From Bdellovibrio sp. KM01 (GTDB lineage: Bacteria > Bdellovibrionota > Bdellovibrionia > Bdellovibrionales > Bdellovibrionaceae): 64,000 nt of DNA. Below are positions 1 through 64,000 of this stretch, one piece after another. The DNA lies in NCBI RefSeq assembly GCF_013752535.1, contig NZ_CP058348.1, positions 2,170,001-2,234,000 of the forward strand, in the 5' to 3' direction. Numbering within the stretch: the stretch's first letter is position 1; every line of letters begins with the position of its first letter. The position numbers were made by a program, and so were the translations under genes. The notes beneath the pieces are model-generated. The model worked only from the letters and a program-made list of their open reading frames with translations. It did no database searches and was not told the origin of the DNA.

Positions 1-1
1 T

Positions 2-967
2 ATTGCAAGCATTGTCTGTGTACTGGGTGGCGGAGCCGTGGGACAAGAAGGCCCCACTCTGCAAATCGTTTCCGGTATTTTCTACCGCATCGGCGAAAAA
101 TCCACGCGTTGGATTCAACAGGCCTCCACCCGAACCTTCATTTTGGCGGGCGGCGCTTCGGGGTTGGCAGCCGCGTTCAATACTCCCCTGGGTGGTATTG
201 CCTATGCCCTGGAAGAACTCAGCAAAGACTATTTCAATAACTTTAAAACCTATGTTTTGTGGTCCGTGATGGCGACAGGTCTTTTAGTGCAGACCGCGCT
301 TGGAGGATATCTCTACTTTGGCTTTCCTTCCATTCAATCTGTCGGAGTGCAAAGCTACTTTTCAATTGTGGCCTTAGCCGCGATCACAGGGGTTCTGGGA
401 TCGCTGTTAGGAAAAATTCTTTTTCGTATCAATCAGGAACGTAAAAAGATCCGAAACTTTAAAAAACTAATGGCTGTGAACTTGGTCGCGGGTCTGATTT
501 TCTGGTGCGCGATTTATTTCTGGAATGAACACGGCGCTGGCGGTGGCAAAACCATCATCACCAATATTTTATTTAAAGAACAATGGGCCAGCGCTTCGGA
601 CGTCATCATTCGCATTGTCGGCCCGGTTTTAATGGCGATCGCGGGAGTGGCCGGGGGGTTATTCGCCCCGACCCTGGCTATGGGCGCCACCATCGGCTCC
701 TTCTTTTCAGAGTTGGTCTGGACTCACAACCATCACCTGCTGGTTTTATGCGGCATGATTGGATTTCTTACAGGCTTTATGAAGACGCCTTTCACCGCCT
801 TCATTCTTATATTCGAGATGACCGACCGTCACTCCTCCCTCTTCCCGATGATGTTGAGTGCAGCAGTTGCCGCGGGCGTGTCCCATATGATAAGCCATCA
901 TTCATTCTATGACTTGGTGAAAGAAGACTTCTTTCACAAAAAGGACATGGATAATCCTGCACCCTAG
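2..967 (+). CDS. ClC-type chloride channel/antiporter, 5' end outside window
   Basis: Polytopic inner-membrane ClC protein that moves chloride, probably in exchange for protons. The reading frame is open from base 2, so the N-terminus lies outside the window. Visible ClC signatures are GQEGP (usual GREGP; the Glu is the gating glutamate), FNTPLGGIAYALEE after it, GGLFAPTLAMG in the second half, and a C-terminal TPFTAFILIFEMTD segment. About 321 residues are visible. There is no CBS domain; translation stops soon after the last membrane segment. A GTG inside the motif at base 38 is not the true start. It differs clearly from the second ClC gene near 47-48 kb, which has GREGT and GGEVTP instead. 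Family call is firm; ion selectivity is inferred. Confidence 0.93.
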   Translation: MASIVCVLGGGAVGQEGPTLQIVSGIFYRIGEKSTRWIQQASTRTFILAGGASGLAAAFNTPLGGIAYALEELSKDYFNNFKTYVLWSVMATGLLVQTALGGYLYFGFPSIQSVGVQSYFSIVALAAITGVLGSLLGKILFRINQERKKIRNFKKLMAVNLVAGLIFWCAIYFWNEHGAGGGKTIITNILFKEQWASASDVIIRIVGPVLMAIAGVAGGLFAPTLAMGATIGSFFSELVWTHNHHLLVLCGMIGFLTGFMKTPFTAFILIFEMTDRHSSLFPMMLSAAVAAGVSHMISHHSFYDLVKEDFFHKKDMDNPAP

Positions 968-976
968 GGGCTTAAA

Positions 977-1183
977 GTGGATGAATCGCGTTTAGTAAAT
1001 TTAGAAATTAAAATTTCCCACCAAGATCAGGTGATCGAAGAGCTACACCAAGTAGTCTACGAACAACAAAAAGCGATCGAGAAACTGGAAGTCCTATTGA
1101 ACGGACTCACCAGCAGACTCAAAGAAGCCCTCGAGGCCGAAGGCTCCGAAATCCGCGGCAACGAAAAACCACCGCACTATTAA
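977..1183 (+). CDS. slyX: SlyX family coiled-coil protein
   Basis: Short 68-residue protein made almost entirely of one heptad-rich helix (about residues 5-50) with the SlyX-like pattern LEIKISHQDQVIEELHQVV and a polar tail ending in PPHY. SlyX proteins are small and their role is poorly understood. The GTG start follows an AGGGG-type ribosome-binding site in the nine-base gap after the ClC stop, so the two genes are probably co-transcribed. The PPHY ending is typical of SlyX. Confidence rests on length, coiled-coil pattern and this tail. Confidence 0.8.
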   Translation: MDESRLVNLEIKISHQDQVIEELHQVVYEQQKAIEKLEVLLNGLTSRLKEALEAEGSEIRGNEKPPHY

Positions 1184-1296
1184 AAAAAATTATTGTCTTA
1201 ATTTGTTCCCGAAAACGAACCGCATGGCGGAACCGGGAGGCGTACATCGTACGCCGACGAGGCAGCAACGCAGAGAAAATTTTCTCCGCGCTAAAT
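1184..1296. other. Structured convergent intergenic region with two palindromes
   Basis: Lies between the 3' ends of the SlyX and XRE genes. It holds a perfect hairpin GGCGTAC-ATC-GTACGCC at 1239-1255 and a palindrome GAGAAAATTTTCTC at 1273-1286 flanked by CGC/GCG. The A/T-rich stretch after the SlyX stop and the palindromes probably end transcription from both sides. The hairpin followed by GACGAGG resembles the core of the larger palindrome at 50.7 kb, so this may be a degenerate member of a repeat family. Confidence 0.5.
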
Positions 1297-1578
1297 TTAG
1301 CTGCTCTTAGCTTGCTTGAAGCGTGTCTTTAGATTGATCGCGGTCAAACGAAGTTCTTCTTCCAAAACCACATCAAACAATTTTTGTGCAGAGATTTTGT
1401 ACAAACCCGCCAATTTCCACAAAATAGAAATCGGTGGAGAAGAAACACCACGCTCCCAGTTGGAAACGAACTGAGCTGTTTCATAACCTAGAACAGTTGA
1501 AACTTCTTTTTGTGACAAGCCAGATTTCAAACGACACTCTTTTAGGAAAGACGCCAATTTCGATTCTTGTGTAGCCAT
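1297..1578 (-). CDS. XRE-family DNA-binding protein
   Basis: A 93-residue cytoplasmic protein consisting of a single Cro/C1-type helix-turn-helix: LASFLKECRLKSGLSQKEVSTVLG then the recognition-helix region QFVSNWERGVSSPP, with a short charged tail. Such proteins bind operators as dimers. The start is set by GGAGG about ten bases upstream of ATG. It is the second gene on the minus strand after the unknown gene at 1.7-2.6 kb, with a gap of about 90 bases, so joint transcription is possible. Target genes are unknown. Confidence 0.88.
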   Translation of the reverse strand: MATQESKLASFLKECRLKSGLSQKEVSTVLGYETAQFVSNWERGVSSPPISILWKLAGLYKISAQKLFDVVLEEELRLTAINLKTRFKQAKSS

Positions 1579-1669
1579 TACTTAATTCCTCCAAATACGT
1601 ACCTGAGTCCAAACGGGACGCTACCAGCGACGCAAAACAAAGACAAGCATTCGATTAAAAAATTTCAGA

Positions 1670-2557
1670 TCACGCTTTCATGATCACTTTGGACGCGAGA
1701 AGCGCTTCAATTTTTTTTCGCCATTGATCTCTTGTAAGCGGCGATGACAACTCTTCAAGAAGTGCCATTTCTAAAAGTTGTTCCTCTGTATACTCTCGAT
1801 CGCCCGCTAGCAAATCTAAGAGTGCAGCCTCATAAATATCAATCTTCGTTTCAATAACTTTAACAGAATCTTGATTGCATACAAATGTATAAAGTCCCGA
1901 CGTCCGTTGAATCTGTTCATTATCATGAGATAAATTCAAAGTCTGCAAACTAGGATTAACAAAAATCTGTTTAGAGGAGCCTGAGGCCAACTCAAACGGC
2001 TGAACCTCCAGCCACGCATGAATCCATTCCCACTGCACAAGATCAACTAGTGATTGTTTATCCATATATTTCTGGCGAAGGAAACCACTAAAGTAGCGCC
2101 AGTGATCTTGAAGCAACCAACTGCTCCACTCCATCTCTTTTAAATATTCAGCACAAAGTTTTGAACTCATGACTCCAAGTTGGTGATGAGTCTTCGGAAA
2201 AATCCGAACAAAAGTTTTTAAAACTTCTTCTTCAAAATTAAATTTGGCTTCAGCGATCACTCGCACAGGAGTCAGCCACTGAAGTGTTCTCTGCAACTCT
2301 TCGTCGTAAATCGCGCGCACAGTTGCTGGGATAAACGACGAGTGCGTTTGCAAAATAATCTCGCGCTCGGCTTTTATCTTCAACAGCTCTTGCTGACGAA
2401 GAGCCCCGACTCCAACGACATCAAGATCGCGCACGATCACTTGCGCAGACTCGGGTAAAACTCCATCCCAGGGAAACGACAATATATTGAGGTCATTTGA
2501 TTTCGACATTTCTAAATAGTGTAGGATTCTATGGGTTTGCGGGCAAGATTTGCTCAT
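1670..2557 (-). CDS. Hypothetical cytoplasmic protein, unknown family
   Basis: I do not recognise this 295-residue protein. It has no signal peptide or membrane segment, is rich in Glu, Leu and Trp, and looks mostly alpha-helical. The C-terminal third (EYTEEQLLEMALLEELSSPLTRDQWRKK) suggests a helical bundle. Two start codons are possible, 2557 (MSKSCPQ) and 2509 (MSKSNDL). Neither has a strong ribosome-binding site, so the N-terminus is uncertain; the longer form overlaps the 5' region of the divergent gene but not its chosen start. The neighbouring XRE gene might regulate it, but that is only an inference from position. Confidence 0.7.
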   Translation of the reverse strand: MSKSCPQTHRILHYLEMSKSNDLNILSFPWDGVLPESAQVIVRDLDVVGVGALRQQELLKIKAEREIILQTHSSFIPATVRAIYDEELQRTLQWLTPVRVIAEAKFNFEEEVLKTFVRIFPKTHHQLGVMSSKLCAEYLKEMEWSSWLLQDHWRYFSGFLRQKYMDKQSLVDLVQWEWIHAWLEVQPFELASGSSKQIFVNPSLQTLNLSHDNEQIQRTSGLYTFVCNQDSVKVIETKIDIYEAALLDLLAGDREYTEEQLLEMALLEELSSPLTRDQWRKKIEALLASKVIMKA

Positions 2558-2638
2558 CACTTGTGCATGACTATGTCAGTCAAACGTAGGAGTGCTTTTA
2601 ATGTTGACCCGCTTTTTCACCCATGGAACAAGGGTGCC

Positions 2639-3232
2639 ATGAGAGTTTTAATTTTCGTCCTCACAGCTATGATGTCTACTGTTGCCTTTGGTGTGCAACA
2701 AGTTGGTGGCGTCGTATCTATTGAAGGCGGAACCATGTTTCTTAAGTCTGAAGACCCTTGCCACCGCTACTTGATCGCCTCTAATAATGAAACGGCCTTG
2801 AATGCCTTGGTGAAACTTGCCGCGGGGGACTTCATCACAGCAACGGGATTGAAAACTCCAGGAAACTGCACAGTTGCTATTGAATCCGTGGAGTATGTTG
2901 GCCTTCGCCGCATGCTGGGCAACTGGTATTCTCGTGAAGCCGTTATCAATGTTCAAGACTTTAACTCCATGAAGTACTACCCTGCACAGACCGTCGTAAC
3001 TAACGGCAATCGCGTGTACACTTCCGTATCGACAAGCCCGGTGGAGTACAACTACAGCTTGGTTCCAGGCTCTGGTAAAGAATGGGTGATGTTCCTGTCT
3101 GACTCTAGAAGTACGACATTTGGAACGATCCAATTCAACCGTGGATCTGCAGTGATGAAGATCTACAACTCTGAGACTGGTGAATTGAACAAAACCCTGC
3201 TTCTTCATAGAATGACATCCGGACAAAATTAA
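2639..3232 (+). CDS. Secreted hypothetical protein
   Basis: A 197-residue protein beginning with a signal peptide (MRVLIFVLTAMMSTVAFG), so exported to the periplasm or beyond. The mature part looks beta-rich with two cysteines (EDPCHRY and PGNCTVA) that may form a disulfide. No known family recognised. The ATG at 2639 is chosen because it puts the signal peptide at the N-terminus; the longer open frame upstream has no export logic. Its stop overlaps the start of the next gene (TAATGA), so it is translated with the arginase-fold hydrolase and tryptophan dioxygenase genes downstream. A structural or envelope role is as likely as a link to that metabolism. Confidence 0.75.
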   Translation: MRVLIFVLTAMMSTVAFGVQQVGGVVSIEGGTMFLKSEDPCHRYLIASNNETALNALVKLAAGDFITATGLKTPGNCTVAIESVEYVGLRRMLGNWYSREAVINVQDFNSMKYYPAQTVVTNGNRVYTSVSTSPVEYNYSLVPGSGKEWVMFLSDSRSTTFGTIQFNRGSAVMKIYNSETGELNKTLLLHRMTSGQN

Positions 3233-4188
3233 TGAGTTGGCTACATCCCACAGACAAGCATCTTCTTTTCACAAAAAATGACAAAGAGGATCCTCGCCTT
3301 GGGGAATGCGTACAGCTACTGCCAAAGGGCGAACCTTCTCTGGAATCTTACGATTTCGATTTTGCTTTGTTGGGTTATCCCGATGATGAAGGCATCGCCT
3401 TAAATGGCGGTCGTGTTGGCGCTCAAAACGCCCCCAAAGAAATCCGTACTTATCTTTATAAAATGACCCCGCACTTGGCTTCGCCCCAACTTCCGAAAAT
3501 TTTGGATATGGGAGATTTGGTTAACAGAGAAAAACCGATCGAAGAACGCCATGCCAAAGGCCGCGAACTGGTCAATCAATTGGTTAAAATGAATAAGCGC
3601 TGGATTGCTTTCGGCGGCGGTCATGATTATGGTTACTGCGACAGCACCGCCTTCGTGGAAAACCATAAAGGCAATGCCGTGGTCATCAATTTTGATGCTC
3701 ACATGGATGTTCGCCCGACTGATAAAGGCATGAACTCCGGCACTCCTTTTCATCGCCTGCTTCAGGAGTTTTCTGGCCAGGTGGATTTTGCCGAAGTCGG
3801 CATTCAAAACCAATGCAATAGCCAAGCTCACATCGCTTGGGCACGCGGCAAGGGTGCCGAGATCATCACTCTGGATCAAGTGAATGAAAAAGGACTTTTG
3901 AATTCCTTGAAAGATTTCTTACGCGGTAAAGAAGGCAAAAAGGTTTTCTTAAGCGTGGATATCGATGCTTTCACTTCCAACGAAGCTCCGGGCTGTTCTC
4001 AGTCCTGGACGACGGGACTTTTCACCAAGGATTTCATGCAAGCCCTGCAGTGGATGATGAAAAATCACGATGTTCGCGGCATGGGTATTTACGAAGTCTC
4101 CCCGCCATTGGATTCTGATAAGCGCACTTGCAAATTAGCCGCGTTGATTTCTCATAATTTTATCTTTGGTCTTTTAAATAAAGGTTAG
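3232..4188 (+). CDS. Arginase/formimidoylglutamase family metallohydrolase
   Basis: A 318-residue ureohydrolase-fold enzyme. The binuclear manganese ligands are visible in order: GGGHDYGY (about residue 125), NFDAHMDVRP (about 153) and SVDIDAF (about 240), followed by APGCSQSW in place of the APG(T/V) loop. The variant loops and GTPFHRLL fit formimidoylglutamase (HutG) better than arginase or agmatinase. HutG releases formamide from N-formimidoylglutamate in histidine breakdown, yet no other hut gene is nearby. It sits between a secreted protein and a threonine-aldolase-type enzyme, overlapping the former, and upstream of tryptophan dioxygenase. The substrate may therefore not be the histidine intermediate. 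Family firm, substrate uncertain. Confidence 0.85.
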   Translation: MSWLHPTDKHLLFTKNDKEDPRLGECVQLLPKGEPSLESYDFDFALLGYPDDEGIALNGGRVGAQNAPKEIRTYLYKMTPHLASPQLPKILDMGDLVNREKPIEERHAKGRELVNQLVKMNKRWIAFGGGHDYGYCDSTAFVENHKGNAVVINFDAHMDVRPTDKGMNSGTPFHRLLQEFSGQVDFAEVGIQNQCNSQAHIAWARGKGAEIITLDQVNEKGLLNSLKDFLRGKEGKKVFLSVDIDAFTSNEAPGCSQSWTTGLFTKDFMQALQWMMKNHDVRGMGIYEVSPPLDSDKRTCKLAALISHNFIFGLLNKG

Positions 4189-4192
4189 CGCT

Positions 4193-5218
4193 ATGAATCG
4201 CGGTTTTGGCAGCGACAATCATGCGGGTGTTCACCCCAGGATTTTAGAATCATTGGCCAAGGCCAATGTCGAACATGCGCCCTCTTATGGAACCGACGAA
4301 TGGACCGAACAGGCTGTGGGTGCATTTCGCTCGCATTTTGGCGAACAATCCCAGGTCTTTTTTGTTTTCAATGGCACGGCCGCGAATGTCACGGCTTTGC
4401 GTGCGATCACTCGCCCATGGCAAAGTGTTCTTTGCGCCGATGTTTCTCATATAAATATGGACGAGTGCGGAGCCCCCGAGCAAATGGGTGGTTTCAAACT
4501 TCAAACGGTTCCCACTGTGAATGGAAAACTTTCGGTCGAAGCTTTAGAAAATCAATTCATCCGTCGCGGTGATCAGCATTTTTCACAAGCCGCGGTTTTA
4601 AGTATCACACAGCCTACGGAACTTGGAACTGTCTATACGCTGGAAGAACTGCGTTCTTTGATCTCCTGGGCGCGCGAGAGAAAATTATTTGTACACATTG
4701 ATGGAGCTCGCCTTAGCAACGCGGCGGTTTCTTTGTGTTTGGGATTTAAAGAATTCACCACGGATCTGGGCGTTGATGTGGTCAGCTTTGGCGGCACAAA
4801 AAATGGTCTGATGATGGGCGAAGCTGTGATTTTTCTGAATAAAGCGTTAGCACATGATTTTAAATATGTGCGCAAACAAAGCAGCCAGCTTCCTTCCAAA
4901 TCTCGCTTTATCGCCTGCCAGTTTATCGAGTATTTTAAGAATGATTTATGGAAAGACATTGCTGGGAATTCTTTGGAGCGCGCCCAAGAACTTTATGAAG
5001 CGATCCGTGATGTTCCCGGAGTGGGTGTGCGTACTAAACCGACCAGCAACGCGGTCTTTGCCACAATTCCTGCAGCATGGGTGAAACCCCTGCGCGAGAA
5101 ATTTTTCTTTTATGTTTGGGACGAAAAAACGTTTGAGTGCCGCTGGATGACATCCTGGGACACACAAAGTTCCGACGTACAAAATTTTGCCAATGCTATT
5201 AAGGAGCTTTCACGATGA
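4193..5218 (+). CDS. ltaE: Low-specificity L-threonine aldolase-type PLP enzyme
   Basis: A 341-residue fold-type I PLP enzyme of the beta-eliminating lyase/threonine aldolase family. Visible signatures are MNRGFGSDNHAGVHP at the N-terminus, the glycine-rich FNGTAANVTAL, HIDGARLSNAA with the cofactor-binding Asp, and VVSFGGTKNGLMMGEAV with the Schiff-base Lys. Members split L-threonine or allo-threonine to glycine and acetaldehyde. The gene starts four bases after the arginase-fold gene and overlaps tryptophan dioxygenase by four bases (ATGA), implying tight co-expression. Given that context a role in a tryptophan-derived pathway (kynureninase-like chemistry is also PLP-dependent) is possible but not shown by the sequence. 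Confidence 0.88.
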   Translation: MNRGFGSDNHAGVHPRILESLAKANVEHAPSYGTDEWTEQAVGAFRSHFGEQSQVFFVFNGTAANVTALRAITRPWQSVLCADVSHINMDECGAPEQMGGFKLQTVPTVNGKLSVEALENQFIRRGDQHFSQAAVLSITQPTELGTVYTLEELRSLISWARERKLFVHIDGARLSNAAVSLCLGFKEFTTDLGVDVVSFGGTKNGLMMGEAVIFLNKALAHDFKYVRKQSSQLPSKSRFIACQFIEYFKNDLWKDIAGNSLERAQELYEAIRDVPGVGVRTKPTSNAVFATIPAAWVKPLREKFFFYVWDEKTFECRWMTSWDTQSSDVQNFANAIKELSR

Positions 5219-6297
5219 AATACCCTCCGGTTCACTACCACGATTACCTAGGTATCGATAAAATCCTGGGCGCCCAACACCCCAAAAGTGTCGAGTACGG
5301 AAAACCTGCTCACGATGAATTGCTCTTCATCATTGTTCATCAGGCCTACGAGCTTTGGTTTAAGCAGATTCTTTTTGAATTGGATTCAGTTCTGGCGACG
5401 TTCCAAAAGCCCACTGTGGCCGAGGAAGAAATGGGTCAGGCCACTTCTCGCCTGGAAAGAATTGTCGCGATTCAGAAATTGATCATGGGTCAAATCGATG
5501 TTTTGGAAACCATGACACCTTTGGATTTCTTGGATTTCCGTGACATGCTTTATCCGGCATCGGGTTTCCAAAGTTTCCAATGGCGTTTGATTGAAACTAA
5601 ATTGGGTCTGCGTATTGGCGACCGCTTGGCTTACAACCAGGCTCCGTTCTGGAAATCATTAAGCGAAGGCCAGCAAAAAGAAATGCTGGAGGTCCTGGAC
5701 AAGCCTTCCCTTTTTGATTCTTTGGAAAAGTGGCTTGAGCGCACCCCGTTCCTGCAAGGTGAAAACTTTAATTTCTGGGATTCTTACAAACAAGCTGTGA
5801 ACAAGATGTTCAATGAAGACATCGCAACTGTTCAGGCCAATGCGAAAATTCCTGACGAAGAGAAAAAGAAAACGATCGAAGGTTTGGAAAAATCTTTACA
5901 AAGCTTCGATGCCTTATTCGACGAGGCGGCGTTCAATAAACTGCGCGCCGAAGGTCAGTTCCGCCTGTCTTACAAGGCCATGCATGCGGCCCTGTTGATT
6001 CAGCTTTACCGCGACCAACCGATCCTGCAAACACCGTTCAGAATCATCCGCGCACTTTTGGACATCGATGAAAACATGACGAACTGGCGTTATCGCCATG
6101 CGATGATGGCCATGCGCATGCTGGGGAATAAAATCGGTACGGGCGGCTCAAGCGGCCACCAATACCTGGCTGCTGCGACCGCAAAACACAAGATTTTCAG
6201 TGATTTCTTTAATCTAACGACATTTTTTATTCCAAGAAGTCAGGTCCCGGCCTTGCCAAAATCGATTTCGGACCGAATGTCGTTTCACTACACTTAA
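5215..6297 (+). CDS. kynA: Tryptophan 2,3-dioxygenase
   Basis: Heme enzyme opening the indole ring of L-tryptophan to N-formylkynurenine, the first step of the kynurenine route. Recognised from YHDYLGIDKILGAQ, the substrate-pocket motif HDELLFIIVHQAYELWFKQ (active-site His in VHQ), and the heme-ligand region WRYRHAMMAMRMLGNKIGTGGSSGHQYL near the C-terminus. At 360 residues it is longer than the compact ~280-residue bacterial type and resembles longer proteobacterial and animal forms. It overlaps the PLP-enzyme gene by four bases and precedes htpG by 15 bases. No recognisable kynurenine formamidase or kynureninase follows, so how formylkynurenine is processed here is open. Confidence 0.95.
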   Translation: MKYPPVHYHDYLGIDKILGAQHPKSVEYGKPAHDELLFIIVHQAYELWFKQILFELDSVLATFQKPTVAEEEMGQATSRLERIVAIQKLIMGQIDVLETMTPLDFLDFRDMLYPASGFQSFQWRLIETKLGLRIGDRLAYNQAPFWKSLSEGQQKEMLEVLDKPSLFDSLEKWLERTPFLQGENFNFWDSYKQAVNKMFNEDIATVQANAKIPDEEKKKTIEGLEKSLQSFDALFDEAAFNKLRAEGQFRLSYKAMHAALLIQLYRDQPILQTPFRIIRALLDIDENMTNWRYRHAMMAMRMLGNKIGTGGSSGHQYLAAATAKHKIFSDFFNLTTFFIPRSQVPALPKSISDRMSFHYT

Positions 6298-6312
6298 TTA
6301 AGGAGCTTATTT

Positions 6313-8178
6313 ATGGCAAAACAAGTTCAAGCCTTTAATGCAGAAATTAAACAACTTTTGGATATTGTGATTCACTCACTGTATTCCCATAAAGAGATTT
6401 TTATTCGTGAGTTGGTTTCCAACGCATCGGATGCGATCGATAAATTAAAATTTCAATCCCTGACTCACCAAAGCTTGCTTCCGGCTGACTGGTCTCCGGA
6501 GATTCGCTTGGAAGGCGACAAAAACCAAAACACCTTGAAAATCATCGACAACGGTATCGGCATGGACCAGGAGGAAGTGGTTCAGTTCATCGGAACGATC
6601 GCTCGTTCTGGTGCTAAAGCCTTCATGCAAATGAACGAAGAAATGCGCAACAAGCCTGAATTGATCGGTCAATTCGGTGTGGGGTTCTATTCCGCGTTCA
6701 TGGTGGCTGATAAAGTCACTTTGCACACGCAAAAAGCTGGCACAAACGAAGGTGTCGTTTGGGAATCCACCGGAGATGGCACCTACTCTATCGATTCCGT
6801 TCCACGTCCGGGTGGCACGGGCACGACCATCACTTTGCATTTGAAAAAATTCGCAGAGGAAGAAGAAGTTCAAGATTTCACAGACGCCTGGGTTTTGAAG
6901 TCCTTGATCAAAAAATACTCTGACTTTGTGGCTCATCCGATCAAGATGAAAAATGACAAAGGTGAAGACGAGACATTGAACTCGCAAAAAGCGATCTGGT
7001 TAAAGTCTCCTTCTGAGGTGTCGAAAGAAGACCACAAGGAATTCTATCAACACCTATCCCATGACTTTAATGAGCCCTTGAAAACGATCCACTACCGTGC
7101 AGAAGGTACGATGGAGTTCAATGCCTTGATGTACATCCCGGGCAAACGCCCTTGGAACTTTAACAACCGCGAGATGGAGTACGGCTTAAGCCTTTACATC
7201 AAACGCGTGTTCATTATGGCTGATTGCAAAGAATTGCTACCGCAGTACCTGCGCTTTGTTAAGGGCTTGGTGGATAGCTCGGATCTTTCATTGAACGTTT
7301 CTCGTGAAATCTTGCAACAAGACCGTCAAGTGACTGCGATCAAGAAAAACGTGACGAATAAAATTTTGAGCGGCTTAAAAGATTTGCTCAACAAAGAACG
7401 CACAGAATATGAAAACTTCTGGACTGAGTTTGGTTCGACATTCAAAGAAGGTCTTCCCGTAGATCCATCCAACAAAGACAAAATCCAGGAACTTTGCCTG
7501 TTCCATTCCACGACGTCAGATAAAATGACGACTTTGGATGAGTACGTGACACGCATGAAGCCTGAACAAAAAGACATCTATTATATCACGGGTGATTCCT
7601 TGTCTCAGGTGACGAACTCCCCTTACCTGGAAAAACTAAAAGAAAAAGGCTTTGAAGTTCTTTTGATGGTCGATACTGTGGATGAGTGGGTTGTAAACGC
7701 GATCAGTACCTTTAAGGATAAAAAGCTTCAGTCCATCACGTCTGAAGGTTTAAACTTGGACACAGAAGAAGAAAAGAAACAAAAAGAAGAGGAATTAAAA
7801 GCCGCCGCTGCGACTTTGCAACCTTTGATGGACACGATGAAAAAGACATTGGAAAACCAAGTCAAAGACGTTGTGCTGTCTGAGCGTTTAACGAACACGC
7901 CCGTGTGCCTGGTTTCTTCCGCGCACGATCCTTCCGCCCACATGCAAAAACTTATGGCGCAAATGGGTCAAGAGTACAATCAGCCGGTGAAGCGTGTGAT
8001 GGAGATCAACGCGAAACATCCGTTGTTTGAAAAGATGCTCAAGGCTTCGCCTGAGCAACAAGCGAAGTGGTCTGAGATTTTGTTTGCACAGGCATTGTTG
8101 AACGAAGGTTCATCGATCCCAGATCCAGTGAAATTCTCTCAGCAAGTGGCTGAGTTGATGATCTCTGCGGTTCATTAA
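6313..8178 (+). CDS. htpG: HtpG, bacterial Hsp90 chaperone
   Basis: Cytosolic ATP-dependent chaperone of 621 residues, normal length for HtpG. The GHKL ATP pocket shows RELVSNASDAIDKLK, IIDNGIGMDQEEV and GQFGVGFYSAFMVADKV. The middle domain carries RVFIMADCKELLPQYLRFVKGLVDSSDLSLNVSRE, and the C-terminal dimerisation domain is complete. It begins 15 bases after the dioxygenase stop, behind AAGGAG, so it is last in the operon and ends at a clear terminator. No separate heat-shock promoter is evident in the short gap, so any stress control would act from further upstream or from a promoter inside the dioxygenase gene. Confidence 0.98.
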   Translation: MAKQVQAFNAEIKQLLDIVIHSLYSHKEIFIRELVSNASDAIDKLKFQSLTHQSLLPADWSPEIRLEGDKNQNTLKIIDNGIGMDQEEVVQFIGTIARSGAKAFMQMNEEMRNKPELIGQFGVGFYSAFMVADKVTLHTQKAGTNEGVVWESTGDGTYSIDSVPRPGGTGTTITLHLKKFAEEEEVQDFTDAWVLKSLIKKYSDFVAHPIKMKNDKGEDETLNSQKAIWLKSPSEVSKEDHKEFYQHLSHDFNEPLKTIHYRAEGTMEFNALMYIPGKRPWNFNNREMEYGLSLYIKRVFIMADCKELLPQYLRFVKGLVDSSDLSLNVSREILQQDRQVTAIKKNVTNKILSGLKDLLNKERTEYENFWTEFGSTFKEGLPVDPSNKDKIQELCLFHSTTSDKMTTLDEYVTRMKPEQKDIYYITGDSLSQVTNSPYLEKLKEKGFEVLLMVDTVDEWVVNAISTFKDKKLQSITSEGLNLDTEEEKKQKEEELKAAAATLQPLMDTMKKTLENQVKDVVLSERLTNTPVCLVSSAHDPSAHMQKLMAQMGQEYNQPVKRVMEINAKHPLFEKMLKASPEQQAKWSEILFAQALLNEGSSIPDPVKFSQQVAELMISAVH

Positions 8179-8217
8179 ATCACAATAAGCAAGGCCCGAC
8201 CTCAAGAGCGTAGAAAC

Positions 8218-8251
8218 AAAAAAGCCCTGGCAATGAACCAGGGCTTTTTCT
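8218..8251 (+). terminator. Rho-independent terminator after htpG
   Basis: Perfect stem AAAGCCCTGG / CCAGGGCTTT (8221-8247) with a seven-base loop, followed by a T-rich run. Placed 40 bases after the htpG stop. Confidence 0.92.
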
Positions 8252-8276
8252 TTATACATTTACAGATTGCAACGTT

Positions 8277-8318
8277 CACCTCCGCTTCGGTAACCGATTG
8301 CGTCGGTCCGACGAGGTG
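8277..8318. other. Cruciform-like hairpin between htpG and the DUF4288 gene
   Basis: Outer arms CACCTC (8277-8282) and GAGGTG (8313-8318) enclose smaller hairpins, one with CGGTAACCG and one CGTCGGTCCGACG. The remaining bases to 8338 hold CCGACGCGCG. It may be a 3'-end structure for the minus-strand gene at 8339 or a degenerate intergenic repeat. Confidence 0.4.
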
Positions 8319-8338
8319 TCCGACGCGCGAAGTGCGAA

Positions 8339-8761
8339 CTAGATATAAGCGCTCAATTCTTTACTCATGAAACGTTTGCGCATTTTGATTGTGCTGTTTG
8401 TTTCAAGTTTACCCAGACGGCGGGCGATCAAATCGTTTTTAGAAGCTTTCTTAGTCAAAACTTCAGTGGATGCGAACAACTCAACGCCGCTTTCCAAAGT
8501 TTCGTACAATTCAAAAACGTCACAAGCATTCAAGTACTCAGTGCGAACAGCTTGGCCTTCGAAGTTCGCATAAGTGTACTGGCTGTATTCTTTCGCATCT
8601 TTTTCAGCTGCCTTGACTGCGGCACCTGCATTCGCTGCCTGGAACAATACCACGCGCTCTTCAAGCAATTCTGCGAAAGGAGCTTTGCCTTTAGCAGTGC
8701 TTTTACCAACTGCGCGAGTAACATACAGAGTTTTAACAGCGAACCATTTTTTGTTTTTCAT
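8339..8761 (-). CDS. DUF4288 domain protein
   Basis: A 140-residue cytoplasmic protein beginning KWFAVKTLYVTRAVG and containing ERVVLFQAANAGAAVKAAEKDAKEY, the pattern of DUF4288 proteins, whose function is unknown; the usual family is about 100 residues. The C-terminal extension is basic (KMRKRFMSKELSAYI). The start at 8761 matches where the family begins; in-frame ATGs at 8773 and 8809 also exist. It is monocistronic between htpG (convergent) and the peroxiredoxin gene. Confidence 0.75.
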   Translation of the reverse strand: MKNKKWFAVKTLYVTRAVGKSTAKGKAPFAELLEERVVLFQAANAGAAVKAAEKDAKEYSQYTYANFEGQAVRTEYLNACDVFELYETLESGVELFASTEVLTKKASKNDLIARRLGKLETNSTIKMRKRFMSKELSAYI

Positions 8762-8873
8762 TCTTTTTCCCATTTTAATTTTGCAGAGGAGAAATTTCAG
8801 CTTCCCCAACTGCTTCAGTTTTCACATACAATATTTTTGTTAGTTTATTTTTTCGACTTTAAAGTGCCGCTTT

Positions 8874-9350
8874 TTAGTCTTTAAGCGACTTAACAAACTT
8901 TAGCATTTCCGCCGCATGACCTTCCGCTTTGATTTTACGGAACTCGCCCACAAGCTTACCGTCTTCGTCGATCACGAACGTGCTGCGCTCGATGCCCATC
9001 ACTTTTTTTCCGTACATGTTCTTTTCTTTGATCACATCAAAGATTGCGCAAAGTTCTTCTTCTTCATCAGACAAAAGCTGAAACTTAAAGTCATACTTGC
9101 AGATGAATTTATCGTGAGATTTCAAGCTATCGCGAGAAACACCGACAATCTCAGTGTTTTCTTTTTTGAACTTTGGCAAAAGCTCGTTGAATTCAATTGA
9201 TTCCGTCGTGCAGCCAGGTGTGCTGTCTTTCGGGTAAAAATACAGAACGATCTTTTTCCCTTTCAATGAAGACAATGCAAAGGTCTCTCCGCTGGAAGAA
9301 GGAATTTTAAATGCGGGAACTTTTTTACCCAATTCAATTTTAGCGGCCAC
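8874..9350 (-). CDS. bcp: Bcp/PrxQ-type thiol peroxidase
   Basis: Thioredoxin-fold peroxidase that reduces hydrogen and organic peroxides. The family signature is FYPKDSTPGCTTESIEFNE, where the first Cys is peroxidatic. A second Cys in DKFICKYDFKF may act as resolving residue, though it lies further along than the C-x4-C of many Bcp proteins. Length 158 residues is normal. The start is a GTG at 9350 with GGAG seven bases upstream, lying inside the last codons of the upstream lipoprotein gene (11-base overlap), so translation of the two is probably coupled. Confidence 0.92.
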   Translation of the reverse strand: MAAKIELGKKVPAFKIPSSSGETFALSSLKGKKIVLYFYPKDSTPGCTTESIEFNELLPKFKKENTEIVGVSRDSLKSHDKFICKYDFKFQLLSDEEEELCAIFDVIKEKNMYGKKVMGIERSTFVIDEDGKLVGEFRKIKAEGHAAEMLKFVKSLKD

Positions 9351-10533
9351 TTGGTGCTCCTTGATCGTGCAGGATTTCCTGCTGTACCGGCGCTTGCGGT
9401 TGTCCTGGCTGAGCACCAGGCTGCCCTGGCTGCCCCTGCTGAGCAGGATCGCCTTCAACTTCAAGCGGTTGCGGATTTTCGATAATATTACCGTTCTCAT
9501 CCGTTGGCCAGCCATGATTAGTCGCTTCAGGATTTGCGCTCTCTACCGGAGCATCCGAAGAAGGCGCACCTTCGCCCCCAATCACGCCTCCTGGCAATAA
9601 AACCGTCGGTTGATCCATGGGAACCACCACAGGGCCAGAAGGAGTCGCCGCGGGAGCCTGCGGCTGTCCCTCGCCCGATTGCTGACCCTCAGCCACTGCG
9701 GATGGCTGCGGAGTCACTGAAGGTATTGGCGTGGACTTAGGAGTTGGCGACGGTGTCGGAGCATAAAGCTCAGTTTCGGTGACCGTGATTTTACCCGTCA
9801 TTGGGACATCGGCTTCGATTTTACGAATGTCAGTCAAGTTTTCATAAACTTTCCCGCGAAGGCGAATCATATCCTTGCCTTCTTTTTGATAATCGTAAAC
9901 ATCCAGGCGAATCATCTGTGTTTTATTTTTTTCCTGAGCCCAGTCTTTGCAATTCAGACCCAACAACTGTTCCGCAGAATTCGTACGAATTTTACAGACG
10001 ATGGCTTTGTTTAAAATCGCGGCACTCATCCCTAAGACTTCCTGCAGACCTTCAGGATAAAAAGTGACTTCGAACTCCCCTTCTTTTTGCGCATTTAAAA
10101 ATGCCATGTGTTTCGCGGGAGCTTTGGATGAGCATTTTTCAAACATATCGATTTTTTGCGGATAACCCGTTTGCGACAAGACATCGCGCTTTACTTCATA
10201 ACGGTCACAGCTGAACAAAGACTTATTTCCAAGCTTGGCATTTGATTGCGACAAAATCGCACGCTGAACTTTTCCGAAGGCCGATTTCAAAAGTGGCGGA
10301 CGCTCACCTGTTAACACCCACCACGCCTCGCGGTGAACACTGTCGGCTTGTTCCATCAAATGCGCGAAAGAGTTCATGGCTTTATCCTGAGGACTCACAA
10401 CTAACTTTTTTGGCATGTTCACCACAGTCGGTGCGGCAGTCGCCGAATCCCCAGATGAATCCTTCTTACGAACACAAGACGTAAACAAACTTATTGGAAT
10501 CACAAGGATGAGAAGGATTTTACAAATGTTCAT
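9340..10533 (-). CDS. Lipoprotein with proline-rich C-terminal tail
   Basis: A 397-residue predicted lipoprotein: signal peptide MNICKILLILVIPISLF with lipobox LFTSC, so acylated at the Cys near residue 20. The middle part (about 60-255) looks globular with several Cys. From about residue 260 the chain is a disordered Pro/Gly/Gln/Ser tail (PTPSPTPKSTPIPSVTP, later GDPAQQGQPGQPGAQPGQ). Such tails often span or bind peptidoglycan. No family recognised. It is co-transcribed with the peroxidase gene, whose start lies within its end. A role in the envelope is inferred. Confidence 0.8.
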   Translation of the reverse strand: MNICKILLILVIPISLFTSCVRKKDSSGDSATAAPTVVNMPKKLVVSPQDKAMNSFAHLMEQADSVHREAWWVLTGERPPLLKSAFGKVQRAILSQSNAKLGNKSLFSCDRYEVKRDVLSQTGYPQKIDMFEKCSSKAPAKHMAFLNAQKEGEFEVTFYPEGLQEVLGMSAAILNKAIVCKIRTNSAEQLLGLNCKDWAQEKNKTQMIRLDVYDYQKEGKDMIRLRGKVYENLTDIRKIEADVPMTGKITVTETELYAPTPSPTPKSTPIPSVTPQPSAVAEGQQSGEGQPQAPAATPSGPVVVPMDQPTVLLPGGVIGGEGAPSSDAPVESANPEATNHGWPTDENGNIIENPQPLEVEGDPAQQGQPGQPGAQPGQPQAPVQQEILHDQGAPSGR

Positions 10534-10645
10534 CCCTTAAGTCTTGCAAAGGGACCGTCTGAACACAAGAATTTCCTTTACCCGTCTCGAACCTTTACTC
10601 TAGAATAAGGGCTCAGCACAATTGAGAACGTCATCAGGAGGCATC

Positions 10646-12310
10646 ATGGAAAAGATTTGGCTCAAGAATTACCCTGCAGGAATTGGCCCTGAAATTGACC
10701 CAAACGAGTACCAATCTCTGACTGACATTTACGACGAAGCCGTTCGTAAGTTTTCCTCCAGAAAAGCTTTCACCAATATGGGTGTCAGCCTTACGTTTGC
10801 GGAGCTGGACCAAAAAGTAAATAACTTCGCTTCTTTCCTGCAAAACGAATTGAAATTAAAAAAAGGCGATCGCATTGCGATTCAAATGCCAAACTTATTA
10901 CAGTTCCCCGTGGCAGCCTTCGCCGCTCTTCGCGTGGGTCTCACAATTGTGAACACCAACCCGCTTTACACAGCTCATGAAATGCAACATCAGTTCAAAG
11001 ACTCGGGAGCAAAAGCGATCGTGATCATGGCGAACTTTGCAAGTCATCTGCAAGCCATCATCAAAGACACGCAAATTGAAAGCGTTGTGATCACAGAGCT
11101 TGCGGATCTGTTCCCAACTCCGAAAAGAATTTTGGTGAACTCCGTTGTGAAGTACATCAAAAAAATGGTTCCTAAATACGACATCCCCCAAGCCTACACC
11201 TTCCGTCAGGCTTTGGAATTGGGAGCGATGCGCCCGCACCAAAACGTTAAAACAAATCACGAAGACTTGGCTTTCCTTCAATACACGGGTGGAACTACGG
11301 GTGTTGCCAAAGGCGCCATGCTGACTCACAAAAACGTGATCTCAAACATGATGCAAATCCGCGAGTGGATGAGACCAAAATTGGAAGAAGGCCGCGAAAT
11401 CGCAATCGCCGCCCTGCCACTTTATCATATCTTTGCTTTGACGGTGAACTGCTTGGCTCTTTTGAAAATGGGCGCAGAAAACATCCTGATCACAAATCCA
11501 AAAGACATCCCAGGCTTTATCAAAGAATTGAAAGCCCGACCTTTCTCTGTGGTTTCGGGGGTTAACACATTGTTCAACGCTTTGATGAACAATCCAGAAT
11601 TCGCAACGATTGATTTCAAATCTGTGCGCGTGAGTGTGGCTGGTGCCATGACTTTGCAAAAACCCGTGACTGAAAAATGGATCAAGATGACGAACTCTGT
11701 GATCGTTGAAGGTTACGGTTTAACGGAAGCATCTCCGGTGGTTTCCTGCAACCCGATCGACGGCACGGACCGTGTGGGCACAATTGGTCTACCAATGCCA
11801 AGCACCGACGTAAAACTGATCGATGACGAAGGCAATGAAGTGAAACCAGGTGAAGCCGGCGAACTTTGCGCTAAAGGGCCGCAAGTGATGAGAGGCTATT
11901 GGAATCGTCCCAAGGAAACTGCAGAAGTCCTTTCCGCGGATGGCTGGTTAAAAACTGGTGACGTCGCGACAGTGGACCCAGATGGATTCTTTAAAATCGT
12001 CGATCGCAAAAAAGACATGATCCTGGTTTCAGGCTTTAACGTTTATCCAAATGAAGTTGAAGAAGTGATCGCATCCCACCCTGGCGTGCTCGAAGTAGCA
12101 GCCATCGGCGTTCCAGACGAACACTCTGGTGAAATCGTAAAAGTGGTGATCGTTAAAAAAGATCCAAACCTAACCCCAGAAGATGTGATCGCTCACGCAA
12201 GAAAAAGCCTGACTGGCTACAAGATCCCCAAATTGGTTGAGTTCAGATCAGAACTCCCAAAAACAAACGTCGGCAAAATCCTACGCCGCGCCCTCCGCGA
12301 TCCCAAATAG
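10646..12310 (+). CDS. fadD: Long-chain fatty acid-CoA ligase
   Basis: ANL-superfamily adenylating enzyme (554 residues) activating fatty acids to acyl-CoA for beta-oxidation or lipid synthesis. Visible are the P-loop-like YTGGTTGVAKGAMLTHKN, the A5 motif GYGLTEASPV, DGWLKTGDVATVDPDGFFKIVDRKKDMILVSGFNVYPNEVEEV with the FadD-type linker, and the C-terminal Lys in NVGKILRRALRD. The start follows a perfect AGGAGG five bases upstream (10636-10641). It stands alone with its own terminators. A FadE-type dehydrogenase at the right edge of the window would act next in the same pathway. Confidence 0.95.
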   Translation: MEKIWLKNYPAGIGPEIDPNEYQSLTDIYDEAVRKFSSRKAFTNMGVSLTFAELDQKVNNFASFLQNELKLKKGDRIAIQMPNLLQFPVAAFAALRVGLTIVNTNPLYTAHEMQHQFKDSGAKAIVIMANFASHLQAIIKDTQIESVVITELADLFPTPKRILVNSVVKYIKKMVPKYDIPQAYTFRQALELGAMRPHQNVKTNHEDLAFLQYTGGTTGVAKGAMLTHKNVISNMMQIREWMRPKLEEGREIAIAALPLYHIFALTVNCLALLKMGAENILITNPKDIPGFIKELKARPFSVVSGVNTLFNALMNNPEFATIDFKSVRVSVAGAMTLQKPVTEKWIKMTNSVIVEGYGLTEASPVVSCNPIDGTDRVGTIGLPMPSTDVKLIDDEGNEVKPGEAGELCAKGPQVMRGYWNRPKETAEVLSADGWLKTGDVATVDPDGFFKIVDRKKDMILVSGFNVYPNEVEEVIASHPGVLEVAAIGVPDEHSGEIVKVVIVKKDPNLTPEDVIAHARKSLTGYKIPKLVEFRSELPKTNVGKILRRALRDPK

Positions 12311-12313
12311 CGA

Positions 12314-12378
12314 GAAAGCCCAAAGGGGCTTTCAAGCGCCCCAAAAACAAAAAAAGGTCCCACCAGGGACCTTTTTTT
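12314..12378 (+). terminator. Tandem terminator hairpins after fadD
   Basis: First hairpin GAAAGCCC-AAAG-GGGCTTTC (12314-12333) follows the stop by three bases. A second, AGGTCCC-ACCA-GGGACCT (12355-12372), is followed by seven T's and preceded by A's, so it could work in both directions. Confidence 0.9.
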
Positions 12379-12400
12379 GTTTCGAAAAACCGAAAACCAA

Positions 12401-12521
12401 GGTTGGTCAAAACGGTTCGATTGCTAGGCGGAGTGACTTGCTCGCAGCGCAGGCGTGCCCCAGGCACGTCGGAGCGAGAACAAGTCGCTCCAACAACGCA
12501 AGCGGGCCGTTTTCACCAACC
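12401..12521. repeat. 121-bp imperfect intergenic palindrome
   Basis: Outer arms GGTTGGTCAAAACGG (12401-12415) and CCGTTTTCACCAACC (12507-12521) match at 14 of 15 positions. Inner arms GGAGTGACTTG and CAAGTCGCTCC and then CTCGC/GCGAG continue the pairing around a central hairpin CGTGCC-CCA-GGCACG. It fills the space between fadD and the HiPIP gene. No open frame with a start site lies in it. Confidence 0.75.
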
Positions 12522-12529
12522 GCTAAGAA

Positions 12530-12889
12530 CTAAGCTTTTTTGTTCCAGGATGCACACCAGCCATTCGCTTTAACCAATTTGCCAGCGAAGATTGTGCAAG
12601 TGCCTTTGTCCGCGTCTTTCTTGCCGTAGAAACCGCAAGTTGCGCAGTGGTTGCCCTTTGCTTCAGGTGATTTTTTGTGATCTTCAACGTATTTCACAGC
12701 TTTTGCTACAGAGTCATTGGGATCCACCATCGGCATAGCGCCGCCAGCTGCTGCTCCACCAGAAGGGGCAGCGCCTCTTCTTTTCTCCTGAGCTTGAGCT
12801 TCAGAAGAGAAAGCGCGCAAAAGTGTTGGAGCGATAACTGCCACTCCGGCTACGGATGCTAGTGTTTTGAAAAATCCACGACGGTTCAT
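12530..12889 (-). CDS. High-potential iron-sulfur protein (HiPIP), Tat-exported
   Basis: Small periplasmic electron carrier with one [4Fe-4S] cluster. The N-terminus has a twin-arginine signal (MNRRGFFKTLASVAGVAVIAP), so it would be exported folded with the cluster in place. The mature C-terminal 60 residues carry the four HiPIP cysteines: CATCGFYG, GTCTIFAG and NGWCASW. An Ala/Gly/Pro linker separates the signal from the domain. Length 119 residues is normal. Such proteins donate electrons to respiratory or photosynthetic complexes; the partner is not visible here. Confidence 0.93.
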   Translation of the reverse strand: MNRRGFFKTLASVAGVAVIAPTLLRAFSSEAQAQEKRRGAAPSGGAAAGGAMPMVDPNDSVAKAVKYVEDHKKSPEAKGNHCATCGFYGKKDADKGTCTIFAGKLVKANGWCASWNKKA

Positions 12890-13018
12890 TGTGTTGCCTC
12901 CTGTAAGTTCGATTCGGTATTATCAAATAGTATTCATTTTCACTATGTTTTCAATTACAAATCAAAAATAACCAGACACGACATGATCTGACAAGGCCAC
13001 AAAACGTTGCATGAAACG

Positions 13019-13046
13019 AAAAAAGCCGCATCAACTGCGGCTTTTA
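13019..13046 (-). terminator. Terminator of the MerC-like gene
   Basis: Stem AAAAGCCGCA / TGCGGCTTTT (13021-13045) with loop TCAAC. Lies downstream of the minus-strand MerC-like gene and upstream of the HiPIP promoter region. Confidence 0.88.
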
Positions 13047-13073
13047 AATATTTAATATGTCTAATGATTTGAA

Positions 13074-13601
13074 TTAGTGAGCGTGCGCTTCGCACTGACA
13101 GGCTTTACGATTCAACCAGTGGGCCGCCACCAAAAGAAGACTTCCCAGGATCGTCACGACATCGTGCTCGAATACCTCAACCATCTCGTGAGGCAGAAGC
13201 GATCCTGCACAAACAAGCAACAATCCCGTCACGCCCATCGCTAATACTTTGCTTTGACGATGATGTTTATAGCCCGACCAAAACGCAAACAACCCGATCG
13301 GTAAAATCACCGCGGCCATCGACAGATGCACCCAGTGAGACTCAAACGCCTCGCCCATCATAGGCAAAGCCAAAATTAAAAGTGGCGTCACCAAACAGTG
13401 AATCGCACACAACGTCGAAAGAAACATTCCCAATTTATCCCAGATATCTGTTTCATCAGCGAATTGGTCATGTTGAGAGTGATCGACATCGCAGCACGCG
13501 GCTGCGTTTGGATTCATCGCGAAGGAAGATTTTAGATCAGTGCCAGACGCAGCTTCCACTGCTTTAAAAACTGGTTTTCCGTTTAAAATTTGCTCGTCCA
13601 C
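13074..13601 (-). CDS. MerC-domain membrane protein
   Basis: Inner-membrane protein of about 175 residues with four predicted membrane segments from about residue 58. The first contains LCAIHCLVTPLLILALP, the Cys/His-Pro pattern of MerC-type mercury transport proteins. A soluble N-terminal part has a CCDVDHSQHDQ cluster and the C-terminus is CQCEAHAH, both apt for metal binding. No mer regulator or reductase is nearby, so another metal is possible. Two GTG starts are close (13607 and 13601); 13601 gives better spacing to the AGGCGG upstream. Substrate is inferred only from family. Confidence 0.78.
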   Translation of the reverse strand: MDEQILNGKPVFKAVEAASGTDLKSSFAMNPNAAACCDVDHSQHDQFADETDIWDKLGMFLSTLCAIHCLVTPLLILALPMMGEAFESHWVHLSMAAVILPIGLFAFWSGYKHHRQSKVLAMGVTGLLLVCAGSLLPHEMVEVFEHDVVTILGSLLLVAAHWLNRKACQCEAHAH

Positions 13602-13716
13602 ATGCACCGCCTAAACTTCGGTTATCCCCTAAATGCAAGTGACTGTCAACTAGCCCCAAGGCCCCTCGTAAACTCTACAGCTTGCCTTTCACGACTGGTA
13701 GGCTCATACATGAGAT

Positions 13717-15126
13717 ATGAGCACTCACCAGCCGCCTCCTATATATGAATTGGGACCCGAATTTTATGACGAGGTCCAGCCTGCAAGTTTCCCGAAAGCT
13801 CAACTGCGCTATCGCAATCAGGCAGCGGCGGAATCTATCGGCCTGGGACATTTAACGGAATCAGAGTGGAAATCTTATTTCGCGGATTTCAAACCGATGC
13901 CAGGAAATTTAGTGACGGCCCTGGCTCTGCGCTATCACGGACATCAATTTCGCTCGTACAATCCACAAATTGGAGATGGCCGAGGCTTTTTATATGCGCA
14001 GTTTTTAGTTCAAGAAAAACTTTATGATCTGGGCACAAAGGGCAGCGGACGCACGCCGTATTCGCGCACTGGCGATGGCCGACTGACACTGAAAGGTGCC
14101 TTTCGCGAAATTCTCGCAACCGAACTTTTGGAAGCTTATGGTGTGAACACCAGCAAAACTTTTTCCGTGTTTGAAACGGCCGAAGAATTGGAACGACACG
14201 ATGAACCGTCACCCACCCGCGCTGGCGTTTTAGTGCGATTAAATCACAGTCACATTCGCTACGGAACTTTTCAGCGTCTGGCATTCTTGAAAGAGACCGA
14301 AAATATCGTAAAGCTCGTGGATTACTGTTGTCGCCATTACTATCCAGAACTTTTGCAATATCAGGGCGAAGAAAGAGCCGCCGCATTTCTCCAGGCGGTT
14401 TGCAGAAATGCGGCACGCACCACTGCGGAATGGATGCTTGCCGGATTTGTTCATGGCGTTTTAAATACCGACAATATGAACATTACGGGTGAGTCGTTTG
14501 ACTATGGTCCGTATCGCTTTATGCCACAATACGATCCTGCCTTCACCGCTGCGTATTTCGATCAAAGCGGTTTGTATGCTTACGGCCGCCAGCCCACTTC
14601 GGTGTTGTGGAATTTGCATCAATTGGGATTCGCTTTAAAAGTCGGATATCCGAATCTGCCATATGAAGAATTACTTGAAGAGTTTGCCGATGACTTTAAC
14701 TTTGAAAGTCGCCGAATTTTCATGCATCGCTTAAACATCAAGAATCCACTTCAGGATGAACGCGCTTCCTTGGAGATGGATCAAGAGATGATGATGAACT
14801 TCTTTAAGTTTTTAAGCGAAGCTCAACCGTTGTTTGAGCAAACGTTCTTTGATCTGCATTCAGGGGTCAACGAAGATCGTCTGCGCGACTCCGTACAAAG
14901 TGCCACTTATTCTCATCCAAGTTTTGCAGATTTAAAAAAGAATTTAGAATTCTATGAAGTCTTAAATGAAGAAAAGACCGCGCACCCGTATTTCAAAAAT
15001 AACAAGTGCTGCTCGTTGATCATCGACGAATTAGAATCCATCTGGGCCCCCATCGCCGAAAATGACGACTGGACCCTGTTCGATAAAAAACTTCAAGACA
15101 TCCGCGCGATCAAAGGCATTTATTAG
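13717..15126 (+). CDS. selO: SelO/YdiU-type protein adenylyltransferase
   Basis: Pseudokinase-fold enzyme that transfers AMP to protein hydroxyl groups. Signatures: GTKGSGRTPYSRTGDGRLTLKGAFREIL (nucleotide-binding region with a flipped ATP) and NTDNMNITGESFDYGPYRFMPQYDP (catalytic and metal-binding loop). At 469 residues it is close to E. coli YdiU. The C-terminus lacks the redox-active Cys of some SelO proteins; the last Cys pair is KCCSLIIDE. The gene is alone on the plus strand and its TAG stop merges into a long palindrome. Confidence 0.93.
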   Translation: MSTHQPPPIYELGPEFYDEVQPASFPKAQLRYRNQAAAESIGLGHLTESEWKSYFADFKPMPGNLVTALALRYHGHQFRSYNPQIGDGRGFLYAQFLVQEKLYDLGTKGSGRTPYSRTGDGRLTLKGAFREILATELLEAYGVNTSKTFSVFETAEELERHDEPSPTRAGVLVRLNHSHIRYGTFQRLAFLKETENIVKLVDYCCRHYYPELLQYQGEERAAAFLQAVCRNAARTTAEWMLAGFVHGVLNTDNMNITGESFDYGPYRFMPQYDPAFTAAYFDQSGLYAYGRQPTSVLWNLHQLGFALKVGYPNLPYEELLEEFADDFNFESRRIFMHRLNIKNPLQDERASLEMDQEMMMNFFKFLSEAQPLFEQTFFDLHSGVNEDRLRDSVQSATYSHPSFADLKKNLEFYEVLNEEKTAHPYFKNNKCCSLIIDELESIWAPIAENDDWTLFDKKLQDIRAIKGIY

Positions 15127-15179
15127 GTGCCAGGTCCTAACTGTAGAAGCGGCGCTTCTACAGTTAGGACCTGGCACCT
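15125..15179. terminator. Perfect 26-bp palindrome, bidirectional terminator between convergent genes
   Basis: Arms of 26 bases (15125-15150 and 15154-15179) pair perfectly around GGC. The ends are AGGTGCCAGGTCCT and its complement, followed by T's on the plus strand. The left arm begins inside the SelO stop codon and the right arm lies a few bases from the stop of the RND gene. The AGGTGCCAGGTCCT end recurs at 49.4 kb, so it is also a repeat. Confidence 0.9.
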
Positions 15180-15182
15180 TTT

Positions 15183-18100
15183 TTAACCGCCTTCGTAGCC
15201 AGAAATTTTTGCGAGCACCTTGCGCACCCAGATGCGGAAATCATCGATAAAGCCGAAAGCTGCGGGCACCACAACCAATGTCAATAGCGTTGAACTGATC
15301 AATCCACCGATAATGGCAATGCCCATGGATGTTCTCATCGCCGAGGCCTCATTCAAACCAATGGCGATTGGAATCATACCCGCGATCAATGCAAGTGACG
15401 TCATCAGGATCGGGCGCAGACGCGTACGGCAGGCTTTTAACAAAGCATCCTTACGCTCCATCCCCTCTTGCAACAGATGATTGGTGTAATCCACCAGCAA
15501 GATCGAATTCTTAGCCACCACCCCCAATAGCAGTACAATCCCAATCAGCGAGAAAATATCAATAGTTTTTCCCGTGATCAAAAGTGCAATGAAAGCCCCC
15601 GTCATCGCCAAAGGCAATGCAAGTAAGATTGTAAATGGAGTGATGAAGCTTTCATACAAGCTCGCCAAAACCAGATAGATGAACGTGACCCCTAGGAAAA
15701 TCGCGATCAACATGTTGTTGATCAAATCTTTAAAGTCATCGGCCTGACCTTGAAAGCGATACTCAATCCCCGCTGGTGGCTTCAATTCTGTTTTAAAGAT
15801 CTTTTCGATCTCTTGAGAAACAGTTCCTAAAGCGCCACCTTTTGCCAGGTTCGCAGATACTTGGATGAAACGACTTTTGTTCTGACGGTTGATCTGCGAA
15901 TAACCTTTTGATTCTTCACCACGAGCCACACGAGCCAGAGGAATCATATTAAAGTTGGCATTCGGAACCAACGTCGTTGCAAAATTGCTACGCAGATCCC
16001 GGTCTTTTTCATTAAAGCGCACGCGCACTTTGTAATCGATTCCGTTCTCACGATAGATCGTGTCTTCGTTTCCTTCCGTACGGTTACGAAGTTCCGCTCC
16101 GGCTTTGACCGTCGAAACACCCAACGCCTCTGAACGATTGCGATCAAAGATCACATGATATTCAGGTTTTCCTGCGCGGAAGTTCGTGTCGACATCCACC
16201 AAGCCTTTAATTTGGCGGATACGAGCGACGACTTGCTCAGCGTAGGTATTTAATTCTTCCAGATCCTGACCTGTCAGATTGATATTTAAAGGTTTTTGAC
16301 CTGAATTCACCGGATCAAACTCCCCAATACTGACAATCGCGCGTTTTTTAAATGGCTCCAACCGTTTACGCAATTCTTCTGTATAATCTGTCGTCTTCAT
16401 TGAACGTTGTTTTGGATCTACCAAGCGGACATACAAACTTGCCTTGTTGGATTCGTTATTAAAAGAACCCACCGTCGCAACCACAATGTCGACAGCTTTA
16501 TCGCCGTCAAAAACTTTTTCCACTTCTGAAACAAAATTCCCCGTCGCTTCCAATGAAGAACCGACTGGCAATTCTATAGAAACAGAGAACTCCCCGGCAT
16601 CGGCAGCAGGCAAGAACGTCTTAGGAATAAACGCCACGGTCACCATAGACACCACGAAAACAAAAAATGCACCGGTTAAAATAGTTTTAGGATGATTGAT
16701 GGTGAATTTTAAAAGACGTTCATAGATGTCCTCTAAGCGAGTTTGAAATCGATCAAAAGCACTTAGCATTTTACCGACGATATTATCGCCTTTATTGTGC
16801 TCATCAGGATGCGCCAGGTACGCAGACATCATCGGTGCCACAGTGAACGCGTCGAACAAAGAAATAAGCATCGTAAATACAACCGTTAAACCGAATTGCT
16901 TAAAGAATTGCCCCACGATCCCTTGTAAGAAGGAGATCGGCCCGAACACCGCGATCACAACCAATGTCGTCGCGACAACGGCCATGGCCACCTCCTTCGT
17001 TCCATCCAAAGCGGCATCCTTAGGACGCTTACCCATTTCCAAATGGCGGAAAATATTTTCCCGCACCACGATCGCGTCATCAATCAAAAGACCCACGGCA
17101 AGGGAAAGAGCCAGCAATGTCATCAAGTTGATGGTAAAGCCCATTGCAAACATGATCACAAAGCCACCCAGCAAAGAGTTCGGCAATGCCATCCCGGTGA
17201 TCAAAGTTGAACGTGCCGATCCTAAGAAAAAGAAAACGACCAAAACGCAAAGCCCGATACCGATCATGATGGACTCATTCACGTCAGCCACATTTAATCG
17301 AATCGGACGTGAAGTATCACGCACCAGTTTCACTTCAGCCTTAATGCCTTTTGTTTGTAAAAGCTCATTGGCCTTGGCAATGTTCTTTTTAATATTGTCT
17401 GCCACCGCCACCGTATTGGAGCCCCGCTGTTTATAGACTTGCATCAACAGGGCATTTTTCCCTTGAATTCGGCCCATGGTCTTTTGATCTTCCAGGCTTT
17501 TAATAACCTGACCGATGTCTTTGACCATCACCGGACGATCGGAGCCGATGAAGTTGACGTTTACTTCCTCGATTTGTTTTAGTGATTCAAACTCCCCGCT
17601 GGTGCGGAGGGTGGTTTCTTGTTTGGGATTTTCAATTTTACCGATCGGTGTATCTTTGGACGTTTCTAAAACACGCTGAGAAACCTGCAACATCGAAATT
17701 TTACGATCTTGAAGTTTGTTTTTATCGATGACGACGTGAATCTCTTGCTTACGACCACCATAAATATTGACCTGCCCCACATCTTTAAGACGTTCAAAGA
17801 TGGGCTTTACGACCTCATTCGCAAGATCGTAGGCTTCCCCGTCTTTCATTTCTGCGACCAAGGCCAAAGTGACAATCGGTTGATCGGCCGGGTCGAAACG
17901 ACGAATCACGGGCTCGTACATGTCCGCTGGTAAATCACGGCGGATATTGCCAATACGATTTCGAACGTCTTGCTCCATCTCTTTGATATCAGTGCCAAGA
18001 CTGAATTCCAAAACCAGAACGACCACGCCATCCAGATTGTTTGCCGTCAGAGTTTTTAATCCGGGCAATCCACCCAACTCATCTTCGATCGGTTTGGAAA

Positions 18101-18287
18101 CTTGCTTTTCCAAATCCAAAGGAGAAGCCCCCGGATAAGTGATTTGCACCGACAGAATCGGAAACGTCACATCCGGAAAAAGATCCACGGGCATTTTAAA
18201 TAAAGAAAACACACCCAGAATCAGGGTCAACAAAACCACACAAAGAATCGTGATCGGTCTACGAATCGAAAGACTTGGTAAATTCAT
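15183..18287 (-). CDS. RND-family efflux transporter (HAE1 type)
   Basis: Proton-driven inner-membrane pump, 1034 residues, full length for AcrB/MdtB relatives. It has the duplicated layout: TM1 then a large periplasmic porter loop, TM2-7, a second loop and TM8-12. Proton-relay residues are present: VGLLIDDAIVVREN with the paired Asp in TM4 and VVAKNSILLVDYTNH with the Lys in TM10. It starts four bases after the TolC gene stop, so both are co-translated. No membrane-fusion (adaptor) protein gene lies in this operon, which is unusual. Substrates cannot be read from sequence. Confidence 0.94.
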   Translation of the reverse strand: MNLPSLSIRRPITILCVVLLTLILGVFSLFKMPVDLFPDVTFPILSVQITYPGASPLDLEKQVSKPIEDELGGLPGLKTLTANNLDGVVVLVLEFSLGTDIKEMEQDVRNRIGNIRRDLPADMYEPVIRRFDPADQPIVTLALVAEMKDGEAYDLANEVVKPIFERLKDVGQVNIYGGRKQEIHVVIDKNKLQDRKISMLQVSQRVLETSKDTPIGKIENPKQETTLRTSGEFESLKQIEEVNVNFIGSDRPVMVKDIGQVIKSLEDQKTMGRIQGKNALLMQVYKQRGSNTVAVADNIKKNIAKANELLQTKGIKAEVKLVRDTSRPIRLNVADVNESIMIGIGLCVLVVFFFLGSARSTLITGMALPNSLLGGFVIMFAMGFTINLMTLLALSLAVGLLIDDAIVVRENIFRHLEMGKRPKDAALDGTKEVAMAVVATTLVVIAVFGPISFLQGIVGQFFKQFGLTVVFTMLISLFDAFTVAPMMSAYLAHPDEHNKGDNIVGKMLSAFDRFQTRLEDIYERLLKFTINHPKTILTGAFFVFVVSMVTVAFIPKTFLPAADAGEFSVSIELPVGSSLEATGNFVSEVEKVFDGDKAVDIVVATVGSFNNESNKASLYVRLVDPKQRSMKTTDYTEELRKRLEPFKKRAIVSIGEFDPVNSGQKPLNINLTGQDLEELNTYAEQVVARIRQIKGLVDVDTNFRAGKPEYHVIFDRNRSEALGVSTVKAGAELRNRTEGNEDTIYRENGIDYKVRVRFNEKDRDLRSNFATTLVPNANFNMIPLARVARGEESKGYSQINRQNKSRFIQVSANLAKGGALGTVSQEIEKIFKTELKPPAGIEYRFQGQADDFKDLINNMLIAIFLGVTFIYLVLASLYESFITPFTILLALPLAMTGAFIALLITGKTIDIFSLIGIVLLLGVVAKNSILLVDYTNHLLQEGMERKDALLKACRTRLRPILMTSLALIAGMIPIAIGLNEASAMRTSMGIAIIGGLISSTLLTLVVVPAAFGFIDDFRIWVRKVLAKISGYEGG

Positions 18288-18290
18288 AAC

Positions 18291-19715
18291 CTATTCCTCC
18301 ACCGTCATAAATAAACGGGCTTGGGCTTCCATTTTTCTTTGTTCAGCCTTTAAACGATTCATATTAAGTTCCGAAGTGGCCGCATCATTTTCGGCGTCGA
18401 CCACATTCATCGTAATGGTACGGCCTTTATTAAAAAGATCATTCGTCGCTCGCGAGCGATCGTTTTGCAGCTTATTAAATTGCTCGGCACTTTGCACTCG
18501 ACGTGTCATCTCTCCGTAACGTCGGTTGAGCTCACTCCAAGCGCTGTCACTTTCTAAGAGCTGACGTTCCGCCAGCAAGCGTGACGCCAAAGCATTTTTC
18601 TTAGAGGCATCTTTAGCCGCGCGTTTAACAGAAGTATCAAACATGTATTTCAAAGTTAAAGCCACCTTGGCCGTCGGATTATTTACGTCGCCCAGATTTT
18701 GAGTGGCATCTGGCATGTCTTTAGAAAAAGTATTGGTATTATAGGACCCACTTAACACCAAGTCAGGGCGGAAGCTGTCTTCGACTTCTTCTGCCTGGAC
18801 GGCGGCTGCCTTGGCCTCAAGGGATTTTAAATAAGCTTCCATTTGCACTACGCGCCCCTTGCCACCACTCACTAATGATTCCAAGGGACGAGCGGCACTT
18901 AAATCCCCTTCCAAATTCGGGAAGGAAGACATCTCTTTAAGCTCCATCGCATCGAGGACCGCTTTTTTTGCCGCCTCCAAATCATCTTCTGCGGTAATCA
19001 AGACCAGCTGACGTCCCGCCACCAAGGCCTGCCCTTGCAAAAGATCGGCACGATCACTGATCCCATCGGCCACACGACGACGAGTCCACGATTCAATTTT
19101 TTTAGCGCGCTCCAAAGAACCTTTTGCTGTTTTCAAGTTTTCCACAGCATACAGGTATTCCCAGTAAGCAGCTTCGGCCTGAACCAGGACTCCGCGGATT
19201 TTATAATCAAAGTCGCCTTTTTGTGCGGCTGTTGCAGCATCTTGACGCTCCCAACGAAGGCGTGTCGCATGACCAAAAGCATCTTTCCACAAAGATTGAG
19301 AAAGAGTTAATCCCAATTGTCCGTAACCAAATTTGCTATAAGCCGCAAACTGGGGGTTTACGATTCCTGGGTTATCAAATTGAGTAACCGTCCCCCACAG
19401 GGACGCTTGAGTACCGGAAGAAAACTTTTTAGAGAATCCAAGATTGTAGGCAAGCTGTTTACTTTCAGGAACACCGAACATCGCAAACTGACTTAAAGGA
19501 TTTTTATCACTTAAATAGCTTACTTCAGCTGACATCGCTGGAACAAATTCCAAGTCGCCGGCTAAATTTCGATCATCAGCCGCTTCTTTAGCCACATCCA
19601 AGGCCTTGATTGTTTTGTGATGGATTTCTACGGATTTCAAATACTCCTGCAAGTTCATGGCGAAGGATTGCGAAGCTACCAACAGAAAAAACGCGACACA
19701 CAGTTTGCTCGTCAT
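18291..19715 (-). CDS. TolC-family outer-membrane efflux protein
   Basis: A 474-residue outer-membrane channel with signal peptide MTSKLCVAFFLLVASQSFAM. Long heptad helices are visible, such as AEAAYWEYLYAVENLKTAKGSLERAKK and the second-repeat QSAEQFNKLQNDRSRATNDLFNKG. These are typical of the periplasmic coiled-coil barrel, with beta-rich stretches between. It is first in the operon with the RND pump four bases downstream. The adaptor normally encoded beside such pairs is absent here and must come from elsewhere if the tripartite model applies. Confidence 0.9.
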   Translation of the reverse strand: MTSKLCVAFFLLVASQSFAMNLQEYLKSVEIHHKTIKALDVAKEAADDRNLAGDLEFVPAMSAEVSYLSDKNPLSQFAMFGVPESKQLAYNLGFSKKFSSGTQASLWGTVTQFDNPGIVNPQFAAYSKFGYGQLGLTLSQSLWKDAFGHATRLRWERQDAATAAQKGDFDYKIRGVLVQAEAAYWEYLYAVENLKTAKGSLERAKKIESWTRRRVADGISDRADLLQGQALVAGRQLVLITAEDDLEAAKKAVLDAMELKEMSSFPNLEGDLSAARPLESLVSGGKGRVVQMEAYLKSLEAKAAAVQAEEVEDSFRPDLVLSGSYNTNTFSKDMPDATQNLGDVNNPTAKVALTLKYMFDTSVKRAAKDASKKNALASRLLAERQLLESDSAWSELNRRYGEMTRRVQSAEQFNKLQNDRSRATNDLFNKGRTITMNVVDAENDAATSELNMNRLKAEQRKMEAQARLFMTVEE

Positions 19716-19863
19716 AGAGATAAGTCCTTCCGTGACTCATTCTTGTTTACCCGAAAAGCGTAAAATAATTAGGGTCAGTAAACAACTCTTTCGATACAAC
19801 ACTTTTAACATTCAAAAAAACAGCTCAGAGGAGTGAAATAGAGTGGCGATTTTAGAAAAAGCA

Positions 19864-19886
19864 AAACCCTCGGCTGGCGAGGGTTT
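19864..19886 (-). terminator. Terminator after the Cys-rich lipoprotein gene
   Basis: Stem AAACCCTCG / CGAGGGTTT around GCTGG. Reading on the minus strand it is followed by TTGCTTTTTC, about 40 bases after the lipoprotein stop. The rest of the 19716-19926 gap shows nothing else beyond the TolC promoter region. Confidence 0.8.
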
Positions 19887-19926
19887 CCCGAACATTTTGA
19901 TTCAAATGTTAAGACCGAAAAGAGAC

Positions 19927-20124
19927 TTAATTGCTCTTTTTATCTTCCGCAGCGTGGCAGTCCGCACAACCAGAAGCAGAAGCTTTTTTATCTACGGCAC
20001 ATTCGCCACCGTGACATGCCGATTTGGCCTTATCCATACCACATGCACAAGATTCTTTTTTTGCAGTCGATGCACACGCACCCAAGAACAAAGCGACTAA
20101 AGATGCGAACACGATTTTTTTCAT
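19927..20124 (-). CDS. Small cysteine-rich lipoprotein
   Basis: A 65-residue precursor: MKKIVFASLVALFLGACAS gives a signal peptide with lipobox LGAC, leaving a mature lipoprotein of under 50 residues. The mature part is Lys/Ala-rich with six further Cys in CACGM, ACHGGECAVD and GCADCHAAE. CHGGEC and CADCH resemble metal- or heme-binding spacing, but there is no CXXCH, so covalent c-type heme is unlikely. Metal binding or disulfide structure is inferred. It has its own terminator. Confidence 0.78.
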   Translation of the reverse strand: MKKIVFASLVALFLGACASTAKKESCACGMDKAKSACHGGECAVDKKASASGCADCHAAEDKKSN

Positions 20125-20370
20125 CGGGACTCCCTATGTTGATTATCAAAGTAATTGAATTTTGTGATTATTTCTCGGGCAGATCAAGGGAAGTCTTCCA
20201 GACGCACCATGATACTAGCCCTCTGCACCAATGAGTAATTTCAGAGCAGAAACATCGTCCCGCCTGCACTTAACGCAAGGTGATATTCCCCGAACCAAAA
20301 ACTGACAGAATCAATTGTTGAAACTCCAATAAGTCTCAAGGTAAAAATTTATCCATTCGCGGGGGGAATA

Positions 20371-21327
20371 ATGGATTTCGTGAGGGGCATGAAATTCGCT
20401 ACGTTTATGGGAGTCTTTGCAACAGCTTTGCTGAGTGCAAATACGACGCTGGCCGAGGAGTCATCACAGACGATGCCTCCGGTACACGCATCACAAACGG
20501 GCGATTCACAGCAAGCGGTACCCGCTCCATATACAGATAAACCACAATGGCATCAATTCTATATGATTGATGATACCAACTTGGATCAAGTCACAGTTCG
20601 CGGCGCTCAAACGATGCCGATGGAACTGATGGCTCCGACGGAACTGATCTCAACATTTGCAAGAAAAGTTAAAGTTGCAGTCGTGAACTTGCTTCGTTGG
20701 AATCAATACAATTACGACATGCCAGTACCAACTGAAAAGTACATGCGCAAATTGCACTTCGGCCGCTGGATCAATGATCCTACAGACGAAACCTGCATGA
20801 ATACGCGTGCAAAGGTCTTGGTTCGTGATTCCAAAGGCGAAATCACTTATCGCAACGGTAAAACATGCGTCGTGGAAGATGGTCTTTGGGACGATCCGTA
20901 CACGAACACTGAAATCACTTCGTCTCGCCAAATTCAGATTGATCATATGGTGCCACTTAAAAACGCCTATATGTCAGGTGCATTTAACTGGGATTATAAA
21001 ACACGCTGTTTGTATGCGAATTACATGGGCTTGAGAGAGCACCTGGTTTCAGCCGAAGCTCACCAAAACATGTCCAAAGGTGATAGCGGTCCAGAAGGTT
21101 ACCTTCCACCGTTTGAACCAGGTCGCTGCCAATACATCCGTAACTGGATCGCCATCAAAATGATCTGGCGTTTGACGTTGAATCCTGAAGAAGCGAAAGC
21201 TATCAGCGACAACATCATCAAGTACAACTGCAAGGCTTCTGATTTCGTCTTTACTAAAGATGAATTGGACAACCAACGCAACGTTATCACGCAGAACTTA
21301 AACTTCTGTATGATCAATAAAAGATAA
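20371..21327 (+). CDS. Secreted HNH-type (DUF1524-like) nuclease
   Basis: A 318-residue protein with a signal peptide (MKFATFMGVFATALLSANTTLAEE after a short leader). The C-terminal domain carries an HNH-like core: QIQIDHMVPLKNAYMSGAFNW, then SAEAHQNMSKGDSGPEGYLPP, then RCQYIRNWIAIKMIW. This is the DHxVPLKxA...NxSKGD...C-x-Y-x2-xW pattern of secreted DUF1524/HNH endonucleases. Export suggests nuclease activity on extracellular or prey DNA, which would suit a predator. ATG at 20371 follows GGGGGA; the ATG at 20389 is also possible. Its stop overlaps the pseudouridine synthase start. Confidence 0.85.
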   Translation: MDFVRGMKFATFMGVFATALLSANTTLAEESSQTMPPVHASQTGDSQQAVPAPYTDKPQWHQFYMIDDTNLDQVTVRGAQTMPMELMAPTELISTFARKVKVAVVNLLRWNQYNYDMPVPTEKYMRKLHFGRWINDPTDETCMNTRAKVLVRDSKGEITYRNGKTCVVEDGLWDDPYTNTEITSSRQIQIDHMVPLKNAYMSGAFNWDYKTRCLYANYMGLREHLVSAEAHQNMSKGDSGPEGYLPPFEPGRCQYIRNWIAIKMIWRLTLNPEEAKAISDNIIKYNCKASDFVFTKDELDNQRNVITQNLNFCMINKR

Positions 21328-22007
21328 TGTTTAAAATTCTGTTCGAGGACGACTGGTTTTTAGCGGCTGAAAAGCCCGCCGGTCTTCCTTCGCAAGCGAC
21401 GGTGGACAAAAGCCGTCCTGACTTCTTCACCCAATTAAAAAAACAACTGCAGGCAGAACGCGGCACTGATTTCTATCTGGCCCTGCACCACCGCCTGGAC
21501 CGCGACACTTCCGGCGTCATGATCTTTGCTAAAAACAAAGAAGCGAATGATCCTTTGGCCAATATGTTTAAAAAGCATTTGATCCAAAAAACCTATCGTT
21601 GTCTGACCCGCAATCGCAAAATGCCAGAAACCTGGGAAATCCAGAACCATCTGGCTGAAGTGAAAGATCACAAACTAAAAAAAACCAAGATGAAATCCAC
21701 CACTTCCGGTGGTGATAAAGCTCACACCAAGTTCCGTCTGATTGAAAAATTCAAAGCAGGAATGATGGTGGAGGCTCAACCGTTAACGGGACGAATGCAC
21801 CAAATCCGTGTGCATTTGGCAGAAGAACACATGGGTATCTTTGGCGACGACATCTACCCGTGCAATAAAACACCAGTGGCTCCCCGCTTGATGCTGCATG
21901 CATTAAGCCTGGAATTCACTCATCCCTTTACCCAAGTTCCGATAAAAATAGAATCTGCTTTACCCGAGGATATGAAAGAATTTATTCTTTTACTGAAATC
22001 CACTTAA
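21327..22007 (+). CDS. RluA-family pseudouridine synthase
   Basis: RNA-modifying enzyme converting uridine to pseudouridine in rRNA or tRNA. It has the catalytic motif HHRLDRDTSGVMIFAK (Asp nucleophile), an N-terminal DDWFLAAEKPAGLPSQ strand and the later LTGRMHQIRVHLA motif. Length 226 is at the short end; no S4 domain is present, as in RluA/RluC-like short forms. It overlaps the nuclease gene (TAATG), so the two are co-translated although functionally unlike. Target base not predictable here. Confidence 0.92.
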   Translation: MFKILFEDDWFLAAEKPAGLPSQATVDKSRPDFFTQLKKQLQAERGTDFYLALHHRLDRDTSGVMIFAKNKEANDPLANMFKKHLIQKTYRCLTRNRKMPETWEIQNHLAEVKDHKLKKTKMKSTTSGGDKAHTKFRLIEKFKAGMMVEAQPLTGRMHQIRVHLAEEHMGIFGDDIYPCNKTPVAPRLMLHALSLEFTHPFTQVPIKIESALPEDMKEFILLLKST

Positions 22008-22184
22008 CCGCAGGTTCGCCGCGATTTATTCCAGCGATCTATTTCTCCGACGAACAACCTTGTTTATTACAGAATTTTCCCCGGACATGGTGGACAGAGG
22101 CTAGTGATCCTCGGATACCCTCATTTCCGGTAGCACATTTCCGACATGTAATCCAACAATGGCTCATAACGGAGAGAAGGAACC

Positions 22185-22583
22185 ATGCCGGATATGGAAA
22201 AGAAAATACCAACAATCATCGTTCGCAAACCTCAAACCGACAGCGGATCAAAGTCCGGAGCTGAGGACACGGGAATGATTGATTTCATCCCCAACAAAAA
22301 CGAGATTATAGAAAAAACTCGGATCAAACTCGAGGAAATCCTCAAGTTGATCGTCGACTTTCCGGAAGAAATTTCTGTGACAGTCACTCAAGGTGAACGC
22401 ACAACGATCTTCAATATCGATTGTTCAAAAAGAAATTTCGGAAGAATGTTAGGTTCTCGCGGTAAAATGATCGGAAGTCTTCGCAATGTGATTCTTGCGA
22501 TGACGGCACGTCATGGAATTCGCTCGATTATCGAAGTTCCTTACTTTTCTCAAGACATGAAACCCCTGAAACAATCGGCATAA
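22185..22583 (+). CDS. KH-domain RNA-binding protein (KhpA-like)
   Basis: A 132-residue protein with an N-terminal polar extension (residues 1-45) and one KH domain. The domain shows ISVTVTQGERTTIFNIDCSKRNFGRMLGSRGKMIGSLRNVI, with GSRG as the GxxG loop that holds single-stranded RNA. KhpA/YlqC proteins are usually 75-90 residues, so the N-terminal tail is additional. AGAGAAGGA precedes the ATG. It stands before an XRE regulator with a 63-base gap. A role as a global RNA chaperone is inferred from family. Confidence 0.85.
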   Translation: MPDMEKKIPTIIVRKPQTDSGSKSGAEDTGMIDFIPNKNEIIEKTRIKLEEILKLIVDFPEEISVTVTQGERTTIFNIDCSKRNFGRMLGSRGKMIGSLRNVILAMTARHGIRSIIEVPYFSQDMKPLKQSA

Positions 22584-22590
22584 ACAGAGT

Positions 22591-22632
22591 CACAATTAGC
22601 CAAACTAGACTGTCACTTTTTAGCACAATTAG
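22591..22632 (+). promoter_or_regulatory. Paired CACAATTAG direct repeats upstream of an XRE gene
   Basis: CACAATTAG occurs at 22591-22599 and 22624-22632, exactly 33 bases apart (about three helical turns). The second copy abuts the likely -10 region of the gene at 22647. This could be an autoregulatory operator; inference only. Confidence 0.35.
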
Positions 22633-22646
22633 TATGCTTATCTAAT

Positions 22647-23933
22647 ATGAGTAACGAACTAATTGAAATCGATTCGAAGGCCTTACGCAATTTACTAAAG
22701 CATCACCAGATGTCCCAGTACGATCTTGCGGTAAGGCTCGATATCTCGACGAAAACCATCCAACGCTGGATGAACCAAAGTATTCGCCGAGTCAAGCCAG
22801 AGACAATTGAAAAACTCATGGAAGTTTTGGGACCGACTGCGGGGGAAATCAAAAGAGACTCCCCTGCTTTAAGCTTGCGCCCCACAGATAAAGCCGTGGC
22901 GGAGCTTTGCTCTGAAAGATCTTTTCAATCCATTCGTTTAACCGACGATTGGAATCGCTATCTGGAAATTCTAAAATCCATTCACACCGAAGCTTTACCA
23001 AGTGAGCAGTGCTTTGTGATTTCCCGAAACATCGGAATTTCCTCTTTCTATCTGGGAAAATTCCAGGCTGCCAAAATTTACCTTAGCAAAGCCATGAAAT
23101 ACGCAGAGCTTTTGCAAAACGAAAATCACATGGGAGATGTTCGCAATTGGTTCGCACGCTTGGATGAAGCTGTCGGAAATCTTTTTAAGGCCGACGATTA
23201 TTTAAATCAGAACCTGCAAAACCTTGAAAAGATCACTCGCCCCAGTGTTCTGGCGGAGTATTCCTATGTCCGTGGCCGCGTGCATTTACACCGCTGGCAA
23301 AATGCGGAAGCGGAAGTGCAATTGCGCCGGGGTCTGCTGACAACACTGAAGACCCGTTCTAAACCATATCCATTGCTGGCGGCTTGGATGTATCTTCACT
23401 TGGTGCACTTATACTTGCGGACTAAGAATCTTCCTAAAGCCCAAGCATGCGGCCGTCGCTTTTTAAAGACGGCGGAAAGATCCGGCTGGGGGCGCGGCAT
23501 TTTGTTAGGGAATTATTATTTGGGAATCATTGCCAAGTTTAAAAATGGCCCGACCACGCTTTCGGCTCAGTATTTTGGAAAAGCGCGCTTGATGCACAAA
23601 TGCACTCTGGTGGATCGTTATTGTCCTTTACTTTCCCAAGCTGAGTTTTTGTATTTCATTTTAAAGGGACGTTATGCTGAAGCCAGAACCATACTTGCTC
23701 ACCGCTTGTATAAAACTCGCCGGGCTGAATTCTATTTGGCTTCCACGACAATCGATGGGCTTTTACTTTCTAAGTTAAACCCGGGCAGCCACGGAATTCG
23801 CAAAAGCATGATCACTAAGGCCAAGGAATATTATCAAGCGCAGGGAATTCAATATCCCCTGGCTTTGATTGAAAAACTGGAAGGGCGCAACGAAGTGGCA
23901 CCTCAAGAAATTGCTGAATTTTACTACTACTAA
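22647..23933 (+). CDS. XRE regulator with TPR-like helical repeat domain
   Basis: A 428-residue protein. Residues about 8-60 form a helix-turn-helix: LRNLLKHHQMSQYDLAVRLDISTKTIQRWMNQSIRRVKPETIEKL. The remainder is all helical, with tetratricopeptide-like units such as ISSFYLGKFQAAKIYLSKAMKYAELL and YLHLVHLYLRTKNLPKAQACGRRFLKTAERSG. This layout resembles peptide-sensing regulators (RRNPP-like), but no partner peptide gene is seen. No strong ribosome-binding site precedes the ATG. Direct repeats in the upstream gap may be its operator. Confidence 0.82.
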   Translation: MSNELIEIDSKALRNLLKHHQMSQYDLAVRLDISTKTIQRWMNQSIRRVKPETIEKLMEVLGPTAGEIKRDSPALSLRPTDKAVAELCSERSFQSIRLTDDWNRYLEILKSIHTEALPSEQCFVISRNIGISSFYLGKFQAAKIYLSKAMKYAELLQNENHMGDVRNWFARLDEAVGNLFKADDYLNQNLQNLEKITRPSVLAEYSYVRGRVHLHRWQNAEAEVQLRRGLLTTLKTRSKPYPLLAAWMYLHLVHLYLRTKNLPKAQACGRRFLKTAERSGWGRGILLGNYYLGIIAKFKNGPTTLSAQYFGKARLMHKCTLVDRYCPLLSQAEFLYFILKGRYAEARTILAHRLYKTRRAEFYLASTTIDGLLLSKLNPGSHGIRKSMITKAKEYYQAQGIQYPLALIEKLEGRNEVAPQEIAEFYYY

Positions 23934-23952
23934 TCTGCACTCTTTAGAAACT

Positions 23953-23980
23953 AAAAACCCCACATCGCTGTGGGGTTTTT
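23953..23980. terminator. Bidirectional terminator
   Basis: AAAAACCCCAC-ATCGCT-GTGGGGTTTTT is symmetrical with A's before and T's after. It serves both the plus-strand XRE gene and the minus-strand secreted-protein gene. Confidence 0.92.
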
Positions 23981-23989
23981 AAAAAGTCA

Positions 23990-24448
23990 TTATTTTTTTG
24001 CGAAAGTGCAAGTATCTGAAGTCGTTCCGTTACCGTAGTCTTCGCTGTATGTGTATTCAGCTTTAACTGACAAAGCGGCCTCGGTGCGAGACAATACGAA
24101 GTTTGTTTCTTCGCCTTCCCAACCCCAGTCACCCATTTTGATTTCTGTTGCAGTGACGCTTTCAGGTTTAGTGATCGCAGAAGAATAAATCGCCACGTCT
24201 TTGAAAGCTTCTGTATCACCAGCAGTCAGGTTAACGTAAACGCTGCCTTTACCATTGATAACTGAATAGTCGAATTTCAAGCTGCAAGGGTGACCGTTAG
24301 CTGCTTTACCTGCAGTCAAATCGTAACCGCGAGTGTATGAGCGAAGAAGTTGGAAGGTATTCAAAGCTTCATCAGGCAATTGAGATGCTTGAGCGAAACC
24401 AGAAATCATAAGACCAGTCAAAAGAACCACTGACGAAAGCGCTTTCAT
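23990..24448 (-). CDS. Secreted protein, NG-x-PC-x-L family
   Basis: A 152-residue exported protein with signal peptide MKALSSVVLLTGLMISGFAQA. The mature part is beta-rich with two Cys: NGHPCSLKFDY near residue 55 and a C-terminal DTCTFAKK. A similar arrangement (PNGAPCRLDVSY and a late Cys) occurs in the secreted protein at 40.1 kb, suggesting a paralogous family with one disulfide. No function known. Strong AGGGAG-type ribosome-binding site before the ATG. Confidence 0.78.
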   Translation of the reverse strand: MKALSSVVLLTGLMISGFAQASQLPDEALNTFQLLRSYTRGYDLTAGKAANGHPCSLKFDYSVINGKGSVYVNLTAGDTEAFKDVAIYSSAITKPESVTATEIKMGDWGWEGEETNFVLSRTEAALSVKAEYTYSEDYGNGTTSDTCTFAKK

Positions 24449-24564
24449 AAAAAACTCCCTATTAGGTTTTGGCTGGAACCTCTTTTACCCGGGAATGGCT
24501 TTTTATGAAACAATATTCTCTGGGACCATAGAAGGATTACCCGACTCTAACGAGATTCTAACAA

Positions 24565-25092
24565 TTAGGGCTCGTCGGGAGTCTCTAGAGCACTCTCACA
24601 AACCAGATCTGCTTGTTTTACAGAGCAGGAATAGAGTTCATTTGAATCCGCAGAAGGACTGGAAATACGACCATAAACCGTCGCACCCAGCTGCCAGAAC
24701 TTAAGCTGACCGATACCCCAGGGACGAGGGATTTGGGCTTGTTGAAAGGCCGCCTCGTATATCGCCATCGCAGAATAGCTGCCACCCGGCGTATAGTAAA
24801 AACAGCGGGGATCCCGGGCCACTTGCTGACAGCCCTGATTGGAACAAACGTAATCGTTTAAAATCACATCTATCGGTGAATCCGCATGGTAAACGGTGAC
24901 CTTGTTCTCGCTCCCCGCCGCGGTAATGGAAAAGCCCATAAAGTTATTGGAAGGCTTATTTAAGCCCAGATTGTTCTGCTTAGCATAGATCTGCAAGACC
25001 TCCAGCAAGTCTCCTTTAAAGGAGCTTTCTGCCGCAAGGACCGGTACCGATAGAAAAAGACCACATAAGAACAGTCTGAACGAATTTCCCAT
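24565..25092 (-). CDS. Secreted hypothetical protein
   Basis: About 175 residues with signal peptide MGNSFRLFLCGLFLSVPVLAAE. The first mature stretch, FKGDLLEVLQIYAKQNNLGLNKPSNNFMGFSITAAG, resembles the helix-strand start of secretin/STN-like short domains (self-interacting region before DVILNDYVCS). The remainder has several Cys (NDYVCSNQGCQQVARDPRCFYY) that could form disulfides. The STN-like reading is tentative. The start at 25092 is preferred to 25113 because it directly begins the signal peptide. It is monocistronic. Confidence 0.65.
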   Translation of the reverse strand: MGNSFRLFLCGLFLSVPVLAAESSFKGDLLEVLQIYAKQNNLGLNKPSNNFMGFSITAAGSENKVTVYHADSPIDVILNDYVCSNQGCQQVARDPRCFYYTPGGSYSAMAIYEAAFQQAQIPRPWGIGQLKFWQLGATVYGRISSPSADSNELYSCSVKQADLVCESALETPDEP

Positions 25093-25183
25093 ACAGGGTA
25101 GATCGGAACCCACCCCTATTACTTAACCAAACGTCTGAACGACTAGACTAGGTTATGTAAAACGCGACAACCGTACTGTAGCA

Positions 25184-25597
25184 CTATGATTCATCGGGGA
25201 AGGTTTCGAACTTCATGACCTTTTCGAGATCGACATCCCAATTGGCTTTGCTTGCACAAAAAATATGGGCATTGGGTCTAACAGAAAGCTCGCCGTCTAA
25301 ACTTCCCGCAGGAACAACCAGCAACTGCCCATTCATCTGCAAACCTGGTAAAGCCGAACCGCATTCCTGGCAAAAACTTTTGGAATGGCGGGTTCCTGGC
25401 AGATTGAAACTCTGAACCTTATCCTCACCACTCAGCCAATTGAGGCGCGCTTTGGAAGAGAACAAGTTCGCTGCGTGAGCAGAACCTGTGTCCTTTTGGC
25501 AGTGCCTGCAGTGACATAAAAAGAAACTTTCAAAGCTGCCCTCGACTTTGAATTTAACCCGCTGACACAAACAAGAACCCTGATATTGATTACTCAT
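25184..25597 (-). CDS. GFA-domain (CENP-V/Mss4-like zinc) protein
   Basis: A 137-residue cytoplasmic protein of the glutathione-dependent formaldehyde-activating (GFA) domain family. Zinc-binding cysteines are visible in order: GSCLCQRVKFKV, CHCRHCQKDTGSA and FCQECGSALP. Despite the family name, catalysis of S-hydroxymethylglutathione formation is doubtful for most members. Length matches the family. It is separate from the tRNA gene by about 120 bases. Confidence 0.9.
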   Translation of the reverse strand: MSNQYQGSCLCQRVKFKVEGSFESFFLCHCRHCQKDTGSAHAANLFSSKARLNWLSGEDKVQSFNLPGTRHSKSFCQECGSALPGLQMNGQLLVVPAGSLDGELSVRPNAHIFCASKANWDVDLEKVMKFETFPDES

Positions 25598-25719
25598 TGG
25601 ATTATGGTGCCATACTTGCCTGATATTATGGCAAGTTTTTGGTTTTTAGATTTTAACGCTGCGCCTAAAGTTGACCTTTAAGTAAAGACAGGTATCATCT
25701 GTTCTTCTTCGCACGATTT

Positions 25720-25811
25720 GCCTCGGTGGCGAAATTGGTAGACGCACAGGACTTAAAATCCTGGGATTCCTTTACAGGGTCGTGCCGGTTCGATTCCGGC
25801 CCGAGGCACCA
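25720..25811 (+). tRNA. tRNA-Leu(UAA)
   Basis: Cloverleaf with acceptor GCCTCGG/CCGAGGC, anticodon stem CAGGA/TCCTG around loop CTTAAAA (anticodon TAA, read UAA), T arm GCCGG-TTCGATT-CCGGC, and a long class II variable arm of about 20 bases as expected for Leu. The discriminator A and CCA end are encoded. Decodes UUA, and UUG by wobble. Confidence 0.97.
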
Positions 25812-25953
25812 CTTCCTCTTCTTTTGCTTCGGACAGTCCTCGCTCGGGCTTACTTCTTCTTCGTTAGTTTGTTTATTGGCTCGATGTTTTTTCTGTGGCT
25901 TCGTTGTGGCTACAGAGGCCTGCGGAACTCGCAAAAGAAGAGGAAGTGGTGCT
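25806..25953. repeat. Perfect 22-bp inverted repeat starting in the tRNA-Leu 3' end
   Basis: Bases 25806-25827 (from the tRNA's last GC through CCA, then CTTCCTCTTCTTTTGC) are the exact complement of 25932-25953. About 104 bases separate the arms. The enclosed sequence has no credible gene. The region up to 26000 also has a small GCCC-TAC-GGGC hairpin. Confidence 0.8.
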
Positions 25954-26000
25954 CAGTGTTGGGTGACGCTGGCCCTACGGGCGCCGCGTTTTTGGGGAAT

Positions 26001-26031
26001 AAAAAACCCGCTGTTTATTTAAGTCAGCGGT
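26001..26031 (-). terminator. Terminator of the HxlR gene
   Basis: Read on the minus strand, stem CCGCTG/CAGCGG (26008-26013 and 26025-26030) is followed by GGGTTTTTT. Lies about 35 bases past the HxlR stop. Confidence 0.8.
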
Positions 26032-26064
26032 GTTCGATGTTTGTTTTGATCAATTCACGAGTGC

Positions 26065-26469
26065 TCACATTTTCAATTTATCAGCTCGTGCACGAGATTT
26101 TTTCACCTCATTCCAATTGTCAGCCACCCAACATACAAGGGCCTGTTGGATCGTATAGAGGCTTAACCCCAATGAAGAAAGTTGGTATTCCACGCGTGGA
26201 GGAATTTCGGGAAAAACTTCACGCGCAACGATACCATCTCTTTCAAGCTTCTTTAATGTCGAGCTCAACATTTTTTGAGAAATTCCACGCACGAGTCTTT
26301 CAAGCTCTGAGAACCTGGCGCGGTGTCCTGGGGCACCTTGCAAAGCTACAATTATAAAAACACTCCATTTGTCTCCCACCGTGTTCATGAGCTCTCTAAC
26401 TCCATCCGCATCAACATTGTTGCAAAGCTGATTAGGCTGAATATTTCTCTTATTAGACACCTTCTTCAT
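26065..26469 (-). CDS. HxlR-family transcription regulator
   Basis: Winged-helix MarR-like regulator, about 134 residues. Typical features: LMNTVGDKWSVFIIVALQGAPGHRARFSELERLVRGISQKMLSSTLKKLERDGIVAREVFPEIPPRVEYQLSSLG. HxlR proteins often sense electrophiles or quinones and control a divergent oxidoreductase; here a nitroreductase gene is divergent 107 bases away. The start at 26469 (MKKVSNKRN) gives the family's usual length; a longer form from 26547 is possible. Inverted repeats between the two genes are candidate operators. Confidence 0.88.
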   Translation of the reverse strand: MKKVSNKRNIQPNQLCNNVDADGVRELMNTVGDKWSVFIIVALQGAPGHRARFSELERLVRGISQKMLSSTLKKLERDGIVAREVFPEIPPRVEYQLSSLGLSLYTIQQALVCWVADNWNEVKKSRARADKLKM

Positions 26470-26487
26470 ACGCACCCACAGGTTAGT

Positions 26488-26563
26488 AACCCACGTAAAG
26501 GTGGGTTCTTGTGCCAGAAACATATCACCGATATAGTAACTTAACAATGGTTAGCATATAACC
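26488..26563. promoter_or_regulatory. Candidate HxlR operators in the divergent promoter region
   Basis: Two inverted repeats lie between hxlR and the nitroreductase gene: AACCCAC-GTAAAG-GTGGGTT at 26488-26507 and GGTTA-GCATA-TAACC at 26549-26563. The second sits just before the nitroreductase ribosome-binding site AAGGAG. Position fits joint autorepression and control of the oxidoreductase operon; not proven. Confidence 0.5.
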
Positions 26564-26575
26564 AAAGGAGAGCTT

Positions 26576-27271
26576 GTGGCTGAAAACATTCCAAATCAAC
26601 AGTTCACAGAAAATGCAGAAAAATTGATTCGTTCTAGACGCTCAAAAAGAGACTATCTTCCAGGAAGAATTCCTCAGGAAACTTTATGCAAAATATTTGA
26701 ATTGGCCAATCAGGCTCCGTCATCTACAAACACGCAAGCCAGACGGATTGAAGTGGTTAGTGGACCGCTTCTGCAAAAATTGTCGACAGCGCTGAAGAGT
26801 GCTTACGACAAAAAACATACATATCTAGACTTTCCGTATACCTCTGGCACTTACACCGAAGTCTACTCGAAGCGCATGCAAGAATTTGGAGCGGGCTTAT
26901 ATGGTCTGCTAAAAATTGCTCGTGGCGATCAGGAAGGTAACAGAAAAAACTATATTCGGAATCTTGAATTCTTCGGAGCCCCTCATGCCGCTTTTCTGTT
27001 TGTTCCTAATTTTGATGTCGAAAGAAATCTCAACGACATAGGCATGTATGGACAGACTTTACTTCTCGCAATGAAAGCTTATGGTATCGACAGCTGTCCA
27101 CAGGCCGTCTTAGGTATGTATTGCGACGTAATTAGAGAGACTCTAAATATCAGTCCCGAATACAAACTTTTGTGGGGGATATCTTTCGGCTACGCAAATC
27201 CCGAGGCACCGGTTAACCAGCTCATTACGTCGAGAGCTCCATTAAACGAAACTGTGACATTCAGAGAATAA
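26576..27271 (+). CDS. Nitroreductase-family flavoprotein
   Basis: A 231-residue FMN-dependent NAD(P)H oxidoreductase of the NfsB/FRase-like fold. It shows the FMN-phosphate motif RSRRSKRDYLPGRIP near the N-terminus, ANQAPSSTNTQ in the binding loop, and the C-terminal LWGISFGYANPEAPVN. Start is GTG at 26576 behind AAAGGAG. It heads a three-gene operon with a luciferase-like monooxygenase and a DUF1993 protein. The codon and base composition of the operon look more A/T-rich than neighbours, suggesting acquisition. Confidence 0.92.
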   Translation: MAENIPNQQFTENAEKLIRSRRSKRDYLPGRIPQETLCKIFELANQAPSSTNTQARRIEVVSGPLLQKLSTALKSAYDKKHTYLDFPYTSGTYTEVYSKRMQEFGAGLYGLLKIARGDQEGNRKNYIRNLEFFGAPHAAFLFVPNFDVERNLNDIGMYGQTLLLAMKAYGIDSCPQAVLGMYCDVIRETLNISPEYKLLWGISFGYANPEAPVNQLITSRAPLNETVTFRE

Positions 27272-27289
27272 ATTTATGGAGCATAGCTA

Positions 27290-28279
27290 ATGAAAATAAA
27301 CCTCTCAGTCTTAGATCTCGTGATGATCAACCAAGATAGTAATGCTCAGACAGCCCTGTACGATACATTGAAGGTTGCGCAAAAAGTTGAAGAACTGGGC
27401 TATACTCGGTTCTGGGTTGCTGAACATCACAACTCTGTTTCAACTGGAAGCGCCGCAACCTCTGTCGCAGTAGGTTTTTTGGCAGCTGGAACCAAAAAGA
27501 TTCGAGTCGGCGCCGGAGGGGTTATGCTTCCAAATCATGCGCCACTCGTCATCGCCGAACAGTTTGGAACATTGGAGTCTTTGTACCCCGGACGAATCGA
27601 TTTGGGCTTGGGAAGAGCAACTGGAACTGAGCTGAACACATTGCATGCCTTAAGGCGCTTACCAGATTCTGCAGAAAGCTTCCCACAAGATGTTCAAGAG
27701 CTTCAGGGTTACTTTGAAGACCGCAGTGAAGGCAAAACGATTACGGCAACGCCGGGACAAGGGCTATCAATCCCTTTGTGGATATTAGGCTCAAGCACCT
27801 TCGGTGCACAGCTCGCCGCACACCTGGGATTACCGTTCGCTTTTGCTGGTCACATTTCTCCAGCATCTATGCGTGATGCGATTGCAATTTATAGAAGCAA
27901 TTTTAAGCCATCAAAACAATTAAAAAGTCCGTACGTCGCGATCAGTATAAATCTCGTAGCTGCAGGAACAGATAAAGAAGCAGAGTTTCATTTTTCTAGC
28001 CATCAACAATATTTAATCAATTATGCACGAGGCTTAAAAGAGAAATTTCCACCACCAATTGCCGACATAGCTAGCTTCTGGTCTCCTCGTGAGAAAATGT
28101 TTTTGGATAGAATGCTAGATTTCTCCGTCATAGGCTCGCCGGAAAAAATTCATATAGGTTTAGAGCGTGCATATCAGGAAACAAAATCTGACGAGTTTAT
28201 AGTGGTTAGCTCCATCTTCGATATAGAAGCAAGATTAAGATCCTACGAGATTCTGTCGAAAGTGGTATCGAGCATTTGA
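27290..28279 (+). CDS. Luciferase-like flavin-dependent monooxygenase
   Basis: A 329-residue TIM-barrel LLM-class oxidoreductase using reduced FMN, of the MsnO8-like group. Signatures are LSVLDLVMINQ at the N-terminus, YTRFWVAEHHNSVSTGSAATSVAVGFLAAGTKKIRVGAGGVMLPNHAPLVIAEQFGTLESLYPGRIDLGLGRATG, and a late VIGSPEKIHIGLE. It starts 18 bases after the nitroreductase stop; that enzyme could supply reduced flavin, a common pairing. Substrate unknown. Confidence 0.92.
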   Translation: MKINLSVLDLVMINQDSNAQTALYDTLKVAQKVEELGYTRFWVAEHHNSVSTGSAATSVAVGFLAAGTKKIRVGAGGVMLPNHAPLVIAEQFGTLESLYPGRIDLGLGRATGTELNTLHALRRLPDSAESFPQDVQELQGYFEDRSEGKTITATPGQGLSIPLWILGSSTFGAQLAAHLGLPFAFAGHISPASMRDAIAIYRSNFKPSKQLKSPYVAISINLVAAGTDKEAEFHFSSHQQYLINYARGLKEKFPPPIADIASFWSPREKMFLDRMLDFSVIGSPEKIHIGLERAYQETKSDEFIVVSSIFDIEARLRSYEILSKVVSSI

Positions 28280-28339
28280 CGTATGATCATAAAGCACGCT
28301 CATACAAATTTTTACTTAAGCAACAACAACAGGAATTTC

Positions 28340-28840
28340 ATGATTTACGCACAAATCACACAGTTCACAAAAATGCTCCAAACACTTTCGCGCCTTCTCG
28401 ATAAAGCGCAATGGTACGCTGAGGCGAACAACATTGCGTCAGAAGAACTTCTGAACTCGCGACTTGCACCAGATATGCTCCCCCTAATGAGCCAGATATA
28501 TTGGGCGTGTGATACGGCAAGGCTCGCCACCTCAGTCTTGAGCGGTAAGGAAGTGCCAATTTTTAAAAATGATGAGAAAACGATACCTGAACTTAAAGCT
28601 CTCATCGAAAAGACGATCAGCTACGTCTCGTCTATAAAAGAGAGCGATTTCTCCGGCTGGGAAGAAAGAATAGTTGCTCCCAAGGGCTGGTCCGGAGCTT
28701 TTCTTGGAAAAGATTATTTGTATCAGCACGGGGTTCCGAATTTTTATTTTCACGTGGTTACGGCCTACGCGATCCTTCGCCATAACGGTGTTCAGATCGG
28801 GAAAATGGACTACATCGGACAGCTACCTTTCATGAAATAA
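28340..28840 (+). CDS. DUF1993 family protein
   Basis: A 166-residue cytoplasmic protein, mostly helical, with features of DUF1993: FTKMLQTLSRLLDKAQWYAE, LAPDMLPLMSQIYWACDTARLATSVLSG, a Glu-rich IPELKALIEKTISYVSSI and the C-terminal YHV-type segment NFYFHVVTAYAILRHNGVQIGKMDYIG. DUF1993 resembles DinB-like four-helix bundles. ATG at 28340 has AGGA seven bases upstream; a longer frame from 28283 lacks one. Third gene of the nitroreductase operon. Function unknown. Confidence 0.85.
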   Translation: MIYAQITQFTKMLQTLSRLLDKAQWYAEANNIASEELLNSRLAPDMLPLMSQIYWACDTARLATSVLSGKEVPIFKNDEKTIPELKALIEKTISYVSSIKESDFSGWEERIVAPKGWSGAFLGKDYLYQHGVPNFYFHVVTAYAILRHNGVQIGKMDYIGQLPFMK

Positions 28841-28882
28841 ACACCACAAACTTGCGGTCCATAGGGCCATATATGACTCCTG

Positions 28883-28933
28883 ATTAGTACTTTTGATCGA
28901 GTGCCCGGAGTCTCATCGATCAAAAGTACTAAT
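28883..28933. repeat. Perfect 18-bp inverted repeat
   Basis: Arms ATTAGTACTTTTGATCGA (28883-28900) and its exact complement (28916-28933) flank GTGCCCGGAGTCTCA. GACTCC just outside the left arm can also pair with GGAGTC in the loop, giving an alternative fold. It lies after the DUF1993 gene and may act as a 3' structure. The T-run expected of a terminator is weak. Confidence 0.8.
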
Positions 28934-28978
28934 GTTTCTAATCCTTAAAACGAATGGGATCACAAAGGGCAGGATTCC

Positions 28979-29458
28979 TTATTCGTTATCAGATTTAAGG
29001 GAAAATGGTTTTACATCAACCAGTTCCAAAGTACGAACTCCGCCTTCGACTGTATCTTTGATAACGATGATATATTGAGTACGCATGTTATGGCCGTTGT
29101 AAGACTTCTCCTGAGTATTCACCATGGCAATTTGTTTGTTGTATGATTCGCCACAACCCACGCGAACGTGAGCAGCCAATGTGGGCTCTGATACCCAAAC
29201 GTAAACATCGGCTTTACGTTCTTGCGCGGCTTTTTGCTCAATTCTATAAAGCTTCGAGTTTTGGTCAGCTTCCATGTTTTTGATGAATTCACGTACTGTA
29301 TCGCCATCAGTGGAATTTGCGCCATTTGAACAAGTATCAGCGTAAACTGCGACACCTTTATCGCTCGTGGTCATTTTCAAAGGTTCTACTGGGGATGGTG
29401 CTGCTAAAACAGAACCGGCTACCAGATTTGCTAGGCCAAAAACCAACATCTTTTTCAT
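28979..29458 (-). CDS. Secreted hypothetical protein
   Basis: A 159-residue exported protein: signal peptide MKKMLVFGLANLVAGSVLAAP. The mature part has two Cys (YADTCSNGANS and RVGCGESYN) that may pair, with beta-strand-like segments to the end (TQYIIVIKDTVEGGVRTLELVDVKPF). No family recognised. Start chosen at 29458 behind AGGAGA. It is monocistronic, with a gap of about 150 bases to the next minus-strand gene upstream in the window. Confidence 0.75.
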   Translation of the reverse strand: MKKMLVFGLANLVAGSVLAAPSPVEPLKMTTSDKGVAVYADTCSNGANSTDGDTVREFIKNMEADQNSKLYRIEQKAAQERKADVYVWVSEPTLAAHVRVGCGESYNKQIAMVNTQEKSYNGHNMRTQYIIVIKDTVEGGVRTLELVDVKPFSLKSDNE

Positions 29459-29608
29459 AACTAATTCTCCTAAAATCGTTTTACACCCAAGCCACATGCA
29501 AGCGTGCGTTGAACGAAGAAAGGTTTAAATCAACATGTCAGTCGGTGTATATTAGAGATATTCGAATCCAAGCTTCGAATTATTTGAAGGAAGCCCCAAA
29601 TGCAGTGC

Positions 29609-31417
29609 CTATTTTTTTAAACTGTCCAAACGTAAGTATCCTTTCACAGTTTTTGGAAAAGTTATGCCTTCGGCAGATCTAAGAGATTGCAGATCCAAAT
29701 TTCCATTTACGATGGTTGGTAAAACCAATCCCTGAGCCTGCTTCAGATAACGCAACTGAATGTTTCCACCAACTTCCAAAGGCAATTTAACTCCTTGGGC
29801 ATGAATGACATCATCCAGTATTAAATTACCTGTCACCTTGCGAGGAAAAACCATTCCTTCTGCAGAATCCACTCTCATAAACGACAAGTCACCATGCAAC
29901 AGCTCGGGCATTTTTTGAGAGGACTCCAGAATTACCAGATTTCCCACAAGCACTTTAAAGTTCTTACCGGCATTAATAAACTCTGCAGCTGAGAGCGCGA
30001 TCTCTTCTTTTTTATAATGACCATCAAAAATCAAAACATAGTCTTCTTTAAGATCACGGTTACTTAAGATCTCGTCTATACGGGGATCTTTTTGGTGACC
30101 GAATCCTTGAATTGGTCTTTCCACTTCACGAAGAAAGACCAACTCGTCTTTCTTTAAAGCCTGACCCAGGCGAAATTTCTTTTCGATCGCCGTGAGCTTT
30201 TTCATGTCGGCGTCTTTTTGTAAAAACGCAGCTCCACGGTCTCCAAAGGAATTAACTTTATCTGAAACAATTGAGGTCGCCAGAATCTGCGAATCTAGAT
30301 TCTGATCTTTTCCTACACCGCGCACTTCCGCAATCTGATCTCCGTCCATGCGAATCGCCACACGAGGAAGCACGCTCTGCCCTTTGCCATCCTTGCTATA
30401 GTAAACGTAAAAATCCCCGCCACTTAATTGCCTTTGCGCCGTAGCTTCTCCAGATGTGCACCAACCTGTATTGCGACCTTCAAGGGATTTAACTAACGGC
30501 ATATGATCAGATCCGCGATCATAGCGAACCCATTGGCCTTCATTCGTTGCGAAAGAACCTTCTCGACCCACACCGAGCTTAAAGAGAGCTTGCCCATAAA
30601 GTTTACCAAAGCTCACCCCTTCCAGAGCTTTTAAAAAGACGGGGTCTTCGATATCAGCCAAAGATTTCTTATTTACTTTTCTGACAACGGCGTCAGCGAC
30701 GTAAGCTAAGGCCTCATGATTCACTTCAACGTAAGGCGCCACAGTCTCCTTGCTTCTGTTGCCAAAGCTGCCCGACTCGCCATCAAACTTTGAAAGCTTC
30801 GTCATACCTGTGAACATCCAGTACTTAAGCCACATCGGGTAGACCTGGGTGTCTTTGGAAACCAGATGGTCTACCCACAAATCCAACGACTGCTGTTGAT
30901 CTTTGATAACAGTTGCAGCGAGCTCAACTCTTTGCTGAGCATTTAATTGCACCTCGCCGTGACCACGCTCCTTCGCAATACGCATTTGTTGTGCATAGTA
31001 GCTTTCAGGCACATCCAAAGGCTTCATCACATACTGATTGCGTAAAATTTCCTTAACTTGATCTCTGGCATAATTGGAGTTACCGGCTTTAGCGGCGACC
31101 TTAGCTAACTGACCTAACCAGGCATCCAATTTGTCAGCGGGTTTAGACAGAGTCACACCTAAGGATCTTTGAGTTTTCTGAACTGTCTTTTCAACAAAAG
31201 GCGTGACATGAAGTTTGGAATCTTTTTCGTGAATGAAAAGGGCACCCTGCTTTAATTCGGCCTTTTGCAGGTTGGTAAAAATGCGGGAGCATGACTCTGC
31301 TGCGAGTGTCTCATTTCGAGACAGCACACTGAACGTCAAAGAAAATAGGAAGACACCTGTAAAGAGTCTAACCATAGATGAAAGCCAAAGGCCCTTATCT
31401 TTGAATTGAGTACGCAT
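29609..31417 (-). CDS. Large secreted protein with PcfJ-like core and C-terminal solenoid repeats
   Basis: A 602-residue protein with an N-terminal hydrophobic export signal (MVRLFTGVFLFSLTFSVLS). The first 300 residues are largely helical. About residue 330-400 is NTGWCTSGEATAQRQLSGGDFYVYYSKDG...PRVAIRMDGDQIAEVRGVGKDQNLD. This recalls PcfJ-like domains (W-C-T, Y.., VAI, EVRG). The last 110 residues form about five repeats of roughly 23 residues with the pattern GNLxLxxLxxAxGxxLPxxVxG, a leucine-rich-like solenoid. GGGAGA precedes ATG at 31417. Function unknown; the PcfJ link is from motif memory and needs checking. Confidence 0.7.
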   Translation of the reverse strand: MRTQFKDKGLWLSSMVRLFTGVFLFSLTFSVLSRNETLAAESCSRIFTNLQKAELKQGALFIHEKDSKLHVTPFVEKTVQKTQRSLGVTLSKPADKLDAWLGQLAKVAAKAGNSNYARDQVKEILRNQYVMKPLDVPESYYAQQMRIAKERGHGEVQLNAQQRVELAATVIKDQQQSLDLWVDHLVSKDTQVYPMWLKYWMFTGMTKLSKFDGESGSFGNRSKETVAPYVEVNHEALAYVADAVVRKVNKKSLADIEDPVFLKALEGVSFGKLYGQALFKLGVGREGSFATNEGQWVRYDRGSDHMPLVKSLEGRNTGWCTSGEATAQRQLSGGDFYVYYSKDGKGQSVLPRVAIRMDGDQIAEVRGVGKDQNLDSQILATSIVSDKVNSFGDRGAAFLQKDADMKKLTAIEKKFRLGQALKKDELVFLREVERPIQGFGHQKDPRIDEILSNRDLKEDYVLIFDGHYKKEEIALSAAEFINAGKNFKVLVGNLVILESSQKMPELLHGDLSFMRVDSAEGMVFPRKVTGNLILDDVIHAQGVKLPLEVGGNIQLRYLKQAQGLVLPTIVNGNLDLQSLRSAEGITFPKTVKGYLRLDSLKK

Positions 31418-31470
31418 AAGAAATTCTCCCAATATGCTGTACTTCATTTTCAAGAATGAGACCTAGGATA

Positions 31471-32154
31471 CTAGAATATGAATCCACCCATGGTGATATA
31501 GATTGTATAAAGCTGAGAGCGACCATCCAAGGCCGAGCGCGCAACAACGACAGGAACATCTTTGTCCATTTGAATGCCGCTTTCACGCGTCATCCACTCC
31601 CCCGTTGCCGAGACTTCCCAGAACCAGACATTCTTTTTTTCTGTTAAGCGCATGCCGCCGAAAGCGATGCCCACCATCGGGCCTTCGAACTGGATGCGAC
31701 TATAGGCCTCTTCAAATTCGGGCAGTTTCTGACCGTCGGTATAGACGACATTCACACTGGTGCCCGTGAAAAAACGGAAGTAAGGAACTTGCTCGTCATA
31801 CCAACCTTGCGGCAAACGATATCGAAAGCCCACGCCAAATTCAGTTCCCCAAATACGAAGTTCATTTACTCGCGCAAATTTAATCAATGAACCTGTTTCT
31901 AATGCCCACCGATCATTCAAATAGTAACTCACATCCGTTTTGATCGCGAGACCCATCGCGTACTCTCGTGCGGATCCCTCTGCCAGATAAACTCCGCCAT
32001 GAATTCCAAGTCCAGCATCAATGTGCAAGCCCTCACGCCAGATTAAATCTATGGGAGGTAATTCAGCTGCAACATTCACGGTTTCCGTTTGCGCATGGGC
32101 TGACCAGGACACTAAAAATGACAAAATGAAGGAAAAGAATTTTGAAGTTCTCAT
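31471..32154 (-). CDS. Predicted outer-membrane beta-barrel protein
   Basis: A 227-residue exported protein: signal peptide MRTSKFFSFILSFLVSWSAHAQ, then alternating strands such as LHIDAGLGIHGGVYLAE, YAMGLAIKTDVSYYLNDRWALETGSLIKF and FGVGFRYRLPQGW, and a C-terminal Phe (TIYITMGGFIF) as in OMP insertion signals. About eight strands would fit an OmpA/OmpW-sized barrel. It overlaps the DUF3943-like gene by four bases (ATGA), so it is made with the PAP2 and DUF3943-like proteins. Confidence 0.78.
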   Translation of the reverse strand: MRTSKFFSFILSFLVSWSAHAQTETVNVAAELPPIDLIWREGLHIDAGLGIHGGVYLAEGSAREYAMGLAIKTDVSYYLNDRWALETGSLIKFARVNELRIWGTEFGVGFRYRLPQGWYDEQVPYFRFFTGTSVNVVYTDGQKLPEFEEAYSRIQFEGPMVGIAFGGMRLTEKKNVWFWEVSATGEWMTRESGIQMDKDVPVVVARSALDGRSQLYTIYITMGGFIF

Positions 32155-32846
32155 TCAAAACTCCAGGATAAATTCACCCCATGAAAGTTTTGAGAAACAA
32201 CCGGCACTGCCACATACCCATACTGAGAACTTTTTAACAAACTAAAGGGGTTGAAGACATAACCCAAAAGACGATTCGGCCAAGTTTTCTTAGAGTGAAA
32301 ATAAAGACTTAATTTTTCAAAACCGACACCCACCACTGTCCCCAGCACGGGTGTTTGATAAAGATCCTGATAGCTGGGAGCTTCCGTGACCGTTTCAATC
32401 GTAAACTCGAACGCTGTCGACGAGGCCACCGTCCATAAAAAGGCTTCGGTTTCTGTGTAACCACGCGAACGATAGAATTGATAATACAATTCACCCGACA
32501 GGGAGTGCTTAAAGATATTATAATCATAAGTATCTTTATCGTATTCAGCATAAGAAGGATTCGTGATCCAGTTATGAAAGGATCCGTGCTCTTGAATTGT
32601 TTCAGCTTGGGTGATGGCATATACAACCCACTGCAATCCATACATGATCCCGAAATTTTTTAGCTTTTCAAATTTTTCAAACTCTGTTTTTTCAAAATGA
32701 CGGTACTCTTCATAAAGGCCCGAAGGATCTTTTTGAAGAGAGGCTGTTGCCACCTGCGCCCGAGCGGGTGCCACCAACAAAAAAGCTGCACTGATAAGAA
32801 GTGCACTAAAAATCTTTTGAGAACTGAACAAGGAGGCCTCCGTCAA
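32151..32846 (-). CDS. DUF3943-like envelope protein
   Basis: A 231-residue exported protein (signal MTEASLFSSQKIFSALLISAAFLLVAPARA). The part NPSYAEYDKDTYDYNIFKHSLSGELYYQFYRSRGYTETEAFLWTVASSTAFEFTIETVTEAPSYQDLYQTPVLGTVVG matches the DUF3943 layout: gap, small helices, E-x3-E near APS-DL and TP-x-G. It sits between PAP2 (41-base overlap) and the barrel (4-base overlap). The shared overlap suggests a single envelope complex or pathway. Domain assignment rests on pattern memory, so moderate confidence. Confidence 0.7.
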   Translation of the reverse strand: MTEASLFSSQKIFSALLISAAFLLVAPARAQVATASLQKDPSGLYEEYRHFEKTEFEKFEKLKNFGIMYGLQWVVYAITQAETIQEHGSFHNWITNPSYAEYDKDTYDYNIFKHSLSGELYYQFYRSRGYTETEAFLWTVASSTAFEFTIETVTEAPSYQDLYQTPVLGTVVGVGFEKLSLYFHSKKTWPNRLLGYVFNPFSLLKSSQYGYVAVPVVSQNFHGVNLSWSFE

Positions 32847-33558
32847 TAGGCACCGGATAGATCATGGTCGTATTCTTTTTTTGACTGTCTGTCACGAGGG
32901 CACTCGCACGACCCCAGTAAATTCCGAGGGCCGCCCCGGCCACAACATCACTCAACCAATGGACTTGAGCGGATATTCTGGATGCCGCAATAAAAGTTGC
33001 AACACCATAGGAAGCCGTACCAACCCAAGGCCCATAGGAATAAGCCATTGAAGTCGCAATCGCAAAAGCATTCGAGGTGTGTCCCGAAGGCCAAGACCAA
33101 CCGCGATCTCCGGTGGGACGTTGTCGATTGATACTTGCCGCTAGTGTCACGTGAGTCACTGTCGTTAACAGCATCGCACGGAAAGTTTGTAAACCACCAG
33201 GCTGATCCCACCAAAGTTGGGAAATTGCCAAGATCACCCCGGGGCTGCCACTACCAAGGTAACCACCCAACTGCTCCCAAGAGTCCGACATAAGGGTGTG
33301 ATGCTGAGTATACTCAAATACTTTATCATCCTGAGTACCTGCCGCCGCGGAAGCCATTAAGCCCCCAACAATAATTCTTGCACCCTTCTCATCAAAACCA
33401 TTTACGATCGCAGGTTTTAATTGGTCATCCCACACCCACGGAAAAAATGCTTTCCCTTCCGTTGGATCATGCCACTCCCCATCGCCAGAGGCGAAAGACA
33501 TATTTGAGAGTGAAAAAAGAAGGAATGTGATTGCGACTAACAAACGGCGAGCTGTCAT
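32806..33558 (-). CDS. PAP2-family membrane phosphatase
   Basis: A 250-residue protein with signal/first hydrophobic segment MTARRLLVAITFLLFSLSNMSFASG. The three PAP2 active-site motifs are present: NRQRPTGDRG (Lys-x6-RP motif with a variant start), WPSGHTSNAF (catalytic His) and SRISAQVHWLSDVVAG (SR-x5-H-x3-D). PAP2 enzymes hydrolyse phosphomonoester or pyrophosphate groups of lipids such as undecaprenyl-PP, lipid A or phosphatidate. It heads the three-gene overlapping operon with DUF3943-like and barrel proteins, pointing to an envelope-lipid role. Confidence 0.9.
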   Translation of the reverse strand: MTARRLLVAITFLLFSLSNMSFASGDGEWHDPTEGKAFFPWVWDDQLKPAIVNGFDEKGARIIVGGLMASAAAGTQDDKVFEYTQHHTLMSDSWEQLGGYLGSGSPGVILAISQLWWDQPGGLQTFRAMLLTTVTHVTLAASINRQRPTGDRGWSWPSGHTSNAFAIATSMAYSYGPWVGTASYGVATFIAASRISAQVHWLSDVVAGAALGIYWGRASALVTDSQKKNTTMIYPVPIDGGLLVQFSKDF

Positions 33559-33654
33559 TTTTCAAGTCTAACTGCATTTCAACATTCTCGTCAAAAGCGA
33601 TCTCTCTTTGCTAGTCTTTCAAAAGAGGAGTAAAACTAAAGATGAGGTTCATCT

Positions 33655-35094
33655 ATGTCTCCTTCCCCCACCTCCACTCACTCAGCATCCCCCGCTTCAA
33701 ATCGTCTTTTGTGGCTAGTCGCCATCGGCTTTTTCATGGAGACTTTGGATTCTACTATTGTGAATACCGCTCTACCGAGCATGGCAAAAAGTCTGAATGC
33801 CAGCCCCCTTCTGATGCAGTCCGTGGTGATTGCATACGCTCTTACAATTGCTGTTCTAATTCCCGCATCGGGCTGGATCGCCGATCGCTTTGGTACTCGT
33901 CGAGTCTTTTTCTCGGCGATTTTTTTATTTACGATTGGATCCTTGTGCTGCGCTATCTCGCAGACGTTGCCTCAGTTGGTGGCGTCGCGGGTTTTACAAG
34001 GGGTCGGAGGCGCGATGATGATGCCCGTCGGCCGCCTTGCGGTGCTGCGAGCTTTTCCGGCAAACCAGTTTCTTCGCGCAATTAGTTTTGTCACAATCCC
34101 CGCTCTGATCGGCCCTTTGATTGGCCCAACACTCGGGGGATATCTAGTTGAGTACGCTTCCTGGCATTGGATCTTTTTGATTAACATCCCCGTGGGAATT
34201 TTAGGTTGCATTGCGACCTACATCGATATGCCTGACATTCGTGGCGTGGAAGTTCCAAAATTTGATCTGGCGGGCTTCTTTATGCTTTCGACCTGTATGG
34301 TGATGTTCTCATTTGCACTCGATGGAATGTCAGAATTAGGTTTTCAGCATGCAACCGTTCTACTTTTAGTTATTTTTGGTATGGCAACACTCACCGCTTA
34401 CTGGCTTCATGCCCGTCGCCATCCTCGCCCCCTCTTCTCGTTAAAACTTTTTAGTTCCCAAACTTATACCATCGGACTTCTTGGAAACCTGTTCGCACGT
34501 ATTGGCAGCAGCAGTATGCCTTTCTTAATTCCTCTGTTTTTACAGATTAGTTTGCACTACTCGCCGTTTGAGGCGGGACTCACGATGATTCCTGTAGCGC
34601 TGGCTGGAATTTACGCTAAAAAACTAGGAACTCCTCTGATTATGCGTTTGGGTTATCGTAAAACTCTTGTGTACAACACCCTATGCGTTGGGATCATGAT
34701 GGCAAGCTTTGCACTGATCACCGTCGATCAACCGAAATGGATCCGCATTCTTCAGTTGTTAGTTTTTGGAACCGTGAACTCACTGCAGTTCACGGCGATG
34801 AATACCCTGACACTAAAAGATCTGAATGCGAAACTTGCCTCCAGCGGGAACAGCCTGTTTTCCATGGTGCAAATGCTAGCGATGAGCTTTGGTGTGGCGG
34901 CGGCTGGAGCTCTGCTTTCCACCTTTGCCACGCACTATCCAGCAATGGAAGGTGGAGGTATGGCTTTACAAGCGTTCCGTGCCACTTTTCTTTGCATGGG
35001 GCTGATCACTTGCAGCTCGGCTTGGATATTTTGGCAACTTCCATCCGAGATGATGGCGCGCGCCGAAGATCCCAAGAAAGTTACTGTCGAATAG
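33655..35094 (+). CDS. MFS multidrug transporter, DHA2 (EmrB/QacA) type
   Basis: A 479-residue inner-membrane transporter with 14 predicted helices. Motif D1 (FFMETLDSTIVNTALPSMAKSL) in TM1, the loop 2-3 motif ASGWIADRFGTRRVF, and motif C-like sequence PALIGPLIGPTLGGYLVEYASWHWIFLINIPVG in TM5 identify a proton-driven drug exporter of the DHA2 group. It stands alone on the plus strand, with weak AGG spacing before ATG. Substrates unknown. Confidence 0.93.
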   Translation: MSPSPTSTHSASPASNRLLWLVAIGFFMETLDSTIVNTALPSMAKSLNASPLLMQSVVIAYALTIAVLIPASGWIADRFGTRRVFFSAIFLFTIGSLCCAISQTLPQLVASRVLQGVGGAMMMPVGRLAVLRAFPANQFLRAISFVTIPALIGPLIGPTLGGYLVEYASWHWIFLINIPVGILGCIATYIDMPDIRGVEVPKFDLAGFFMLSTCMVMFSFALDGMSELGFQHATVLLLVIFGMATLTAYWLHARRHPRPLFSLKLFSSQTYTIGLLGNLFARIGSSSMPFLIPLFLQISLHYSPFEAGLTMIPVALAGIYAKKLGTPLIMRLGYRKTLVYNTLCVGIMMASFALITVDQPKWIRILQLLVFGTVNSLQFTAMNTLTLKDLNAKLASSGNSLFSMVQMLAMSFGVAAAGALLSTFATHYPAMEGGGMALQAFRATFLCMGLITCSSAWIFWQLPSEMMARAEDPKKVTVE

Positions 35095-35193
35095 ATTGGA
35101 TTTGAAGCCGACGCTGCATTTCCTGATATAAAAATCAGATGAAACAACGGTTAAGATCTACAATAATCCCTTTAGGAATTCGTGGGAGATTTT

Positions 35194-36078
35194 ATGGCAT
35201 TTCGTTGGATCGGAAAATCAAATGATGGAAACACAGTCACACTGAACAAACTGGTTGAATGCCCGGTCAAATTTCCCGAATATGCGACGGATTCCTGGCT
35301 CACGACAAATCAAGACATCGTTCGCAAGGGCATGGTTTTGGACGTGGAAACAACGGGCTTAAATCAATCTGAAGATCTGGTGATCGAAATTGGTCTGCGC
35401 CAATTTGATTTTAATAAAAACACCGGCGAAATCTTACGCCTCGGTAAATCTTATTCTGCATTTCAAGACCCGGGACGCCCACTTTCTCCGGAAATTGTGG
35501 CCCTGACGGGAATTACAGACGCGGATCTTGAGGGTCAGAAAATTGATTGGGCCCATGTTGATCAATTGATTGCAGAAACTTGTCTGGTGATTGCTCACAA
35601 TGCAAAATTCGATCGTCCCTTTATCGATCGCAAATCTAAAACCTCCACAGAAAGAATCTGGGGTTGCTCGTTTAAGCAGATCGATTGGAATTCCAAGGGC
35701 TTCACAAGTCCAAAGCTTGAACTTTTAAATATTTATCATGGTTTTTTCACGGACTCTCATCGCGCTTTGAATGATGTGGATGCGCTTTTGTACTTGTTAA
35801 GTCACTCGGCGCACGACACGGATAAGACATACCTGTTTGAACTGACAAGCAACGCTCGTCGCATGATGACCCATGTAATCGCCAGCTCGGCTCCCTTTGA
35901 ATCCAAAGAGCATTTAAAAACTCGCGGTTACTCGTGGGATAACACCAATCGCTTTTGGTCTAAGATTATCTTTAAAGACGATGTGAAAAACGAAATCACT
36001 TGGCTTGAAGACACTGTTTATTGTGGCCCCTTTAACGGCATCCAGCGTGATATCGCTTTGATGGATAACTTTAAGTAA
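35194..36078 (+). CDS. DnaQ-like 3'-5' exonuclease
   Basis: A 294-residue DEDDh exonuclease. Exo I LDVETTGL, Exo II AHNAKFDRPFID, Exo III HRALNDVDALLYL are all present with the acidic and His residues. The C-terminal 80 residues (LKTRGYSWDNTNRFWSKIIFKDDVKNEITWLEDTVY) form an extension found in related DnaQ-type proteins. It could proofread or trim nucleic acid. The start at 35194 follows GGGAG; the upstream GTG at 35182 is within that site. It ends two bases before the convergent Gre gene. Confidence 0.9.
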   Translation: MAFRWIGKSNDGNTVTLNKLVECPVKFPEYATDSWLTTNQDIVRKGMVLDVETTGLNQSEDLVIEIGLRQFDFNKNTGEILRLGKSYSAFQDPGRPLSPEIVALTGITDADLEGQKIDWAHVDQLIAETCLVIAHNAKFDRPFIDRKSKTSTERIWGCSFKQIDWNSKGFTSPKLELLNIYHGFFTDSHRALNDVDALLYLLSHSAHDTDKTYLFELTSNARRMMTHVIASSAPFESKEHLKTRGYSWDNTNRFWSKIIFKDDVKNEITWLEDTVYCGPFNGIQRDIALMDNFK

Positions 36079-36079
36079 T

Positions 36080-36559
36080 TTATTTTACAGAAATGATTTC
36101 GTATTCGCGAGTTTGATCGCCTTGTTCAACGACGGCAACATCACCTTCGCGAAGGTCCAACAATGCTTCACCCAAAGGACTGCTTGGCGTGACTATTTGA
36201 ATGCGCGTACCTTCAAACGTCACGTTCACTCCCCCTCCATGAGTCATCATAAAAAGGAAGCTGTTCTTGCCGTTGTGCTCAACTTCGATCAAAGCGGTGC
36301 CGGCGATCTTATCATCAGGACCGAAGTCCTTCACATTGACGTGGGTTAAAATAACCAACAGCTCTTTAATTTCAGAAATCCGCTTAGCCTGCCCTCGGGC
36401 CAGATACGAGGCCTCGAGGCTACGAGTATCGTATTGGTTCTCAGGTTTGCTTTCCTCGCTGGTGGCAGCTTCAATGGACGCTTTTGCGGCAGCCGTCAGA
36501 CTTTCTAAATCTTTCTCAAGTTCCATTCGAATTTGAGCAATCAATTTTCTCTTATCCAC
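36080..36559 (-). CDS. GreA/GreB-family transcription elongation factor
   Basis: A 159-residue RNA polymerase secondary-channel factor. The N-terminal part (1-75) is a coiled coil (RMELEKDLESLTAAAKASIEAATSEES...AKRISEIKELL). The C-terminal part is the FKBP-like domain with TPSSPLGEALLDLREGDVAVV, the (S)SPLGxALLGxxxGD signature. Members stimulate cleavage of backtracked RNA. The coiled-coil tip here has acidic residues around EESKPENQYD. It is convergent with the exonuclease gene. Confidence 0.87.
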   Translation of the reverse strand: MDKRKLIAQIRMELEKDLESLTAAAKASIEAATSEESKPENQYDTRSLEASYLARGQAKRISEIKELLVILTHVNVKDFGPDDKIAGTALIEVEHNGKNSFLFMMTHGGGVNVTFEGTRIQIVTPSSPLGEALLDLREGDVAVVEQGDQTREYEIISVK

Positions 36560-36620
36560 AGGGCCACCTCGATGCTACAATAACTCCTTTAGAGTGTCTG
36601 ATTTGAACAAGGATTGCAAT

Positions 36621-37907
36621 ATGTCTGATTCGTTTCTTGCCATTGACTTTGGAACTAGCAACTCTCTGGTGGGTGCCTTCCACAATGGAAAATCTTATGG
36701 GGCACTTCCGCTGGATCACAAGGCCGCAGATCCGACATTGATGCGAACACTTTTATATTTTCCAAATCCCGATCTTTGCTATTACGGCGCCGAAGCCATC
36801 GAGCAATACATCGAACAGGATATGGAAGGCCGGCTGTTCCGTTCTTTTAAATCCCACCTACCCAATCAAAGCTACCTGGGCACGGTCATCGACAATCGCA
36901 TTGTCACTTTAGAAAACATGGTGGGTATTTTTCTATTAGAATTAAAAAAGCGCGCTGAAAAACATTTAAATCAAACGATTACCAAAGCAGTCATCGGAAG
37001 ACCCGCACGTTACTCGATGGATCCTGTGGCTGATGGCTTTGCCCTGCACCGTATGGAAAAGGCCGCTAAGATGGCAGGCTTCACCGACGTTCAGTTTGTT
37101 CCAGAACCCTTGGCCGCGGCCTTTGACTACCGCAAACAAATCACTCAGGAAAAAATCGTCATGATTGGTGACTTTGGTGGAGGAACCTCGGACTTTACGT
37201 TGATTCGTTTGCGCGCTGAAGGATTTGATAACAAAGATGTGCTGGCGATTGACGGCTGCCCGATGGCGGGTGATGCCTTGGACTCGGTTTTCATGAGTCA
37301 CCGATTGAATCAATATTTCGGAGCAAAATCTCGTTATCGCCTGCCGATGAGTAACAATGTGCTCACGATGCCGCCGGCCGTATCGCAGAAATTGAATCAC
37401 CCTGCGCACATTGTGCATCTTAAAGAACGCGATACTTATGAATTCATCCGCGAAGTAAAAAAGTGTTCCTTAACGGCCCAGGACAAGGAAGCCATCGAGC
37501 GTTTATTTATTTTATTGGAAGACCAACAGATTTTCCCATTCTTTGAAGCCATTGAAAGAACCAAACGTGGTCTTTCTGCTTCGGAAGATTTTGACTTTAG
37601 CTTTGATTACCCGGAAATTGAAATCACCGAAAAATTCACCACCACTCAATTCGTAGATTGGGCGATGAATACCCGGGAAAAGATCTTTGAAGGGCTGGAT
37701 CGCTGCCTGGAATCCGCAGGGGTGACCGCTGACCAGGTGGATCTGGTCTGTCTCACTGGCGGAACAGCCAAGGTGCCTTTTATCCAAAATGAGCTCGAAA
37801 AGCGTTTCGGTAAAAACAAGCTCCAGACCCAATCTCACTTCCACTCCGTACTCTCAGGCCTGGTAGAATCGGCTAGCTTCTGGGCAAACGGTCTGAAGGT
37901 CACTTAA
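36621..37907 (+). CDS. Hsp70-family protein, YegD-like
   Basis: A 428-residue actin-like ATPase with the Hsp70 nucleotide-binding domain but no normal substrate-binding lid. Phosphate 1: LAIDFGTSNSLVGAF; phosphate 2: IGDFGGGTSDFTL; adenosine motif: CLTGGTAKVPFIQNELEKRFG. The length and DFGTSNS start match YegD, not DnaK (~640). YegD's role is unclear; it may be a chaperone-like ATPase. AAGGAT precedes ATG at 36621. Divergent from the Gre gene. Confidence 0.93.
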   Translation: MSDSFLAIDFGTSNSLVGAFHNGKSYGALPLDHKAADPTLMRTLLYFPNPDLCYYGAEAIEQYIEQDMEGRLFRSFKSHLPNQSYLGTVIDNRIVTLENMVGIFLLELKKRAEKHLNQTITKAVIGRPARYSMDPVADGFALHRMEKAAKMAGFTDVQFVPEPLAAAFDYRKQITQEKIVMIGDFGGGTSDFTLIRLRAEGFDNKDVLAIDGCPMAGDALDSVFMSHRLNQYFGAKSRYRLPMSNNVLTMPPAVSQKLNHPAHIVHLKERDTYEFIREVKKCSLTAQDKEAIERLFILLEDQQIFPFFEAIERTKRGLSASEDFDFSFDYPEIEITEKFTTTQFVDWAMNTREKIFEGLDRCLESAGVTADQVDLVCLTGGTAKVPFIQNELEKRFGKNKLQTQSHFHSVLSGLVESASFWANGLKVT

Positions 37908-38064
37908 ATTTCAGCTCATATTGATCCTGTTAGAGTTTAAAGGCTGTCATCTAAAACCATGACAGCTGTCTAACTTTTTCGTCTCTCTCCACAGTATTTT
38001 ACAATTGGCGCTGGCCCCCAAGTTGCTTTGTCTCACTGTACGAACACGCTCTGGGGAGGGCTCA

Positions 38065-38739
38065 ATGATGAAAGCACATATTTATATCAACGGTATCCAC
38101 GCATTGCCACCGCAACTAAAAAAAGACAAATCTCTAAAATCAGAAATCGTCGATAATCCGTATGAACTGCGCGATAAAATGAAAGACGAAACGATTGCCG
38201 AAAAAATCATCGTGGCCTTCTTGCCGTTTTTGGAAATCCGCCACTATGAACTTTACATGCACTTGCAAAAAACCACTCCCAATCTAAAAATCTTTTTTAT
38301 CGTGAGCGAACTCTCGAGCAATATGCGCATTCGCCTGCGTGCCGATAATAATTTTGTCGTGATGTGGAAAACCGAGGAAACAAATCTGGTCAAAAACATT
38401 CACAAATATTTGGATGGAAAATCCGTGGAGTCACGTCAGGATCGCCGCGAGCATGCGACCTCCAAGGGGCTTTTAAGTCCTTCGAAGTTGCCTCTGGGTC
38501 ACCAAAACAAAGGTTTTCAACCCATTTTGGGCGGAAGCTTCGAAAATCTCTCGCCCCATGGAACCTGCATGAAGATTCAAGCGCCCTTTTACGAACACAA
38601 AGACTTTGTGAACTTGACCTATCAAAACAAAGAGGGCGAGTTTGTATCACTGGAAGGTCAAGTGCGTTGGTCAAAATGGAATACAGACACAAAAACGCAA
38701 GAACTGGGAGTGCAATTTCTCTCTTCCGTCATAGTTTAA
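38065..38739 (+). CDS. PilZ-domain c-di-GMP effector
   Basis: A 224-residue cytoplasmic protein. Residues 1-105 are a novel N-terminal part (MMKAHIYINGIHALPPQL), partly like a receiver-type alpha/beta fold. The C-terminal PilZ domain has the c-di-GMP motifs RQDRR (R-x3-R, about 114-118) and ENLSPHG (N-x-S-x2-G, about 150-156), so ligand binding is expected. PilZ proteins in Bdellovibrio affect motility and predation; the partner of this one is unknown. ATG chosen at 38065 behind GGAGG. Confidence 0.87.
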   Translation: MMKAHIYINGIHALPPQLKKDKSLKSEIVDNPYELRDKMKDETIAEKIIVAFLPFLEIRHYELYMHLQKTTPNLKIFFIVSELSSNMRIRLRADNNFVVMWKTEETNLVKNIHKYLDGKSVESRQDRREHATSKGLLSPSKLPLGHQNKGFQPILGGSFENLSPHGTCMKIQAPFYEHKDFVNLTYQNKEGEFVSLEGQVRWSKWNTDTKTQELGVQFLSSVIV

Positions 38740-38844
38740 AGAAATTTAACGTACGTTTCTTTCCGCGGGAAGTTATAGATCGTTAACTCCACTTCCCGCG
38801 TCTCTTTTCTTGCATGCGTTCATAAAACGCAGTTTAATCTATCC

Positions 38845-39924
38845 ATGATTGAAGCATTAAAAGAAAAATCTGAATTAATCACCTGGGCCCTTCTGATCAT
38901 CCTTTCTGCACTTTTCCTTTACATCAATTTACCATTCTTGGTGCCTTTGATATTGGCCGGAATCTTTGCGATGGGCTTGATAAATTTCGTCAATCGCATG
39001 GCTGCAAAAACTCGCGCGCCTCGTTGGCTGTCCGTGTTGGGAATTGTCTTGGTGGGTCTTGCTCTGATCTGGATTCCGATTTCATTGGCACTTTACCGCA
39101 TCGGTGTTCACTTAAGTGCTCCGCAAGAGTTCCAATCATCACCGATCATGACTCAACTTAAAGCCCTGCAAGAATCCGGTTTAAATCTTTTAAAGCAAGC
39201 GACTGAATGGACTGGATATGATCTGGTCAAACCAGCGCAAGGCATGATAACTAATGTCTTTGGTAAAGTCGGCAACTGGGCTCTGGCGTATTCTTCAGAT
39301 GTCGTCGCGCAGCTGCCGGGCATTTTATTTAACTTTTTTATCTTTGTTTTGTTTTTGTATTTCCTTCTTTTAAAAGCAGCGCAAATCAAAGACTTCGTTA
39401 TTCGTTACAGCCTGGTTGATGACAACCTCACTGAATCCTTGGTGAAACTTGCCAAGGACTCTTGCTCAGTGACTTTGTTCTCCACTTTCGTGATTGGTTT
39501 GATTCAAGCATTCTTTATCGGCATCGGCGGATTGATATTCGGCGAGGGCGATTTCTGGTTGGTCGTCACCGTAACCTTCGTTGTTTCATTCATCCCTATC
39601 ATTGGCGCCGCCCCCGTTGGTTACCTGCTTTCCGCACTTGCTTTTATTGGCGGCCGCACGGGATCTGGCATTGGGATGGCCGTGATCGCAACGATTGCTG
39701 GCACCATCGACAACGTCCTAAAACCATTCTTTGTGGGGAACTTGGGCGATCAAAAAATCTCTCCCCTCGTGGGCTTTACATGCGTTATCGGCGCCATTGT
39801 GATGTTTGGTATTTCAGGCTTGCTTCTGGGCCCCGTCATCATGAATCTTGCCTATGGAGCGATCCCGTTGCTTTTAAAACACTTGAAACACAACGGATCG
39901 ACATTCTTTACTCCCGACACTTAA
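38845..39924 (+). CDS. AI-2E family permease
   Basis: A 359-residue inner-membrane protein of the PerM/YdgG (AI-2 exporter-like, UPF0118) family with about seven helices. Typical elements are YINLPFLVPLILAGIFAMGL, a soluble loop in the middle, LIFGEGDFWLVVTVTFVVSFIPIIGAAPVGYLLSALAFIGG, and DNVLKPFFVGNLGDQKISPLVGFTCVIGAIVMFGISGLLLGPVI. Some members act as Na+/H+ antiporters, so the AI-2 label is only nominal. The stop is four bases from the left end of the inverted-repeat cassette. Confidence 0.92.
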   Translation: MIEALKEKSELITWALLIILSALFLYINLPFLVPLILAGIFAMGLINFVNRMAAKTRAPRWLSVLGIVLVGLALIWIPISLALYRIGVHLSAPQEFQSSPIMTQLKALQESGLNLLKQATEWTGYDLVKPAQGMITNVFGKVGNWALAYSSDVVAQLPGILFNFFIFVLFLYFLLLKAAQIKDFVIRYSLVDDNLTESLVKLAKDSCSVTLFSTFVIGLIQAFFIGIGGLIFGEGDFWLVVTVTFVVSFIPIIGAAPVGYLLSALAFIGGRTGSGIGMAVIATIAGTIDNVLKPFFVGNLGDQKISPLVGFTCVIGAIVMFGISGLLLGPVIMNLAYGAIPLLLKHLKHNGSTFFTPDT

Positions 39925-40112
39925 CCCCAAAGGTACGGACACACTTTCTCCAAATAAAAAGGCAGGATCTCTCCTGCCTAAAGTACGCAGAGAGACCCTC
40001 ACCACCCGCGTCTGTAAACCTTCAGTTTATCGAAAAATCCTTCACTCATCCAAAAACAGCTTTGCGCATCACCCGGCTCATAGTAACTCATCCCTTTTTA
40101 AAGGAATTCACT

Positions 40113-40580
40113 ATGAAAAAATTTTTAGTATGTGCCTTGGTCATCTTTGTTCAATCATTTGCCTTTGCGATAACCAACGCAAAGAAGTTTGAAAATAAAC
40201 TTGGCGAACCGGGATCTCGCTTGATGGCTGAAGGCCACGCTCCCAACGGAGCACCTTGCCGACTTGATGTCTCTTACGTTGGCCTCTCGACCGAGGACAA
40301 AGAAGGTTTTGGACTGGACGGTGTATTGCAGCTGGGTTTCCATGACGGACAAGTTGGAACTAATGCTTGGGGAACAGCCTTTTTTGATTCCAAAGAAAAC
40401 ACTGACGACACAATCCTGTTGGTTCAGAACTTCACGCACAGCACGGCAAAAAGCCGCGTCTTGATTACTTTTGGTGATAATGGCGATCCGATTTATGCAG
40501 AAAGTAAATTTACCAAGTTCTTAAAACAAACCAAAGTGATCGAGTGCAAAATCGAAAAGTACAATTACATCCCTCGTTAA
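40113..40580 (+). CDS. Secreted protein, NG-x-PC-x-L family, inside the cassette
   Basis: A 155-residue exported protein: signal peptide MKKFLVCALVIFVQSFAFA. Mature features are PNGAPCRLDVSYVGL and a late Cys (KVIECKIEKY). These resemble the NGHPCSLKFDY and DTCTFAKK arrangement of the secreted protein at 24 kb, so the two are likely paralogues with one disulfide. AAGGAATTCACT precedes ATG. It is the only gene between the inverted termini at 39929 and 40672, and it ends at a hairpin with a long T run that forms the right inner repeat. Function unknown. Confidence 0.78.
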   Translation: MKKFLVCALVIFVQSFAFAITNAKKFENKLGEPGSRLMAEGHAPNGAPCRLDVSYVGLSTEDKEGFGLDGVLQLGFHDGQVGTNAWGTAFFDSKENTDDTILLVQNFTHSTAKSRVLITFGDNGDPIYAESKFTKFLKQTKVIECKIEKYNYIPR

Positions 40581-40599
40581 TTTTCACTCAATAAAACAA

Positions 40600-40628
40600 A
40601 AAAAGGCAGGAGAGATCCTGCCTTTTTT
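40600..40628 (+). terminator. Terminator of the cassette gene
   Basis: GGCAGGA-GAGA-TCCTGCC with A's before and eight T's after, just after the secreted-protein stop. It is part of the right terminal repeat. Confidence 0.9.
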
Positions 40629-40671
40629 TTATTTTTGGTCATACCTTATGGAGAAAGTGTGTCCGTACCTT

Positions 40672-42288
40672 TTAGACTTTCTTTAGGAAGGATTTGAAGA
40701 AGTCGTTTCCTTTGTCGTCGACGATGATGAACGCTGGGAAGTCTTTCACTTCGATCTTCCAGACGGATTCCATGCCAAGCTCTGGGAAATCCAGAACTTC
40801 GACTTTGGTGATACATTCTTTACCCAAACGTGCCGCAGGGCCACCGATAGAACCTAAATAGAAGCCACCGTGCTTTTTACAAGCGTCTGTGACTTGTTGG
40901 GAGCGATTGCCCTTACCTAGCATAATCATCGAACCACGAAGACCCTGGAAGGTATCGACGTAGGGATCCATACGTTCCGACGTTGTTGGACCAAATGATC
41001 CCGATGCGTAACCCTTCGGAGTTTTCGCAGGTCCCGCGTAATAGACCGCGTATTGCTTAAAGTATTCTGGAACACCTTCGCCGCGATCGACTTTTTCTTT
41101 CAGCTTCGAGTGCGCAATATCGCGCGCCACGATCATCGGACCGTTTAACATCACGCGAGTAGCTACTTTCAACGAAGAAAGAGTTTTCAAAGTTTCTTCG
41201 ATCGGTTGATTTAAATCAATACTGATCGCTTCAGCCGCCGTGTCTTGCAAATGATTTGGCAAGTACTGCTCTGGATGAAGTTCCAATTGTTCGAGGAAAA
41301 TACCTTCGCGAGTGATTTTACCACGGATGTTACGATCAGCAGAACAACTCACACCTACACCAATGGGACAGCTAGCACCATGACGAGGCAGACGAATCAC
41401 ACGCACGTCATGCACGAAGTACTTGCCACCGAATTGGGCACCGATACCGCTTTCGCGAGCCCACTTCTCGACGTTTTTCTCCATCTCAAGGTCACGGAAG
41501 GCACGACCACCCTCAGAGCCTGAAGTTGGCAGTCCATCCAGGTAACCCGCCGAAGCATACTTTACGATTTTTAAAGTTTCTTCTGCTGAAGTTCCACCCA
41601 CGCAAAATGCCAGGTGGTACGGAGGACAAGCTGCAGTCCCCAAAGAAACCAAAACTTCCTTAACGAATTTTTCAAATCCCTCCGGATTTAAAACGGCTTT
41701 GGTTTTCTGATGCAAATAAGATTTATTGGCAGAACCGCCACCTTTAGCCAGGAACAAGAAATGATATTCATCACCTTTTTCAGAGTAGATATCAATTTGC
41801 GCCGGTAGATTCGTCCCCGTGTTTTTCTCGTCAAAGAAAGTTACGGGAGCCATTTGCGAAAACCGCAGGTTGCGTTTTTGGTAAGTGTTGAAAACACCCT
41901 TGGACAAAAACTCTTTGTCATCAAAACCGGTAAAAACACTTTCCCCTTTTTTACCCACCACAATCGCGGTTCCCGTGTCCTGACACGAAGGAAACTCCAT
42001 TTGGGCGGCGATAATCGCATTTTTCAACAAATCCACCGCAACGAAACGATCATTCGCAGAAGCCTCGGGATCCTGAAGAATGTGTTCCAGCTTTTGCAAA
42101 TGTGCAGAACGAAGCAAATGCGAAACATCACTTAAAGCTTCTTGCGCAATCAATTCCAAAGCCTCGGGTGCGACGACTAAAACTTCGCGCTCGCCAAGCT
42201 TTTGCACACTGACGTGATCTGAGGAAATCTTGCGATATTGGGTTGTATCTTTTTGCTTTTCATAGAGAGGAAAATACTTAAATGACAT
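40672..42288 (-). CDS. fumA: Class I (4Fe-4S) fumarate hydratase
   Basis: A 538-residue TCA-cycle enzyme interconverting fumarate and malate. Typical class I features are [17 protein letters not shown] (cluster Cys), [35 protein letters not shown] with further Cys, [23 protein letters not shown] and the C-terminal [43 protein letters not shown]. The two-part alpha/beta fusion is intact. The start at 42288 ([12 protein letters not shown]) agrees with the family; a long frame upstream runs through non-coding palindromes. Its stop codon overlaps the outer end of the inverted-repeat cassette. Confidence 0.95.
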
Positions 42289-42811
42289 GCAAATGAGAAT
42301 ACGCCTGGGAGCCACTCTCCGCAAGGCTTGATGCGGACGCGCGCAAGCCCTCGGTTGGCTTTTTAGGTGGGACTTTAAGGGTGGGACTTCGAACGCCGCG
42401 ATTACGGCAAAAAATTTGTGGGACCAGGGCTCTCTGTGCGTTCGAGAGGGGTCCAAGGACCTTCCGAGGGAGGAGAAACAAACTTGTTGTCTCCTTCTGA
42501 AACCCAACATATCAACCTGGACCTATAAGCACAAAACGATAATATTTGTCTCTTCCATAAGTTTTGCTTATGGATGAAGAACGCCCAATTTGAGCCTTAT
42601 TTGAGGAAGTTTCTGTAATTTCTGCATGAGAAATTCCAATTGTGAATGAAAGCAGCCCTAGGAAAATCTTGATGCGCTGAATTTATAGCCATCTGAGAGC
42701 CAAAAAGGTGAAAACCTAAAGATTGTTAAGCGATTATCCCACCTCACCCGATTGCATATTCTATATTTATCGCTTACCTTCAGCTCGCAAATTTACATTT
42801 GGAGGCTTTCC
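42289..42811. other. 523-base intergenic region with a 123-bp palindrome and hairpins
   Basis: Between the divergent fumarase and OPA genes. An imperfect palindrome spans 42348-42470: outer arms CCCTCGG/CCGAGGG, inner arms TCGAACGC (42389-42396)/GCGTTCGA (42438-42445), with GGTCC-AA-GGACC within. Hairpins TCTTCCATAAG-TTTTG-CTTATGGATGAAGA (42551-42580) and AATTTCT-GCATG-AGAAATT (42617-42635) precede the OPA gene and could be leader structures. GTGGGACTT occurs twice (near 42367 and 42382). No other gene seen. Confidence 0.65.
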
Positions 42812-44338
42812 ATGGCTTTAGCTCTCGTGGGACTGTGTCTTGCTGCGGTAATTTTTTTATACTTCAGCAACAATCCGTTGAATCATTCACGCAAATTTAT
42901 GATTCGTCGCTTCGTTAACTGGTTCCCATTGGGCATGTCCTATGCCTTCTTGTACATGGGCCGTTACAACCTGAACGTCTCCAAAAACGCCTTGGGCGAC
43001 ATGATGACGAAAGAACAGTTCGGGATCATCTTCGCTGCCGGGACCATCACTTACGGTCTTTCTTTCCTGATCAACGGTCCGATCGTCGATAAAATTGGCG
43101 GTAAAAAAGGGATCATCATCGCCACACTGGGTTCATCGATCATGAACTTACTTATGGGTGGAGCGACTTATCTTTACCTCATGGGTCGTTTGAAAACAAA
43201 CATGGTTGTGGCTTTCTCCATCCTGTTTGCATTGAACATGTTCTTTCAATCTTACGGTGCGGTTTCCATCATCAAGGTAAAAGCTTATTGGTTCCACGTT
43301 CGTGAGCGCGGTGTCTTCGGGGCGATCTTTGGTACTTTGATTTCTTTCGGTGTGTACTTCGCATTCGACTGGGGTCAAGCGATCGTCGAAGCTTCCAAAC
43401 TTCACATCGAAGGCCAAATGACAGCCTTCCAATCCTTTATCCAACATATCTTCGCGATCGATACAGGAACGACGAATGCCACATGGTTGGTGTTCACGAT
43501 CCCGGCCTTCCTATTGATCTGCTGGGCCTTGATCGACATGGTTCTTCTGAAAGACTCCCCTAAAGAAGCTAACTTCGGCGACTTCGATACAGCCGACGCT
43601 TCTTCTGATGACGACGAAAACATTAAAATCACAATGGGCTTGGTACTTAAAAAAGTTTTCTCGAACCCCATCATGTACACGATCGCCCTCGTGGACTTCA
43701 CTTCCGGCGTTCTTCGTAATGGTATCATGCAGTGGTATCTGGTTTTCGCGCACGAAATGAAAGCTACTGATGAGGCTTTCTATAATGCTTCAGAATTCTT
43801 CATTAAGAACTGGGGCTTGCTTCTGTGCTTAACAGGGATCATCGGTGGCTTTATGGCCGGAATGATGTCGGACCGCTTCTTCCAATCCCGCCGTGGGCCA
43901 CCAGCAGCGATTAACAACGTGATCATGATCTTCCTTTTGATCTTGATGTCTATCTTCCTAACGAAAGAACCAAACATCGTGGGTGGTTGTGCGATCTTGA
44001 TGACTCTTGCAGTTATCGGCGTTCACTCTTTAATGTCTGGTACAGCAGCTGCTGACTTCGGTGGTAAGAAAATGACGGCGACAGCTTCTGGTATCGTGGA
44101 TGGTTGCGTGTACCTGGGTTCAGGTATCCAATCATTGGCGATCGGTTACTTGTCTGCGAAAAGCTGGCACTATTGGCCATTGTTCCTTCTGCCGTTCTCT
44201 TTCTTGGGCTTGTACCTGTCTCTTCGCATGTGGAATGAACTTCCGGAAGCGACTAAAAAGTACATCCTGAAACAAGAGCAGGAAGCTGCTAAAGAACAGG
44301 GAAAGACTTTAGGTAGCGAATCCCCAGCTACCAACTAA
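42812..44338 (+). CDS. MFS transporter, organophosphate:phosphate antiporter (OPA) type
   Basis: A 508-residue inner-membrane transporter with twelve helices, related to GlpT/UhpT. The family Arg/signature RYNLNVSKNALG in TM1 and a GPIVDKIGGKKGIIIATLGSSIMNLLMG loop are clear. Exchanged ligands are usually glycerol-3-phosphate, hexose phosphates or similar for phosphate. In a Bdellovibrio-like predator this could take up phosphorylated compounds released from prey; that is an inference. ATG at 42812 follows GGAGG. An inserted acidic loop (FGDFDTADASSDDDENIKI) is unusual. Confidence 0.88.
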   Translation: MALALVGLCLAAVIFLYFSNNPLNHSRKFMIRRFVNWFPLGMSYAFLYMGRYNLNVSKNALGDMMTKEQFGIIFAAGTITYGLSFLINGPIVDKIGGKKGIIIATLGSSIMNLLMGGATYLYLMGRLKTNMVVAFSILFALNMFFQSYGAVSIIKVKAYWFHVRERGVFGAIFGTLISFGVYFAFDWGQAIVEASKLHIEGQMTAFQSFIQHIFAIDTGTTNATWLVFTIPAFLLICWALIDMVLLKDSPKEANFGDFDTADASSDDDENIKITMGLVLKKVFSNPIMYTIALVDFTSGVLRNGIMQWYLVFAHEMKATDEAFYNASEFFIKNWGLLLCLTGIIGGFMAGMMSDRFFQSRRGPPAAINNVIMIFLLILMSIFLTKEPNIVGGCAILMTLAVIGVHSLMSGTAAADFGGKKMTATASGIVDGCVYLGSGIQSLAIGYLSAKSWHYWPLFLLPFSFLGLYLSLRMWNELPEATKKYILKQEQEAAKEQGKTLGSESPATN

Positions 44339-44348
44339 AACAAAATCC

Positions 44349-44373
44349 AGGCTCACTTCGGTGGGCCTTTTTT
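44349..44373 (+). terminator. Terminator of the OPA transporter gene
   Basis: Stem AGGCTCAC-TTCG-GTGGGCCT with a stable UUCG-type loop followed by six T's. Confidence 0.9.
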
Positions 44374-44463
44374 GTATCCTCACACAAAGATCTTCGCTGG
44401 TCTTGCCGTCCCCCTACCTTATCGTGCGCAATGAAAGGGTCTAACTTGCGCTGGGAGGCCGGA

Positions 44464-45435
44464 ATGAGAATCATCTGGGCTATGGATGCCTTTGAAGACA
44501 ATAAAGAGCTCAATCAAAAAATGGCTTCATATCTAAGCCGCCTGCATGAAAGCACCGGCGCAGATATAGAACCCGTCTACCTTCTTCGAGAAAACGAAAT
44601 CGTGCTCCCTAGCTATGAAGTTCCGACGTGGGTCACAGACCACTCGCGGACAGCGGAAGCCTTGTTCAAAGAAGTCCTGGGTGATTATGACTTAAGCTTC
44701 TTGCTTGAGCCCAAAGTAATCCCCCATGCCTCCCAATCTCACGCTGGCGCCGCAGAAACACTCTCAAACTATGCAGACCGCACCCACGCTGATCTCATCG
44801 TGGTGGGCAGCCATGGACGCCAGGGATTCCAACGCTTCCTCTTGGGAAGTTTTGCGGAAAGTCTGCTTTTAGAATCAGATGTCCCGGTTTTTGTGATCGG
44901 TGCACACACCACACAAAAGCCGATTTCAAATATCCTGTTCCCCACAGAATTCGGTGATCACTCCAAAGAAAACTATCGCCATGTTTTGGATCTGGCTAAA
45001 AAGTTTAATGCCGAAGTGACTTTGTTTCACTGCATTGCCCGACCCATTGAAAGTCTGTTTGAAATGGACACGCGCCCACGCGTTTATAACTTTAAAGGCA
45101 AGATGCTGACCCTTGAACAAATCGTCGAGCAACAAATTGAACACCAATCCCAACGTGCCGAACGCTGGATAACTTGGGCTCGCAGCGAAGGCGTGGTCGC
45201 GCAATATCACATTGATAGCTCCTATAAGTCCGTAGACGAGGCGATCTTGGAAGCCATTCCTCAGCACGATGTTGGCTTGGTGGTGATGGAAGCACAGAGC
45301 GGGCCGTTAAGCTCGGCCATCCTAGGCAGCTTCACTCGCAACGTGGTTCGCCAGGCACAGTGTCCGGTGTATGTTCTGACTCGTCACTTTTACGATCATG
45401 TGGAGGATCGCTTTGGCGATGCCGCCGCACCTTAA
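44464..45435 (+). CDS. Tandem universal stress protein
   Basis: A 323-residue cytosolic protein made of two UspA domains (about 1-145 and 150-320). The first has the ATP-binding pattern VVGSHGRQGFQRFLLGS (G-x2-G-x9-GS) and a VPVFVI strand. The second keeps ILGSFTRNVVRQAQCPVYVL but has lost the first glycines (VMEAQSGPLSSAILGS), so it may bind ATP poorly. Such proteins respond to starvation and stress. ATG at 44464 is behind GGGAGG. Convergent with the LuxR-like gene through a shared terminator. Confidence 0.9.
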   Translation: MRIIWAMDAFEDNKELNQKMASYLSRLHESTGADIEPVYLLRENEIVLPSYEVPTWVTDHSRTAEALFKEVLGDYDLSFLLEPKVIPHASQSHAGAAETLSNYADRTHADLIVVGSHGRQGFQRFLLGSFAESLLLESDVPVFVIGAHTTQKPISNILFPTEFGDHSKENYRHVLDLAKKFNAEVTLFHCIARPIESLFEMDTRPRVYNFKGKMLTLEQIVEQQIEHQSQRAERWITWARSEGVVAQYHIDSSYKSVDEAILEAIPQHDVGLVVMEAQSGPLSSAILGSFTRNVVRQAQCPVYVLTRHFYDHVEDRFGDAAAP

Positions 45436-45457
45436 ATTTAATTTCAACATGAGAAAT

Positions 45458-45486
45458 AAAAAAGGGCTCCTGAGGGAGCCCTTTTT
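45458..45486. terminator. Bidirectional terminator between USP and LuxR-like genes
   Basis: AAAAAAGGGCTCC-TGA-GGGAGCCCTTTTT, symmetrical with A and T runs. Confidence 0.93.
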
Positions 45487-45512
45487 GTTTTTAGAACCTT
45501 AAACATTAAACC

Positions 45513-46004
45513 TTAAGCGACACGCCCCTGAGTGGGGCGCATGGATGGTGGAAGTTTTTTATAAGCGTTGTTCAAATGAGTTTTCAAAGTCGCTTTCGAG
45601 ATAAAAAGTTTGTCAGCGATTTGTTGGTTCGTCATTCCTGCAGTCACCATGCGCATAATGCGAATTTCACTTGGAGTCAGTCCTTTACTCACGAAGAACG
45701 CTTCTTGAGCGGCTTGTTTCTCGGCTTCGTTTTTAATTGGGTAAAGGAACGTCATCACGTTTTCACCGTCTTTTACCAACATCACGTCGACAAATTGACC
45801 TTCAACGTGCTGGCCTTTGTGAAGCTTCATTCCATCTTGGATCGGCGAAGTCTCTTCGACCTGCTTCATCATCTCTGCACACGCGGTATTTCCGCAAACA
45901 CCCGGGGCCTTGGAGCCACAAGCCTTCTGCGAAGCTTCGTTCTGAAAAAGAACTTCATTTTTACTATTGCGGATACAAATACTGAGTTTATCACCTGTGC
46001 ACAT
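45513..46004 (-). CDS. LuxR-type HTH regulator with Cys-rich sensor domain
   Basis: A 163-residue regulator. The C-terminal half is a GerE/LuxR helix-turn-helix: LTPSEIRIMRMVTAGMTNQQIADKLFISKATLKTHLNNAYKKL. The N-terminal half looks PAS-like (ICIRNSKNEVLFQNEAS ... MKLHKGQHVEGQFVDVMLVKDGE) but is short. It carries five Cys at 2, 10, 29, 37 and 42, in CGSKAPGVCGNTAC. This suggests redox or iron-sulfur/metal sensing, which is an inference. It has no receiver Asp domain. Target genes unknown. Confidence 0.85.
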   Translation of the reverse strand: MCTGDKLSICIRNSKNEVLFQNEASQKACGSKAPGVCGNTACAEMMKQVEETSPIQDGMKLHKGQHVEGQFVDVMLVKDGENVMTFLYPIKNEAEKQAAQEAFFVSKGLTPSEIRIMRMVTAGMTNQQIADKLFISKATLKTHLNNAYKKLPPSMRPTQGRVA

Positions 46005-46502
46005 TTACAGATCCTCCGTCCAACTAAGTATATTATGTCATTTACCGCCGAAAACCGAGGATGATCTCGATCATGTTTTCCTGAACTTTCTTAAATGTGA
46101 GGCCGAAGGTCGATTGCGCAATGACTAGGCATGTCGAACGAGAGGGTTTCATATTGCAAACTCACAGGAGTCCGTTTGATTTATTGCTAAAATGTAAGAA
46201 GGATCCTAAGGATTCTCCTCTGGAATTTCGTGGAAATCGTGAAACTTATGTGCGGTTAATCCGTAAATATTTCGGAAAATCGTCGTTTTTGGGGTGGATT
46301 TATTGCGTCCATGTAATAAACGAGCCGCAATTTAATGCTGTATCAGAATAAGCCAATGGTTCAGAAAAAATTCTCGCATGTACCCCATGCCGACTCCTCG
46401 GTACTGCTAATTGATACTTGAACTACTGGTATTGAATATTGACCCACTCTGACCGAATATGAACCTGAGCCAAGTTAATAAAACCTCAGACAAGGAGGAA
46501 GT
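46005..46502. other. 498-base region with no convincing gene
   Basis: Between the divergent LuxR-like and TetR genes. An 84-codon frame from GTG 46097 lacks a family or clear ribosome-binding site and I do not call it. A small hairpin AAGGATCCTAAGGATT lies near 46200. The TetR ribosome-binding site AAGGAGGAAGT is at the right end. Otherwise nothing noted. Confidence 0.5.
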
Positions 46503-47129
46503 ATGGGTGCCAGTCCAGTAAGCCACTCGAATCCGGATAAAAAGTATATGTTGAAAATTCCGGTGCAAAAACGCTCAAAAGAAACAGTGGCGAGCATTGT
46601 TGAATCCTGTGCGCGACTTTTAGTACAGGAACCCTATCACGCAATCACTACGGATAAGATTGCGGAGATGGCCGGTGTAAGTATCGGTTCGTTATATCAA
46701 TTCTTTGCAAACAAAGAAGCCATCGTTGCGGCGGTTATCGACGATCTTCTGCAAAAAGACTTGGTGTATATTGAAGAGAACTTAGCAAAACTAACGACAC
46801 ATGACTTGGATACTAAAATCCATGCATTTATTGATATCGGTTTTGCGCGTTTCCATGACAATCGCCCTCTAAGAACAGCCCTTCAAGGCGTTCAAGGAAT
46901 GCTCGATTATTGGGAAACTCGCCGCGTGTTCTTTGAACACTATCAAAAAGCCGTGTTAGCGCATATGCCGCAAATCCCAGGGCGTGATCGCGAGATGATT
47001 GCACTGTTCATCGTGAGCAGCTTCAACAACATTCTGCAATTAAGTCTTTTGGGACCACAATCTCCAGAAAGAGAAAACGAGATCAAAAAAGAAGTGTTCA
47101 TTTTGATCAATCGTTATCTAAAACCTTAG
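46503..47129 (+). CDS. TetR/AcrR-family transcription regulator
   Basis: A 208-residue repressor-type protein. The N-terminal TetR helix-turn-helix is clear: SIVESCARLLVQEPYHAITTDKIAEMAGVSIGSLYQFFANKEAIVAAVIDDLL. The C-terminal ligand domain (100-205) is variable. Strong AAGGAGG precedes ATG. The next gene is a ClC channel 65 bases downstream with a terminator hairpin in between. This places the regulator upstream of the channel and enoyl/nitronate genes, but not necessarily in control of them. Confidence 0.92.
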   Translation: MGASPVSHSNPDKKYMLKIPVQKRSKETVASIVESCARLLVQEPYHAITTDKIAEMAGVSIGSLYQFFANKEAIVAAVIDDLLQKDLVYIEENLAKLTTHDLDTKIHAFIDIGFARFHDNRPLRTALQGVQGMLDYWETRRVFFEHYQKAVLAHMPQIPGRDREMIALFIVSSFNNILQLSLLGPQSPERENEIKKEVFILINRYLKP

Positions 47130-47155
47130 TCATCAGAAAAACCTTGTGACTTTAT

Positions 47156-47197
47156 AAATCCTCCTCGTATGCTGAATGTATCGAGGGGGATTTTTTG
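47156..47197 (+). promoter_or_regulatory. Terminator hairpin overlapping the ClC ribosome-binding site and start
   Basis: Bases 47156-47167 (AAATCCTCCTCG) pair with 47182-47193 (CGAGGGGGATTT): twelve pairs with one G.U. The loop has 14 bases. Six T's follow (47191-47196). The right arm is the GAGGGGGA ribosome-binding site, and the start TTG at 47195 lies at the end of the T run. So one structure can both end the TetR transcript and hide the start of the ClC gene. Confidence 0.8.
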
Positions 47198-48397
47198 TTT
47201 AAAGTGGCACTGCAATGGTTTGGATTGTCGTTAGTTATCGGTGCTCTGGCCGGAACTGCCTCTGCGGGATTCTTAGCCTCCCTTGATTTCGTCACTAAAA
47301 CCCGTCTTGAATACCCTTCTCTGCTTTTCTTACTTCCTGTGGCAGGAATCTTGATCGCGTGGCTTTATAATCGTCACGGCAAAGAAGTCGCGGCGGGAAC
47401 GGATTTGATTCTGGATGAGATTCACAGTCCAAAACAAGTCGTTCCTTTGCGCATGACTCCTTTAGTTCTGCTGGGAACTTTGATCACTCACCTTTTTGGT
47501 GGCTCTGCGGGACGTGAGGGTACGGCTGTGCAAATGGGCGCATCTTTATCGGATCAGCTGACGCATGTTTTTAAGTTCGAAGGACAGCCAAGAAAAATCT
47601 TATTGATGGCTGGAATCTCTGCCGGGTTTGCATCTGTATTTGGAACTCCTTTAGCGGGTGCGATTTTTGGTTTAGAAGTTTTGCGTGTCGGTCGCTTGCG
47701 ATACGCCGCCTTGCTGCCCTGTTTTGCATCGGCAATTATTGCCGACCGAGTCACTTCTTTATGGGGCATTCATCACACTGTTTATAAAATATCAGAGGTC
47801 GCCCCCTTGGGAATGGCACCTTTGGGATATGCCGTTTTTGCGGGAATTGCATTTGGCCTGTGTGCTCGCCTGTTTTCGCAAAGCTTGCATCACATGGTTC
47901 GCCTTTTTAAACATGGCGTGAACAACCCCATGGTGCGATCTTTTGTGGGTGGGATCATTGTGATTGTTCTGGCGGCCTTGATGCAATCGGATCGTTATTT
48001 GGGATTGGGCGTGCCCGTCATCGTTGAAACTTTCAATCAACACGTTCCTGCCTATGATTTCGTATTAAAGATTTTATTTACAGCGGTAACATTGGGTTCT
48101 GGATTTAAAGGTGGCGAAGTTACGCCATTATTTTTCGTTGGTGCAACATTAGGCAATGCTTTGTCTTGGATTTTACCACTGCCAATGTCACTCTTAAGTG
48201 GAATGGGATTTGTTGGAGTCTTTGCCGGCGCAGCCAACACCCCTCTGGCTTGTACTGTGATGGCGATGGAACTTTTTGGCACTCAAGGCGCGGTCTTCTG
48301 CGCCATTGCTTGCATCGTTAGTTATCTCTGCTCGGGTCACAAAGGAATTTATCATTCGCAAAGAATTGGGGTAAAAAAGCATGTTGAAACAAATTAA
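47195..48397 (+). CDS. ClC-family channel, probable fluoride (CLC-F) type
   Basis: A 400-residue ClC protein with features unlike the canonical one at the start of the window. It has GGSAGREGTAVQMG (GREGT instead of GREGP, gating Glu kept), AAGTDLILDEIHSPKQVVPLRMTPL where GSGIP would be, and KGGEVTPLFFVGATLG for the second-half motif. These are typical of the fluoride/proton CLC-F group. Exporting fluoride is inferred. TTG start at 47195 behind GAGGGGGA; a GTG at 47204 is possible. It overlaps the downstream gene by 17 bases. No fluoride riboswitch was recognised upstream. Confidence 0.87.
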   Translation: MFKVALQWFGLSLVIGALAGTASAGFLASLDFVTKTRLEYPSLLFLLPVAGILIAWLYNRHGKEVAAGTDLILDEIHSPKQVVPLRMTPLVLLGTLITHLFGGSAGREGTAVQMGASLSDQLTHVFKFEGQPRKILLMAGISAGFASVFGTPLAGAIFGLEVLRVGRLRYAALLPCFASAIIADRVTSLWGIHHTVYKISEVAPLGMAPLGYAVFAGIAFGLCARLFSQSLHHMVRLFKHGVNNPMVRSFVGGIIVIVLAALMQSDRYLGLGVPVIVETFNQHVPAYDFVLKILFTAVTLGSGFKGGEVTPLFFVGATLGNALSWILPLPMSLLSGMGFVGVFAGAANTPLACTVMAMELFGTQGAVFCAIACIVSYLCSGHKGIYHSQRIGVKKHVETN

Positions 48398-49379
48398 AAC
48401 TCCCTTTACCGAAATGATGGGAATTGACTTCCCAATCATCGCAGCACCCATGTTTTTAGTGAGTAATGCAGATATCGTCTCTGAAGCAAGTGAGGCTGGT
48501 GGTATCGGTACATTCCCCGCTTTGAACTATCGCCCCCTGGAAAACTATGCGGCGGCTTTGAAAGAAATGCGCGAAAAAACCAAAAAACCAATTGGGATCA
48601 ACATCATCGTTAATAAATCCAACACGCGTCAGAATGACGATTTGAAGATCGCGCTGGATCATGGCGTGAATCTTTTCATCACGTCTTTGGGAAACCCAAA
48701 AACAGTGATTCAAGAAGCCCACAAAAATGGCGCGAAGGTTTTCTGTGACGTGACGAATCTGGATCACGCTTTGAAAGTTCAAGACCTGGGTGCGGATGGC
48801 GTGATCGCAGTGGGCGCTGGCGCCGGTGGCCATGCGGGTCCGATATCTCCTCTGGTATTGATTCCTTGGCTTAAAACTCGCTTGAATATTCCTATCATCG
48901 CAGCCGGCGGCATTTCTCATGGCTCAATGATGGCTGCTTGTCTCGCATTGGGTGCTTCTGGTGTCAGCGTAGGAACGCGCTTTATCGCAAGTAAAGAAGC
49001 CAACGTCGATCAAGCTTACAAAGACGCGATCATCAAATCCACCCCGGAAGACATCGTGATGACGACCCGAGTGTCTGGCACACCTGCTGCCGTGATCAAC
49101 ACACCTTATGTGCAAAAAATGGGTACGGACTTACCTTGGGCCATGAAAGTTTTAAAAGATCACAAACTTACTAAGAAATATATGGTTCCGTTGATTCACT
49201 TGATGGGTATGAAGTCTTTAGAAGAGGCTGCCGTGAAACCAACTTGGAAAACAGTTTGGACAGCAGGACAATCTGTGGGCTTGGTCGAAGAAATTCTGAC
49301 TGTGCGTGAAATCTATAAAAAACTGATTTCTGAATACGAAGAAAGCGTGAACAACTTAAATCAACTCGGCATCAAATAG
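48381..49379 (+). CDS. Nitronate monooxygenase family FMN protein
   Basis: A 332-residue TIM-barrel flavoenzyme. It shows PIIAAPMFLVSNADIVSEASEAGGIGTFPALNY (N-terminal NMO signature), DGVIAVGAGAGGHAGPISP (HAG-type active-site region), and IIAAGGISHGSMMAACLALGASGVSVGTRFIASKE for FMN phosphate binding. It could be nitronate monooxygenase or a FabK-like enoyl reductase, which share this fold; the conserved GHAG favours NMO. It starts within the end of the CLC-F gene. The TAG stop forms the start of the AGGTGCCAGG repeat. Confidence 0.88.
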   Translation: MLKQIKTPFTEMMGIDFPIIAAPMFLVSNADIVSEASEAGGIGTFPALNYRPLENYAAALKEMREKTKKPIGINIIVNKSNTRQNDDLKIALDHGVNLFITSLGNPKTVIQEAHKNGAKVFCDVTNLDHALKVQDLGADGVIAVGAGAGGHAGPISPLVLIPWLKTRLNIPIIAAGGISHGSMMAACLALGASGVSVGTRFIASKEANVDQAYKDAIIKSTPEDIVMTTRVSGTPAAVINTPYVQKMGTDLPWAMKVLKDHKLTKKYMVPLIHLMGMKSLEEAAVKPTWKTVWTAGQSVGLVEEILTVREIYKKLISEYEESVNNLNQLGIK

Positions 49380-49391
49380 GTGCCAGGTCCT
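49377..49391. repeat. TAGGTGCCAGGTCCT half-palindrome at a stop codon
   Basis: The 15 bases beginning at the TAG stop match the 15 bases at the SelO stop (15124-15138) exactly. Here the matching right arm is missing. See the finding on stop-codon-linked repeats. Confidence 0.7.
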
Positions 49392-49412
49392 GTTTCTTGG
49401 CTCAACCTGTTA

Positions 49413-49440
49413 TAAAAAGGCACAAAACCAGTGCCTTTTG
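49413..49440. terminator. Bidirectional terminator between NMO and GNAT genes
   Basis: AAAAAGGCAC-AAAACCA-GTGCCTTTTG: A run, 8-bp stem and T run, convergent genes on both sides. Confidence 0.88.
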
Positions 49441-49442
49441 CA

Positions 49443-49877
49443 TTATAAGCTTTTGCGCATTTTCTTATGGGGAAGTCCTACCTCCCCGAACGTTTCACCG
49501 ACGACCTCATAGCCAAGTTTCAAATAAAACGGAACGGCTGTTTCGCGAGCATTCAATTCGATCTCTTTATATCCCAGCTCTCGGGCCTTGGCTTCGGAGG
49601 CTTCAACCAGAATTCTGCCAACACCGGTGCCTTGAGCATGCGGATCTACAGCCACTTGGCGCATCTTCACAACCGTGTCGCTGACTTTTCTTAAAAGCAG
49701 ACATCCGAACAAAGCTTTGCCGCGAAAGGCGCCCAAATGAACGTCGTCTTTCTCGGCACGCAGGTCTTCCTGGGAAAATTGAAGTCCCAAAGGCTTTCGC
49801 AAAACTTCATGTCTTAGATTAACTTCCAGCTGGTATTCACTGGAAGCATGTTTGATTTCTTTAACTTCTATACCCAC
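49443..49877 (-). CDS. GNAT-family N-acetyltransferase
   Basis: A 144-residue acetyl-CoA-dependent transferase. The acetyl-CoA motif is VKMRQVAVDPHAQGTGVGRILVEASEAKARELGYKEIELNARETAVPFYLKLGYEVVGETF (Q/RxxGxG/A pyrophosphate loop as QGTGVG, and the motif B Asn/Ala). Substrate unknown. The start at 49877 has no strong ribosome-binding site, but the first residues MGIEVKEIKHASSEYQLEVNLRHEVLRKP read as a usual GNAT N-terminus. Confidence 0.9.
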   Translation of the reverse strand: MGIEVKEIKHASSEYQLEVNLRHEVLRKPLGLQFSQEDLRAEKDDVHLGAFRGKALFGCLLLRKVSDTVVKMRQVAVDPHAQGTGVGRILVEASEAKARELGYKEIELNARETAVPFYLKLGYEVVGETFGEVGLPHKKMRKSL

Positions 49878-49899
49878 AAGAAAAACCTCAGAAATCAGT

Positions 49900-50382
49900 T
49901 TAAGACTTCAGCGATCTGTTACGAACAGACAAAGTCAGCTCGTACGTCATAACCGGCTCTTGGCTTTTGCTTGGAACAATCGCATAGCCTTTCATTTTTC
50001 TTTCCAGACGTTCTGGATTTTTCTTAGCCTCTTCGATCAAAGATTTTACCGCTTCCACTTCATCACAGATAAAGTGAACATCGCCGTCCGCGCGCTTTCT
50101 ATACTGAGCCGTGAAATCCTTAAAAATGAAATCGATCTTTTGCTTGCTTTCGGCGATCACCTGCACCGCAGGGGCTGCGATGGAAAGTTCTGCCCCGACA
50201 CCCAAGGCTCCAAAGTACATCGAGTTCAGATGATTTTTGGTGCGATAGCCCAATGGAATTTTGATCACGAACTTCTTGTCCGTCATCTCGACCACTTTCG
50301 GGCCGATAAAAACCAACAGAGGAATTTTAAAAAGACCGTAGGCTGCTAAGAAGGCATTGAATTTGAAAATTTTTGTATTCAT
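49900..50382 (-). CDS. DUF4442 (hotdog-fold thioesterase-like) protein
   Basis: A 160-residue protein. Segments KIPLGYRTKNHLNSMYFGALGVGAELSIAAPA and IDFIFKDFTAQYRKRADGDVHF match DUF4442 of the hotdog superfamily, whose members resemble acyl-CoA thioesterases. NHLNSMYFGAL would include the active-site helix. A start at 50382 after AAAGGG fits; a longer frame from 50430 lacks support. It may clip acyl-CoA; activity inferred. Confidence 0.82.
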   Translation of the reverse strand: MNTKIFKFNAFLAAYGLFKIPLLVFIGPKVVEMTDKKFVIKIPLGYRTKNHLNSMYFGALGVGAELSIAAPAVQVIAESKQKIDFIFKDFTAQYRKRADGDVHFICDEVEAVKSLIEEAKKNPERLERKMKGYAIVPSKSQEPVMTYELTLSVRNRSLKS

Positions 50383-50445
50383 GCCCTTTATCTTAAGACT
50401 CGAGGCCAGAGAAGGGCCAGCACTTTTCACTGGGGACTGACTATT

Positions 50446-50474
50446 TTGACATTTTCCACTCAGAGGGAGACAAT
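50446..50474 (+). promoter_or_regulatory. Near-consensus sigma-70 promoter of a predicted small RNA
   Basis: -35 TTGACA (50446-50451, perfect) and -10 GACAAT (50469-50474) with a 17-base spacer, predicting a start near 50481. No open frame with a start site follows. Confidence 0.75.
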
Positions 50475-50480
50475 ATCTTT

Positions 50481-50622
50481 AGACAGACAGCTCCCATGGG
50501 AAGCGGATCCCTCAGTTCTCATTCCCTCTGAACACACTTCCCCTTTACGGAGCTGATCTCATAGACCCCCGATTCAAGTTCGCTCAAGGAAGAACTTTTG
50601 CAACCGGGGGCTTCCTTTTTCT
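50481..50622 (+). ncRNA. Predicted structured small RNA, about 140 nt
   Basis: Starts after the promoter and ends at a terminator. Nested stems: CAGCTCC (50488-50494)/GGAGCTG (50549-50555), GGGAAG (50498-50503)/CTTCCC (50537-50542) and GTTC (50515-50518)/GAAC (50530-50533). The terminator pairs CCCCCG (50566-50571)/CGGGGG (50605-50610) and AAGTTC/GAACTT, then TTTTT. Unpaired parts hold TCCCTC twice, complementary to ribosome-binding sites. It does not match 6S, SRP, tmRNA or RNase P RNA by eye. No family recognised. Confidence 0.7.
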
Positions 50623-50639
50623 CCCCTCACTCCGATGCG

Positions 50640-50763
50640 GCCCCGAGTGAGAGGTACTTGCAAATATCGACACGCCATCCGGGCTCACCGTCGCCGCCTT
50701 TGGCGGTTCGCGCATCCATGCGCCGACGGAGGTCGACTTTTGCAAGTACCTCTCCCTCGGGGC
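50640..50763. repeat. 124-bp intergenic palindrome with 31-bp arms
   Basis: Bases 50641-50671 and 50732-50762 are complementary at 28 of 31 positions, plus one further G-C pair outside; the shared core is GAGAGGTACTTGCAAA. Inside are CCGCC-TTT-GGCGG and GCGCAT-CC-ATGCGC hairpins followed by CGACGGAGG. Located between the small RNA and the DUF1634 gene; no gene in it. Confidence 0.82.
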
Positions 50764-50822
50764 TTCGTAGTGGGGTTCGAAACTGGCGTGCCGAAGGTTC
50801 AGCGTAGATTTTTGGTTTTAGT

Positions 50823-51209
50823 TTATAGGTCTATGCCTAAAAAGAATGAAGCTACCAAGCAGGTGAATACGGCGAAGGCCATTATGGCTAAGACTCTATC
50901 TTTTTGTTTTACGAAAAGGATGCCGGTTAGAAATACTCGGGTGATTGGCAGAAGTACCAGAACTACCAGGCCTGAGATTGAAACTATTAAAGGGCGGTCA
51001 TGCATTACCACAGCCCAGTGGATGGTTTCCACAAGGGATCTGGATTCGTAATTTTGGAAATCACTAAGGGTGTCGCCAGAGTTATAGAGTTGCCATAGCC
51101 AGCCGATTAATAACAGCATGCCGGCGATGTAGACACCACTTCTTAGCATTTTGCTAATTTTAAGCTCTAGATCGTGGAGGGCTTGATCTTGTTTTGGTTC
51201 TGCGCCCAT
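50823..51209 (-). CDS. DUF1634 membrane protein
   Basis: A 128-residue inner-membrane protein with three predicted helices (GVYIAGMLLLIGWLWQLY, LIVSISGLVVLVLLPITRVFL, VLAIMAFAVFTCLVASFFL). DUF1634 genes usually sit beside a TauE/SafE permease, as here: its ATG overlaps the TauE stop (TAATG). It is probably an accessory subunit of that exporter. Function otherwise unknown. Confidence 0.85.
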   Translation of the reverse strand: MGAEPKQDQALHDLELKISKMLRSGVYIAGMLLLIGWLWQLYNSGDTLSDFQNYESRSLVETIHWAVVMHDRPLIVSISGLVVLVLLPITRVFLTGILFVKQKDRVLAIMAFAVFTCLVASFFLGIDL

Positions 51210-52021
51210 TACTTGAGCCCTTTCATAATCATTTGTACCGAGACGATCGAGAGAACTACGACGAAGATCTTCCGAATGATTCCTGCTGGCATTTTTACCA
51301 TGGCTTTAGCGCCGGCCATCGAACCGATAATGATACCAACAGCTACAGGTGCGGCGATTTCAGGTCGCACATCACCTTTTAATAGATAAGCTCCCGCACT
51401 TGCTGAAGCGGTTACGCCGATCATGAAATTTGAAGTCGCTGAAGAAACTTTGATGGGCAGTTTCATAGCGCCGTCCATTGCTAAGACTTTGAAAATGCCG
51501 CTACCAATACCAAGCAATGCTGACAGTATTCCTGCGCCGAACATGGCAAACAAACCCAGAGGCACGTGTTCAACTTTGTAGGCCTTCCACTCGCCGCCCT
51601 CGGGGAAGCCCCCGTCGAGTCTCAATTTTTCTGCCCACGGATGGTTGTGGGCTGAATAGTGTTCGTGACGTTTTCTTAGCATCATAAGTGCTGAGAAAAA
51701 TAAAAACGTACCGAAAAGTAAGAATAGAAACTGTGCCTTGATGTAGGTTGCCAGCAAGAAGCCCACAATGGCGCCACTGACGGTGCCGATTTCTAAAAAC
51801 ACGGCCAATCGTAAATTCGTCAGAGAGTCTTTAAGGTAACTGGCGGCAGCACCAGAAGAAGTTGCCACGATCGAGATCAGACTTGCAGCGATCGCGTAGC
51901 GAATATCGATGTGATAGACCAGAGTGAGAACAGGTACGATGATGATACCTCCCCCCAGGCCAAGGAGAGCTCCTAAGAAGCCCGCCCCGATTGCTGTGAT
52001 TAGAAGAAGTATCTCGTACAT
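51209..52021 (-). CDS. TauE/SafE-family sulfite/sulfonate-type permease
   Basis: A 270-residue inner-membrane protein of about eight helices. Two repeats with GLGGGIIIVPVLTLVYHIDIRYAIAASLISIVATSSGAAASYL and GIGSGIFKVLAMDGAMKLPIKVSSATSNFMIGVTASASAGAYLLKGDVRPEIAAPVAVGIIIGSMAGAKAM are typical. The family exports sulfite, sulfoacetate or similar anions; the ligand is not defined here. It overlaps DUF1634 downstream. Confidence 0.92.
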   Translation of the reverse strand: MYEILLLITAIGAGFLGALLGLGGGIIIVPVLTLVYHIDIRYAIAASLISIVATSSGAAASYLKDSLTNLRLAVFLEIGTVSGAIVGFLLATYIKAQFLFLLFGTFLFFSALMMLRKRHEHYSAHNHPWAEKLRLDGGFPEGGEWKAYKVEHVPLGLFAMFGAGILSALLGIGSGIFKVLAMDGAMKLPIKVSSATSNFMIGVTASASAGAYLLKGDVRPEIAAPVAVGIIIGSMAGAKAMVKMPAGIIRKIFVVVLSIVSVQMIMKGLK

Positions 52022-52036
52022 AAAAAACCTAGAACC

Positions 52037-52429
52037 TTATTTTTTCGGACATTCGTATAATTTAACCAAGCGGGCACCAAAATAGGTTCCGCGTTTTTTC
52101 AACTCCCAAGGCGGGTATGGCAAATACACTGCCTCTGCGCATTGTCCTTTTTGCACAATCGCCCATTGACGGTCTTCCGAGGTGGCAGCAAACAATTCAT
52201 TGGTTGTGTCATCTTTAATACTGATGGCAAAGGAAAAGACTTTTTCATTCAGCTCGCCACCAGCACGGGCAATCAAAGCCACCGGAAGCTCAACGCGTTC
52301 AACGTTGACGACTTCTCCGACGACAGTTTTCGAAAAGATCACGCTGTAGTTCGCCAGGACCCCCCAAACGATCGCGACCAAAAGAACAAAGCCCAAAATT
52401 GATTTCAGAATTTTACTTAGTGTTGCCAT
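52037..52429 (-). CDS. Single-pass membrane hypothetical protein
   Basis: A 130-residue protein with an N-terminal helix (LKSILGFVLLVAIVWGVLA, residues about 9-28) and a C-terminal periplasmic domain with two Cys (KGQCAEAVYLPY and YECPKK) that could pair. No family recognised. It is in the same direction as TauE/DUF1634, 15 bases upstream, so it may be first gene in that operon. Divergent from an MFS transporter. Confidence 0.72.
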   Translation of the reverse strand: MATLSKILKSILGFVLLVAIVWGVLANYSVIFSKTVVGEVVNVERVELPVALIARAGGELNEKVFSFAISIKDDTTNELFAATSEDRQWAIVQKGQCAEAVYLPYPPWELKKRGTYFGARLVKLYECPKK

Positions 52430-52481
52430 AGAGTTGGATTATCGGTTATTTTCCTATAACGTCAACCAAAAGGACCCCGCA

Positions 52482-53720
52482 GTGTTTTCCAAAAAAGAAA
52501 AAATCCTTCTCGGCATCTTAGCTTCCGTGCAATTCAGCTCCATCGTGGATTTCATGATCATGATGCCTTTGGGACCACAATTGATGCGTCTTTTTGGAAT
52601 CACTCCCCACCAGTTCGGACTCCTTGTGTCATCGTACAGTTTCTGTGCGGGGCTAAGTGGTTTCACTGCTTCATTCTTCATGGATAAGTTCGATCGCAAA
52701 AATCTTTTGCTGTTTTTCTTTGTCGGATTCTCGGTCGGCACAGTGGCGTGTGCGCTTTCTCCGACCTATGAACTTTTGCTTTTAGCCCGCGGACTAACAG
52801 GAGTCTTCGGCGGAGTTCTGAGTTCTCTGGTTCTTTCCATCGTCAGCGATGCCATTTCTTACGAGCGTCGTGGCTCCGCGATGGGGGTTATCATGACATC
52901 TTTTTCTGTGGCTTCCATTTTTGGCGTGCCATTTAGCTTATTCCTGGCAAATCAATTCTCGTGGCATGCACCCTTTTTCTTCTTAGGGATCGCTTCTTTG
53001 TTTTTATGTGTGGTTGCATACTTTGGCGTGCCATCAGTGAACAGTCACTTGGAACACCCTCGTGAAAAAGAAGCCGTTTATCAGGGTTTGGTGCGTATCT
53101 TTAAGAATCGCAATCAAATTCGCGCCTTGATCTTTATGGCTGCCGTTATCTTTGGTCACTTTGCAATCGTTCCCTATCTTTCACCCTCGATGGTGTCCAA
53201 TGCCGGACTAACTGAGGCACAACTTCCCTTGATCTATATGATCGGCGGCTTGTTCACGATCTTCACCTCCCCTGCGATTGGTCGTATGTCGGATCGCTTT
53301 GGTAAGCACAAAGTTTTCTTGTATGGTGCGGGCCTTTGCACTCTGCCGATCTTTGCCATCACAAACCTGGGACCAAATCCTGCGTGGATTGTGCTGGCGA
53401 TCACGTCGGTATTCTTTGTGGTTTCTGGTGGTCGTATGATTCCTGCCACAGCACTCGTTTCTGGAACTACCTCTGCGCAAAATCGTGGAAGCTTTATGAG
53501 TATAGTCAGTTGCGTGCAACAGCTGTCTTCGGCGGCGGCAAGCTACCTGGCGGGAATAATCATCGTGAAAAGCAATGCGGGTCGTTTGGAAAACTATGAA
53601 ATCGTAGGTTACATGTCGATTGCAGTGACTTTGCTTGCGATCTATTTATCAAGAAGAATTCAAGCCACTGAAGGCCCCACTAAGACGCCTCAGGAGCCTA
53701 TCGTTGCGGAAGCTCACTAG
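52482..53720 (+). CDS. MFS transporter, sugar/drug efflux type
   Basis: A 412-residue inner-membrane transporter of about twelve helices. Motifs: SIVDFMIMMPLGPQLMRLFGITPHQFGLLVSSYSFCAGLSGFTASFFMDKFDRKNLLLFF (motif A-type DKFDRK) and GRMSDRFGKHKVF in the second half. It resembles the AraJ/arabinose-efflux-like drug exporter group. GTG at 52482 with AGGA is favoured; a TTG at 52434 is also open. The stop overlaps the convergent ArfB stop by a few bases. Confidence 0.88.
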   Translation: MFSKKEKILLGILASVQFSSIVDFMIMMPLGPQLMRLFGITPHQFGLLVSSYSFCAGLSGFTASFFMDKFDRKNLLLFFFVGFSVGTVACALSPTYELLLLARGLTGVFGGVLSSLVLSIVSDAISYERRGSAMGVIMTSFSVASIFGVPFSLFLANQFSWHAPFFFLGIASLFLCVVAYFGVPSVNSHLEHPREKEAVYQGLVRIFKNRNQIRALIFMAAVIFGHFAIVPYLSPSMVSNAGLTEAQLPLIYMIGGLFTIFTSPAIGRMSDRFGKHKVFLYGAGLCTLPIFAITNLGPNPAWIVLAITSVFFVVSGGRMIPATALVSGTTSAQNRGSFMSIVSCVQQLSSAAASYLAGIIIVKSNAGRLENYEIVGYMSIAVTLLAIYLSRRIQATEGPTKTPQEPIVAEAH

Positions 53721-54121
53721 TAGAGCTTCTTACGACCTGCTTTAACTTCGGAATGACGTTTTTTCGAATCCAGACGTTTACGCACAGAACTGCGTGTGGG
53801 TTTTGTCGCCACTCGCTTCTTAGGAACAAATAAAGCTTTTTGCAACAAAGACTGCAGTCTTTTTAAGCAGGCCGAGCGATTTTGGTCTTGGTCACGGAAT
53901 TCTTCACTGCGAATTAATATATCACCATCAACTGTCAGCTGCGACGCCAGTTTTTCCAGCAAACGTCCTTTGATATTTTCAGGCAGAGCTTGAGAGTCGC
54001 GTAAATTCCAACGCAAAATCGCTGCCGAATTGGTGCGATTCACGTTTTGCCCACCCGGCCCGCGCGAGCGCGCATAGGTGAAATCAAATTCATGATAAAA
54101 TTGCGACACATCAATCAACAT
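53717..54121 (-). CDS. arfB: Alternative ribosome-rescue factor ArfB
   Basis: A 134-residue peptidyl-tRNA hydrolase that frees stalled ribosomes. The GGQ motif is at residues 23-25 (RSRGPGGQNVNRTNSAAILRWNL), and the C-terminal tail is long and basic (RVATKPTRSSVRKRLDSKKRHSEVKAGRKKLY) to enter the empty mRNA channel. This combination and length separate it from RF1/RF2. The start overlaps the OsmC stop (TAATG), so the two are translated together. Confidence 0.94.
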   Translation of the reverse strand: MLIDVSQFYHEFDFTYARSRGPGGQNVNRTNSAAILRWNLRDSQALPENIKGRLLEKLASQLTVDGDILIRSEEFRDQDQNRSACLKRLQSLLQKALFVPKKRVATKPTRSSVRKRLDSKKRHSEVKAGRKKLY

Positions 54122-54597
54122 TACGTATGTGATTCCTTTTCATGTGGCGTGAAGTCTGCTTTGCCTTCATGGATTTTAGTTTCGTTTAAGAACACTTCAA
54201 ATTCCACAGGAGATGTTGGACAAACCATTGCCGTTACACCACAGTACTTCGTCATCGACAGCACCACCGCTTTGGTTGCCTGTTCTGGCTTGATATTGCT
54301 GCCTTTGATTTGGTACTGAACGCGAACTAATTTGAAAATCGCAGGGTGGCCCTCCGTGGTTTCGGTTTGCGCATCAACATCGCAAGACTGAAGATCCAGT
54401 CGCATTTTTTGCAATATTGAAACCACGTCCATTCCCGAACAGGCACAGATACTTGCGAGCAATACTTCCTTTGGAGATGGACCTTGATCGCTTCCATCAG
54501 CAGGCTTTCCGTCCATAACGAACTTCATGCCACGTGACTCGGCCGCAAAACCCAATCCCTTACCAGTCCACTGCGTCTTTGTTTCCATCTGAGCCAT
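54121..54597 (-). CDS. OsmC-family peroxide-detoxifying protein
   Basis: A 158-residue cytoplasmic protein. OsmC/Ohr family shown by LLASICACSGMDVVSILQKMRLDL (first conserved Cys in the helix) and SMTKYCGVTAMVCPTSPVEFEV (second Cys). The Cys pair reduces organic hydroperoxides in the family. The N-terminal part GLGFAAESRGMKFVMDG is also typical. Upstream of and overlapping arfB. It is more like general OsmC than Ohr. Confidence 0.9.
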   Translation of the reverse strand: MAQMETKTQWTGKGLGFAAESRGMKFVMDGKPADGSDQGPSPKEVLLASICACSGMDVVSILQKMRLDLQSCDVDAQTETTEGHPAIFKLVRVQYQIKGSNIKPEQATKAVVLSMTKYCGVTAMVCPTSPVEFEVFLNETKIHEGKADFTPHEKESHT

Positions 54598-54705
54598 ATT
54601 TGCCTCCCTGCGCGTCAGTCTAGACTGAATAACACACGAAGTAAACCCTCTGAAAATTTGCGTTATTCACTTATGGGAAGTAAACTTGAAGGGTTAGGAG
54701 TATTT

Positions 54706-56289
54706 ATGACTGCATTGATTGCTACAGCCCTCGTTGGAATTATCGCCGGTGGGATTTTGGGTTGGGCCTTGCACAAGTTGAATGTGAAACGCACACTTCG
54801 TCTGGCGCGTGAAGACGCCCAGGAAATTGTCGATGAAGCGAAGGAAGCAATCGAGCTCAAAGAGCTTGAGCAAAAAGAGCGCATTCAAGAAATCGAAATG
54901 GAAATGTGGACCAAAGTTGAACCTGACATGCTGAAGTCAGAAGGTCGCATTGAAGATTTGCAAGAGGTCGCAAACGAAAAGAAAGCCAAAGCGGATTCCA
55001 TCGTTCAAGAAGAGAAAAAGAAACTTCAGGAACGCGAAGCCGACATAAAAGCCCAGGAACAGGTTTTACGTGGCCAGGAAGCCGAACTTACGAAAATCAA
55101 GGATGTCCAAAAAGCCTTGAATAGTGAATTCGTACAAAAGCTGACGGCAAAATTGGGAACTTCCGCGGAAGATTTCAAAACGGAACTAAAAGCTAAAATG
55201 GAAGACGAAGCTGTTCGTCGTGCTGCGCGCTTGGCGCAAGAACACGAAGAAGATGCGAAAGAACACGCGGAAACTCGTGCCAAACGCATCTTGGCTTTGG
55301 TGATCGACCGTTTTGCAAGACCGTACTGTGCTGAGCGCGGCATCGGTGCTGTGAACTTCCCGGATGCTCATGTGCGCAAATTATTTGTGGATCCTGCCGG
55401 AGCCAACATCAAAGCAGTTCAAGAGAGCTGCGGTTGCGACATCATCGTGGAGCAAGACATGGAAATGGTCGGCGTCGCCGGCTTTGACCCTGTACGCCGC
55501 GAACTGACTCGCAGAACTTTGGAAAGAATCTTTAAGGAAAAGAAAAGCATCACTCCTGAGTTCATCAAAAAAATTGCTGAGAATCAGAAAAAAGAACTTT
55601 TCAAAAACATCAAACACGATGGCGATGCCATGGCGAAAGAGCTTAAGCTTGAGGGCCTCAATGCGGAAATTCGTCAGATGATGGGTTCTTTACGCTATCG
55701 CTACTCTTTCACGCAAAACCAATACTTCCACTGCGGCGAAGTGGGTTGGCTTGCGGGATTGATGGCTGCAGAACTGGGGCTTGATATCAAGAAAGCTCGT
55801 CGTGTAGGCATGCTACATGACATCGGTAAATCCATGGACCATGTGATGGAAGGTGGACATGCCGTGATTGGTGCCGACTTTATCGCTGCCCGTGGTGAAG
55901 CGCCTGACGTCGTTCACGCAGTTAAAGCCCATCACTTTGATGAACAACCTTCAACAGATCACGCCTTTCTGGTTATCGCAGCCGATGCGGTTTCTGGAGC
56001 GCGTCCTGGTGCTCGTCGTTCAACGATTGAGTCTTACAATCAAAAAGTTTCTGAGCTTCAAGACATTGCTCGCAGCTTTCCTGGTGTCACTGACTGTTTC
56101 GTGTTGAGTGGTGGCCGTGAATGCCGCGTGCTTGTGAACGGTAAAAAAATCGACGATCTGCACGCATTAGATCTGTCCAAAAAAATTGCAGCTAAGATCG
56201 AAGAAGAGTGCAATTACCCTGGGCAAATCAAAGTCGTTGTGGTCCGCGAAACTGTGGTCAGTGAGCAAACGCGCAAAGAACTTGCGTAA
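54706..56289 (+). CDS. rny: Ribonuclease Y
   Basis: A 527-residue membrane-anchored endoribonuclease that starts mRNA decay in many bacteria. Order: N-terminal helix (TALIATALVGIIAGGILGWALHKL), a long coiled coil (about 30-200), a KH domain (NFPDAHVRKLFVDPAGANIKAVQESCG...VAGFDPVRRELTRR), then the HD domain with QNQYFHCGEVGWLAGLMAAELGLD, MLHDIGKSMDH and KAHH, and the family ADAVSGARPGARRSTIESY. The KH GxxG loop is altered to DPAGAN. ATG at 54706 has AGGAG seven bases upstream; earlier ATGs are weaker. Confidence 0.94.
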   Translation: MTALIATALVGIIAGGILGWALHKLNVKRTLRLAREDAQEIVDEAKEAIELKELEQKERIQEIEMEMWTKVEPDMLKSEGRIEDLQEVANEKKAKADSIVQEEKKKLQEREADIKAQEQVLRGQEAELTKIKDVQKALNSEFVQKLTAKLGTSAEDFKTELKAKMEDEAVRRAARLAQEHEEDAKEHAETRAKRILALVIDRFARPYCAERGIGAVNFPDAHVRKLFVDPAGANIKAVQESCGCDIIVEQDMEMVGVAGFDPVRRELTRRTLERIFKEKKSITPEFIKKIAENQKKELFKNIKHDGDAMAKELKLEGLNAEIRQMMGSLRYRYSFTQNQYFHCGEVGWLAGLMAAELGLDIKKARRVGMLHDIGKSMDHVMEGGHAVIGADFIAARGEAPDVVHAVKAHHFDEQPSTDHAFLVIAADAVSGARPGARRSTIESYNQKVSELQDIARSFPGVTDCFVLSGGRECRVLVNGKKIDDLHALDLSKKIAAKIEEECNYPGQIKVVVVRETVVSEQTRKELA

Positions 56290-56459
56290 TTACTCAGCAT
56301 TAAATTCACATATAATTAGCCTTTAGACTGTCGAAACACGAGTGCTTTCTGTGTTTCGACAGACCTTTTATTAAGATCCCGTCAGACAATCTCTTTTAGA
56401 AGATTCTCCGTTTTACATCGGTTCAAATAATCGAAGTAAGACAATTACAGGAGAGTTTT

Positions 56460-56897
56460 ATGGTGCTAGATACCAGTTCATCGACATCACTAGAAAAGCA
56501 ACGCATCCCTCGAGTTCTTGTCATCGACGACAGCTTGGACTCCGTAAAGTTGATGTCGCACATTTTAGATCACTATAAATGCGACGTTACGATGGCATTC
56601 GACGGTCAGGACGCCATTCCTCTTCTTGCTAGCAAACCCTATGACCTCGTGGTTCTAGATTGGCAAATGCCACAGATGGGTGGCCGCGATACACTTTTGT
56701 TAATGGATCGACTACTAACTGAGAAAAAGGTTAACAAGATCAAAAAAACCATTCCCGTTGTGATTTATACAGGCCACAGCGAGGAGGAATTAGATCTCCC
56801 TTTGGTGAGGAATTTCTCCTATTTGGGCTTCATCAACAAACGGCAGGCATTTAGCTCCATGATGCGCTCGTTTAACTTTATCCTCAAAAGTATCTAG
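56460..56897 (+). CDS. Single-domain response regulator
   Basis: A 145-residue CheY-like receiver protein without an output domain. Acidic pair D23/D24 (VLVIDDSLDS), phosphoacceptor D67 (LVVLDWQMPQMGG), T104 (VIYTGHSEEE) and K127 (FINKRQAF) are all in place. The partner kinase is not nearby. Such proteins relay signals to motility or other kinases. GGAGAG precedes ATG by six bases, with a gap of 170 bases to the RNase Y gene. Confidence 0.9.
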   Translation: MVLDTSSSTSLEKQRIPRVLVIDDSLDSVKLMSHILDHYKCDVTMAFDGQDAIPLLASKPYDLVVLDWQMPQMGGRDTLLLMDRLLTEKKVNKIKKTIPVVIYTGHSEEELDLPLVRNFSYLGFINKRQAFSSMMRSFNFILKSI

Positions 56898-56920
56898 CTA
56901 ACACAATCTTGTTACAGGGT

Positions 56921-56954
56921 GCCCGAATTCATCTTTGATTCGGGCCTTTTTTTT
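56921..56954 (+). terminator. Terminator of the response regulator gene
   Basis: GCCCGAAT (56921-56928) / ATTCGGGC (56938-56945) with a nine-base loop, then eight T's. Confidence 0.93.
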
Positions 56955-57040
56955 GTTAATGTGAGCACCTATGAATCCTGACCCCTTACCCAAATCTCCA
57001 GTAGCTTCCCCTTTTACAACAAATAAACCAGGCGCAGTCC

Positions 57041-58069
57041 ATGACTGAGTTTTTAGTCGTCATTCTCTGCCTCTTTATCAATATGCTTCTGTCCGGCGCT
57101 GAAATGGCCTTTGTGACGGTTCGCAAAGTCCAATTGCAAAAACTTGCCAATGATTCTCGCGCACGCTTGTTATTAAAACTAAAGGCAAGCCCCGAGCGCA
57201 CACTTTCTGTGATCCAAATCGGTATCACGGTTGTGGGTGCGATCGCTGCTGCAGTCGGTGGTGCTGGCGCCGAGGAAGCGCTGTCTCCCCTTTATATTGA
57301 GAAGTTTAAGGTTTCTCCAAGCACCGCTGATGCTTTGTCGATTGTGACCGTGGTATTGCCACTTTCCTATTTAAGCGTTGTGGTGGGTGAACTTGTTCCC
57401 AAGACTTTGGCTTTGCGTAAGTCACTGACGATTTCATTAGTGTGTGCGCGGGCTCTTTATTACGGTGAAAAAGTCCTTTCTCCATTTGTCTTCATTTTGG
57501 AGAAATCGACTCACTGGATTTTAAAGCTTTTCTCTTTTGGTCAGGTCCACGATGCCACTCATGGTGAGCACGATTTTGAGATCGAAGATCTGCCTCATCA
57601 AACCAAACAATACGTCATGAATCTGGTCAGCGCGGATAAGCTCCTGGCCCGCGATATTATGGTGCCTTGGCAGGAAGTTGTCTATGTTCGCAAAGACGAT
57701 GCCATCGAAGACGTGGAAACGATCATCGTGAATTCCGGTCATACGCGCATCCCAGTTATGCACGACAATGAAATCATCGGCCTGATTAACTCCAAAGAGT
57801 TCTTTACGGCTCGTAAATATAAGAATTTGGATTGGCAGACGTTGATTCGTCCGGTTCTTAAGTTTAAGGCTTTTGAGCCTGTGTTCCGTATTTTGCTACA
57901 AATGCAGCAGCAGAACTCGCACATGGCGATCATCTATGAACGTGCGAATCTAAATGGACTCGTTACGATGGAAAATATCTTTGAAGAAATCATTGGAGAT
58001 ATTTTTGATGAAGACGATGATGGCTTTGTGAAAAAGATTTTGGCAGCGAAGTCTCGCCGTCGTCCTTAA
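57041..58069 (+). CDS. CNNM/CBS-domain membrane protein lacking the CorC C-terminal domain
   Basis: A 342-residue inner-membrane protein. The DUF21/CNNM domain (about residues 1-180) has three or four helices: TEFLVVILCLFINMLLSGAEMAFVTVRKVQL, VIQIGITVVGAIAAAVGG, YLSVVVGELVPKTLALRK. The CBS pair (about 190-325) includes DIMVPWQEVVYVRKDDAIEDVETIIVNSGHTRIPVMHDNEIIGLINSKEFF and VTMENIFEEIIGDIFDE. The usual C-terminal HlyC/CorC domain (about 80 residues) is absent. Family members transport magnesium or related ions; short forms like this are less common. Function inferred. Confidence 0.88.
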   Translation: MTEFLVVILCLFINMLLSGAEMAFVTVRKVQLQKLANDSRARLLLKLKASPERTLSVIQIGITVVGAIAAAVGGAGAEEALSPLYIEKFKVSPSTADALSIVTVVLPLSYLSVVVGELVPKTLALRKSLTISLVCARALYYGEKVLSPFVFILEKSTHWILKLFSFGQVHDATHGEHDFEIEDLPHQTKQYVMNLVSADKLLARDIMVPWQEVVYVRKDDAIEDVETIIVNSGHTRIPVMHDNEIIGLINSKEFFTARKYKNLDWQTLIRPVLKFKAFEPVFRILLQMQQQNSHMAIIYERANLNGLVTMENIFEEIIGDIFDEDDDGFVKKILAAKSRRRP

Positions 58070-58088
58070 TTATTTCTGCAATGGTCTG

Positions 58089-58625
58089 CTAGAACTCCAA
58101 GTTATCGACTTGAAGAGGCAGACCATAAACTTGCTCCTCGCCAGCGCCGCCCTCAAGGGCATTCCCCACGACCTCAATTTTTCCATTCATGGTTCCTGCG
58201 ATATCCTCAGCAAACTCGATCCCACCGCATAGCATGGCGCAATCAGTGCCCACGTAAGTGTATTGATGACTTGCTGACTTTTTAATAGTCAGCCAATCAC
58301 CCATACCAAGAGCAAGCAACTCGTCACCGACAACACTGCACTTATACTCGCCGCCTTTTAGAATTTTGTCGCGAATGGAGACGCGGATTTCGCGAATGCG
58401 GAAATCTTTTTTGGGATTTGACCACAGGAAACTTAGATTTCCGAGGTTGATGTATTTGGATTTGATGTTGTCCTGCTCTTGGCCATCGTTCCAGGCTTTG
58501 CAACTTTTGGAGGTAGAGGGCACAGCCCAGATATTCTGATTCGCTGTTATTTGCAGTTCTGCCTGAGAGACTGATGCTGACAATAGCAGCCCCGCAAAGA
58601 TGGTCCCACCCTTTAATCCCAACAC
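58089..58625 (-). CDS. Secreted hypothetical protein
   Basis: A 178-residue exported protein: signal peptide MLGLKGGTIFAGLLLSASVSQAE. The mature part has four Cys (SKSCKAWND, EYKCSVVG, GTDCAMLCGG) that could form two disulfides. No family recognised. Minus strand, ends near the stop of the CNNM gene. Confidence 0.72.
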   Translation of the reverse strand: MLGLKGGTIFAGLLLSASVSQAELQITANQNIWAVPSTSKSCKAWNDGQEQDNIKSKYINLGNLSFLWSNPKKDFRIREIRVSIRDKILKGGEYKCSVVGDELLALGMGDWLTIKKSASHQYTYVGTDCAMLCGGIEFAEDIAGTMNGKIEVVGNALEGGAGEEQVYGLPLQVDNLEF

Positions 58626-58848
58626 AGTAACCTCCGATGAAGCTCCAGCTTAAAAGCACTCTCCTCGCGGAGCTATCCACCTTGGTAAAATACAAAAACG
58701 ACTGACTAGATTTTAGACAACTTAGCAAATTCCACAAGCGCTCCCTCTGCACCTTAGGAATGTTGCCCAATTAAACGAATAATCCACCAAATCAGGGCTG
58801 CCCGTGATATCTAGCTCTCACTCAAGAATCCCTTAGGAGACACTGAAT

Positions 58849-59157
58849 ATGAAATCCTTTGCAGCCATATTTTTACTTGTACCGACATTGGCCTTTGCTT
58901 CGAACGACAGAGATATAAAAATTTTCGAGGCTGTGTCTGATAAGCTCATGACTGAAGACGTCCAAACAGTGGTTGTTGAGGATGTAAATCCCCGGGGTTC
59001 TTGCCTGCCAGATGGCGCGTCCTTTATGGTTCAGATGCAAGTGCGCCAAATCGTGTGGGATGATATTCTTGAGAAGAACGTGAACCAATGGATCACTGTT
59101 AAATCTGTGAATGTTAACAGATATACAGGCGAAGTTATTCAAAACTGCAAACGCTAG
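58849..59157 (+). CDS. Small secreted protein, CLPDG family
   Basis: A 102-residue exported protein: signal MKSFAAIFLLVPTLAFAS. The mature part has CLPDGASFMVQMQVRQIVWD, a W-x-T-x-K motif (WITVKSVNV) and a late Cys (IQNCKR). The same order (CLPDGESYIVEIQV, W-T-x-E-K, V-C) is found in the 101-residue secreted protein at 60.4-60.7 kb on the other strand, so they are paralogues of an unknown family with one likely disulfide. TTAGGAGACACTGAAT precedes ATG. Confidence 0.78.
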   Translation: MKSFAAIFLLVPTLAFASNDRDIKIFEAVSDKLMTEDVQTVVVEDVNPRGSCLPDGASFMVQMQVRQIVWDDILEKNVNQWITVKSVNVNRYTGEVIQNCKR

Positions 59158-59276
59158 TCGGAATGGTGCCCTTTGGGCACCACATTTAGGTTTCCTCGCA
59201 AAAATATAACCCCACATTATTTTTAAATCAGTTACCTTCCCCTTCATTGCAAACCACTTTTTACAAGGAGTCTTCA

Positions 59277-59780
59277 ATGAAACAAATTATCCTTTTCGCA
59301 GCCGCTTTAATTATGACCTTTGTGGCTCACGCAAAAACTATCTCTCCCTCTGAGGAAAAAACAGATATTTCCTCCATCGATCAAACCATCCGCCTGGCTG
59401 AAACTCGTGATCGAGAAGGTACACTAAGAAAAGTTAATATCGTGATTACGGATCATGGACTTAGCACGGACGTAAGCCCGCGCTATTCAATTTATCTTGG
59501 CTACAGCAGCTCGGCTGAGATGGGCAATCTTTACGCCAGCTACAAAATCACGGACCAAGCTTACTCTGATGTTTCAGCTAAGAAACTTTCCCCTGGTATT
59601 TATGAAGTAAAATGGACTGAATACAGAGGCGAAGACGGCATGGTTAGCGTAACCCAAAAAATTGATGCCAATGCCGTTTATGCGACCGACAGAGTACAAA
59701 GAAAACAATGCGGCAATGACTTCTGTGATGGTCGAATTAAAGCCGATCTGACCGTGACAGAAACAGCAGTCAAACAGTAA
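59277..59780 (+). CDS. Secreted hypothetical protein
   Basis: A 167-residue exported protein: signal peptide MKQIILFAAALIMTFVAHA. The mature part is beta-rich (YSIYLGYSSSAEMGNLYASYKITD) with a Cys pair KQCGNDFCDGR near the C-terminus. No family recognised. ATG at 59277 follows AAGGAG. It is the second gene after the CLPDG protein with a gap of about 120 bases. A terminator shared with the convergent pair follows. Confidence 0.72.
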   Translation: MKQIILFAAALIMTFVAHAKTISPSEEKTDISSIDQTIRLAETRDREGTLRKVNIVITDHGLSTDVSPRYSIYLGYSSSAEMGNLYASYKITDQAYSDVSAKKLSPGIYEVKWTEYRGEDGMVSVTQKIDANAVYATDRVQRKQCGNDFCDGRIKADLTVTETAVKQ

Positions 59781-59803
59781 TCCATAAACCATGGTAATAA
59801 ATA

Positions 59804-59835
59804 AAAAACCCCAGGCTCATCACCCGGGGTTTTTC
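59804..59835. terminator. Bidirectional terminator, near-copy of one at 62.9 kb
   Basis: AAAACCCC / GGGGTTTT stem with loop AGGCTCATCACCC; 31 of 32 bases equal the terminator at 62882-62913. Serves convergent secreted-protein genes. Confidence 0.93.
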
Positions 59836-60384
59836 TTATTTTATTAAAGCCGAGGCCGCCGGGCAGACACCTTCTTCAATTAACTTCTGCAGAACTTCGA
59901 CATATTTTTTTCGCGCTGTTCGCTTAAAACTAAAATATCCATTTTCTGACAAAGATGATGATTGAAAGTAAAACTGACCGTCATTCGCCGCCACTAATTT
60001 TAGGCCTTTAACATCCCAAGAATAAGCGGTTGGACACAATAAAACCCCACAAGTGCTCGCTTGGTGCTTTTCTGGCACGCAAAGATCATAAACGGTTTTC
60101 GCGACAATGACAGGCTTTTGCGAAGGGCAAAGTCCGGCTTGAACTGCGGCGGAACCTGCATTTTGTGCATCCACCTTTCTCTCTCCCGAACCATTCCAAT
60201 TGCTCGCCTCATAGATGGGTACGTTATAAGGAATTCCATCTTGATAGGATATTCCAAACAACAAATAAGAGCCGTACACCGAACGGACTTGGCAGGATTG
60301 AAATGGCGTTACAGTTTTTGCTGCTGCAACGTGCGCCAGCCCAAAAAGACCTGCGCATATCAGAAAATTCAGACTTTTCTTCAT
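59836..60384 (-). CDS. Secreted hypothetical protein
   Basis: A 182-residue exported protein: signal MKKSLNFLICAGLFGLAHVAAA. The mature part has several Cys (FQSCQVRS, AGLCPSQK, YDLCVPEKH, STCGVLLCPT, GVCPAAS), suggesting a disulfide-rich secreted domain. No family recognised. The ATG at 60384 is chosen for the signal peptide; a longer frame exists but would start in the upstream gene. Follows the CLPDG paralogue by 37 bases on the same strand. Confidence 0.72.
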   Translation of the reverse strand: MKKSLNFLICAGLFGLAHVAAAKTVTPFQSCQVRSVYGSYLLFGISYQDGIPYNVPIYEASNWNGSGERKVDAQNAGSAAVQAGLCPSQKPVIVAKTVYDLCVPEKHQASTCGVLLCPTAYSWDVKGLKLVAANDGQFYFQSSSLSENGYFSFKRTARKKYVEVLQKLIEEGVCPAASALIK

Positions 60385-60421
60385 ACGATTTTCAATTCTT
60401 TTGCAAGCAAAGCTACTAAGC

Positions 60422-60727
60422 TTACTCTGCACAAACTTCCATTTTGCGGCCTTCTTTATCAACGCTGATCGTTTTTTCAGTTGTCCACTTATAGACAATC
60501 TTTGTATTGATTGGATCCCAGCCGGCTTTCTTCACTTGAATCTCAACAATGTAAGATTCGCCATCTGGAAGACACGGATTTTGATCTTGGTTATTGGTTA
60601 CGACTTTAATAACAGTTCTAGTGTCGTTTTCTTTGATTTCTTTGGCGATCTTTTCGATCGATACACCGGCTGCGAAAGTTGTGGAAGTCACTCCAAGAAT
60701 TGCGATAAGTGCGATGACGGATTTCAT
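60422..60727 (-). CDS. Small secreted protein, CLPDG family
   Basis: A 101-residue exported protein: signal MKSVIALIAILGVTSTTFAAG. Mature: PCLPDGESYIVEIQVKKAGWD, then VYKWTTEKTISVDKEGRKMEVC. It matches the 58.8 kb protein (CLPDG, WD, W-x-T-x-K and final Cys). Opposite strand, so the paralogues face each other with one unrelated secreted gene behind each. Ribosome-binding site GGAGAT before ATG. Confidence 0.8.
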   Translation of the reverse strand: MKSVIALIAILGVTSTTFAAGVSIEKIAKEIKENDTRTVIKVVTNNQDQNPCLPDGESYIVEIQVKKAGWDPINTKIVYKWTTEKTISVDKEGRKMEVCAE

Positions 60728-60942
60728 ATTATCTCCTGTTAAATATTTGGGACGATTTAGCTAACTGCTGACATCCGCATATCTACACGACTGTATTCTT
60801 ACCTCGCAAGTTTCTACCCTACCTCCAACTCACTTGTCGTATTCTAAATTTGAATACAGTAATATTTACCGCTATTTAACTATAGTTTTACATTAGACTG
60901 TATTCCGTGGTGTATTCTTGCTGAATCCAAATTGGACACATA

Positions 60943-61842
60943 ATGAATACACCTACTGCCAAACCTTCTATCTTATCTTACGTGGACTATCGCCTGTTTT
61001 TACAAGCGTGGTATGCCTATAACAAAGAACATAAAAGAGGTTTTTCTTACGGTACGTGGACTCTACAACTGGGCTTCAAAAGTCGCAATCACATCCGCTT
61101 GGTGATGATCGGCCAAAGAAATCTGGGCGCGGATTCGATCGCCGCAGTGGTTAAATCCTTATCTTTGCCTGCCAGCGAAGCTGAATACTTTGAACACTTG
61201 GTTCATTATGCGAACGCCACAAGCTTTGATACCAAAGACTATCACTTTCAACAGATCGTTCGCTTGAACAAGGGGCAATTGGGTTCACAGATTCGCGACG
61301 TTTATAAATTTCTATCCAATCCAAAAACTCCCCGCGTGCATCTACTTTTAAGTCTGAAAGACCTTAAGTGCACTGTTCCTTATATTGCTGAGACTTTGGA
61401 TATGACACAAGCAGAAGCTCAAGACATCCTGAACAACATCCAAAGCTGTGGACTGGCCACTTATGATGAAGCCACAGGATTCTGGGTAGCATCAGAGAGT
61501 GATTTACAAATACCCAACCAACTGGGCAACCAAGCCATTCAGTCTTTTCACAATAAAAGCCTGGAAGAAGCACAAGCAGCAATTTCCAAAGATCCAACAG
61601 AGCGCCTATTGAGCGCACTGCTGATGACTTTGGATGAAAGCGAATACAAAGAACTGCAACAAGATGTTGAGCAGTTCCAAAACTTTTTAACCAAGAAATA
61701 CAGTTCAAAAAAACTAGCGGGCTCACGAATCTTTCAAATAAACCTCAACGTGATTCCGACGAGCGCCCCCCTGCAGGAAAAAGCCACCCAGCCTCTTTTT
61801 GAACAAGCTGAAAATAAAATTACGATGGAGATTGAGTCATGA
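60943..61842 (+). CDS. TIGR02147/DUF4423 family protein
   Basis: A 299-residue cytoplasmic protein. The N-terminal part SILSYVDYRLFLQAWYAYNKEHKRGFSYGTWTLQLGFKSRNHIRLVMIGQRNLGADSIAAVVKSLSLPASEAEYFEHLVHYANA is the TIGR02147 signature (helix-turn-helix-like). The family expands in Bdellovibrio and Fibrobacter and is thought regulatory. The rest holds a winged-helix-like segment LSLKDLKCTVPYIAETLDMTQAEAQDILNNIQSCGLATYDEATGFW. It overlaps the secreted HExxH gene by four bases (ATGA). A regulatory link is possible. Confidence 0.92.
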   Translation: MNTPTAKPSILSYVDYRLFLQAWYAYNKEHKRGFSYGTWTLQLGFKSRNHIRLVMIGQRNLGADSIAAVVKSLSLPASEAEYFEHLVHYANATSFDTKDYHFQQIVRLNKGQLGSQIRDVYKFLSNPKTPRVHLLLSLKDLKCTVPYIAETLDMTQAEAQDILNNIQSCGLATYDEATGFWVASESDLQIPNQLGNQAIQSFHNKSLEEAQAAISKDPTERLLSALLMTLDESEYKELQQDVEQFQNFLTKKYSSKKLAGSRIFQINLNVIPTSAPLQEKATQPLFEQAENKITMEIES

Positions 61843-62879
61843 AGATCACCGCCCTATTAACCACTCTCTTTTTAGTCTCTTCTATGGGACAAGCCAACAC
61901 GGTTCGCATCGGGAATGGCGGCGACACCCAAGCTGACCAGACTTTGACGGACCAGAACATCACGCATGCTATTTATCGTTCTGCCACTGAGGCTCAGCTC
62001 TTGATTCATGCTTGGCTGCGCAATCCCCCGTTTAATCTGCAGCTAAAAAAGAAACAGCCTTTGGATCTTTTGAATATCATTCGCACAACTCCGGTCGACA
62101 TCATTGGTTACGATGGTTGTTCTGATGGCGTTAGCAAAAAAGATGCAGTCGCATATTCGCAACCTTCAAATCGTATTTGCGTAAGCTCGTTGCAACTAAA
62201 AAGCAAATTGAGCTCTGCAAACTATCGTCTGCAAATTTTAGCTTTGATGATGCATGAATATTCACATCTGATTGGATTTGATGAAGCGGCGGCCACAAAC
62301 TTTCAACAATATATTTTACGATACATCGAGTTCGCTGGCTATCCGGTGACTCAGCCAGAAGGCATCGATGATTTTGTTTTATACAATCCTTATTCCATCT
62401 TTGAAGGAGTTTGGAGCAATAAACAGCGCCTGTCCGAAGACATAGCCGCCTACAGCAAAGACCTTCGCGAAAAAATCCAAAGCTATGCAACCTACACAAC
62501 GGGCAACTACCCCTTGGTGCCACCCCAGATGAATCTGACGGGTGATATTTTATTACGCTTGAATTACTTGGATTTAGTGAACAAAGCGTATTGGAGACAA
62601 CCTGGAGATGCCGAACTCCGCCAACGCTTGAAGTTTATGGCAGGACACGATGGTCAGGTCGACATGTCGATCTTTAACAATTCGGATATCAACCCGACTC
62701 TTATGGAATTTAGCCGAACAAATCTGACGGCACCGCGAGTACAGGATCAAAAGGAAGCCGACTTCAAAGCGTTCATTCTGCAAGTCGATCAACTGAAGGT
62801 CGAAATGGAAAAATACATGCTGAGTGTCTTAAAACCCACGCCGAAATTTAACTACTACCCGGCGCCACAGGCGAAATAA
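61839..62879 (+). CDS. Secreted protein with HExxH-type motif
   Basis: A 346-residue exported protein: signal MKITALLTTLFLVSSMGQA. A zinc-protease-like HEYSH motif is at 139-143 (LQILALMMHEYSHLIGFDEAAA), with a further Glu at 149. Two Cys (DGCSDG and NRICVSS) may pair upstream. No known protease family recognised, so the metal and activity are inferred. Its start overlaps the TIGR02147 gene. Its C-terminal half is helical (LKFMAGHDGQVDMSIFN ...). Confidence 0.78.
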   Translation: MKITALLTTLFLVSSMGQANTVRIGNGGDTQADQTLTDQNITHAIYRSATEAQLLIHAWLRNPPFNLQLKKKQPLDLLNIIRTTPVDIIGYDGCSDGVSKKDAVAYSQPSNRICVSSLQLKSKLSSANYRLQILALMMHEYSHLIGFDEAAATNFQQYILRYIEFAGYPVTQPEGIDDFVLYNPYSIFEGVWSNKQRLSEDIAAYSKDLREKIQSYATYTTGNYPLVPPQMNLTGDILLRLNYLDLVNKAYWRQPGDAELRQRLKFMAGHDGQVDMSIFNNSDINPTLMEFSRTNLTAPRVQDQKEADFKAFILQVDQLKVEMEKYMLSVLKPTPKFNYYPAPQAK

Positions 62880-62881
62880 TA

Positions 62882-62913
62882 AAAAAACCCCAGGTTCATC
62901 ACCCGGGGTTTTT
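62882..62913 (+). terminator. Terminator, near-copy of that at 59.8 kb
   Basis: AAAACCCC / GGGGTTTT stem with loop AGGTTCATCACCC; one base (T for C) differs from 59804-59835. Confidence 0.92.
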
Positions 62914-62946
62914 AGTTTTAAGTAGTCCGTACTGCGCCGCACCCCC

Positions 62947-62967
62947 AAAAGGTACGGCGTACCTTTT
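62947..62967. terminator. Palindrome AAAAGGTAC-GGC-GTACCTTTT at the FadE stop
   Basis: Perfect 9-bp arms with loop GGC; its edge overlaps the TAA stop of the minus-strand FadE gene. Both A and T runs, so a bidirectional terminator. Same AAGGTAC start as the cassette ends at 39.9 and 40.7 kb. Confidence 0.88.
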
Positions 62968-64000
62968 AAGGGATTACTTTGTTGGCGTGGTATTGCTCTT
63001 CGTTGTAATCATCTACCAGGATCGCGTCGTAGCGTACTTGATCTGCTTCCTTAAGAAGTTTTGCTTCTTCGGAAGTGATGATGTTTTTGTTCAGAGCTTC
63101 ATCAACCAAAGTGTTTGTCTTCTGTTTTGGAAGAGCTTTGTCACGGATGGCTTTTTTGATTTTCTTTTCAGCAGCTTCGGCTCTTAAAGAAACGGAGAAA
63201 GCGTAATCCAAACGACCTACAGCTTGATCGCGTTCTTTAGGAAGGTAAATACCTTGAGTCAAACGATCGCGGATGCCGCCTTCTTTCATCATTTCTGATG
63301 CAATAGCATGAGTCCAACCGTCAGAGGCTTGGGAACCGATGGAGTTGATACGAGACCAAGCGCCGATCCAGCCTTTAAAGAACCAACGAGCACCTGGGAT
63401 CTTTAAGTTATCAAAGATACCGTCGAAACCTTTTTGAATTTCAACCATGCACATTTTCAAGTTGTAGTGTGCAAATGCCAAGTCTTCTTCTTTGCGGCCT
63501 TCGGCTTCAAAACGGCGAAGGATAGCTGTCGCGATATACATGTGAGCCAAGATATCCGCGAAACGACCTGTGATTTTCTCTTTCATTTTCAAAGAACCAC
63601 CCAATACACCCATTGCTACGTCTGATAGCAATGCGAATGTAGCAGAGGCCCAAGACATACGACGGAAGTAGACCTTCATTTGCGGATGGCAGTCTGGAGT
63701 GGCAGCCAAGTAACCGCGAGAGCAAGACAACAAGATCGCACGGCACGTGTTACGTACAATGTGACCAATGTGACCGAAGAACGCACGGTCGAAGCCTTTC
63801 AAATCATTAGCTTCGTAGGCTTTTACTTCAGCGTAAGCAAACGGATGGGCACGAAGAGCACCTTGACCAAAGATGATCAATGTACGAGTCATGATGTTTG
63901 CACCCTCAACCGTGATACCGATTGGAGTTGCGATATAGATTTCAGCTAGCACGTTACGGGGACCCAAAGAGATTCCAGCACCGCCCATGATATCCATGGC
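62966..64000 (-). CDS. fadE: FadE-type acyl-CoA dehydrogenase, 5' end outside window
   Basis: C-terminal 344 residues of a large acyl-CoA dehydrogenase of the FadE type. Recognised by MDIMGGAGISLGPRNVLAEIYIATPIGITVEGANIMTRTLIIFGQGALRAHP (C-terminal ACAD helices with the GITVEGAN motif and GQGA) followed by the extra C-terminal domain of FadE (DUF1974; MKVYFRRMSWASATFALLSDVAMGVLGG..., RFADILAHMYIATAILRRFE). It would act with the acyl-CoA ligase at 10.6 kb in beta-oxidation. The upstream half, with the first FAD contacts, is outside. Confidence 0.92.
   Translation of the reverse strand, partial: AMDIMGGAGISLGPRNVLAEIYIATPIGITVEGANIMTRTLIIFGQGALRAHPFAYAEVKAYEANDLKGFDRAFFGHIGHIVRNTCRAILLSCSRGYLAATPDCHPQMKVYFRRMSWASATFALLSDVAMGVLGGSLKMKEKITGRFADILAHMYIATAILRRFEAEGRKEEDLAFAHYNLKMCMVEIQKGFDGIFDNLKIPGARWFFKGWIGAWSRINSIGSQASDGWTHAIASEMMKEGGIRDRLTQGIYLPKERDQAVGRLDYAFSVSLRAEAAEKKIKKAIRDKALPKQKTNTLVDEALNKNIITSEEAKLLKEADQVRYDAILVDDYNEEQYHANKVIP

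Follow-up and report, generated by a model that had tools for sequence, protein, structure and literature searches.

We identified a putative small RNA (sRNA) gene at positions 50446-50622, on the forward strand of the window (the whole 64,000-nucleotide stretch of Bdellovibrio DNA analyzed here), and comparison across the genus makes it very likely that the element is a real, conserved RNA gene. Its product would probably act in trans, as an Hfq-independent sRNA that masks Shine-Dalgarno (SD) sequences through a C-rich loop. Post-transcriptional control in Bdellovibrio, a genus without detectable Hfq, is nearly unexplored, and an sRNA that is compact and conserved, has an evident seed loop and sits at a known locus offers a concrete object for the study of riboregulation in an Hfq-less predator. 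The element lies between a DUF4442 protein gene and a DUF1634/TauE gene pair, all three of which are on the reverse strand.

The divergent DUF4442 gene (49900-50382, reverse strand; its start, MNTK, lies near 50382) served as a syntenic anchor, and the genus was surveyed by reading the sequence upstream of this gene in all 24 Bdellovibrio genomes. A full copy was found at the same place, divergent from the DUF4442 gene, in 14 of the 24 (G000, G012, G022, G011, G010, G005, G020, G018, G014, G003, G023, G006, G002 and G007). Four further genomes carried a shortened C-loop hairpin (G009, G019, G001 (CCCCUC loop) and G008, the weakest case), while remnants or nothing were seen in G021, G016, G017, G013, G015 and G004. 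There is one copy per genome. Since it is decayed or absent in about 10 genomes, the element is not essential to the genus. By BLAST, it was matched in 4 of the 39 other genomes searched, and covariance models built from two sub-groups returned nothing convincing beyond the genus; weak model matches in other genera (G090, G084, G091 and G057) were not at the DUF4442 locus, had an unlike architecture, and were set aside as chance.

The predicted transcription unit opens with a promoter at 50446-50474, composed of a -35 TTGACA (50446-50451), a 17-base spacer and a -10 GACAAT (50469-50474). Of the 14 full copies, 13 retain near-consensus hexamers and the 17-base spacing. Placing the start by the -10 element and the end by the U-run gives a predicted transcript of ~140 nt (50481-50622), which closes with a terminator hairpin and U-rich tail (50563-50622; hairpin proper 50563-50612). 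This hairpin is built from CCCCCG/CGGGGG and an inner AAGUUC/GAACUU stem, with a loop containing AAGGAA; its 10-nt loop and internal mismatches probably explain why a pattern scanner for terminators missed it. No open reading frame (ORF) of at least 40 aa lies within the element, except for ORFs whose overlap is confined to its 3’ end, and an 11-codon ATG frame (from 50496) is lost in the closest relative, where the ATG has become ACG. An earlier note, made from the letters of this DNA alone, had described a TTGACA-17-GACAAT promoter, a long terminator hairpin with a U run and the lack of a reading frame, and all of these readings held.

Between promoter and terminator, the 5’ part of the predicted RNA (domain 1) folds as a hairpin of two stems, P1 and P2. 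The 5’ strand of P1, AGACAGCUCC (50485-50494), pairs with GGAGCUG-A-UCU (50549-50559) to form the 7-bp closing stem that had been noted before, CAGCUCC/GGAGCUG, extended by AGA/UCU across one bulged A. P2 pairs GGGAAG (50498-50503) with CUUCCC (50537-50542). Of the two inner stems proposed earlier, P2 is therefore the one that is present, while the second, UCAG/CUGA, is weak and not conserved; what had been called a branched stem is more accurately a single long, irregular hairpin whose terminal loop is large, followed by the separate terminator hairpin.

In all 14 full copies, domain 1 folded better than shuffled sequences (z = -1.9 to -5.4). Covariation was counted inside each of two groups separately, because MAFFT does not bring their stems into register with each other. 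Both sides had changed, with pairing kept, in 7 of 16 pairs of the window clade and in 4 of 10 pairs of the other group; 0 of 500 shuffles reached this level, although this control can be inflated by the relatedness of the sequences. As a further control, slid pairing partners scored worse. Both sides of P1 change in relatives. In P2, the sequence is replaced while the helix is kept: GGGAAG/CUUCCC in the window corresponds to UGAAGAC/GUCUUCA in G022, GAAUAAGC/GCUUAUUC in G011 and GAUGAAAG/CUUUCAUC in G010. Such replacement of a whole helix would be difficult to account for if pairing were not under selection, and the stems, whose covariance among Bdellovibrio genomes the earlier note had proposed as a check, are conserved well beyond this strain.

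P2 encloses a large loop of ~33 nt (50504-50536), predicted to be unpaired, which holds two UCCCUC segments and the motif GUUCUCAUUCCCUC (50515-50528) and is the candidate seed. The two segments (50508-50513 and 50523-50528) had previously been assigned to unpaired regions, in agreement with their mean unpaired probabilities of 0.62 and 0.82, and the CCCUC site of the main loop was predicted to be unpaired at 0.66-1.0 in 14 of 14 full copies. The loop is the best-conserved part of the element: the motif GUUCUCA(N)UUCCCUC(C) recurs in most copies, in many of them preceded on the 5’ side by another UCCC(U) segment, and in G022 only AUUCCCUC is retained. A conserved, unpaired C-rich/UCCC loop characterizes the anti-SD class of sRNAs, and the folding models place such a loop here.

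In the mechanism we propose, a sigma-70-type promoter would set the transcript start near 50481, the 5’ domain would fold as the P1/P2 hairpin and present the loop UCCCUC ... GUUCUCAUUCCCUC, and the 3’ hairpin and U-run would terminate transcription. The exposed CU-rich loop may then pair with GAGG(GAAU)-type SD regions of several mRNAs and block ribosome binding without Hfq, with repression as the expected outcome. We hold this anti-SD mode of action with moderate confidence.

We weighed whether the element could instead be a cis-acting 5’ leader, resembling an attenuator or riboswitch, of a small membrane-protein gene, surviving as a relic in the window clade. A gene for a membrane protein of 66-70 aa lies downstream in 15 of the 24 Bdellovibrio genomes (for example L102:1059-1271; MEQAPPKTKFLDRWTPRVFREAKQ...); the protein had no Pfam match. 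Its start codon directly follows the second hairpin in 14 of these 15 (14 of all 24), and the 3’ strand of the hairpin, AAGGGG, lies 8-14 nt upstream of that start codon and can serve as the gene’s SD sequence, both of which would suit a leader. However, the gene appears to have a promoter of its own: a promoter-like pair, TTGACC-~16-TTAAAG/TATAAA, is located inside the 5’ strand of the hairpin in 14 of the 15 ORF-bearing genomes (CTGACC in G016) and is absent from 9 of the 9 without it. Nor does domain 1 follow the gene as a leader always upstream of, and co-transcribed with, its gene would: eight genomes that lack the ORF have an intact domain 1, and in several ORF-bearing genomes it is missing or decayed. 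The window clade has lost both the membrane-protein gene and TTGACC, and keeps the hairpin as a terminator; G005 and G020 have lost the second hairpin together with the gene. Because domain 1 in these two genomes runs straight into a U-run of its own, we regard it as an autonomous unit and not simply the leader of the membrane-protein gene, and find a leader unlikely. The earlier proposal of an independently transcribed, structured non-coding RNA is thus favored by the genus-wide conservation of promoter, stems and loop, and the conserved promoter and terminator hairpin point to a transcription unit that, throughout the genus, does not depend on the downstream ORF. The arrangement is modular, in that the terminator hairpin of the sRNA also serves, in some lineages, as the next gene’s promoter and leader. 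The SD sequence of the latter would be sequestered in transcripts that read through from the sRNA promoter and free in those that start at its own promoter.

We also considered that, instead of pairing with mRNA, the RNA could act by binding a protein, either CsrA at the AAGGA loop of the terminator or another RNA-binding protein at the C-rich loop. CsrA is encoded in 24 of 24 genomes, and most second hairpins still have a GGA in their loop. CsrB-type sponges carry many GGA sites, whereas each copy of this RNA has a single site, in the loop of the terminator hairpin, which led us to reject a sponge of the CsrB/CsrC type. Moreover, the second hairpin is absent from G005 and G020 while the C-rich loop is kept, and the loop that is conserved is C-rich, not GGA. 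Action through a protein is, in our estimate, about as unlikely as a leader. An Hfq-dependent sRNA was rejected, as Hfq (PF17209) was found in 0 of 24 Bdellovibrio genomes by a search that recovered the control in E. coli and four others.

Taken alone, neither promoter nor fold sets the element apart from functionless intergenic sequence in which a promoter-like site and a terminator fold occur by accident: promoter matches were at chance level (4 sites found in 4 kb, 3.8 expected), and the z-score of the window element was only -2.1. The significance of the element derives instead from comparison, since promoter, stems and loop are conserved in 14 of the 24 genomes. The loop is preserved amid a fast-changing intergenic region, its stems show compensatory changes, and the promoter is maintained; we therefore consider an accidental origin very unlikely. 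A diverged housekeeping RNA (6S, SRP, RNase P or tmRNA) would fit a single-copy, structured RNA with a fixed locus and its own promoter, but is extremely improbable given that, as the earlier note had supposed, none of the four was matched in Rfam even at relaxed thresholds, that the element is missing or decayed in so many genomes, and that its domain of 70-86 nt, which has a single terminal loop, is unlike 6S.

To return to the anti-SD sRNA that we favor, complements of the loop were only slightly more frequent genome-wide than in a reversed-pattern control (63 vs 42 sites with at most 3 mismatches), as were exact matches to an SD+ATG pattern (11 vs 6 sites). In its own genome, exact GAGGGAAU-ATG occurs at five real gene starts, which we take, from reading the sequences and not from a profile search, to be those of two genes for secreted serine proteases and of surA-like, flgG-like and nuoE-like genes. 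For flgG, surA and nuoE, conservation of the GAGGGAAU site did not extend beyond G000, G012 and, in two of the three cases, G022. Among the matches listed, no 13-base complement of the loop recurred at one gene across the genus, and a search by loop complement, covering the own genome as well as the genus, did not yield a conserved target. As to the earlier suggestion that the loop may pair with GAGGGA-type ribosome-binding sites, the loop itself is the best-conserved part and is predicted to be unpaired in nearly all relatives, but a conserved target for it was not found. A more ambitious version, in which the twin UCCCUC loop acts on many SDs as a genus-wide, Hfq-independent global regulator of translation that helps the attack/growth switch, appears to us improbable. 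A candidate target at 1438770 of the own genome was discarded, as it lies inside an ORF and not at a start. Kissing of the C-rich loop with the AAGGAG loop of the second hairpin could involve 6 bp in the group that carries the ORF. The window clade allows only 4 bp and G005 and G020 none at all, so kissing was rejected as a general mechanism. Separately, csrA was observed close to flgG in closed Bdellovibrio genomes.

Two described sRNAs offer precedents, by analogy, for C-rich or CU-rich loops that repress near start sites without Hfq. The Xanthomonas sRNA sX13 (~115 nt) is strongly structured and Hfq-independent, has C-rich loops, occupies a fixed locus within one bacterial family and represses mRNAs that carry G-rich motifs close to their start sites (PMC3771888). 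The Bdellovibrio RNA, whose function is predicted, is like it in strong structure, C-rich loop sequence and fixed locus; however, sX13 has three stem-loops with CCCC/CCCCC, as opposed to one large loop UCCCUC...UUCCCUC here, and the two have neither sequence relation nor shared synteny. LhrC of Listeria (111-114 nt) carries redundant unpaired UCCC motifs that pair with the SD region, Hfq being dispensable, and further sRNAs with UCCC motifs in low-GC Gram-positives include RsaE, RNAIII, SprD and FsrA (PMC4132741). Redundant UCCC motifs in (predicted) unpaired regions are common to LhrC and the Bdellovibrio RNA, but LhrC has five gene copies versus one here, and phylum, structure and sequence all differ. 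Within the genus, one RNA-seq study described eight attack-phase sRNAs of HD100 (APsRNA1-7 and merRNA) without giving targets; it covered attack-phase-induced RNAs only, and growth-phase RNAs were not assigned (PMC3627812). These are the sole sRNAs of the genus reported in the literature searched, and like the RNA described here they are intergenic and mostly structured. Their HD100 coordinates are 0.50-0.61, 1.07, 1.34 and 3.42 Mb (PMC3627812), whereas the orthologous position of our element, taken from closed relatives with similar numbering, is ~2.0-2.2 Mb, and it is apparently absent from their list. Rfam gave no relevant match at gathering scores and only two chance miRNA matches when relaxed to E values up to 5, and we class the element as a putative new sRNA family whose functional kind is already known.

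The flanks of the element showed two further features. Directly past the sRNA terminator, and not part of the sRNA, is a 32-base inverted repeat (50640-50763, forward strand; arms 50640-50671 and 50732-50763), with arms that are 91% complementary and a 60-base spacer. It occupies the place of the small membrane-protein gene of relatives; in G012, the nearest relative, the sequence at this place differs, and no further copy of the arm sequence was found in the window. On the other side, upstream of the DUF4442 start (50382-50440), a CCAGAGA-GGGCCAGCACTTTT block is strongly conserved genus-wide and is perhaps the promoter or operator of the DUF4442 gene.
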